Part shown: positions 1 to 32,352 of the stretch, piece by piece
Numbering within the stretch: the stretch's first letter is position 1
Layout of the letters: every line of letters starts with the position of its first letter
Source of the DNA: Desulfuromonadales bacterium
Lineage (GTDB): Bacteria; Desulfobacterota; Desulfuromonadia; Desulfuromonadales; BM103
Length of the DNA stretch: 32,352 nucleotides
NCBI GenBank assembly: GCA_030145195.1
Contig: JAQYVY010000002.1
Location: 121,285-153,636, forward strand
Direction of reading: 5' to 3'
Notes under the pieces: generated by a model
Told to the model about the DNA's origin: nothing
Database searches by the model: none
The model's input: the letters and a program-made list of their open reading frames with translations, nothing else
Position numbers and translations under genes: made by a program

Positions 1-668
1 TAGGCTTGTAAGCCATCGTCGCCACCATCGAGAGCCAGACGCGGTTCATAATCACGCACCTCGGGCATCAGCTCTGCCCAATCCCGGGAGGGGATATAGG
101 GTGGATTGCTGACCACCATTTCGAATGGCCCCGGAGGCAAAGTTGCCAGGTCCCCGGCAAGACAGGTGACGCGTTCTGCGACTCCGTTACGCTGCGCATT
201 GCTGCGGGCAACCTCAAGGGCCGACTCACTGCAATCGAGAGCCGTCACACAAACTTCCGGTTTTTCGTGAGCCAGCGCGATGGCAATTGCGCCACTGCCG
301 GTACCGACATCAAGGATTCGAGACGAGCCTTCGATCCGGGCCAGAGCTTCTTCAACCAGGACCTCGGTGTCCGCTCGCGGCACCAGCACCGCCGGACTGA
401 CAGTGAACGGCAGCGACCAGAATTCGGTCTCACCCAGAATGTACTGAACTGGTTCCCGCAGAGCACGACGCCGGACCCGCGCGTGAAAAGCCGCCAACTC
501 AGCCGTATCGAGCGGTCGTTCAAAGTTGACATAAAGACCAACCCGATCCAGATCAAGCGTCGCCGCCAGGAGCAATTCAGCCTCCAGTCGTGCCGAGGCA
601 ATCTCCCTTTCGGTAAAATAATTTGTCGTCCATTTCAGAATTTTGAGGACCGTCCAGCGCTCAGTCAC
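1..668 (-). CDS. prmC: Peptide chain release factor N5-glutamine methyltransferase, 3' end cut by window edge
   Basis: SAM-dependent methylase that methylates the glutamine of the GGQ motif in release factors RF1 and RF2. The minus-strand frame is open from a GTG at 668 to the left edge, giving about 222 residues. It shows the methyltransferase motif I region LDVGTGSGAIAIALA, then the diagnostic NPPYIPS catalytic motif (minus strand around 95-110), then a conserved EPRLAL segment. The GTG start lies one base after the prfA stop, so the two genes are probably translationally coupled, and RF1 is the substrate of this enzyme. The C-terminus lies outside the window. Identity is firm; the GTG start is inferred from the spacing and from a GGACAGGA stretch upstream. 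Confidence 0.93.
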   Translation of the reverse strand, partial: MTERWTVLKILKWTTNYFTEREIASARLEAELLLAATLDLDRVGLYVNFERPLDTAELAAFHARVRRRALREPVQYILGETEFWSLPFTVSPAVLVPRADTEVLVEEALARIEGSSRILDVGTGSGAIAIALAHEKPEVCVTALDCSESALEVARSNAQRNGVAERVTCLAGDLATLPPGPFEMVVSNPPYIPSRDWAELMPEVRDYEPRLALDGGDDGLQA

Positions 669-669
669 T

Positions 670-1737
670 CTAGCTATCCTGTCCTGCCATCTGTTCGGCC
701 TGATAATACGTGGTCAAGGTATCGATGACCTCGTCCAGATCACCCTGCATAATGGCATCAAGCTTATAAAGCGTCAGACCGACACGGTGATCAGTGCAAC
801 GGCCCTGGGGGAAGTTATAGGTGCGGATGCGTTCTGAACGATCGCCACTTCCTACCTGGCTCTTGCGATCAGCCGCCGTCTTGGCGTGTTGTTCTGCCTG
901 CATGGCATCAAGGATTCGCGATTGTAGAACCTTCATCGCCCTGGCCTTGTTCTTGTGCTGCGATTTTTCATCCTGGCAGGAGACCACAACGCCAGTCGGA
1001 ATGTGAGTTATACGAACAGCGGACTCGGTTTTGTTGACATGCTGACCACCGGCTCCAGACGCCCGGTAGAGGTCAATACGCAAGTCTGACGGGTCAATAT
1101 TGACTTCAACATCATCGGCTTCAGGCAGCACGGCCACGGTACAGGCCGAAGTATGAATACGACCCTGGGTCTCGGTTTCCGGCACCCGCTGCACCCGGTG
1201 GGTGCCGCTTTCATATTTGAACCGGGAAAACACACCTTTACCACTGATCAAGGCAATCACTTCTTTATAGCCGCCAATCCCGGCCTCGGCAGTATTGAGC
1301 AGCTCCACCTTCCACCTCTGGCGGTCGGCATAACGACAGTACATGCGAAAGAGATCCGCTGCAAAGAGCGCCGCTTCATCGCCACCGGTTCCAGCGCGCA
1401 CTTCGATAATGACATTGCGCAGATCGTTCGGATCCTTGGGCAACAACATCAATTTGAGTTGCGCCTCCAGAGCTTCCCGCTCAGCCTCCAGCTCAGAAAC
1501 CTCGGCGCTTGCCATTTCTCGAACCTCCTGATCGGAGTCTTTCAACAACTCCTGACTTCCGGAGATTTCTTCCCTGATCTGGCAACACCGCTCATAACCA
1601 TTAACGACATCGATCAGTTCAGCATGCTCCTTGGTCAGGGCACGGTAACGAACTTGATCATTGACCACCGTAGGATCGGAAAGCAGGCCTTCAACTTCGC
1701 GAAACCGGTCAGCGACTTGTTCAAGTTTATTCAGCAT
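670..1737 (-). CDS. prfA: Peptide chain release factor 1
   Basis: Class I release factor that reads UAA and UAG and triggers peptidyl-tRNA hydrolysis on the ribosome. The 355-aa product has the usual RF1 length. It begins [12 protein letters not shown] and has the N-terminal coiled region, the [11 protein letters not shown] segment and the catalytic GGQ at residues 230-232 in the context [15 protein letters not shown]. The stop is one base from the prmC GTG, consistent with a prfA-prmC unit whose second product modifies the first. thyX lies 67 bp upstream on the same strand with no hairpin terminator between them. Confidence 0.97.
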
Positions 1738-1804
1738 GGGAATTTATCATAATTCTCGATGTCAAACCTGCCATTAATTTAGCCATAGCAAGTTCAGGGT
1801 TGAA

Positions 1805-2491
1805 TTACAGCTGCCAATACTCTTCGCGAACGGCTTTGATCTCACCGCAGGTCATGGCACCTTCGGGACAGGGCCTTTTAAGACAGCCGGGACCCGCCTC
1901 AGCAAAGAGCAAAGAAGAAGCCCGACGGGCCAGTTGCAACATTTCTTTGGCCAAAGCCTGAATTTCCCACTGCGCCCGACGGCAACAACGCAACGCGAAA
2001 AAATGATGTAACTCGCGAGCGTTCATGGTCATCACCAGCTTAGTCGAAGCCGCGTTGGGTAAAACGAAGCGAGCATCTTCAGCGGGAACACCTGCGGCCA
2101 TCAGGTCACGATAGAGTTCGTGGGTCTCTTGCATGTGCGTCTCAACACGCGCCAGCAACACCTGATGCTCGCGAATACTCTCCGGGACTATCGCCGCGAA
2201 CTGTTGTTCATGAGAGACGTAACGTTGGCTCTGTTGCGAAAACGAGGCGATACGATGACGCACCAGTTGATGGGAACAGGCGCGACTGATGCCTTCTATG
2301 CCGAAGGTGAAAGACGCGTGCTCAAGGACCGAAAAATGTCCGAGCGTGAGAATTTTCTCCAACAGCTTGGCAGCCTGTTCCGGCTTCTGTCCGAGCAATT
2401 GCTCAATGGAGGAATCGGAATAGCAGAGCCGTGCAGCGGCAGCGACAACCTGTTCGGGATTGGGAGTATGTGTCAGAAGTTGGACGAGCAT
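1805..2491 (-). CDS. thyX: Flavin-dependent thymidylate synthase
   Basis: FAD- and NADPH-dependent synthesis of dTMP from dUMP with methylene-tetrahydrofolate, the alternative to ThyA. The ThyX signature RHRxxSxxxxSxR is present as RHRIASFSQQSQR at about residues 78-90. The C-terminus carries a Cys cluster (GPGC, PCPEG, TCG) seen in many bacterial ThyX proteins. I place the start at the ATG at 2491 (MLVQLLTHTPNPE, 228 aa) because family members usually begin at this point and GAAGG lies just upstream. A TTG at 2506 would add five residues (METKA) and cannot be excluded. It lies between rpmE and prfA, separated from rpmE by an intrinsic terminator. Confidence 0.95.
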   Translation of the reverse strand: MLVQLLTHTPNPEQVVAAAARLCYSDSSIEQLLGQKPEQAAKLLEKILTLGHFSVLEHASFTFGIEGISRACSHQLVRHRIASFSQQSQRYVSHEQQFAAIVPESIREHQVLLARVETHMQETHELYRDLMAAGVPAEDARFVLPNAASTKLVMTMNARELHHFFALRCCRRAQWEIQALAKEMLQLARRASSLLFAEAGPGCLKRPCPEGAMTCGEIKAVREEYWQL

Positions 2492-2586
2492 GGCCTTCGT
2501 TTCCAAGTTGGACCGCGCCGTCCGGAGAACCGGGCCGTGTCCCGGAACGGGACGCGGGAGATGATGTTGTCAAAAAGCCCGACATC

Positions 2587-2616
2587 AAAAAAGGGACGGC
2601 CCCGCAGGGCCGTCCC
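2587..2616 (-). terminator. Intrinsic terminator after rpmE
   Basis: A perfect 10-bp stem (GGGACGGCCC / GGGCCGTCCC) with a 4-nt loop is followed on the minus strand by six T's (forward 2587-2592). It lies eight bases past the rpmE stop and before thyX. Some read-through into thyX is possible, because no obvious separate thyX promoter was found. Confidence 0.9.
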
Positions 2617-2623
2617 CAGAACC

Positions 2624-2830
2624 CTACTCTTTCGTTGCGTATTTCTTGCGGAAACGCTCGATCCGACCAGCGGTATCGATCAGCTTCTGCTTACCGGTAT
2701 AGAAGGGGTGGCATTGAGAACAAATTTCCGTAGTCAGGTCGCCTTCTTTGGTCGACTTGGTCTCAAAAGTGGCACCGCAGTGGCACTTCACAGTGGATGC
2801 ATCGTACTTAGGGTGAATACCTTCTTTCAT
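2624..2830 (-). CDS. rpmE: 50S ribosomal protein L31, zinc-binding type
   Basis: Small protein of the large ribosomal subunit, 68 aa, starting MKEGIHPKY. The zinc-binding form is shown by CHC at residues 16-18 and CSQC at 37-40, followed by HPFYTGKQK, a very conserved L31 segment. Cys-containing (C+) L31 proteins hold Zn and in many bacteria are replaced by a Cys-less paralogue when zinc is scarce; no such paralogue is in this window. It lies downstream of rho on the same strand, an arrangement common in several phyla, and ends at a strong terminator. Confidence 0.97.
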
Positions 2831-2961
2831 TGTTCAACTCCTGTTGACCTGGCTTTGTACAGGCCGCGGATTCAGTGGGTTTAAATCTCAAAAGAGTGAC
2901 TAAATAACACTATTTAAAAGCAATTGCAACCTTTTCCGTTGGGCCTTCACGGAGAAAAGCC

Positions 2962-4209
2962 TTAACGATTCATGCTGTCGAGGAATTCCTGATTGGTCTT
3001 CGCATCACCGAGTTTATCGAGCAGAAACTCCATGCTGTCAACCACGTTCATTGACGAGAGGACCTTACGCAACAGCCAGATCCGCTGCAGACTCTTTTCG
3101 TCGATGAGTAACTCTTCACGACGAGTGCCAGATTTATTGATGTCGATAGCCGGGAAAGTCCGTTTGTCGACCAGACGACGATCAAGATGCAGCTCCATAT
3201 TGCCGGTGCCCTTGAACTCCTCGAAAATGACTTCGTCCATCTTACTGCCGGTATCGACCAATGCCGTGGCTATGATCGTCAGGCTGCCACCCTCTTCGAT
3301 ATTACGGGCAGCACCAAAGAACCTTTTCGGCTTATGCAGAGCGTTAGAATCGACCCCGCCAGAGAGAATCTTGCCGGAAGGCGGCACCACGGTATTGTAA
3401 GCACGAGCCAGACGGGTAATAGAGTCGAGCAGGATAACGACATCACGCTTGTGCTCCACCAGTCGTCGGGCCTTCTCGATAACCATCTCGGCGACCTGGA
3501 CGTGGCGTGTGGCCGGTTCATCAAAGGTTGAAGAGATAACCTCGCCGTTAACCGTTCGCTGCATATCAGTCACTTCTTCAGGACGTTCGTCGATAAGCAA
3601 TACAATCAGGTAGACTTCTGGATGATTCGCGGTTATCGAATTGGCAATATTCTGCAACAGAACCGTCTTGCCGGTTCTCGGCGGAGCAACAATCAGGGCA
3701 CGCTGGCCTTTGCCAACGGGTGCTGCCAGATCGATGACCCGAGCCGACAGATTGTCCGGTGCGCTTTCCAGAATCAGCCGCTCATCAGGATAAAGAGGAG
3801 TCAGATTGTCAAAGAGGATCTTCTCCTTGGCGACGGCCGGATTTTCAAAATTGACCTCGGCAACCTTAAGCAGGGCAAAATAGCGCTCGCCTTCTTTCGG
3901 CGGTCGGATCTGACCGGCAACCGTGTCACCAGTGCGTAGGCTGAAACGCCGGATTTGGGAAGGAGAAACATAGATGTCATCTGGACCAGGCAGATAATTG
4001 GCGTCAGGAGCACGCAGGAAACCAAAACCATCAGGAAGAATTTCCAGAACTCCTTCGCCAAAGATCGCTCCGTTCTTGGCAGAGGTGGTATTAAGAATGG
4101 CGAAGATCAAGTCCTGCTTACGCATTCCTCCGGCACCTTCGACACCAAGTTCCTTGGCAATAGCCGCAAGGTCAGTAATCTTCTTTTCTTTCAGTTCCTT
4201 CAGATTCAT
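2962..4209 (-). CDS. rho: Transcription termination factor Rho
   Basis: Hexameric RNA-dependent ATPase that ends transcription at Rho-dependent sites. The 415-aa length is typical. Order of parts: N-terminal Rho helical domain ([20 protein letters not shown]), cold-shock-like RNA-binding domain ([16 protein letters not shown], residues 51-66), then the RecA-type ATPase with Walker A APPRTGKT at 175-182, Walker [17 protein letters not shown] and the Q- and R-loop region. The ATG is preceded by AAGGAG at good spacing. A leader of nearly 300 nt may precede it (see the promoter at 4507-4535). No strong intrinsic terminator follows, so rpmE is probably co-transcribed. Confidence 0.98.
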
Positions 4210-4506
4210 CTGCGCTCCTTAAGAATCGGCGTGTTCAACCGTCACGCATGCAACAACAGCAAAGTGCCGCGGCAATGGACGCACACCGTATTCTTTTTAA
4301 AATTGTTTTCTTTTCGAGTTTTTCGTGATCCGAATGATTTCGTAGTTGTGGAAGGTTTCGTTCGCACGGCAATCCGGCCCTGCATTATTTTACCAAGATA
4401 TGTATAAAGATTTCAGGTCTATATGCGTTATGGTTGGAGCAATTTGATAGGAATATTGTTTGTCCTGGGTGACTCAAGGCAGGCACTACGCTCGCTTACT
4501 GAAACC

Positions 4507-4535
4507 TATTTACCGGCTTTTCAACCTCCTGTCAA
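4507..4535 (-). promoter_or_regulatory. Candidate rho promoter with long leader
   Basis: On the minus strand TTGACA (forward 4530-4535) is followed after 17 nt by TAAATA (forward 4507-4512). The -35 is perfect and the -10 is weak. If used, transcription would start near 4500 and the rho mRNA would carry a leader of about 290 nt (4210-4500). That 4210-4571 gap has no gene that I can support. Part of the leader is C-rich and G-poor on the minus strand (near 4325-4355), as expected of a Rho-binding site, but this is only suggestive. Confidence 0.35.
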
Positions 4536-4571
4536 TGGGCTTATGCAATTTTTTCTCGATTATCCAGGGGA

Positions 4572-5480
4572 TTAAACGACAACCAGAGCCTGGGGCCGGC
4601 TTGAGATTTTCTTCAGATTGAAGTGCGAAACGGCCCAGCACAATTGTTCATGAGGAGGTGCGCCGACCATCTCAACAGGCAATTCCTGTCCAAGAAAAAC
4701 CAGAGCTTCACTGATCAGGCCAGCAGCATTCCCAGCATAATCAATCCCGGCAGCGCCTTGTTGCTTACTAAATTTATTACCCATCTCGTCGACCACCAAC
4801 GGCAGATGGGTATACTTCGGTACGGCGGTCCCAAGACTTGCGTGCAAAAAAATCTGCCGAGGCGTTGATGACAACAGGTCAGCACCTCGAACAACCTGAT
4901 TGATCCCACTCTCCGCATCATCTACGACCACAGCCAGCTGGTAGGCAAACAGGCCATCGGCCCGTCGCAGCACAAAATCACCGACAACCCGAGACAGAAG
5001 TTGGTCCAAATGGCCGAACACGCCATCGGTAAAACAAACCTGTTCTTCTGGCACCCGTATACGCAGAGACCGCGGTTTGCGCCCTGCGGGCAACCCGGCA
5101 CGGCAGGTGCCCGGATACACCAGACCTTCTTCATTGGATGAACGGGCCTGCGCATGAATTTCTCGTCGGGTACAGGCGCAATCGAAGACCAGCCCACGCC
5201 TCTGTAGAGAAGACATCGCCGCCGCGTAGGCATCGATTCTTTGACTCTGCCAGACAATCTCATCATCCCAGTAGAGCCCAAGGCACTCAAGCGCGGCAAG
5301 AATCTCATCGGCAGCGCCTGGCACCACCCGGGGAGGATCCAGATCCTCCATGCGCAGCAGCCATTTCCCGCCAGCCTGACGAGCCAGACAGTAACTGCCG
5401 ACCGCAGCAACCAACGAACCAAAATGCAGGGGTCCGGTGGGGCTCGGGGCAAAACGTCCAACAACCTGTGGAGTAACCAC
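4572..5480 (-). CDS. gluQ: Glutamyl-Q tRNA(Asp) synthetase
   Basis: Truncated glutamyl-tRNA synthetase paralogue that attaches glutamate to queuosine at the wobble base of tRNA(Asp). The 302-aa size fits GluQRS rather than GltX (about 470 aa), because the anticodon-binding domain is absent. Seen motifs: GRFAPSPTGPLHFGSL with the HIGH-like HFGS, the zinc motif CAC...YPGTC that marks GluQRS, and NKFSKQ in place of KMSKS. The start is the GTG at 5480; no ATG gives a complete class I N-terminus. It lies upstream of rho on the same strand, separated by about 360 bp. Confidence 0.9.
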   Translation of the reverse strand: MVTPQVVGRFAPSPTGPLHFGSLVAAVGSYCLARQAGGKWLLRMEDLDPPRVVPGAADEILAALECLGLYWDDEIVWQSQRIDAYAAAMSSLQRRGLVFDCACTRREIHAQARSSNEEGLVYPGTCRAGLPAGRKPRSLRIRVPEEQVCFTDGVFGHLDQLLSRVVGDFVLRRADGLFAYQLAVVVDDAESGINQVVRGADLLSSTPRQIFLHASLGTAVPKYTHLPLVVDEMGNKFSKQQGAAGIDYAGNAAGLISEALVFLGQELPVEMVGAPPHEQLCWAVSHFNLKKISSRPQALVVV

Positions 5481-5799
5481 CGTCTCTGCCTTATCTTAAA
5501 AGAATAAAGGGCTTCCGCCACAATATTAGTAACCGATCATCTCGAGTGGAGCCTATCGGAGCGATACTGCCGTCATTAAGGCAACTCTGTCAAGTGAGGC
5601 GAAGACGCTATATATAGGCAAAAGGCATAAACATATCAAAGCAGGTGCCCAAGAAAAGCAATAGCCGTCAAAGTCAGGAAGAGTCTGCTTTCCCTTCAGC
5701 CCTCGGCGTCTCCACGTTAATCGCCCTGTTTGCTCAAAGGCTCATAGTCTTCATCGAAGCTAAAAGTTCGTTATTAGCCGCAGATAATCCTTTAATTTA
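5481..5799. other. Intergenic gap between divergent gluQ and Rrf2 genes
   Basis: No convincing gene, RNA or terminator was seen here. Short frames lack ribosome binding sites. The gluQ promoter should lie within roughly 5500-5600 but I found no clear -35/-10 pair. Confidence 0.5.
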
Positions 5800-5843
5800 T
5801 TGACATCATTCGACAAGACAATTATTTTATTACTTATATTGTC
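5800..5843 (+). promoter_or_regulatory. Promoter and possible operator of the Rrf2 gene
   Basis: TTGACA at 5800-5805 and TATTTT at 5823-5828 are separated by 17 nt. An inverted repeat GACAAT (5817-5822) / ATTGTC (5838-5843) with a 15-nt centre spans the -10 and start region. That position would suit autorepression by the Rrf2 protein, as IscR and NsrR do elsewhere. The operator role is inferred only from symmetry and location. Confidence 0.6.
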
Positions 5844-5867
5844 AACAATCACTCGGAGGGATTTACT

Positions 5868-6311
5868 TTGATCATTACCCGCGCCACAGAATACGCCATT
5901 CGTGCCGTACTTTATATGTCGCGCCAGCCTGCTGGTGAGATTGTTTACAAGCGCGATATCTGCAAAGAACAAGAGATTACTCCGGCATTCCTCACCAAGA
6001 TACTCCAACCTTTGATCAAAAACGGCATCGTCGGTTCCCAGCGCGGTGTTGGCGGCGGATTTTACTTAGCCAAAAGCCCGACCGAAATCACCTTGCTCGA
6101 CGTCATCAAAGCACAGGAAGGGCCGGTCTACCTCAACCAGTGCCTGATCGAAGAAGGGACATGCAAACGGGAGTTCACCTGCCCACTCCACGGTGCCTGG
6201 GTGCAAATCCGGGAGGAGTTCATGACTCTCCTATCCCGCTACGATTTTGCTGGTCTGGCCGCGAATAAAAACGATCAACTCCCCGTCTCGTCACAAGCTT
6301 TCGCCAAGTAA
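5868..6311 (+). CDS. Rrf2-family transcriptional regulator, Fe-S type
   Basis: DNA-binding regulator of the IscR/NsrR/RsrR group. The 147-aa protein starts MIITRATEYAIRAVLYMS and has the winged-helix segment with the family-typical GSQRGVGGGFYLA wing (residues 56-68). Three cysteines, C92, C99 and C105 (C-x6-C-x5-C), sit where IscR-type proteins ligate a 2Fe-2S or 4Fe-4S cluster. The start is a TTG at 5868 with CGGAGGG seven bases before it; no ATG or GTG alternative fits. It probably senses redox state, NO or iron-sulfur status. The cytochrome and barrel genes follow on the same strand about 570 bp later, making them candidate targets. Confidence 0.92.
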   Translation: MIITRATEYAIRAVLYMSRQPAGEIVYKRDICKEQEITPAFLTKILQPLIKNGIVGSQRGVGGGFYLAKSPTEITLLDVIKAQEGPVYLNQCLIEEGTCKREFTCPLHGAWVQIREEFMTLLSRYDFAGLAANKNDQLPVSSQAFAK

Positions 6312-6320
6312 ATTCCAGCT

Positions 6321-6360
6321 AAAAAAAACCCTGGAGACTAGGAGGGTAAGTCTGCCAGGG
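6321..6360 (-). terminator. Intrinsic terminator of the predicted small RNA
   Basis: Minus-strand stem CCCTGG+AGACT paired with AGTCT+CCAGGG, 11 bp with one bulged base, and a 9-nt C-rich loop, followed by eight T's (forward 6321-6328 are A). On the plus strand no T-run follows, so it does not terminate the Rrf2 transcript in the usual way. Confidence 0.8.
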
Positions 6361-6413
6361 TAAATCAGGAAACTGCGTCCAGTTTCCAGAGAGAACCTTT
6401 TTACACTCAACTT
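6321..6413 (-). ncRNA. Predicted small RNA, about 93 nt, opposite strand to flanking genes
   Basis: No protein gene occupies this stretch. On the minus strand there is an extended -10 promoter just upstream (6420-6448). The predicted RNA has about 25 unpaired nucleotides at its 5' end, then a perfect 8-bp hairpin GGAAACTG/CAGTTTCC (forward 6368-6387) with a 4-nt loop, then a terminator hairpin and eight U's. The terminator loop reads UACCCUCCU, complementary to Shine-Dalgarno sequences such as the GGAGGG before the Rrf2 gene and the AGGAGG before the cytochrome gene. That suggests a trans-acting regulator of translation. The promoter-hairpin-terminator layout is seen directly; expression and targets are inferred. 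No known RNA family was recognised. Confidence 0.65.
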
Positions 6414-6419
6414 TCTTGT

Positions 6420-6448
6420 ATTATACCATTCGCGACCACACATGCCAG
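6420..6448 (-). promoter_or_regulatory. Extended -10 promoter for the predicted small RNA
   Basis: Minus strand: CTGGCA (forward 6443-6448), 17 nt, then TATAAT (forward 6420-6425), a perfect -10 preceded by TGG as in extended -10 promoters. The predicted start is near 6412-6414. Confidence 0.7.
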
Positions 6449-6494
6449 ATTGTGCCCGTCTTTTAATCGAAAACGTTGGCCCTATCCCCCGCAG

Positions 6495-6570
6495 TTTGCC
6501 ACGCAAGTTAGCAAAGGCGACAAGCGATTGATTTCTGAGTGGTTTGCTGTGGAGCCGCTAACTCTCCACA
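6495..6570. repeat. Cluster of inverted repeats in the Rrf2-cytochrome gap
   Basis: GTTAGC (6507-6512) pairs with GCTAAC (6557-6562), AGCAAA (6510-6515) with TTTGCT (6543-6548), and TGTGGAG (6548-6554) with CTCCACA (6564-6570). The stems overlap, so they would be alternatives. The stretch lies between the two divergent promoters at 6420-6448 and 6748-6775 and could hold regulator sites or a structured RNA. No known riboswitch class fits; in particular the c-di-GMP (GEMM) core was not found. The remainder of 6571-6747 shows nothing recognisable. Confidence 0.35.
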
Positions 6571-6747
6571 TTCCCAACAATTTAAGCATCTTACAAATAT
6601 ACACGCGATCCATTAAAACAAAAAAACGCCCCACCCCACCGCAACCACGAGGCATCAAACTAACTTAGATTAATTATACTTAGAGAAAGCGGCCGAGCGC
6701 AATTATAAGAAAAATTTAAGAAATTGCCCTGATCTGGCTCAAAAGGC

Positions 6748-6775
6748 TTGATTTCGCCAGAAGATTCCCCATAAT
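6748..6775 (+). promoter_or_regulatory. Candidate promoter of the cytochrome-barrel operon
   Basis: TTGATT (6748-6753) and CATAAT (6770-6775) with a 16-nt spacer. A start near 6782 would give a leader of about 97 nt before the TTG start at 6879. Confidence 0.5.
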
Positions 6776-6878
6776 AGACCCCATTACTGTTCCTATTAAT
6801 TTCTCTCTTAAACTTAAATGACTTTAAAGTGTTTTGTTACTTAGACGTTGTCGTCACACATCTTTAGGAGGTTATGTC

Positions 6879-7865
6879 TTGAGATATCGAATTCCTCTCT
6901 TTCTCGTCCTGGCAAGCATACTTATTGTTGCTTGCACCGATCTTGCCACCTTGCGTTCATCGCAACCGATTGCACCTGTCAGAGATTACGAAACCATCTT
7001 GGTGGGAAATCTGGAGGCCAACTATGTAGGCGACGAAAACTGTCTGGCAAAATGCCACGATCACGACAAAATATACTCGGATTTCAAACGCTCTATCCAC
7101 GGCGACCAGATCTCCGAAGAAACGGGACTACCGCTGGTCAATTGCGAATCCTGTCATGGCCCCGGAAGCATGGCGGTCGAACACCTGACTGATCAAAAAA
7201 AATGTGCCTCTGAAACATTGCTTCAAATCAATGAATTCCCGTCCCAGGCGCAGTCGATGCTCTGCTTGAGATGTCATTCGGCGGCATCGACACCGAACCT
7301 GACCAGCTGGAACTCAAGCGTACACGCCCTGAATGACGTCAGCTGCTTTGACTGTCACAAATTGCACATGGGACCGCAGCAGAAAATCGACCGCCACGAT
7401 CAGGAGGAATTCTGTACCGGTTGTCACACGCAGGTAAAAATTGAATTCGCCCAGTTTTCCCATCATCCGGTTCCAGAGCACAAAATGGCCTGCACCGATT
7501 GTCATGATCCACACCTGTCGACCAACCAGAACAACCTTAAGGGCGTCACCTCCAAAGCCCTCTGCACCCGTTGCCACATGGAATATCAAGGGCCGTTCGT
7601 TTACGAACATGCCGACGTCACTGAAGAGTGTACCAACTGTCATCGCCCCCACGGTTCGCCCAACGACCCATTACTGGAAGTCTCACAGCCTTTCCTCTGC
7701 ATGCAGTGTCATGCCGGGCATCAGGGTTCAAGATCACCACAGGCGACACTGGATAATTCACCCATGAAGCAGGCATTCTACTCCCGCTGTACAGACTGCC
7801 ATTCAGCCATCCACGGAACCGACATCCCCTCCGTTCATGGCCGCGGCACATTCATCTCCCGATAG
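6879..7865 (+). CDS. MtrA/DmsE-like decaheme c-type cytochrome, lipoprotein
   Basis: Periplasm-facing multiheme cytochrome expected to pass electrons through an outer-membrane barrel. Ten CXXCH motifs are visible: CLAKCH (CX3CH-like reading of the first; AKCH contains the heme His), CESCH, CLRCH, CFDCH, CTGCH, CTDCH, CTRCH, CTNCH, CMQCH and CTDCH. The first motif has three residues between its cysteines. About 328 aa matches MtrA (about 333 aa, ten hemes). The N-terminus RYRIPLFLVLASILIVAC is a lipoprotein signal with lipobox IVAC (Cys19). I chose the TTG at 6879 because AGGAGG lies seven bases upstream; the longer open frame from 6834 lacks a ribosome site and puts a non-signal stretch in front. 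The barrel gene follows after 55 bp. Confidence 0.9.
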   Translation: MRYRIPLFLVLASILIVACTDLATLRSSQPIAPVRDYETILVGNLEANYVGDENCLAKCHDHDKIYSDFKRSIHGDQISEETGLPLVNCESCHGPGSMAVEHLTDQKKCASETLLQINEFPSQAQSMLCLRCHSAASTPNLTSWNSSVHALNDVSCFDCHKLHMGPQQKIDRHDQEEFCTGCHTQVKIEFAQFSHHPVPEHKMACTDCHDPHLSTNQNNLKGVTSKALCTRCHMEYQGPFVYEHADVTEECTNCHRPHGSPNDPLLEVSQPFLCMQCHAGHQGSRSPQATLDNSPMKQAFYSRCTDCHSAIHGTDIPSVHGRGTFISR

Positions 7866-7920
7866 AAGAAACCCTTTAGGAGATGTCTATTTTCTGTCAT
7901 TTGGAGTCAAGGAGGTCATT

Positions 7921-10107
7921 TTGAGCCCATCAAAGTACATCGTTTTCATTTTTTCATTGCTCTTGTTATTTTTGTCATCAGGCAGCGCCTTGGCAGACAC
8001 TGAGACCATTCCAGAAGAGGACCTCATTAAAAGTGAAGCAACGTTGGCGATTGGCTATCAAACCTTCAGCCTTCGTGATGAACCCGGCCGAGCAGCAGAA
8101 TACAAAAGCTTTGAAACCAGCCCTACGCTTGATTTGACTTTTTTCAACGAATCAGAAGAGGGCTATTATTTTTCCGGGGACGTAAACTTTCTCAATGATG
8201 AGGAATACGATGTCGAGGTTAACCTCAGCAAAAGCAGCCAATTTCGCCTGAGTCTGCGCACGGAACGTTTCTTCCACAATCTGGACCACATTCCTTACGA
8301 CAATGGCAGCACCGGCCCTGGCGACAACCGTGAGGCTGGAACGCCAGTGGAGGGGAGCCGTCCTGATAGCGAATTCAGCGGCAGCATGCGAGCGTATTAT
8401 ACCGATTACAACCCGAATCAAGAATACGGTCAGAGAACCGACTCCAGCGAGATTAAACTACGCACTAAGCTCCCGACCTATCCGGCCCACCTGAACCTCT
8501 CCTACTGGCGTCTTGAAAAAAATGGCCATCGCCAGTTACGCTTTGCCGGTGAGAACTGCACCGGTTGTCACATGCAAAGCTCCACTCGAAAGCTCGACCG
8601 AGTCACGGAAGAGATAAAAGGCGGAGTTGATGCTCACCTCGGCTATATTGATCTCTCTATAGAGGCTGTCCATCGTGAATTCCGCAATAAAGAAGATATC
8701 CCTGAGAATAACTTTGGCGAGCATCGCCGCGCAGACGGAGCCTACGAACCAGACGACCAATACCAACACGATGAAGACCCTGACAGCGAGATGACGGAAC
8801 TGACCCTGCGCGCCAACACTTCCCCCTCTGGCGGCCTGGTCGGCAGTGCCAGTTTTACTATTGGAGAGCGTGAGAACAACTCTGACATCACCTCCGTAGG
8901 TCCGATCAAAGCCGAAACCGATTACTACAAGACCACGGCCGACGTCACCTACACCCCCAGCCAGTTCTGGACCGTCAATTTGCGCTATCGCCTGTTTGAT
9001 ATAGACAACGACAATAGTGATTTCATCAATACATACGCAGGTAAAGATCCAAATCTGGAGGTCCGCGAGGCGCTGGATTACGAACGCGCCTGGTATGAAG
9101 CCGTAGTCAATTACCGCCCGTCTGGAAAATTAACCCTTAAAGCAGAACTGCGCTACGAAGAGATCGATCGCAGCAACACTGGCCCAGCAGAAGCACACCA
9201 TAGTGACACAGATGCAACCCCACCAGACAAAGTTCATATTGATCCCTACTGGGAGCTTCCCTCGAAGGAGGCTATTACCCGTGCAAAAATCGGCTTCTAC
9301 AGCCGGCTCTTGGAGAAATCAGCCCTCAAGGTCAGCGGCTGGGCCATGCTGAGACACGATGATGATCCCGCCTACGGGACTTCCTATGAAGACAGCCGAG
9401 AACTGTTTTTATCCGCTAACTACGCCCCCTCACCCTTCTGGGGCCTGACCGCCTCTCTGGATATTCTCGATGAAGACAACAATGGTCAGACAGTCATACA
9501 ACTTTTTGATGACGATGGTGATGCCCTAACTCCAGACCTTAAGATTCCGTATGACATCGACCGAGAGCGCCAGCAGCAAAACTTCAGTACCGGCGCCTGG
9601 GTCATTCCTGCAGACGGCCTTTCTTTCGATATGAACTACGGCTACCTGCACACAGAGATCAGTCAAGATCTCCTTTTTGGCGCCGAAACAAACCCGGACA
9701 ACCCACTCCGTGATTACACGATCGAAGACAATGATGTCGATTACGAACAAACCGTTCACACTCTTTCAGCAGGCGTGACTTGGCAAATCCTCGACACCCT
9801 GTCCTGCCGTATGGAAGGTTACCATATTCGCTCAGAGGCCTCTTATGATCCGGATTTTGCGACAACTCCTCTGGAATTCCTGGTCGGGGCCAATGCAGTC
9901 CTAGGGACTGCCTCAAGCAGCGAACTGCGTGCAATCAGTAAAGTTGACATCCAGCAGAATGGCCTCAAAGGTCGAGTGAACTGGCAAATTGACCAAAACC
10001 TGTCGTGCCGCTTTGAAACCACCTACGACGATTATGATGATGGCAACAGCAACGTTTTTGACGGCTCGGTTGTCTCCTATATGGCCAGCATTACACGTTC
10101 CTGGTAA
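7921..10107 (+). CDS. MtrB/PioB-family outer-membrane beta-barrel protein with an internal heme motif
   Basis: Expected to form the sheath through which the decaheme cytochrome reaches the cell surface. The 728-aa product has a Sec signal (KYIVFIFSLLLLFLSSGSALA, cleavage before DTE), then alternating amphipathic strands rich in Tyr and charged residues, long acidic turns with Ca-site-like Asp runs, and a terminal aromatic residue (ITRSW) as in barrels inserted by BamA. Residues 213-217 are CTGCH, a single c-type heme motif inside the barrel. Shewanella MtrB instead has an N-terminal CXXC. The start is the TTG at 7921 with AAGGAGG upstream; the longer frame from 7837 would overlap the cytochrome gene. 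The TrpX-like gene follows after nine bases. Confidence 0.85.
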   Translation: MSPSKYIVFIFSLLLLFLSSGSALADTETIPEEDLIKSEATLAIGYQTFSLRDEPGRAAEYKSFETSPTLDLTFFNESEEGYYFSGDVNFLNDEEYDVEVNLSKSSQFRLSLRTERFFHNLDHIPYDNGSTGPGDNREAGTPVEGSRPDSEFSGSMRAYYTDYNPNQEYGQRTDSSEIKLRTKLPTYPAHLNLSYWRLEKNGHRQLRFAGENCTGCHMQSSTRKLDRVTEEIKGGVDAHLGYIDLSIEAVHREFRNKEDIPENNFGEHRRADGAYEPDDQYQHDEDPDSEMTELTLRANTSPSGGLVGSASFTIGERENNSDITSVGPIKAETDYYKTTADVTYTPSQFWTVNLRYRLFDIDNDNSDFINTYAGKDPNLEVREALDYERAWYEAVVNYRPSGKLTLKAELRYEEIDRSNTGPAEAHHSDTDATPPDKVHIDPYWELPSKEAITRAKIGFYSRLLEKSALKVSGWAMLRHDDDPAYGTSYEDSRELFLSANYAPSPFWGLTASLDILDEDNNGQTVIQLFDDDGDALTPDLKIPYDIDRERQQQNFSTGAWVIPADGLSFDMNYGYLHTEISQDLLFGAETNPDNPLRDYTIEDNDVDYEQTVHTLSAGVTWQILDTLSCRMEGYHIRSEASYDPDFATTPLEFLVGANAVLGTASSSELRAISKVDIQQNGLKGRVNWQIDQNLSCRFETTYDDYDDGNSNVFDGSVVSYMASITRSW

Positions 10108-10116
10108 GGCTTAATT

Positions 10117-11076
10117 ATGAAACGTTTATACTGCTATATCCTCACTGTTTTGGGTTGCCTGCTGTTAGTCATGAGTATGCCAAACCCAGTCAAAGCCCAG
10201 CCGATTCTGGCAGCCATAATAACCGCCGATCTGCCGCGCTATCAACAGGTCCACGCCGCAATGGTCAAGGTTCTGCAGACCGCTGGCTTCGGCGAAGACA
10301 AACTGAAAGTTTTCAAGCAAACCCCCAACGCCGACAAGATGTCGTTGATCAACAGTCTGCGACGTGCCGAAGCTGCCGGAGCAACGCTTGTTGTCACCTA
10401 CGGCTCCCAGGCGACAGCGGTCGCTCAAAACGAATTAAAGAACACCCCCTTACTCTTTGCTGACGTATACGACCCGGTCGCTCTGGGGACAATAAAAACC
10501 CTGGCGGCACCAGGCACCGACGCCAGTGGCTCAACCAGCAAAACGGATCTCAGGCAACTGGTGGAAAGCCTGATAGCGATAAAACCGGTCAAGAAAATCG
10601 GCGTTCTCTACACCAAAGGAGAGAAAGGCTCGGAACAACAACTGGCAGAGCTCAAGGCGGAAAGCAACACCTTCGGCTTCAGTGTTTCCGCTGAGAGCGC
10701 CCGCAACCCAGGTGAGGCTAAAAAGTTCGGCAATGAACTAGCCGCCAAGACCGAGGCTCTCTTTCTGACCGAAAGTATTGCCGTTGCCCAGCAGGCCAAT
10801 GAAATTGTCGTTTCCGCTCAAGCAAACAAATGCATCACCTTCTCCCAGATTCCCGGCCTGGTCGAGGCGGGAGCCCTGATCGGCATGGAAGCCTCTCTGG
10901 ACGAACAAGGCAAGCTGGTCGCGGTTCATGCTCTACAGGTTCTTCAGGGACAGAAAGTCCACATCCTGGCCGCCAGGGAAGCAAAGAAAATATCTTTAAA
11001 AATTAACCAGCAGACAGCAGTCCAGCTTGGGCTATCCATTCCACCAACAGTAGCATCCAAAGCAAAAATCATGTAG
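10117..11076 (+). CDS. TrpX-like ABC transporter substrate-binding protein (PF04392 type)
   Basis: Periplasmic binding protein of 319 aa with a Sec signal (LTVLGCLLLVMSMPNPVKA, then QPI). The two-lobed fold is suggested by the repeated segments VVTYGSQATAVAQ, PLLFADVYDPVALG, KKIGVLYTKGEKGS and a C-terminal GLSIPPTV. The last is frequent in this family, which includes tryptophan/tyrosine binders. No permease or ATPase gene is beside it. It begins nine bases after the barrel gene with AAGG at proper spacing and is followed by a chemoreceptor gene, so it may present a ligand to that receptor instead of, or as well as, serving a transporter. The ligand cannot be read from the sequence. Confidence 0.85.
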   Translation: MKRLYCYILTVLGCLLLVMSMPNPVKAQPILAAIITADLPRYQQVHAAMVKVLQTAGFGEDKLKVFKQTPNADKMSLINSLRRAEAAGATLVVTYGSQATAVAQNELKNTPLLFADVYDPVALGTIKTLAAPGTDASGSTSKTDLRQLVESLIAIKPVKKIGVLYTKGEKGSEQQLAELKAESNTFGFSVSAESARNPGEAKKFGNELAAKTEALFLTESIAVAQQANEIVVSAQANKCITFSQIPGLVEAGALIGMEASLDEQGKLVAVHALQVLQGQKVHILAAREAKKISLKINQQTAVQLGLSIPPTVASKAKIM

Positions 11077-11129
11077 TGTGTTGGGATTAATCCTTTTTAC
11101 TGAGCACTTATTCTTCCCAGGATAACCCT

Positions 11130-13493
11130 ATGTTGAGAATGAAATTACGCGGAAAAACCCTCTTGATTCTGCTGCTGGTTGCAGTCGTCCCCCTGCTGAT
11201 CAGCTTGATCTTGCTTTCCAACTTCACCAACAACCAGATTCGCAACAGCATGGTGAAGTTCGCTGAGAAATCAAGTAATTTTGTTGAGCGCAGCACCACC
11301 AGCAGCCAGAATGAATTATCAAACTATCTACAGCTGCTAAGTAACTCTTCAGACGTGGTCAACGCCCTTTATTATGCCTCACTGACCCAAGATGTTGAGC
11401 AGTTGCGTGAGTTAATTGATGCGACCCACGAAAAGTACAACATGGACATCCTTGAAGTGCTTGATGCCAGTGGCGCATTAGTTCTGAGGGCTCATCTCGA
11501 AGGGTTGAAGTTACCCGAGGAACCGGAAACGGAGCATCCTCTTCTCGTTGCCGCACGTGAAACTAAAAGCCCACAGGCGGGTCTGTCAAGTTATCTGGGC
11601 AAGTTGACTATTCTTGTCGCGACTCCAGTCAAGCTCCAGGACAATGTGGTCGGCTATCTGGTCGGTGCCTACCTCTTGGATGACGAGTTTGCCAACCGCG
11701 TCAAGGAAATGGGCGGCGTAGAAGTCGCCTTCCTCGGCAAACAAGGGGTGGTCGGATCTTCGCATCCCGGCTTACGCGGCATCAGCCTGGATCAGCAGCA
11801 CAACGAAATCCAGCTTGACGGCAAGCCATATTTTCCGATCGCGCGCGACTTGGCCAACACCTCCTTCAAACTCATTATCGCCCAGGATCTCAACGACGCG
11901 CTGGAGGCACAGCAATCACTCCGCAACTTGATGGTCATCTTGGTCGTTGTCGTCATCGGCATTGTCCTCATTGCCGCCCTGCTTTTTTCCCGGGCACTGA
12001 CCCAACCACTGCTTGAAGTCGTCGACAACCTCAAAGAGATCTCTCAAGGGGAAGCCGACCTGACCCGCACCCTAAAAATCAGCAGCAACGATGAAGTGGG
12101 TGAACTAGCAACAAACTTTAATCGTTTTGTTGAACGCCTTCGTGAGATGGTGCAACGCATCAGCTCCGCCTCCGCAGACATCTCTGTGGCGACCGACAAA
12201 ATTCGCCACACCTCTCAGGATGTCAGCACCGGAACCGCAAATCAGGCCACAGCCCTGGAAGACTCCTTCCAAGCCATACAGGGGATTGACGAGACGACTA
12301 TAGAGGTCGGAGAGAGTATCAGTGCCCTGCTTGAAGCCGTCGAGATATCATCGTCTGCCACCCTGGAACTAGGGGCAACGATCGAGGAGATCGTCTCGCA
12401 GGTCGACCGGCTTTTCTCCACCATCGAAGAGGTCACCAGTTCCATCACAGAGATGTCCGTATCCAGTCAGCAGGTGTCCGACAACCTCGACAATCTTTCG
12501 TCATCGACCGAGGTCACGGCCTCATCTATCACGCAGATGGATGCCTCAATCAAAGAAGTCGAAGAAACCGCCGAGAAGACCCACGAACTCTCCGAACAAG
12601 CCAGCCTTGATGCCGAAAAGGGTAAAATGGCGGTCGCAGAAACAATTGCCGGGATTCAGGCCATTCGCAGCACGGTCGAAGAAGCAAGTGGTGCCATTGA
12701 AGAACTCGGCAAGCAATCGAGTGAAATTGGCAAAATCTTGACTGTCATCGACGATGTTGCCGACCAGACCCGCCTGCTCTCCCTGAACGCATCGATCATT
12801 GCCGCTCAGGCCGGTGAACATGGTAAAGGCTTTGCAGTCGTCGCCGACGAGATTCGTGAGTTAGCTGAGCGCACCGCCACGTCAACTCAGGAAATTGCAT
12901 TAATTATAAGTCGTTTACAGACCGGCACCGGCGATGCCGTCAAGGCGATGCAGGCTGGTAGCGAACGAGTCCACCAAGAAGCGGAGCGCTCAAAAGTGGC
13001 CGAAGAGGCTTTGGAGAAACTGACCGACAGTGCGCTCAGATCTACAGTTCAGGTCAAAAGCATCGTCCGGGCGACCCAAGAGCAATCACGGGGCAGCCGC
13101 CAGATCACTGAAGCAGTTAACCAGGTATCGGGTATGCTGCAGCAAATCTCAACTGCGTTTAAACAACAGGCAACCGGGGTTCAACAACTGGCCCAGGCGG
13201 CAGACTCCATGAAAGACATCGCCTCCCAGGTCAAGCTCAGCACCGGTGAACAAGCCAAGGGCAGCCATCAGATCAGTTCCAGCATGGAGCGGGTCAGAAA
13301 CATGTTGGAGCAAATCAATCTGGCCTCCAAAGAGCAGTCGGAACGCAGTTGCCAAGTTGTAGCAGCGGTCTCTGCTGTGCGCAAAGAAGCAGAGGAAAAC
13401 GCGACCCGTACTGCGGCACTGGACAAGGTGGTTTTGAACTTGGCCGAACAAACCGATGTGCTGGAAAAAGAGGTCGGTTCGTTCAAATCCTGA
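11130..13493 (+). CDS. Methyl-accepting chemotaxis protein
   Basis: Transmembrane chemoreceptor, 787 aa. Order: TM1 (about residues 10-30, [19 protein letters not shown]), a periplasmic sensor domain of about 230 residues (dCache-like by length and by the pattern [22 protein letters not shown]), TM2 (about 269-290), HAMP (about 291-345), then a long coiled-coil cytoplasmic domain. The signalling tip reads [26 protein letters not shown] over two parts, with Arg at the usual Asn of DQTN and AQAGE for ARAGE. No C-terminal NWETF-type CheR tether is present. The gene follows the TrpX-like binding protein by 53 bp, with no terminator between, so they are probably co-transcribed and may act together. 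Confidence 0.93.
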
Positions 13494-13515
13494 CCACATT
13501 AAAACCGGAAAACGT

Positions 13516-13544
13516 TTGACATAACAGACGTTTTTCGCTAATGT
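13516..13544 (+). promoter_or_regulatory. Promoter of the SAM riboswitch-metX transcript
   Basis: Perfect TTGACA at 13516-13521, a 17-nt spacer and TAATGT at 13539-13544. The start would fall near 13551, about 15 nt before the riboswitch P1 stem, which fits well. Confidence 0.65.
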
Positions 13545-13565
13545 TTCGCCTACATAGTAGCAAAA

Positions 13566-13694
13566 GTCTTTATCAAGAGTGGTGGAGGGACAGGCCCTTT
13601 GAAGCCACAGCAACCGGTTCGTTGTAATTTTATGCGAATGTCAGGTGCTAAATCCTTCTCGTCAGGAGAACACCCTGAAGAGAGCGATGAGGAC
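13566..13694 (+). promoter_or_regulatory. SAM-I riboswitch (S-box) aptamer
   Basis: The conserved core is present: TATCAAGAG, GGTGGAGGGAC, GGCCC, GAAGCCACAGCAACC and AGGTGCTAAATCC, followed by a P4 hairpin TTCTC-GTCAG-GAGAA. P1 is formed by 13566-13574 with 13686-13694, nine pairs including G-U. It lies upstream of metX, a methionine-synthesis gene. SAM binding should stabilise P1 and favour the downstream terminator, shutting metX off when SAM is plentiful. Confidence 0.96.
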
Positions 13695-13727
13695 GGTGCC
13701 CGTGATACTCTATCCATCGTATCGTTC

Positions 13728-13768
13728 AGGCCCCTTCCCATATCTCACGGGAAGGGGCCTTTATTATT
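13728..13768 (+). terminator. Riboswitch-controlled intrinsic terminator
   Basis: A 12-bp perfect stem (AGGCCCCTTCCC / GGGAAGGGGCCT) with a 9-nt loop is followed by TTATTATT. It stands between the SAM-I aptamer and the metX start. An alternative pairing of the 3' P1 strand (CGATG near 13685) with CATCG near 13717 is a possible anti-terminator but is not certain. Confidence 0.9.
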
Positions 13769-13781
13769 GGACAATTACACC

Positions 13782-14900
13782 ATGAGCAACGCTATCGACA
13801 TCGTCACCACAGAATACGCTGAGTTTGATGTCGAACTACAGCTGGAAAGCGGTCGACTGCTCAGTCCCTTGACGCTTGCCTATGAAACCTACGGTAAGTT
13901 GAACGGTGATAAGAGCAACGCCGTCTTGGTTGCACATGCCTGGACCGGTGACGCCCACGCAGCAGGCCGTCACGACGCTGAGGATCGCAAGCCAGGATGG
14001 TGGGACGACATGATCGGGCCTGGCAAGGTGCTTGATACCGATCGATATTTTGTGATTTGTTCCAATGTGCTCGGCTCATGTTTCGGTTCAACCGGACCCA
14101 GCAGTATCAATCCGCGCACCGGTAAACCGTTCAATCTGACGTTCCCGGTCATCATGGTCCGCGACATGGTTCACGCTCAACAATTGTTGCTCGATCATCT
14201 TGGCATTGAGCAGGTCCTCACCGTGATCGGCGGCAGCATGGGGGCCATGCAAGCTCTGGAATGGGGCATTCACTATCCAGAGCGGACCCGATCAATCATC
14301 CCGATAGCGGGCACCGGCCGCCCCTCACCCATGGCGATTGCGCTCAATGCCATCGCGCGACAGGCGATCTACAACGATCCGATGTGGCGCAAAGGCAACT
14401 ACAAACCGGCGCATCCGCCCGCAGAAGGCTTGGCCTTGGCCCGTGCGGTCGGACATATTTCATTTCTGTCGGATCCATCGATGAACCTGAAGTTTGGTCG
14501 AAAATTTTCAGCCCGCGACGGCCTGTTCGACTTCTTCGGTCAGTTCGAGATTGAACGCTATCTGGAATACAACGGGCGCAACTTCGTTGACCGGTTCGAC
14601 ACCAACAGCTTTCTTTACCTGGCCAAGGCGCTGGACATCTACGACGTCTCCTGGGGCTTCGATGGACTGGAAGAGGCCCTGTCTTACCTCGAGTGTCCGT
14701 CACTCTGGTTCGCCTTCAGCTCCGACTGGCTCTATCCGCCCTACCAGACAGAAGAAGTGATCAAGGTGCTGCACAAGTTGGGAAAACCGGCGGAATATCA
14801 TCTCATCGAATCGGACTACGGCCACGATTCTTTCCTGGTCGAACCGGAGAAATTTACGCCGAAAGTGGTGGAGTTTCTGGATCGGTTGTCTGCGCAATAG
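13782..14900 (+). CDS. metX: Homoserine O-acetyltransferase
   Basis: Alpha/beta-hydrolase-fold enzyme that activates homoserine with an acyl group from acetyl-CoA (or succinyl-CoA in some members) in methionine synthesis. The 372-aa product begins [16 protein letters not shown]. It shows [12 protein letters not shown], the nucleophile elbow GGSMGAMQ with Ser152, and the catalytic Asp/His regions [13 protein letters not shown] and [12 protein letters not shown]. The ATG at 13782 was chosen because the longer open frame from 13599 runs through the SAM riboswitch and its terminator, which are non-coding. Acyl-donor preference cannot be fixed from sequence alone. A strong terminator follows. Confidence 0.95.
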
Positions 14901-14921
14901 AGTTTAGTTTTATCAATGAAT

Positions 14922-14956
14922 AAGGGGCAACGGACTGTGAGTCCGTTGCCCCTTTT
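14922..14956 (+). terminator. Intrinsic terminator after metX
   Basis: A 15-bp perfect stem (14922-14936 with 14940-14954, GGGGCAACGGACT core) with a 3-nt loop and a short T-run on the plus strand. It lies 21 bases past the metX stop. Confidence 0.85.
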
Positions 14957-15029
14957 CAGCTTTACTCCTGGTTCACACTACCCTCAGACATTCCGGCTAT
15001 AGGCTTGCGTTGCCTAAAAGAAAACTGCG

Positions 15030-15194
15030 CTATAACCAGAAAAACATTGTGCTTGCCACTAAGTCACAAAGGCACCAAGTAGACCGCTACAAGAACAAAA
15101 CAAAATCATACCTTTGCCATATTAATGGGGTCAGACAAAAACCTAAGAATTCCTTCGTGCCTTGGCGCCTTCGTGGCCAACCTTCTGGTTATAG
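15030..15194. repeat. Octamer-array element A (CCAC class), gene-less, with outer 12-bp inverted repeat
   Basis: Inner inverted arms at 15053-15079 and 15152-15180 are built of an 8-nt unit (CACTAAGT CACAAAGG CACCAAG and its complement). Outside them a perfect 12-bp inverted repeat, CTATAACCAGAA (15030-15041) and its complement (15183-15194), closes the unit. The interior carries no gene. It shares a 20-nt identical stretch (15093-15112) and general alignment with element G at 27502-27634 in the opposite orientation. It stands in the gap between metX and the small Cys-rich gene; the rest of that gap holds only the metX terminator. Confidence 0.8.
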
Positions 15195-15205
15195 GCCATC
15201 AAACT

Positions 15206-15379
15206 TTACTCTTCATCCTCAAACAACCCAATCTGATCAAAGCGATGCTTCGCCACCTTAAACGGCAACGGATAGTAGCGCGGGCACTCCAACAACAGGT
15301 TGGCCTCCGGCTGTTTACATTCCCGCAAACATTTCAGGCAAAGTTTGTTAATCCCTTTCGGATCAATCGGCGGTGTCAT
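15206..15379 (-). CDS. Small Cys-rich protein, 57 aa, function unknown
   Basis: The frame starts MTPPIDPKGINKLCLKCLRE and ends with an acidic tail, FEDEE. Four cysteines (C14, C17, C21 and C32) in a CLKC-x3-C...C arrangement suggest a small zinc or metal site. The ATG is preceded by GAGGA at proper spacing. It begins 66 bp after the oligoendopeptidase F stop on the same strand, so the two may share a transcript. I do not recognise a named family. Support is the ribosome site, the metal-site pattern and the gap it fills; it is below many gene-finder length cut-offs. Confidence 0.7.
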   Translation of the reverse strand: MTPPIDPKGINKLCLKCLRECKQPEANLLLECPRYYPLPFKVAKHRFDQIGLFEDEE

Positions 15380-15445
15380 GATTTTTCCTCAGCATCAAGC
15401 TTGAGCACCTCTGGCGATCGGCTCTACTCCCAAAAAATACCAGTC

Positions 15446-17248
15446 TCACGCTTCTGTGGCAAGCAGTGCTTTCAACTCTTCGAGCAATTCCCGCACCAGG
15501 GCATAACCCTGCGCCCAAAAATCAGGATCAGTTAAGTCGATCCCCAACTTTTGCACCAGATCAACCGGCCGGGCCGAACCACCGGCACGCAACAAATCAA
15601 GGTAGCCCGGCACAAAAGCCTCGCCCTCAGCGCGATATTTTTGGTAAAGCGCCAGCACCAGCAGCTCACCAAAAACATAAGAATAACAATAAAACCGAGC
15701 GTGGATAAAGTGACTGATGTAGCTCCAGCCCCAGCGGTAAGCCGGAATCATTTCGACAGCATCGCCAAACAGCCGAGCGTTCTCCTGCAGCCAGAGGTCA
15801 CAGAGATCATCCGCTGACAGCAACTCCTGGCCACGGCGTTGATGAGCCGCCTGCTCGAACCGGGTCAGAACCGTCTGCCGAAAAGTTGTGGCGATAATCT
15901 CCTCGATCTTGGCACAGAGCAGCGCAATCTTGATTTCTCGGTTTGGCTCGTTATCGAGCAGGTGCCGGGTGAGCAACATTTCGCCAAAGACACTGGCTGT
16001 TTCGGCCAACGGCAAGGGCGCGTGGTAGTGCATGAAATTCTGTTGTCCGGACAACGTATAATGCACGGCGTGCCCCAGTTCGTGTGCCAGAGTGGAGACG
16101 TCACGCAGGTTGCCAGTGAAATTGAGCAAAACGAAAGGATCGGCCCCGGGAGCAACCCCCAGGCAGAAAGCGCCGCCTGATTTCCCTGCTCGGGGTGCCG
16201 CATCAATCCGACCCTTCTTATGCAGTCGTTGCACAATCGCCGCCAGCTCCGGGGAAAAGTCAGCAATGGCAGCCGAGACCATCGCGCGGGCTTCATCGAA
16301 GGAGAAACTGCGCGACTCGATCGCCACCGGGGCATAGAGATCGGTGTTCTTGAGTCGGTCCAGACCCAACAGCTGCCGCTTCAGCTCAAAGTACTCCTGG
16401 GCCAGGGGATAATGCGCCTCTGTAACCGAGAGCATCTGCTCCACCATTTTCGGCTCAGTCTCGCTGCTCAAGTGGGTCGGCGTCATCAGATCGGGATAGT
16501 GTCTGAGTTCTGCCTCCTTGCCGTGATCTAGCAGGATATTATTAAAACAGCTGGTCAGCACCAGCGCCTGCTCACTGTGCTTGTGCAGAAACGCGCTAAA
16601 GGCCTCTTCCCGAACGGTGCGTTCTGGATGATACAGCAGGGCCAGCAGCTCTTCACCCGCCACCTCGCGTTCTTGCTCTTCACCGGGAAATTGGAAGTTA
16701 AAGCGCAGCCCGGCCGTTACCTCATCAAAGAGTTGTGAAAAGGCCTCCTTGCCAGCCAGATCCTTACGCTTCAACGCCTGCTCGACTTCTTCACTGAGGG
16801 TATACGGCGCATGCGCCCGCACAGTTGACAGGTAGAGGCCATATTCTGCCACCCCCGGATCAAGCAGTAGCGCCGCATAAACTTCGTCCTCAAGCTGCAG
16901 CAACTCCAGCTCGAAAAAGAGCGTCGTTTCATGCACCTCTTGCCACGCCTCCCGGACGCGAGCCAATAACCGGGCAGCACCGACATCACGGCTGTCGCCA
17001 CTAAACAGCAGCTGAGCAAAGCTGTACGGCTTGACGATCTTTAATTGCAGCTGTTCATACTCTTGCAAGGCCTGGCACAACAACTCAGCGTCAAGATCAG
17101 GCACGGCAATCCGGCCATAATAGCTTTGCCGAAATGAATCAGCTGATTGCTTGGCCGCCTGCAGCGCTTCAGTCAGCACCGGGTCGTCGCTGCCAGCGTA
17201 CAAAGAGGATAAATCCCAGCGGACTTCATCAACGGAAAGTTCAGACAT
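15446..17248 (-). CDS. pepF: Oligoendopeptidase F (M3 family metallopeptidase)
   Basis: Zinc peptidase that cleaves short peptides in the cytoplasm. The 600-aa protein starts MSELSVDEVRWDLSSLY, a usual PepF opening, and has no signal peptide. The zinc site HELGH is at residues 389-393, and the third ligand Glu follows in ETASVFGEM about 27 residues later. The C-terminal part has the conserved YISHFIHARFYCYSYVFGELL segment, given here in part: HARFYCYSYVFGEL. The ATG is preceded by AAGGAG. Its likely role is general peptide turnover. The only same-strand neighbour is the small Cys-rich gene downstream. Confidence 0.95.
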   Translation of the reverse strand: MSELSVDEVRWDLSSLYAGSDDPVLTEALQAAKQSADSFRQSYYGRIAVPDLDAELLCQALQEYEQLQLKIVKPYSFAQLLFSGDSRDVGAARLLARVREAWQEVHETTLFFELELLQLEDEVYAALLLDPGVAEYGLYLSTVRAHAPYTLSEEVEQALKRKDLAGKEAFSQLFDEVTAGLRFNFQFPGEEQEREVAGEELLALLYHPERTVREEAFSAFLHKHSEQALVLTSCFNNILLDHGKEAELRHYPDLMTPTHLSSETEPKMVEQMLSVTEAHYPLAQEYFELKRQLLGLDRLKNTDLYAPVAIESRSFSFDEARAMVSAAIADFSPELAAIVQRLHKKGRIDAAPRAGKSGGAFCLGVAPGADPFVLLNFTGNLRDVSTLAHELGHAVHYTLSGQQNFMHYHAPLPLAETASVFGEMLLTRHLLDNEPNREIKIALLCAKIEEIIATTFRQTVLTRFEQAAHQRRGQELLSADDLCDLWLQENARLFGDAVEMIPAYRWGWSYISHFIHARFYCYSYVFGELLVLALYQKYRAEGEAFVPGYLDLLRAGGSARPVDLVQKLGIDLTDPDFWAQGYALVRELLEELKALLATEA

Positions 17249-17297
17249 GCTTACTCCTTTTATCTTCGGTTCAGAATCAGGACAAAATCAAACATAT

Positions 17298-17436
17298 AAC
17301 GCAAAGGCGCAAAGACGCAGAGAAACAATAAGGGTCAGAAACAGGGATTGTTTACCCCCAAAAATAGGACTTAGTGTCTTCGTGTTCAAGATTAAATTGA
17401 GGTTTGGTTCTCTTTGCACCTTTGCGCCTTTGCGTT
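17298..17436. repeat. Octamer-array element B (CGC class), gene-less
   Basis: The left arm at 17298-17323 begins AACGCAAAGGCGCAAAG and the right arm 17412-17436 is its inverse, with 17 outer bases perfectly matched. The interior of about 88 bp has no gene. It contains a second partial array of the other class near 17371-17390 (TTAGTGTCTTCGTGTTCAAG). It lies between the divergent pepF and GAF genes, upstream of both. Confidence 0.75.
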
Positions 17437-17539
17437 AACAAGCTTTTTTGCCTTTGACCCTAACTCCACTCAGCACTTATGCAACCCCCACAAAGCCAAC
17501 AGTTGACAGCTTTTCCGGCAACAATTAATCTTACACAAT

Positions 17540-17548
17540 TGCTATGAT
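17540..17548 (+). promoter_or_regulatory. Extended -10 promoter of the GAF gene
   Basis: TGCTATGAT gives TG, one base, then TATGAT, an extended -10. It stands 18 bases before the gene start, so the leader would be very short. A TTGACA at 17503-17508 with TAATCT at 17526-17531 is an alternative. Confidence 0.45.
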
Positions 17549-17566
17549 ACTTTTCAGGAGTCTCCG

Positions 17567-18112
17567 ATGAAACTCGACGAATTCTGCAAAACGCTTGAGA
17601 GAAGACTGGCCGCGACCCATGAGTACCAGGAAACGCTTCAGTTTGCCGCTTTGGCCTTGCAACAGGCGTTCAAGGTCAAATCCGACGAAGTTGCCTTTTT
17701 GCTGCTCGATACCGCAACGGATTCGATTGGTTTTGTCTGGCCGAAAAAGCTCAGCAGCGCCGGGAATATCCCGCTCAGCAGTCGCGGCTCGCTGGCAGCA
17801 CTGACAATCCGTGAAAACAACTCCCAGCTGCATAACAATTTCAGCTCGAAATACCATGCCGCGATTTTCGAGCAGATTCGGCTCGATGAATCAAAAGCGA
17901 AAGACAACGCGAAAGAGCCCAGCGCCCAGCGGCCGATCCAGAAAATCATGAGTGTGCCGCTAACCAGAGAGCAGGCGATCACTGGAGCGGTCCAGGTTTG
18001 CCGCAAAGGCAGCGACGGCAAAGATGCTGGCGCAGACTTCACCCAGCTTGAACTAGACGCGCTCACGGCCATTGCTGGCGTCATTGGTCAGCATCTAGAC
18101 CCAAAGAGTTAG
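17567..18112 (+). CDS. GAF-domain protein, soluble
   Basis: The 181-aa protein has no signal peptide or membrane segment. It reads as a single GAF-like sensory domain: an N-terminal helix (MKLDEFCKTLERRLAATHEY), helical and strand segments ending in LLLDTATDSIGFVWP, and a C-terminal IMSVPLTREQAITGAVQVCRKG followed by FTQLELDALTAIAGVIGQHL. The latter strand-helix pattern is typical of GAF C-termini. No output domain is attached, so it may act through a partner or bind a small ligand. The start is supported by CAGGAG upstream. It appears monocistronic; the stop codon touches a possible octamer array. Confidence 0.7.
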   Translation: MKLDEFCKTLERRLAATHEYQETLQFAALALQQAFKVKSDEVAFLLLDTATDSIGFVWPKKLSSAGNIPLSSRGSLAALTIRENNSQLHNNFSSKYHAAIFEQIRLDESKAKDNAKEPSAQRPIQKIMSVPLTREQAITGAVQVCRKGSDGKDAGADFTQLELDALTAIAGVIGQHLDPKS

Positions 18113-18271
18113 CGCAAAGAGCCTAAGACATGGCTGGGCGGGAGAACCTGTTGCCCCTTGTCTCGAACCTGCGACACTGTCCCTTGATCTTAACACTAGG
18201 TGCTTAAAGCCCTTAAAGGTTTACCCCTTAGGGCATATGCTTTTCCTTTGCGTCTTTGCGTCTTTGCGTTA
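18109..18271. repeat. Octamer-array element C (CGC class), left arm decayed
   Basis: The right arm at 18245-18271 is a clean three-unit array (inverse of TAACGCAAAGACGCAAAG plus one more unit). The left arm is only TTAGCGCAAAGA at 18109-18120 and overlaps the GAF gene stop codon, so it may be degenerate or coincidental. The 120-bp interior shows no gene. Confidence 0.5.
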
Positions 18272-18301
18272 TCTTTTACTTTAGTTTTTTCCGACTGAGC
18301 C

Positions 18302-18334
18302 AAAAAAAGGGGCCGGAAAAAATCCGGCCCCTTT
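18302..18334 (-). terminator. Intrinsic terminator after the FG-GAP gene
   Basis: A 12-bp stem (AAAGGGGCCGGA / TCCGGCCCCTTT) with a 5-nt loop. On the minus strand it is followed by a run of T's (forward A's at 18302-18308). It lies 28 bases past the FG-GAP stop. It may also act weakly on plus-strand transcripts from the GAF gene. Confidence 0.85.
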
Positions 18335-18362
18335 GGTTTATTCATCATCGAAGATTTTACGC

Positions 18363-20234
18363 CTACTGCATCTCGTAAATCAGCAACGCAGAATCACCCG
18401 CATCGCTTTTTAACCAACCACCATGAGAAAACATGACCAACATGACAATTTCATCGACACCGTCATTGTCGGCATCAGCCACCCGATAATCGGCCATATA
18501 TCCGCCCTGAGGCTTGGTCCGCCAGCGTTCGACCATGGAATAGCCGTCATAAGCCACCGCGCGCAAGTGACTGTTTTTATATTCCCGCAAAGAACCGAAC
18601 AGGCGGCTGCCCTCATTGACCGGCACCAAAACCGTCTGGTTCGGACCAGGCTCAATCCGCGGCTTGAGGAAGGCGTAACGGGTCGACATATCATTAGTGC
18701 CCTCAGGACGCTCAAAGGACGCTTCCGATCCACCGAAATGCTCGGAACTCTCCCAAAGATTTGCCCCGCTGGGCTCCACAGCTTGAAGTTTGTCATTGAC
18801 GCTAATATTCGCAATCAATGCCCGACCATCGCTCTCGAAAGGCATAAAGCCGAAGAGAGTTACAGTGCTTGGGATATTGACGCTGCCGGCTCTTTCCAAC
18901 TGGTCGCCAACGCGATTGACCCGGAAAATTGAACCGGCCAGATCGTGATTTTTCTCCAGCAAATTCGGGTTAAGTTCCTGACCAAGTAGCACGTTGCCCT
19001 CGGCACCCATATTGACTTTACGCAAGAAGTAAGGGATCTGCTCAATGACCCGAACCAGTTCATCATCTTGCAACTCGAGGACTACCGACATCACTGAGTT
19101 CATGCTAACAACGGAAACATAGAACTCCATGCGGCCATCATTGTTCAGGTCGAGAGCATCGAGGCTGAGAGCATTACCATAGTTGCCGAATGCATGTTCC
19201 GCCACAGGCTTGAACTGACCATTTTCAACGTTGGCCAGAACCAGGCGATCACGGAAACAGAGAGCAACGTCATTTTTGCCGTCGCCATCAAAATCCCCAA
19301 CATCAATCCCAACCGGCTTGCCATGCATTCGCGGCCCGTACCAGACGCCTTTTTTATTGTCCATCTGGTTGACAATTAAGCCGCCGCGCTGGCCCTGAAC
19401 AACTTGTCCCTGCTGGCCTTGAGGACCACTAGAGAAGAGACCACCGAACATAGTGCTACCACCACTGGCACCGGCCATCGCCCCAGCTTGCGGGGGTGCA
19501 GCGACAATCCCTGCGGCTTGAGGAGCCGGAGCCATGATACTGCTCGAAGCAGCCATTTGCCCGGATGGAGTCGCAGCCATTGGTGGGAGAGTCGCAACTG
19601 CAGCAGGATTTAACTCAGCGGGGCGGTAAAACCGTAACGGCTGTAAGCTCTGGTCTTTAACCGCCAGACCCTGTTCAGTAAGCACAAAGACCAAGCCGAT
19701 CGGCATCCCGGTTTGAGCCACCGGGGTTACGGGGCGAGCCTGCTGTGCCGCCTCGTAAGAGACCCAGTCCAACTCAGAAAGACCCGCCTGAAGGTCGGTA
19801 TAAACCCCCACACCAGCCCCGGTGTAATCCCAGAAAGTGGCTGGCAGATTGGCAAACCGTTTCACGCTCTGACCTGGCTTGAATGTAGCCTCAGACTCCA
19901 GAACCGCCGCGTAGGAGTAACCGGCCTTGACCTTGGTGATGCGCAAGACGCCGGTCACCACATCGAGAGTGCCAAGAACTTCTTTGGTCACCGGATGCAC
20001 AATTGGATCGCCCTTTTCGACCACCGTAAAAAGATCACCCACCTGAACGCCCTTGGTCGCGTCAATATCAACCAGCCACAGCTGACCAACTGGCGAAATT
20101 AGATAAGCTGATTCGACCGCCATGTCGCGGTGGACCTGCTCTTCAAATCCCGCCCAACAAGTGGACGCAACCAGCAACAGCATCGCTCCCGTTAGCAAAA
20201 GTCTTTTAAGATTGATACCATTCATTCTGTACAT
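18363..20234 (-). CDS. Secreted FG-GAP/VCBS-repeat protein
   Basis: Exported protein of 623 aa, probably a beta-propeller. The N-terminus has a Sec signal (LLLTGAMLLLVASTCWA). Residues 40-130 look like a beta-rich domain (VGDLFTVVEKGDPI, GTLDVVTGVLRI). About 200-290 is a low-complexity Ala/Pro/Gln/Gly/Ser linker. The C-terminal half holds Ca-binding FG-GAP-type loops DFDGDGKNDVAL, DLNNDGRMEFYV and DADNDGVDEIVML. The start MYRMNG has GGAGAGGG upstream. No catalytic motif is visible. It lies downstream of a porin on the same strand but separated from it by a terminator and element D, so it has its own promoter. Confidence 0.8.
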   Translation of the reverse strand: MYRMNGINLKRLLLTGAMLLLVASTCWAGFEEQVHRDMAVESAYLISPVGQLWLVDIDATKGVQVGDLFTVVEKGDPIVHPVTKEVLGTLDVVTGVLRITKVKAGYSYAAVLESEATFKPGQSVKRFANLPATFWDYTGAGVGVYTDLQAGLSELDWVSYEAAQQARPVTPVAQTGMPIGLVFVLTEQGLAVKDQSLQPLRFYRPAELNPAAVATLPPMAATPSGQMAASSSIMAPAPQAAGIVAAPPQAGAMAGASGGSTMFGGLFSSGPQGQQGQVVQGQRGGLIVNQMDNKKGVWYGPRMHGKPVGIDVGDFDGDGKNDVALCFRDRLVLANVENGQFKPVAEHAFGNYGNALSLDALDLNNDGRMEFYVSVVSMNSVMSVVLELQDDELVRVIEQIPYFLRKVNMGAEGNVLLGQELNPNLLEKNHDLAGSIFRVNRVGDQLERAGSVNIPSTVTLFGFMPFESDGRALIANISVNDKLQAVEPSGANLWESSEHFGGSEASFERPEGTNDMSTRYAFLKPRIEPGPNQTVLVPVNEGSRLFGSLREYKNSHLRAVAYDGYSMVERWRTKPQGGYMADYRVADADNDGVDEIVMLVMFSHGGWLKSDAGDSALLIYEMQ

Positions 20235-20290
20235 AGAAGCCCTCTCCAGTGAATAGGTAGTTACTAATGGTTAGTGTATCGACAAAGCAT

Positions 20291-20384
20291 TTGCCACAAA
20301 GTCACAAAGGCACCAAGGAAGAAACTCTTATTTGAGACCCTCAACCCGAAAAGTTTTTCCTTCAAGTCTTTGAGTCTTCGCGGC
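20291..20384. repeat. Octamer-array element D (CCAC class), gene-less
   Basis: The left arm at 20291-20318 (TTGCCACAAAGTCACAAAGG and two further half units) is nearly inverse to the right arm at 20359-20384. The interior is about 40 bp and differs from elements A and G. It is located between the porin terminator and the FG-GAP gene start. Confidence 0.7.
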
Positions 20385-20406
20385 ATCAATTTTCCGATGT
20401 CTTAAC

Positions 20407-20436
20407 AAAACGGCCGAGCCTCAAGAGGCCCGGCCG
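20407..20436 (-). terminator. Intrinsic terminator after the porin gene
   Basis: The stem CGGCCGGGCCTC / GAGGCTCGGCCG on the minus strand is 12 pairs with one G-T, and has a 2-nt loop in this count. It is followed by TTTTG (forward A's at 20407-20410), 38 bases past the porin stop. Confidence 0.85.
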
Positions 20437-20474
20437 AATTGTAGCAAACTTCAAAACTGTTTAACAGTTACAGT

Positions 20475-21836
20475 TTAGAAAGGTACGTTAACCATCAGGT
20501 ACGCCTGATAGGTAGAATCAGGATCAGCAGCGAGGCCTTTGTCATCAGTGACCTGGTCATCATAGAAGTCGCCGTAACCAGCGTAAGAAGCGTTCAGGCT
20601 GACGTCAACCTTGTCGAAGAACTTCTTGCCAACGCGCGCGGAAACTTCGTAACCGAGAGTATCGCCTTGACGTGACTTAACTGCCTCGTTATCTCTCTTT
20701 TCTTCAAGGGACATGAAGTAACCAGCGCCCCACTTGAAGTACATGGTGTCAGAGAGGTTGTGGTTACCGCTGGCAACCGCACCAAACAGACCGTAACCAG
20801 CAGCGGCGGCATCAGTGAGTGCATAGCGGTGCTTGTTGGCGTCCGTGACATAAGCATCACAGAGGAACTGCTGGAGATTCTCGCCAACGAACTCATAGGC
20901 ACCGTAGAAACCCTGCCATTTGCCTTGGTCCTTAGCGTCGTCATCGTCGGTAAAGTACATCAGGCGCAGACCGATGTCGCCGCCATCGATCTTCATCTTG
21001 GCTTTAGCGGACAGAGCAAAACCATCGACGTCGTTCGTCGTTTTGACCTTTGTAGTAGTATTATAAACCTCGGCATCACCGTCCTGGAAAACTAGGAAGC
21101 CGTCAATGCTCAGGTTGTCCTGAGTGAAGGCAAAAGTCGGACCGTAGAAATAAACGTCTGCTTGGCTGTGACCAGTCGCAGTTTCGGTGTTCTGGTCATA
21201 CCAGTAAAGTTCAAGACCAGCCTTGAAGGCATCGCTGAATTTCTGATTAACCACCAGACCGTAGAAATCAGTGTCGTCCCAGTTACTTTTGCCAGTCGGA
21301 TAACCCCAGTCAGCGCCTTCATCCCACTTGGAGTAGATAGCAGTAACGGCCGTATCACCGTAGGTTTGAGTTGCCTTGATACCGGCCATGTCATCGAAGA
21401 AGACAATGCCCTGCATGCCATCACGCATGGTCTGCACACCGATGGTAGCCTTGGTGTTGTCAAATTTCAGGTCGAGATAGACGTTCTTGGTCTCAACGTT
21501 GATGCCGTCAGCGCCGCGCTGACCGCCGCCACCGACGCCAACCTCGCGATCACCCGCTGCGTTCAAGCTGCTGTTGGCATAACGGTTAACACCCCAATCA
21601 GTGTCAACCTCACCGTAGTAAACAATAGAGACGTTCTCGTTAAGGGTGTTAGTCAACTTAGCACGAAAACGCTGGGTGACGAACTGCTGAGAGTCACCTT
21701 CTTCAGTACCATCCTTTTGTATCACCGAGTACATAGCCGTGCGGAAATAACCGTTAAACTTGAACTCTGCCAGAGCTGGCGTAGCCACTGCGACCGCTAG
21801 GCCGAGGACCAACAATGTCTTCAATACCTTGTTCAT
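20475..21836 (-). CDS. Outer-membrane porin
   Basis: Beta-barrel channel of 453 aa. A Sec signal (VLKTLLVLGLAVAVATPALA) is cleaved before EFKFNGYFRTAMY. Alternating strands with aromatic girdles and Asp/Gly-rich turns continue to a C-terminal phenylalanine (YLMVNVPF), the BamA insertion signal. Length and pattern fit a 16-stranded general or anion porin common in Geobacter relatives; substrate cannot be assigned. AGGAGG precedes the ATG. A 45-aa lipoprotein gene lies 86 bp upstream on the same strand with no terminator between. Confidence 0.85.
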   Translation of the reverse strand: MNKVLKTLLVLGLAVAVATPALAEFKFNGYFRTAMYSVIQKDGTEEGDSQQFVTQRFRAKLTNTLNENVSIVYYGEVDTDWGVNRYANSSLNAAGDREVGVGGGGQRGADGINVETKNVYLDLKFDNTKATIGVQTMRDGMQGIVFFDDMAGIKATQTYGDTAVTAIYSKWDEGADWGYPTGKSNWDDTDFYGLVVNQKFSDAFKAGLELYWYDQNTETATGHSQADVYFYGPTFAFTQDNLSIDGFLVFQDGDAEVYNTTTKVKTTNDVDGFALSAKAKMKIDGGDIGLRLMYFTDDDDAKDQGKWQGFYGAYEFVGENLQQFLCDAYVTDANKHRYALTDAAAAGYGLFGAVASGNHNLSDTMYFKWGAGYFMSLEEKRDNEAVKSRQGDTLGYEVSARVGKKFFDKVDVSLNASYAGYGDFYDDQVTDDKGLAADPDSTYQAYLMVNVPF

Positions 21837-21922
21837 TTTGCCTCCTGAATAGAAAATGGTTCTTCAGCAGCCTGCGTCACTACCATAGTGAGACAAACCC
21901 TCCAAACCCTTCACAAACTGAA

Positions 21923-22060
21923 CTATTCGACAGGTGCATCGAACTCATACCCACAAGCTGGACATTTGACACGAACCTTGTCATCCCCGCTCTTGCCGGC
22001 ACATGCCGTTAGAGAGAGAACTATGAACGCTGCGAGTGCAACGAAAAGAACCTTTCTCAT
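21923..22060 (-). CDS. Small lipoprotein with CPxC motif, 45 aa
   Basis: Starts MRKVLFVALAAFIVLSLTAC, a complete lipoprotein signal with lipobox LTAC (Cys20). The mature part is only 26 residues and contains CPACGYEF (C33 and C36), half of a zinc-ribbon or rubredoxin-like knuckle. AAGGAGGT lies at ideal spacing before the inner ATG at 22060; an ATG four bases earlier is in another frame. It probably shares a transcript with the porin gene. Function is unknown; a pair of such knuckles in a dimer could bind a metal. Confidence 0.75.
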   Translation of the reverse strand: MRKVLFVALAAFIVLSLTACAGKSGDDKVRVKCPACGYEFDAPVE

Positions 22061-22353
22061 TCATTTACCTCCTTCCGCTAAAATTGTGTTTGATTGCACT
22101 TGCAAGGTCTAACAACCTTGATCTAAATACAATTTAGTAGGGGGAAAACCCCACACTTTTACAGTACTTCAACATTGGTGCCAAGTTACTAAACAGACAA
22201 CAATATACTCATACAAGAGCGATTTTCCAAGTCTTTTTTAACCCCGCGCCCCAATATCTTACGGACCACCCAGCGCTTGCGCCTAAATTGTGTTGATGCT
22301 ACGCCACACTGTCGCATTTTTCACACATCACCAACAGACAAACAAACAACGAT
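22061..22353. other. Intergenic leader and gap upstream of the lipoprotein-porin genes
   Basis: Apart from the promoter at 22202-22230 this holds two short minus-strand hairpins in the leader, GGGG-TTTT-CCCC near 22140-22152 and AAGGT/ACCTT near 22105-22122. No gene or clear terminator of the thioredoxin gene was seen. Confidence 0.5.
22202..22230 (-). promoter_or_regulatory. Promoter of the lipoprotein-porin genes
   Basis: Minus strand TTGGAA (forward 22225-22230), 17 nt, TATATT (forward 22202-22207). The start near 22195 gives a leader of about 135 nt before the lipoprotein. Confidence 0.55.
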
Positions 22354-22878
22354 TCAGTTTAATCCTGCAGCAGGTTTTTGCCGATTAAACTCCTTGACCA
22401 GCCGCACCAGATCTTCCGCCGCCAAGTTGCGGCCACCCGTATCAAAGCGCACGGTTTGTTCTGCGTCGATCACTAACAACCGTGGAATCAGATAGACGCT
22501 GTAGGCCTTATGCGCTTGACCATCATCAATCAGAGCGAGGTAATCCATGAGCATCTCTTTGTCACCGAGGTAGCGCTCCACCATGGCGGGTGAATCCTGA
22601 ATAAACACTTCCAGCACCACCACGTTTTGCTCTTTCAGGAAAGCACCAACCTGGTTTATCTCGGCCGACAGCTGTTTGCAGGTCGGACACCAGGTGGTGG
22701 CCAGCTTCAACAGCACGAGTTGGCCCTTGAAATCTGCCAAGCTCACTTCCTGACCAGCCAGGCTCTTCAAAGCAAAACCGGGAGCAGGCGTGCCCACTTC
22801 AATCGCAGCGACCCACGCTGGGGTCATGATCAGGGAGAAGCAAAACAGCAGTGTGATTATGCGTTTACGCAAGATCAT
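22354..22878 (-). CDS. TlpA/ResA-like periplasmic thioredoxin
   Basis: Thiol-disulfide protein of 174 aa with a Sec signal (ITLLFCFSLIMTPAWVAA). It has the AhpC/TSA-TlpA opening VGTPAPGFALKSLAG, the active site WCPTC (Cys64 and Cys67) and the cis-Pro loop YLIPRLLVID. The usual role is reduction of cysteines in apocytochromes c or other exported proteins, which would suit a host rich in c-type hemes, but no cytochrome-maturation gene adjoins it. The promoter upstream overlaps a perfect 13-bp inverted repeat, so regulation is likely. The ribosome site is weak (GAGAG). Confidence 0.88.
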   Translation of the reverse strand: MILRKRIITLLFCFSLIMTPAWVAAIEVGTPAPGFALKSLAGQEVSLADFKGQLVLLKLATTWCPTCKQLSAEINQVGAFLKEQNVVVLEVFIQDSPAMVERYLGDKEMLMDYLALIDDGQAHKAYSVYLIPRLLVIDAEQTVRFDTGGRNLAAEDLVRLVKEFNRQKPAAGLN

Positions 22879-22962
22879 AAATCTCTCGTTTCACCAGTAA
22901 GTTATCTCAAAGAACAATGCGGAAGCAGGCCTACAAACAGACTTATTGCTGAAATATCTCCC

Positions 22963-23015
22963 ACAACTATAAAACAGCTTTCTGGAGTATAGAAACAACG
23001 TTTTATAGTTGTCAA
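22963..23015 (-). promoter_or_regulatory. Strong promoter overlapped by a perfect 13-bp inverted repeat
   Basis: Minus strand TTGACA (forward 23010-23015), 18 nt, TATACT (forward 22986-22991). ACAACTATAAAAC at 22963-22975 and its exact complement at 23000-23012 (24-nt centre) bracket the -10, touching the -35 on one side and the start region on the other. This drives the TlpA-like gene with a leader of about 100 nt. The arrangement suggests a repressor operator; the regulator is unknown. Confidence 0.65.
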
Positions 23016-23079
23016 GAATAAAGACTGCAAATCCCCGCTATGCCGCACTTTTCTTCGATCTTGCTCTGTGGTGGCTTGG

Positions 23080-23096
23080 TTATAACATCGTTATAA
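23080..23096. promoter_or_regulatory. Palindrome TTATAAC-ATC-GTTATAA
   Basis: A perfect 7-3-7 inverted repeat between the epimerase stop and the TlpA-like promoter, about 65 bp upstream of the -35. It recalls PerR/Fur-type boxes in base content but has a 3-nt centre, so no family is assigned. Confidence 0.35.
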
Positions 23097-23121
23097 TTAA
23101 TACGAGTTACTGATTTGCGGC

Positions 23122-23529
23122 CTAGTGCTCACCAGGCTCACAAAGTTCTGTAAGAATACCACCACTTGCCTTGGGATGCAAAAATGCGATACGGGCACCA
23201 TGCGCTCCCGTCCGTGGAACTTCATCAATTAACCGGACCCCTTGCGCCTTAAGCGCGACCAGTCGCTGCTCAAGGTCCGTGACTTCATAAGCCAGATGAT
23301 GAACGCCAGGGCCATTCTTCTCCAGAAACCTGGCAACCGGTGAGTCGGGCGCGGTCGGTTCGAGCAATTCTATGCGGCTCTCGCCCACGACGAAAAACGC
23401 CACTTTGACTTTCTGCTCGGCCACCACCTCGGTGCCCTCAAACTCCATCCCGAGGGTGTCGCGGTAGTAGGGGGTGGCTTCTTCGATACTGGCAACGGCG
23501 ACACCGATGTGATTAATTTTTTTAAGCAT
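23122..23529 (-). CDS. mce: Methylmalonyl-CoA epimerase
   Basis: Converts (S)- to (R)-methylmalonyl-CoA so that the mutase can use it, linking propionyl-CoA carboxylation to succinyl-CoA. The 135-aa vicinal-oxygen-chelate protein starts MLKKINHIGVAV and has the metal ligands expected of the family at H7, E54, H78 (GPGVHHLAYEV) and E128 (ILTELCEP). Length is normal. meaB and mutB lie upstream on the same strand, but the GxxExxY element separates meaB from this gene. No terminator was seen after it. Confidence 0.95.
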   Translation of the reverse strand: MLKKINHIGVAVASIEEATPYYRDTLGMEFEGTEVVAEQKVKVAFFVVGESRIELLEPTAPDSPVARFLEKNGPGVHHLAYEVTDLEQRLVALKAQGVRLIDEVPRTGAHGARIAFLHPKASGGILTELCEPGEH

Positions 23530-23553
23530 TTCTAGACCTCACTAAAAACTTAT

Positions 23554-24046
23554 TTAACGCAAAGACGCAAAGACGCAAAGGCTGGCTACAACTCCGGCAA
23601 CCCATTGACAACCCTGTGAATGCCATCTTTAACAAAATTGTTTCCAAAGTTAATAATTAACCCCAACCTTAATCCGGTAAGCCTGAGGTAAGTCAGCAAC
23701 TGCGTATGGAAGATCGGGTTCAATTTCTCTACAGCCTTAACCTCAACAACGAGTTTATCCGAAACCAGCAGATCAAGGACGAGAGGCTTCTTTATTTCAA
23801 GACCTTTGTACAAAACCGGCACCGGCAACTGCCTCACTACCGGCAGATTCCGCAACGTCAGTTCACGAGCTAAGGCCTGCTCATAGATGTCTTCAAGTAA
23901 ACCCGGCCCACCCAGCTCACGATGCACCTCTATTGCCGCACCAATAACCTGACGACTAATCGCATTCTCATTCAATTTCCCCTCCTTAACGACAATAACA
24001 ATAAAATAAAAAAGTCTTTCTTTGCGCCTTTGCGGCTTTGCGTTAA
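23554..24046. mobile_element. Octamer-array element E (CGC class) carrying a GxxExxY gene
   Basis: The left arm at 23554-23580 and right arm at 24020-24046 are 27-nt inverted arrays (TTAACGCAAAG then two further CGCAAAG units) matching at 25 of 27 positions. The only content between them is one intact GxxExxY gene with its own ribosome site, so the unit of 493 bp looks like a mobile cassette. It sits between meaB and mce, 5 bp after the meaB stop and 24 bp before the mce start codon. No target-site duplication was recognised. Mobility is inferred from structure and from the sister elements in this window. Confidence 0.7.
23586..23975 (-). CDS. GxxExxY-family protein, PD-(D/E)XK nuclease-like
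   Basis: The 129-aa product begins MNENAISRQVIGAAIEVHRE. The family motif is G25-L-L-E28-D-I-Y31. A PD-(D/E)XK-type core follows: D68 in LVLDLLV, E78 and K80 in VVEVKAVEK, then Q92 in HTQLLTYLRLTG, as in the PDDEXK_3 group. The start is a TTG at 23975 behind AAGGAGGGG; the longer frame to 24215 runs through the repeat arm and meaB and is not real. Family members often occur as several copies in a genome; their function is unsettled. Here the gene is tightly framed by inverted octamer arrays, so it may nick or process those arrays. Confidence 0.85.
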   Translation of the reverse strand: MNENAISRQVIGAAIEVHRELGGPGLLEDIYEQALARELTLRNLPVVRQLPVPVLYKGLEIKKPLVLDLLVSDKLVVEVKAVEKLNPIFHTQLLTYLRLTGLRLGLIINFGNNFVKDGIHRVVNGLPEL

Positions 24047-24051
24047 AACGA

Positions 24052-25029
24052 TCAGCCTCTCTTAAACGCCCCCAAAAGCCGTCGCACCGCCGCTCCCGGC
24101 GTGGTGGTGCCGCTAGCGACAGATTCCTGGATTTGCGGTAACAGCACTTCGATTTTAGGATGACGCAAAAACATCTGTTTAAGATCGTCTTGGAGCAGGG
24201 TCCACATCCAGTCATTGGCCTGTAGCTTGCGCCGGTCTTCGAGTTCGCCGCTTGCTTGCATGCGGGTGCGGAAATCGACGATGGCGTCCCACACCTCAGA
24301 GATGCCTTGATTGTGCAAGGCGCTGCAGAGCATGGCGGGCACCTGCCAGTTCATACTTTTGGGTTTGAGCATGTGCAAGGCGTTGACGTACTGCTGGCGG
24401 GCCAGTTTAGCTCGGGGGAGGTTGTCGCCTTCGGCTTTGTTGATCAGGATCGCGTCGGCAATCTCCATGACGCCGCGCTTGATCCCCTGCAGCTCATCGC
24501 CAGCATTGGGCAGTTGCAGCAACAGAAAGAAGTCAACCATGGACGCGACCGTGATCTCGGACTGACCAACTCCGACCGTTTCGACAATAATCACATCATA
24601 GCCAGCAGCTTCGCAGGTGAGCATGGTCTCGCGGGTTTTACGGGCCACGCCGCCGAGCGTATCACCAGCGGGTGAGGGCCGGATAAAGGCATTGGCCTCT
24701 CGGGCCAGCTCTTCCATGCGAGTCTTGTCACCAAGAATGCTGCCACCGGAAATCTGCGAAGAGGGATCGACCGTCAGCACCGCGACTTTGTGGCCCTGAC
24801 TGAGCAGGTACATACCGAAAGCTTCGATAAAGGTGCTCTTGCCAACCCCGGGGACGCCGGAGATGCCAAGGCGGATGGATTTGCCCGTATCAGGGAGGAG
24901 TTCGTCGAGCAGAGTGGTTGTGGCGAGAGAGTGGTCGAGGTTGCGGCTTTCAATCAGGGTGATGGCTTTGGCCAGGGCACGCACGTTCCCGGCCCGGACT
25001 CCAGCGGCGATGTCTTCGATTTTGATCAT
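24052..25029 (-). CDS. meaB: MeaB-type GTPase, methylmalonyl-CoA mutase chaperone
   Basis: G3E-family GTPase that guards B12 loading and protects methylmalonyl-CoA mutase from inactivation. The 325-aa length fits. Walker A is GVPGVGKST (residues 58-66), with VDPSSQISGGSILGDKTRM, the base-specific LINKAEGD motif and an ETVGVGQSE switch region, all typical of MeaB/ArgK. Its partner mutB lies upstream on the same strand, but the mutB terminator and element F stand between, so meaB may need its own promoter. The ribosome site is modest (CAGG). Confidence 0.95.
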   Translation of the reverse strand: MIKIEDIAAGVRAGNVRALAKAITLIESRNLDHSLATTTLLDELLPDTGKSIRLGISGVPGVGKSTFIEAFGMYLLSQGHKVAVLTVDPSSQISGGSILGDKTRMEELAREANAFIRPSPAGDTLGGVARKTRETMLTCEAAGYDVIIVETVGVGQSEITVASMVDFFLLLQLPNAGDELQGIKRGVMEIADAILINKAEGDNLPRAKLARQQYVNALHMLKPKSMNWQVPAMLCSALHNQGISEVWDAIVDFRTRMQASGELEDRRKLQANDWMWTLLQDDLKQMFLRHPKIEVLLPQIQESVASGTTTPGAAVRRLLGAFKRG

Positions 25030-25045
25030 GATAGAACCTGTTTAT

Positions 25046-25242
25046 CGCCCGCTCGCGTTGCTCGCTCAAGACGCAAAGACGCGAAGAAGAAATCCCAAAA
25101 GAGTTAACGCCCGCTCGCGTTGCTCACTCAAGTCGCAAAGACGCAAAGGAGAACACAGAAAAAGCAAAAACCTTTAGTTTGGGGTTAAAACCCACAAAAG
25201 ATTTTGGAGGTTTCCTCTGCGATCTTTGCGTCTCTGCGTTAA
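25046..25242. repeat. Octamer-array element F (CGC class) with a 41-bp direct repeat
   Basis: A right arm at 25214-25242 is inverse to arrays at 25070-25086 and 25132-25148. Two direct copies of a 41-bp block (25046-25086 and 25108-25148, 38 of 41 identical) each contain CCCGCTCGCGTTGCTC followed by CTCAAG and an octamer array. The second copy is preceded by TTAACGC, so the GCTCGCG block seems to split an older array. It lies between the mutB terminator and meaB. Confidence 0.75.
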
Positions 25243-25260
25243 ATTGCTTTTGATTATAAC

Positions 25261-25292
25261 AAAAAATGAGGGCAGACTTTCGTCTGCCCTCA
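25261..25292 (-). terminator. Intrinsic terminator after mutB
   Basis: An 11-bp perfect stem (TGAGGGCAGAC / GTCTGCCCTCA) with a GAAA tetraloop on the minus strand, followed by six T's (forward A's at 25261-25266). It is 18 bases past the mutB stop. Confidence 0.92.
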
Positions 25293-25310
25293 TCAATGTT
25301 TCGCGGCTAA

Positions 25311-27455
<2,145 letters not shown>

Positions 27456-27501
27456 AAGTGTCAATCCTTTGGAATAAACAGACAGTTCTATAAACGAAAA
27501 A

Positions 27502-27634
27502 AGTTAGCCACTAAAGTACCAAGACACGGAGAACTTCTTAGGTTGTTGCCTAACCCCTTCAATAGAGCAAGGGTATGATTTTGTTTTGTTCCTGCATCGG
27601 GTCACTTGGTGACTTTGTGTCTTGGTGGCCAACT
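27502..27634. repeat. Octamer-array element G (CCAC class), gene-less, homologous to element A
   Basis: Arms at 27502-27531 (AGTTAGCCACTAAAG onward) and 27602-27634 are inverse arrays. The interior contains 27572-27591, the exact complement of 15093-15112 in element A, and aligns to A throughout. An 8-bp direct repeat TCTATAAA occurs on both sides (27487-27494 and 27649-27656), a possible target duplication. The element fills most of the gap between the XRE-cupin gene and mutB, so the mutB promoter must lie in or beside it. Confidence 0.8.
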
Positions 27635-27743
27635 CAAGTTGTGCCTAGTCTATAAATCCGTAAAAAAAAACGACAACCAAGAAACAAGTCCGGAGGCAGG
27701 TTATCCCGGCCTAAGTCCCAAGTCCTCGACCGCCGTGATTTTT

Positions 27744-28304
27744 TTAGCGTGTCACAATCGCCAGAACCTGAACCTCTTCATCACCACAGGCCAGCAAGCG
27801 ATGTTTGAGGGTGGCGTCAAAATAAACCGCGTCACCCTCTTCCAGGATGATTCGCTCATCTTCGAGAATAACTTCAGCCCTGCCCTTGAGGATCAACAGA
27901 AATTCTTCGCCTTCATGGTTATAGAGGGTCTCTTCATCCGGGCGTTTCGCGACCGTGACCATGAAGGGTTCCATCTTCTTGTTGCGCTTGCGAAAAGAAA
28001 GCGCCTCATAAGTGTAGCCGTGCCCTGTACCCGCGACCGAGATGACCCGACTGACCTCTCGCCGCTCCATTTTTCTGACCACTTCATACTTGCAGTCAAC
28101 CTCTTCTTCCTCGAAGAACAAACCAATCTTGACATCAAAGAAGCGAGCAATCTTGGAGAGCGTCGCAATGGGTGGTGAAACGTTATTATTCTCAATCTGG
28201 GAAATCAACGCAGGCGAGAACCCGGTTTCACGTGCCACACCTTGCAGTGTCAGCTTGCGAGCCTTGCGCAGTTCCTTGATTTTTGCTCCAATATTGTACT
28301 CCAC
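27744..28304 (-). CDS. XRE-family regulator with C-terminal cupin domain
   Basis: Transcriptional regulator of 186 aa. Residues 1-65 form a helix-turn-helix of the Cro/CI type (IGAKIKELRKARKLTLQGVA, then SPALISQIENNNVSPPIATL). Residues about 110-185 form a cupin (ETLYNHEGEEFLLILKGRAE, then LEEGDAVYFDATLKHRLL) that probably binds a small effector. Such SinR/PuuR-like proteins often control nearby metabolic genes. I take the GTG at 28304 (MEYNIGAKIKE) because AAAAGG lies six bases upstream; the TTG at 28322 has no ribosome site. It precedes mutB on the same strand and may regulate the methylmalonyl-CoA genes and itself. Confidence 0.88.
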   Translation of the reverse strand: MEYNIGAKIKELRKARKLTLQGVARETGFSPALISQIENNNVSPPIATLSKIARFFDVKIGLFFEEEEVDCKYEVVRKMERREVSRVISVAGTGHGYTYEALSFRKRNKKMEPFMVTVAKRPDEETLYNHEGEEFLLILKGRAEVILEDERIILEEGDAVYFDATLKHRLLACGDEEVQVLAIVTR

Positions 28305-28348
28305 ATTAGGCCTTTTGCTCAAAATAGAATAAGGTTTTATAGCGTGTT

Positions 28349-28378
28349 GATATACCTGAAAAAAGGGGTGTTTGTCAA
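28349..28378 (-). promoter_or_regulatory. Promoter of the XRE-cupin gene
   Basis: Minus strand TTGACA (forward 28373-28378), 18 nt, TATATC (forward 28349-28354). The start near 28342 gives a leader of about 40 nt. Confidence 0.6.
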
Positions 28379-28410
28379 TAAATATTTATTTATGGTAAAA
28401 AGTATTTACC
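28377..28410. promoter_or_regulatory. Two palindromes upstream of the XRE-cupin promoter
   Basis: AATAAATATTTATT (28377-28390) is a perfect 14-nt palindrome touching the -35, and GGTAAA / TTTACC (28394-28399 and 28405-28410) is a second inverted repeat with a 5-nt centre. Both are plausible operators, perhaps for autoregulation, inferred from position only. Confidence 0.45.
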
Positions 28411-28821
28411 TATATTAAACGTGCAAGTCATTGGCTTCATTCATCTCTACCAGTAAATGCTTTCCATGGCCGTCTCACAGCAAGACTCGCAGTGAAAAGT
28501 TCACGAACTTCGGCATCGCAACTGACTTTTTTGTCTCCAAACAGCCCCAGTCGAGAAACAGCGGTTGACCCCAGGCCCTAAGAATAATCTTCGAAATTTA
28601 CTTTTTAGGCCCAAAAACCAGGATGCTTTTGACATCACCATTTTCAAACCAATGGTCTATTATTGAAAAGTTGAACAATATCAGTAAATTAGGCAATATC
28701 TCTACCGTTATCAGAGAAGTACTTCCGCCACGGCGAAACTCAAAATTAAAATCCCAGTCTACACAACAAAACAACCGAGATCATAACATACCGTTTTATA
28801 AGGGCTTTTTGCGTTTTTTGC
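28411..28821. other. Gap between the XRE-cupin and zinc-ribbon genes
   Basis: AT-rich sequence with no supported gene. The plus-strand frame at 28623-28853 has no ribosome site, a composition unlike the neighbours, and runs into the promoter at 28822-28849. No terminator, RNA or repeat was recognised. Confidence 0.5.
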
Positions 28822-28849
28822 TTGCATTAATGAGCAGAAGGACTATTCT
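28822..28849 (+). promoter_or_regulatory. Promoter of the zinc-ribbon gene
   Basis: TTGCAT (28822-28827), 16 nt, TATTCT (28844-28849), about 50 bases before the ATG. Confidence 0.5.
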
Positions 28850-28899
28850 GTAACTATATTTGAGACGTTAAACCACATCAGGGATCAACGGAGACGACC

Positions 28900-29106
28900 A
28901 TGAGATGCCCAGTTTGTAAAAACACCGAACAACATCTGGAAATTGATGCACATTACAACGGTTTTGATGAAGAAGTTGTCGAATGTGACGTGTGCGGAAC
29001 CATCTGGTCCATCAACCATGGCATGATGGACATTGTCAAAGATGTTCAGGCGCATTCATTCCTTGAAGCAACAACTGAGCTGGTAGAGGGCGCTGACTAT
29101 CACTAG
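28900..29106 (+). CDS. Small zinc-ribbon protein, 68 aa, function unknown
   Basis: Starts MRCPVCKNTEQHLEIDAHYN. Two CxxC knuckles, C3/C6 and C29/C32 (CDVCGTIW), make a zinc ribbon, followed by an acidic helix (MMDIVKDVQAHSFLEATTEL). There is no signal peptide, so it is cytosolic. The ATG has GGAG upstream. It stands alone between its own promoter and terminator. It resembles the zinc-ribbon pieces found in many small redox or nucleic-acid-binding proteins but I do not recognise the family. Confidence 0.8.
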   Translation: MRCPVCKNTEQHLEIDAHYNGFDEEVVECDVCGTIWSINHGMMDIVKDVQAHSFLEATTELVEGADYH

Positions 29107-29136
29107 CAAAAGTGGCAGACAGCACGACAGCCCAAG

Positions 29137-29194
29137 AAAAAAGACCTGCCACATGCGTCTCCATTGACGTGTTTGAGTTGGTCTTTTTCTTTTC
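29137..29194 (+). terminator. Intrinsic terminator after the zinc-ribbon gene
   Basis: AAAAAGACC pairs with GGTCTTTTT (29180-29188) around an inner GCGTC/GACGT stem, and TCTTTT follows. The inner stem is imperfect. Confidence 0.6.
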
Positions 29195-29261
29195 GGGCCG
29201 TGGTCCCCTTGATCTGCAAGCAAACGCCCATTATTAAAACAAGCAATTAGCCAACGAAGCC

Positions 29262-29293
29262 AAAAGCGCCCCGTCTGTTTTCAGACGGGGCGC
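29262..29293 (-). terminator. Intrinsic terminator after the biotin carboxylase gene
   Basis: A 12-bp perfect stem (GCGCCCCGTCTG / CAGACGGGGCGC) with a 4-nt loop and four T's on the minus strand, 38 bases past the stop. Confidence 0.88.
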
Positions 29294-29331
29294 GATGCTT
29301 TGGGACAACACGGAACAGCTTGAAGTCTTGC

Positions 29332-32205
29332 TTAAAGAACAGATTCGAGATATTCCGCAGTGGTCGCACGCTTCTCATTTTCAATCTGTTTAGAATCAAC
29401 TTCGACAAACTTCTCGTCCGGAGTGATTTTGAAGATAGGCTGGCTCTTCTGCACGATAACGCCGTCGCCACCCTCAATCAGGATCTTGTCGATGGTGCCT
29501 GAGAACGGTGCCGGAACCTTGTTGAACATCTTCATGACTTCGAGGATGAAGAGCGGCTGGCCCTTCTCGAAGTGCATCCCTTCGGTCGCGAACGGCGGCA
29601 TCCCCGGTGCTTCCTGGGCATAGTACATGCCACCACCCGGCGTGACAATCTCATCGGCCTTGGTTGCTGGCGGCGGCACCAGCACTTTCTTCATAACAGC
29701 CTGCAGATCAGGATCATGCAAGTAGTCGGGGATGGTTACTTCGAGGTCTTCTTCAACCTTGAAGTCGTAGAACCCGGTCTTTTCGGCGAGCAGGAAGAGC
29801 AGACCGAAGAGCTCATTACCAACCTCAAAACCGAGATGGGCGGACTGAATCTCGACCCAGCTCTCCTCGTCAAAACCACCTTGCGGCTTATCTTTACTAA
29901 GGAGGTCATTGAGCTTGACGAATTCCTCTTTACCCAGGCTGAACTTCTGCCGCAACTCCGCGTAGAAGGCCAGCGCATTCTGCAGCAAGTCGCGGTCATG
30001 GGTCCAGATGACCTCGGCGGCAGGAGCGTCTGCACGCCAGGTCATATTGAGGAACTCATAAGTTTCTGCGAGAATAACCAGCGGGTTGCGCAACCAAACC
30101 AGCTTGGAGTTTTCGTACTTGAAGTTCTTACGATTAAGGCTCAACCAACCGGAAAGCAAATGGGGATCTTCCAGCAGTTTCTCCATCGGACGAGTCAAGA
30201 GGGTTCCCTTGCGATCGAGGGTCTCGGAAACCGCCTTGGCGGCTTCAGGATCACCACCATAAACCTTGCTGCAATGTTTCTTCATCGCCAGGAAAGCAAA
30301 GACCACATCCAGCTTGAGGGCCTCTTCCTTGAGCTTGCCGACCAGAGTCAGGTACGGAACCACGAAGCGAGTAGTCGGCTTCGCCATGACGTTCTGACCG
30401 AGGAACCAGTTGACCAGTCCGTAATGAAAGGAAAGGTTGGTCTCCAGATCGGTACCACGCAACACAGTGCTGCTCAAAACTTTAGAAAGCTGCTCATAGC
30501 TGTCAAGACGAGTCTGCCCCTTGGTCAGCAGCAGAGCAATGTTGGAGTCGTAAGCACCCGCCACCGTGTAGCGCATGAACTGGTTAGTGTCCGGGTTGAC
30601 CATACAGATGCCCTGGTCGTCGCGAATTTCACCATCAATCGGCTTTGACCAATAACGAATCACGCCACCAGCACTCGGTGACAACGAACAGTCAGTCGCG
30701 TTGAGACGCGCTTCGGCAGCAGCACCGAAACGCTGTTGCCGTTCTGGCCGCGGCACGGTCTTTTTATGCATGGCCAACAGGGCCATAGCCTCAACCAACG
30801 ACTCGACGACAAAGAACTCTTTTTTGTTCTTCGGATTGGTAAATTTGAGGCTGTAGACCAGCTCCGTAACCCGGTGCTCGACCTGGATGCGGGTGTTGAC
30901 CTCCATGAAATAGTGGCGAGCACCATCAACAATACACTCAAAAGTAGACGCTGAATCGAGCCCGACAGCCGTGCCAAAACGCTCTGATTCCTCTTCCATC
31001 CGCTTGAGGACCTTGAGGTCACTCTCCAACGCCTTAACCTGGGCTTTTTGTCCGGCTTTCTTCGCCGCGGCGATCTCCAGAGCCAGAGCTTCCTGGGTGA
31101 CAGAGATTTCCAGCAGCTTCTGCTCGTGCATCTGCAGGGAGCAATCACGACCACCAAGAGCGATACACCACTCGCCATTGCCGAGCAGCTGGATTTCGTT
31201 ATGGCGAGTCTGTTCAATGTTCAACTCAACCAGAACATTTTTGTTGTCGCCAACCCCGTTCGCCTTCACTTCGAGCAGAACCTCACGAACCAGTTCCGTC
31301 GCCGATGAAGCTGCCTTCTTGATGTCAGCATCACTCGGATTCTTCTTGGTCAGCAATGAGCCACCAAGGATCCGCTGGCCCTTACCACCGCCACCACCGA
31401 TCGCCTTGAGGCGAATCCTGGCACCAGGGTAGTTTTTGAACATGTCGAAGCACTCTTTTTCTACCTGGGCGCCGAGTTCGTCCATAGAGTAGAGATCGAG
31501 TCCCTTCGCGTAAGAGGCCATCAAAATATGGTCGGCAAGGGTCTCCAGAGCAAGGGTCTTGTCATCCAGGACCGTCTTGTCGCATTTGAGCTTTTCGGCC
31601 TTAACCAGCGCCAACAGAGCATCACGACTTGGATGCTTGGAAATCAGGGTACGGGCGGTCGCGTTGTCGATCCCTGGGGTAACTGAGACGTTAACGCTTA
31701 AAGCGGTCCGCTTCGCCTCGTCTTTTTTACCTGCGCCACGCTGGGTGGCAGCGCAGGGACCGATAAACCTGAGGCCAGCATCTTCAATCGCGGCAACGAA
31801 TTCATCGTCCTCGGCCATAAAGCCATAACCAGCAAAGATCGAGTCGTAACCGTTGTCTTTGGCGGTCTTGATAATCTGACCGATTCGCTCAACCCGCTCT
31901 TCCTTGGAAGCACCTGTGTAGTCGGGCACCCGGTGGACCCGGCTGTTATCAGTCAACAGACGCAGTTCCGGCGAGAGTGCGTTAGGGTAGATAATTGAAT
32001 CTTTCTCAGAAAGCAGAATACCGTAATGGGAAATCCCCATTTCTTGATAGACATTCATCGCTTCCAGGCGAATTGGACCGCGACAAACGATCAATGGCTT
32101 GAGCTCCTCGCAGGAGAAGGAACGAACCCACGCCGAATCGGACTGGCTCAAGCGGCGATCGCGGTGGATCAATGGATTGTTAGTGTAATTATCAGACTGT
32201 GCCAT
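29332..32205 (-). CDS. Biotin carboxylase-biotin carrier fusion, putative acyl-CoA carboxylase subunit
   Basis: ATP-dependent carboxylation of biotin for transfer to an acyl-CoA. The 957-aa product has a biotin carboxylase N-domain (IVCRGPIRLEAMNVY, GYGFMAEDDEFV, IGPCAAT), an ATP-grasp glycine loop (AIGGGGGKGQRI, about residues 268-279), the catalytic EVNTRIQVEHRVTE, a long central part, and a C-terminal carrier domain with EVMKM, Lys892 being the biotin site. No carboxyltransferase domain is visible. It is longer than AccC (about 450) or PccA (about 670) and has an extra stretch of about 70 residues near 195-265. Given mutB, meaB and mce nearby, propionyl-CoA is a likely substrate. GGAGATAAA precedes the ATG. 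Confidence 0.8.
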   Translation of the reverse strand: MAQSDNYTNNPLIHRDRRLSQSDSAWVRSFSCEELKPLIVCRGPIRLEAMNVYQEMGISHYGILLSEKDSIIYPNALSPELRLLTDNSRVHRVPDYTGASKEERVERIGQIIKTAKDNGYDSIFAGYGFMAEDDEFVAAIEDAGLRFIGPCAATQRGAGKKDEAKRTALSVNVSVTPGIDNATARTLISKHPSRDALLALVKAEKLKCDKTVLDDKTLALETLADHILMASYAKGLDLYSMDELGAQVEKECFDMFKNYPGARIRLKAIGGGGGKGQRILGGSLLTKKNPSDADIKKAASSATELVREVLLEVKANGVGDNKNVLVELNIEQTRHNEIQLLGNGEWCIALGGRDCSLQMHEQKLLEISVTQEALALEIAAAKKAGQKAQVKALESDLKVLKRMEEESERFGTAVGLDSASTFECIVDGARHYFMEVNTRIQVEHRVTELVYSLKFTNPKNKKEFFVVESLVEAMALLAMHKKTVPRPERQQRFGAAAEARLNATDCSLSPSAGGVIRYWSKPIDGEIRDDQGICMVNPDTNQFMRYTVAGAYDSNIALLLTKGQTRLDSYEQLSKVLSSTVLRGTDLETNLSFHYGLVNWFLGQNVMAKPTTRFVVPYLTLVGKLKEEALKLDVVFAFLAMKKHCSKVYGGDPEAAKAVSETLDRKGTLLTRPMEKLLEDPHLLSGWLSLNRKNFKYENSKLVWLRNPLVILAETYEFLNMTWRADAPAAEVIWTHDRDLLQNALAFYAELRQKFSLGKEEFVKLNDLLSKDKPQGGFDEESWVEIQSAHLGFEVGNELFGLLFLLAEKTGFYDFKVEEDLEVTIPDYLHDPDLQAVMKKVLVPPPATKADEIVTPGGGMYYAQEAPGMPPFATEGMHFEKGQPLFILEVMKMFNKVPAPFSGTIDKILIEGGDGVIVQKSQPIFKITPDEKFVEVDSKQIENEKRATTAEYLESVL

Positions 32206-32207
32206 TT

Positions 32208-32238
32208 TTTATCTCCAAATCTGGTTTATCTCCAAATC
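32208..32238 (-). repeat. Tandem duplication of the ribosome binding site before the biotin carboxylase gene
   Basis: GATTTGGAGATAAA occurs twice, separated by three bases (forward 32208-32221 and 32225-32238), each with the GGAG core. Only the copy nearest the ATG is at working distance. It is a recent-looking 17-nt tandem duplication. Confidence 0.85.
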
Positions 32239-32277
32239 GAAACCTTGACTCAATTAAAGCGACAATATCCAAAGAGA

Positions 32278-32352
32278 TTAATGGAATTCGCGCTGGACAT
32301 CCTGCCACGATGATGCTTGGTAGTGCCGGAGCAAAAAGCTCAGGTTCTCACC
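32278..32352 (-). CDS. C-terminal end of an unidentified gene, cut by the right edge
   Basis: One minus-strand frame is open from the right edge to a TAA at 32278, giving 24 residues ending WQDVQREFH. The other two frames are closed. It lies 72 bp upstream of the biotin carboxylase start on the same strand. It could be the end of an operon partner, but the short piece matches no family that I know. Confidence 0.4.
   Translation of the reverse strand, partial: GENLSFLLRHYQASSWQDVQREFH

Follow-up and report, generated by a model that had tools for sequence, protein, structure and literature searches.

Inverted heptamer arrays frame GxxExxY genes in bacteria and archaea and covary with the encoded nuclease-like protein

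RESULTS

A GxxExxY gene lies between two inverted heptamer arrays

The window analyzed here (the whole stretch of 32,352 nt from a Desulfuromonadales genome) carries a GxxExxY gene between meaB and the gene for methylmalonyl-CoA epimerase, and this gene is enclosed by two inverted arrays of a short repeat:

23122 to 23529, minus strand: methylmalonyl-CoA epimerase gene, neighbor on one side of the gene element (context)
23558 to 23580, plus strand: left array, three exact CGCAAAG units with a period of 8, reading toward the GxxExxY gene
23586 to 23975, minus strand: GxxExxY (PDDEXK_3) putative nuclease gene, 129 aa, TTG start with AGGAGGGG upstream, identified by profile matches and a model
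24020 to 24042, minus strand: right array, three exact CGCAAAG units with a period of 8, inverted
24052 to 25029, minus strand: meaB, neighbor on the other side of the gene element (context)

The encoded protein scores 136.7 bits against TIGR04256 (cutoff, 35) and 133.2 bits against PF13366 PDDEXK_3 (cutoff, 22). The inverted arrays, which a previous sequence-only reading had described around the gene, are real, and each is built from three exact CGCAAAG heptamers at an 8-nt period. With up to two mismatches allowed, 0.61 matches to the pattern CGCAAAGNCGCAAAG would be expected in the window and 16 were found; with at most one mismatch, the pattern was found 124 + 131 times (255) in the whole genome, compared to 0 + 2 times for the reversed pattern. 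A looser profile scan picked up 13 arrays in the window, compared to 5 after reversal of the window and between 0 and 3 in each of ten shuffled versions. Given these excesses over expectation and over the reversed and shuffled controls, we conclude that the arrays are not a product of chance.

The source genome encodes two further GxxExxY proteins, and no CGCAAAG arrays surround either of these genes. By eye, one of them (L001) lies between inverted CACGGAG-type arrays and the other (L003) between inverted CGCTGAT-type arrays, with automatic scores of 77 and 76, respectively, against a threshold of 80. This suggests that the layout is general and that the unit is specific to each gene. Beside the first of these genes (L001, 720 to 1500), there are four tandem copies of a 240-bp unit that contains CACGGAG arrays, and at G000:C31:10682-11207 CGCAAAG arrays occur every 85 bp, with six consecutive starts. 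Separately, at six loci (L201, L204, L208, L212, L035, and L040) one end is extended by a GCTCACTTAAG-like sequence, which replaces the usual AAC and is possibly a second end type of the elements.

Gene-less array pairs within the window

Six additional pairs of arrays, to which no strand was assigned, enclose no gene:

17300 to 17434: gene-less pair, CGCAAAG type, 87-nt loop
18110 to 18268: gene-less pair, CGCAAAG type; right array (18246 to 18268) exact, left arm degenerate (by eye)
25134 to 25238: gene-less pair, CGCAAAG/CGCAGAG type, between mutase and meaB; an extra single array at 25063 to 25086
15057 to 15175: gene-less pair, CACNAAG unit; copy of the element at 27509 to 27627
20295 to 20382: gene-less pair, CACNAAG type, right arm (20368) degenerate
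27509 to 27627: gene-less pair, CACNAAG type; inverted copy of 15057 to 15175

All six gene-less pairs of the sequence-only reading thus exist, but three of them belong to the CACNAAG rather than the CGCAAAG type and two have one degenerate arm. An automatic scan with one threshold recovered four of the seven window pairs, that of the gene among them, and a lower threshold added the pair at 27509 to 27627. Hairpins are predicted for the gene-less pairs, and the three of the CGCAAAG type all lie between long open reading frames. One gene-less element is present in two inverted copies, which extend through the loop, at 15031 to 15194 and 27488 to 27654. The first copy has outer inverted ends, TATAACCAG and CTGGTTATA; this element is likely to be one mobile unit that is bigger than its arrays. 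In an Rfam search of the window, the sole family found was a SAM riboswitch (RF00162, 72.4 bits) located away from the elements, at 13567 to 13693, where it overlaps the listed start of the metX open reading frame.

The GxxExxY protein resembles nucleases of the RecB/Cas4 type

RecB/Cas4-type PD-(D/E)XK nucleases share an E-D-ExK-QxxxY residue pattern, and Cas4 additionally carries a four-cysteine Fe-S cluster. The AlphaFold2 model of the window protein (pLDDT, 95.1) has as its best structural match SSO0001 (4ic1), a Cas4 protein, with a Z score of 10.0 and an rmsd of 2.9 Å over 99 aligned residues; the named Cas4 4r5q also matched (Z score, 7.0). Foldseek alone returned no PDB match to the model at an E value of ≤0.001. 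Residues E28, D68, E78, K80, Q92, and Y96 show conservation of at least 0.98 among 213 aligned proteins, and this conservation of the catalytic residues makes it likely that GxxExxY proteins are active nucleases. Judged by these residues and its predicted fold, the window protein is a PD-(D/E)XK nuclease of the RecB/Cas4 type; it contains no cysteine at all and thus lacks the Fe-S cluster residues of Cas4.

Searching Pfam with the window protein at E values up to 0.1 yielded PF13366 alone, with no tyrosine transposase domain, and three GxxExxY proteins gave no match to PF04754 (Rpn) at E values up to 0.1. Sequence searches for solved relatives returned none with an alignment profile and two weak matches with the single protein. 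Searches with PADLOC and PHROGs gave weak matches only (Cas4-, PtuA-, and CRISPR-like).

GxxExxY genes are framed by arrays across bacteria and archaea

Loci were scored for six heptamer copies, three per side and inverted, with no sequence assumed (maximum score, 105; threshold, 80). As the sequence-only reading had asked, GxxExxY genes are flanked by arrays far beyond chance: 213 of 269 genes were framed at the threshold, compared to 35 of 1398 control intervals, where one of the three gene sets is the best 80 of 585 stretches and where the controls, taken from those loci themselves, could contain genuine arrays. For the source genome and its relatives (set 1), framing was seen for 58 of 80 genes and 8 of 480 control intervals; four fragment matches (G023 C35, G038, G045 C14, and G020 C608) were left out of this set and read separately, and one locus at a contig end (L080) was skipped. 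A plain alignment of the two flanks in the same set gave scores of at least 18 for 65 of 80 genes versus 54 of 1529 controls. Loci from named genomes and a viral scan (set 2) were framed in 65 of 81 cases, versus 10 of 486 controls; this set comprises the best 80 of 585 confirmed stretches plus four viral loci, with four near-end matches skipped, and is biased toward proteins near the query. The phylum-wide set (set 3), composed of 27 new loci from the search and 80 picked from its list, with 1 of 109 genes unscored, had 90 of 108 genes framed versus 17 of 432 control intervals.

The titles of loci above the threshold include Chloroflexota, Planctomycetes, Acidobacteria, Bacteroidetes, the cyanobacterium Stenomitos, Spirochaetota, Parachlamydiales, Gemmatimonadetes, and a Methanosarcinales archaeon with the score of 105; a Methanothrix locus reached only 70. 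The 56 of 269 genes below the threshold include two of the three GxxExxY genes of the source genome. In 159 of the 213 framed cases, the left and right arrays have the same spacing pattern, compared to a mean of 37 and a maximum of 56 after shuffling; in 186 of 213, the units are oriented toward the gene. Matches to the family were obtained in 39 of the 58 relatives and in 97 of 295 genomes from the phylum, a patchy presence with 1 to 9 matches per positive genome.

The four-helix-bundle family TIGR02436 was considered as a second framed family in the same relatives. It was rejected, since only 2 of 28 genes were framed (30 loci examined, 2 unscored; controls, 0 of 168), and became a negative control. 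At the meaB-epimerase junction of G033 (L191, 2543 to 2923), which holds GxxExxY in other genomes, the cassette contains a TIGR02436 gene flanked by a different sort of inverted A+T-rich repeat (AGAATACAGAACACAGAATA).

The spelling of the heptamer tracks the protein

The sequence-only reading needs correction in that the unit is not fixed: each GxxExxY gene has its own heptamer, differing from gene to gene within the consensus C-(A/G)-C-N-(G/A)-A-(G/T, rarely A or C). Among the 204 proteins left after dropping those at least 90% identical, unit similarity correlated with protein similarity (Mantel r = 0.458), the largest value in 2000 permutations being 0.11. The four-mer content of the DNA just outside the arrays was uncorrelated with protein similarity (r = −0.007), so that plain linkage does not explain the covariation.

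We further counted coinciding changes of residues and unit bases by parsimony on a midpoint-rooted FastTree tree of 213 proteins, along which many unit switches occurred, with p values matched for branch length and for terminal and internal edges; the unadjusted Fisher values quoted here come from 819 tests in one screen and 98 in the other. Residue 7 and unit base 5 changed together 14 times against 4.9 expected (stratified p = 2e-5; unadjusted Fisher, 1.7e-7), and residue 4 and unit base 4 did so 18 times against 8.2 expected (1e-4; 1.5e-5). For residue 8, whose classes were defined after the pooled data had been seen, 20 joint changes with unit base 5 compare to 9.2 expected (4e-5; 3.9e-7). 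Of the 79 proteins with N at residue 4, 63 have A as unit base 4; of the 31 with E at this position, 26 have G. The window protein, with N4, S7, R8, and the unit CGCAAAG, is consistent with these residue-base states. All three residues fall within the first helix of the model (residues 3 to 20), where their spacing would place them on one face. Residue 116 and unit base 7 (K/R with G, E/Q with others) gave one of the strongest raw associations, which we dropped as evidence because it reflects one deep split of the tree plus two single-tip reversals (three edges) and not independent events.

Recognition of the arrays by the GxxExxY protein appears well supported by this covariation. The earlier idea that the protein acts on the arrays is thereby made likely, and cutting is a step that we infer.

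Gene-less copies are more abundant where a matching gene is present

Arrays of four units were counted in 58 genomes, CGCAAAG with one mismatch and a spacing of 1 and the other three units exactly; whether a genome has a matching gene was decided manually, and two genes below the framing threshold (L051, score 79; L019, score 66) were accepted as matching. With versus without a matching gene, the median counts were 53 versus 6 for CGCAAAG (Mann-Whitney P = 3e-5), 12 versus 0 for CACCAAG (P = 6e-4), 33.5 versus 0 for CACGAAG (P = 6e-4), and 7 versus 0 for CGCAGAT (P = 8e-5). Subtracting four hits per gene for its own arrays, which was not applied to CGCAAAG, left P values of 0.009 for CACCAAG, 0.0013 for CACGAAG, and 0.0007 for CGCAGAT.

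Gene-less relatives carrying the same unit as the gene were found and are commoner where that gene is present, albeit with exceptions. At least 10 arrays were counted without a detected gene of the unit in 19 of 49 genomes for CGCAAAG, 3 of 53 for CACCAAG, 6 of 54 for CACGAAG, and 5 of 51 for CGCAGAT. In G039, which has a CACCAAG gene, the array copies do not exceed what the gene's own arrays could supply, and G056 contains CGCCAAG pairs, yet neither of its detected GxxExxY genes (L032 and L074) has this unit. According to the sequence-only reading, arrays should be lacking from genomes that never had such a gene; the 19 relatives without any GxxExxY match gave a mixed result, with 0 to 7 hits for the three unit types counted exactly and up to 33 for CGCAAAG counted with one mismatch.

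Among 40 element regions from seven other genomes, 37 are complete pairs. The sampled pairs have near-identical arms around loops of 10 to 229 nt that are mostly unrelated by eye, and a few have a second repeat in common. The same gene-less element was seen in two species (L368 and L371), and at one locus (L195) a gene remnant lies between CGCAGAT arrays, its four best matches being CGCAGAT-class proteins.

Long residence of the gene and turnover at shared sites

The epimerase gene was found at 28 of the 30 meaB loci that we read, and in 12 cases a GxxExxY gene lies between the two, always in the orientation of meaB; the shortest of the other junctions measure 35 and 44 bp. The LGGPG subgroup, to which the window protein belongs, accounts for 10 of 276 gene matches, and 9 of these 10 are at the meaB-epimerase junction, the tenth having neither neighbor within the 2.4 kb read. 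The window gene thus looks like an old resident and not like a recently moved cassette.

At this junction, each of the genomes G045 and G056 has a GxxExxY cassette of its own, with its own unit, and the two genomes become homologous again at the neighboring genes; the DNA flanking the cassette is 94.5% and 96.5% identical. From the gene-less elements of G045, 12 were chosen and 10 queried, and 9 had both flanks in G056. Both genomes have the same element at the L361 site (96%), and their contents still align at the L355 site (69%). CGCCAAG arms replace CACCAAG arms at six of the nine sites, L355 included, and G056 has only a CGCAGAG-type pair at the L353 site and another repeat at the L356 site. 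Over the nine sites, exact counts in G045 versus G056 were 46 versus 4 for CACCAAG and 5 versus 25 for CGCCAAG. The differing contents and arm types at shared sites indicate that contents change fast and that arms change together.

Six G045 loops that we searched each occur once in G045 and are absent from G056. Those elements were thus not spread by joint copying of arms and loop, and copy-paste of loop plus arms is ruled out as a general mode. Dispersed whole copies are nevertheless represented by the window pair at 15031 to 15194 and 27488 to 27654 and by composite G056 elements with 70 to 80% identity between sites. A comparison of orthologous loci for empty sites, which the sequence-only reading had proposed, produced no clean pair of empty and filled sites in G045 and G056, whose orthologous sites differ in content, and no target duplication was seen.

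At the orthologous sites in G056 (L392 to L407), CGCCAAG pairs enclose nested arrays of the CGCAGAG/CGGAGAG type, which is the unit type of one resident gene; the arrangement looks like that of an element inserted into another. The same genome contains a repeat of ∼80 bp (query bases 600 to 681) in more than 30 copies of 92 to 100% identity, located outside the heptamer arrays.

The family is chiefly chromosomal

With one query protein, the GxxExxY family was detected in 8 of 72,556 plasmid records and in none of 50,697 phage records, and a motif scan of 2.9 million viral contigs yielded 4 loci, whose genes had array scores of 87 to 105. On these counts, we rejected an insertion sequence shared with plasmids and phages as an explanation. 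The exact triple CGCAAAGACGCAAAGACGCAAAG is present in 20 stretches of viral contigs. Two viral protein structures (G8DDC4 and R4TGU4) closely match the fold of the window protein, and one algal virus protein is annotated as GxxExxY, so that the family is not confined to cells. It is thus chiefly chromosomal and rare, although not absent, on mobile DNA.

DISCUSSION

What the sequence-only reading had observed in one window is confirmed and turns out to be wider than first described, and its interpretation of gene and arrays is partly supported. We favor, with a probability of roughly 0.6, a system resembling RAYT/REP in which a heptamer-reading GxxExxY nuclease acts on its own element and on gene-less elements. 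The protein, a putative nuclease of the Cas4/RecB type, would recognize one heptamer, present three times per arm at fixed spacing in two inverted arrays, with the N-terminal part of helix 1 (residues 4, 7, and 8) reading unit bases 4 and 5. Several GxxExxY copies would sit on the three units of each arm, and both arms would be bound, whether those of the gene's own element or those of gene-less elements anywhere in the genome. The bound nuclease might then cut or nick array-bounded elements, and the host repair or replication machinery could copy, move, or replace the cut element. The gene would stay long at one chromosomal site, and matching gene-less pairs would accumulate and turn over. 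Direct binding, cleavage, mobilization in trans, and the way in which the elements spread are the parts of this scheme that we infer.

The turnover at shared sites also bears on a cut-and-repair drive, in which the nuclease would cleave without any transposition and repair from other arrays would homogenize the arms and swap the contents. This explanation, which we regard as unlikely, accounts well for different contents at the same intergenic sites of ∼95%-identical genomes, where arms changed together at many sites, for the swapped cassette at the meaB-epimerase junction of G045 and G056, and for near-identical arms around loops that by eye seem unrelated. However, it leaves the origin of new sites unexplained, the swapped loops were not found elsewhere (the six G045 loops had no match in G056), and some elements are dispersed as complete copies with their loops.

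Long residence at one site, rarity on plasmids and phages, and the retention of arms around differing loops would be expected if the arrays served the cell, being bound or processed by a resident nuclease that works in recombination, repair, or chromosome organization, and were selected by the host instead of being selfish. We consider such a host function improbable in view of the patchy presence of the family among relatives and across the phylum, the 1 to 9 matches in positive genomes, the decayed genes, and the many unit switches on the tree. It is quite improbable that the system works at the RNA level, with array hairpins in transcripts being bound or cut by the protein to regulate operons: the gene-less pairs are predicted to form hairpins, and the three CGCAAAG-type pairs of the window do lie between long open reading frames, but the fold is like that of DNA nucleases, and a hairpin requires only inverted arms, yet the spelling of the heptamer covaries with the protein. 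Finally, the notion that the arrays are mini-elements moved by another enzyme, between which GxxExxY genes were merely caught, is hardly credible, since it could explain genomes having arrays without a detected gene of that unit but not the covariation of unit and protein, the framing of 213 of 269 genes (including the best 80 of 585 stretches), or its rarity (2 of 28) for the four-helix-bundle family of the same genomes.

Returning to a heptamer-reading nuclease that acts on its own and on gene-less elements, we would give even odds to the broader proposal of a new class of genome parasites or residents in bacteria and archaea, in which a standalone Cas4/RecB-type nuclease uses its N-terminal helix to read a tunable heptamer (residue 4 with base 4, residues 7 and 8 with base 5), gathers on the three tandem copies of each arm, and drives both spread and genome-wide turnover of elements bounded by arrays. 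Literature on GxxExxY, in the portions accessible to us, does not discuss repeats, and a search with the repeat strings and with PDDEXK/REP found no description of the pairing, most subscription journals and bioRxiv being outside its reach; the nuclease-repeat partnership is general and apparently undescribed. Triplets of CACAGAG, CACGAAG, and CGCAGAT, which occur in many sampled genomes, have no described partner in the literature searched. Linking them to GxxExxY would explain a class of dispersed inverted repeats and provide a function for a widely annotated family that is, as far as the literature was searched, apparently uncharacterized. If the residue-to-base correspondence is right, the specificity of a small nuclease would become readable, and under the broader proposal the family would be a candidate source of retargetable nucleases.

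Among known systems, Cas4/RecB-type nucleases share with the GxxExxY protein the E-D-ExK-QxxxY pattern and, through 4ic1, its best structural match; the window protein differs from Cas4 in having no Fe-S cysteines, in its length of 129 aa, and in being framed by its own arrays. The Rpn (YhgA-like, PF04754) proteins are also PD-(D/E)XK nucleases and, according to the accessible part of PMC5350276, are linked to recombination, have little, if any, sequence specificity, and show independent insertions at the same place. They belong to another Pfam family, and that part of PMC5350276 mentions no repeat partner. MITEs are likewise short, gene-less, and multicopy and have terminal inverted repeats, but their partner is a DDE transposase, whereas here the presumed partner is a standalone nuclease and most sampled loops look unrelated between copies; one gene remnant, possibly derived from a gene-bearing element by internal deletion, was seen between the two arrays at L195.

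The closest parallel is with REP-associated tyrosine transposases and their repetitive extragenic palindromes (RAYT/REP), as described in the accessible part of PMC2817692. In both systems, a gene lies between two inverted repeats that are also dispersed without it, protein and repeat covary, and the abundance of the repeat follows its gene (PMC2817692, same part). The analogy to REP/RAYT or MITE systems drawn in the sequence-only reading holds for framing and gene-less relatives, and the covariation adds to it. RAYTs, in the same part of PMC2817692, are tyrosine transposases of the IS200/IS605 kind acting with a palindrome that has a GT(A/G)G head, whereas here a putative PD-(D/E)XK nuclease is paired with three direct tandem heptamers per array; since neither the enzyme nor the palindrome is that of RAYT/REP, the GxxExxY system is not a RAYT. 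Its range also differs from that given for RAYT/REP in the accessible text, the GxxExxY pairing being found in many bacterial phyla and in archaea. If our reading is true, the RAYT/REP way of life would have arisen again, convergently, with an unrelated nuclease.
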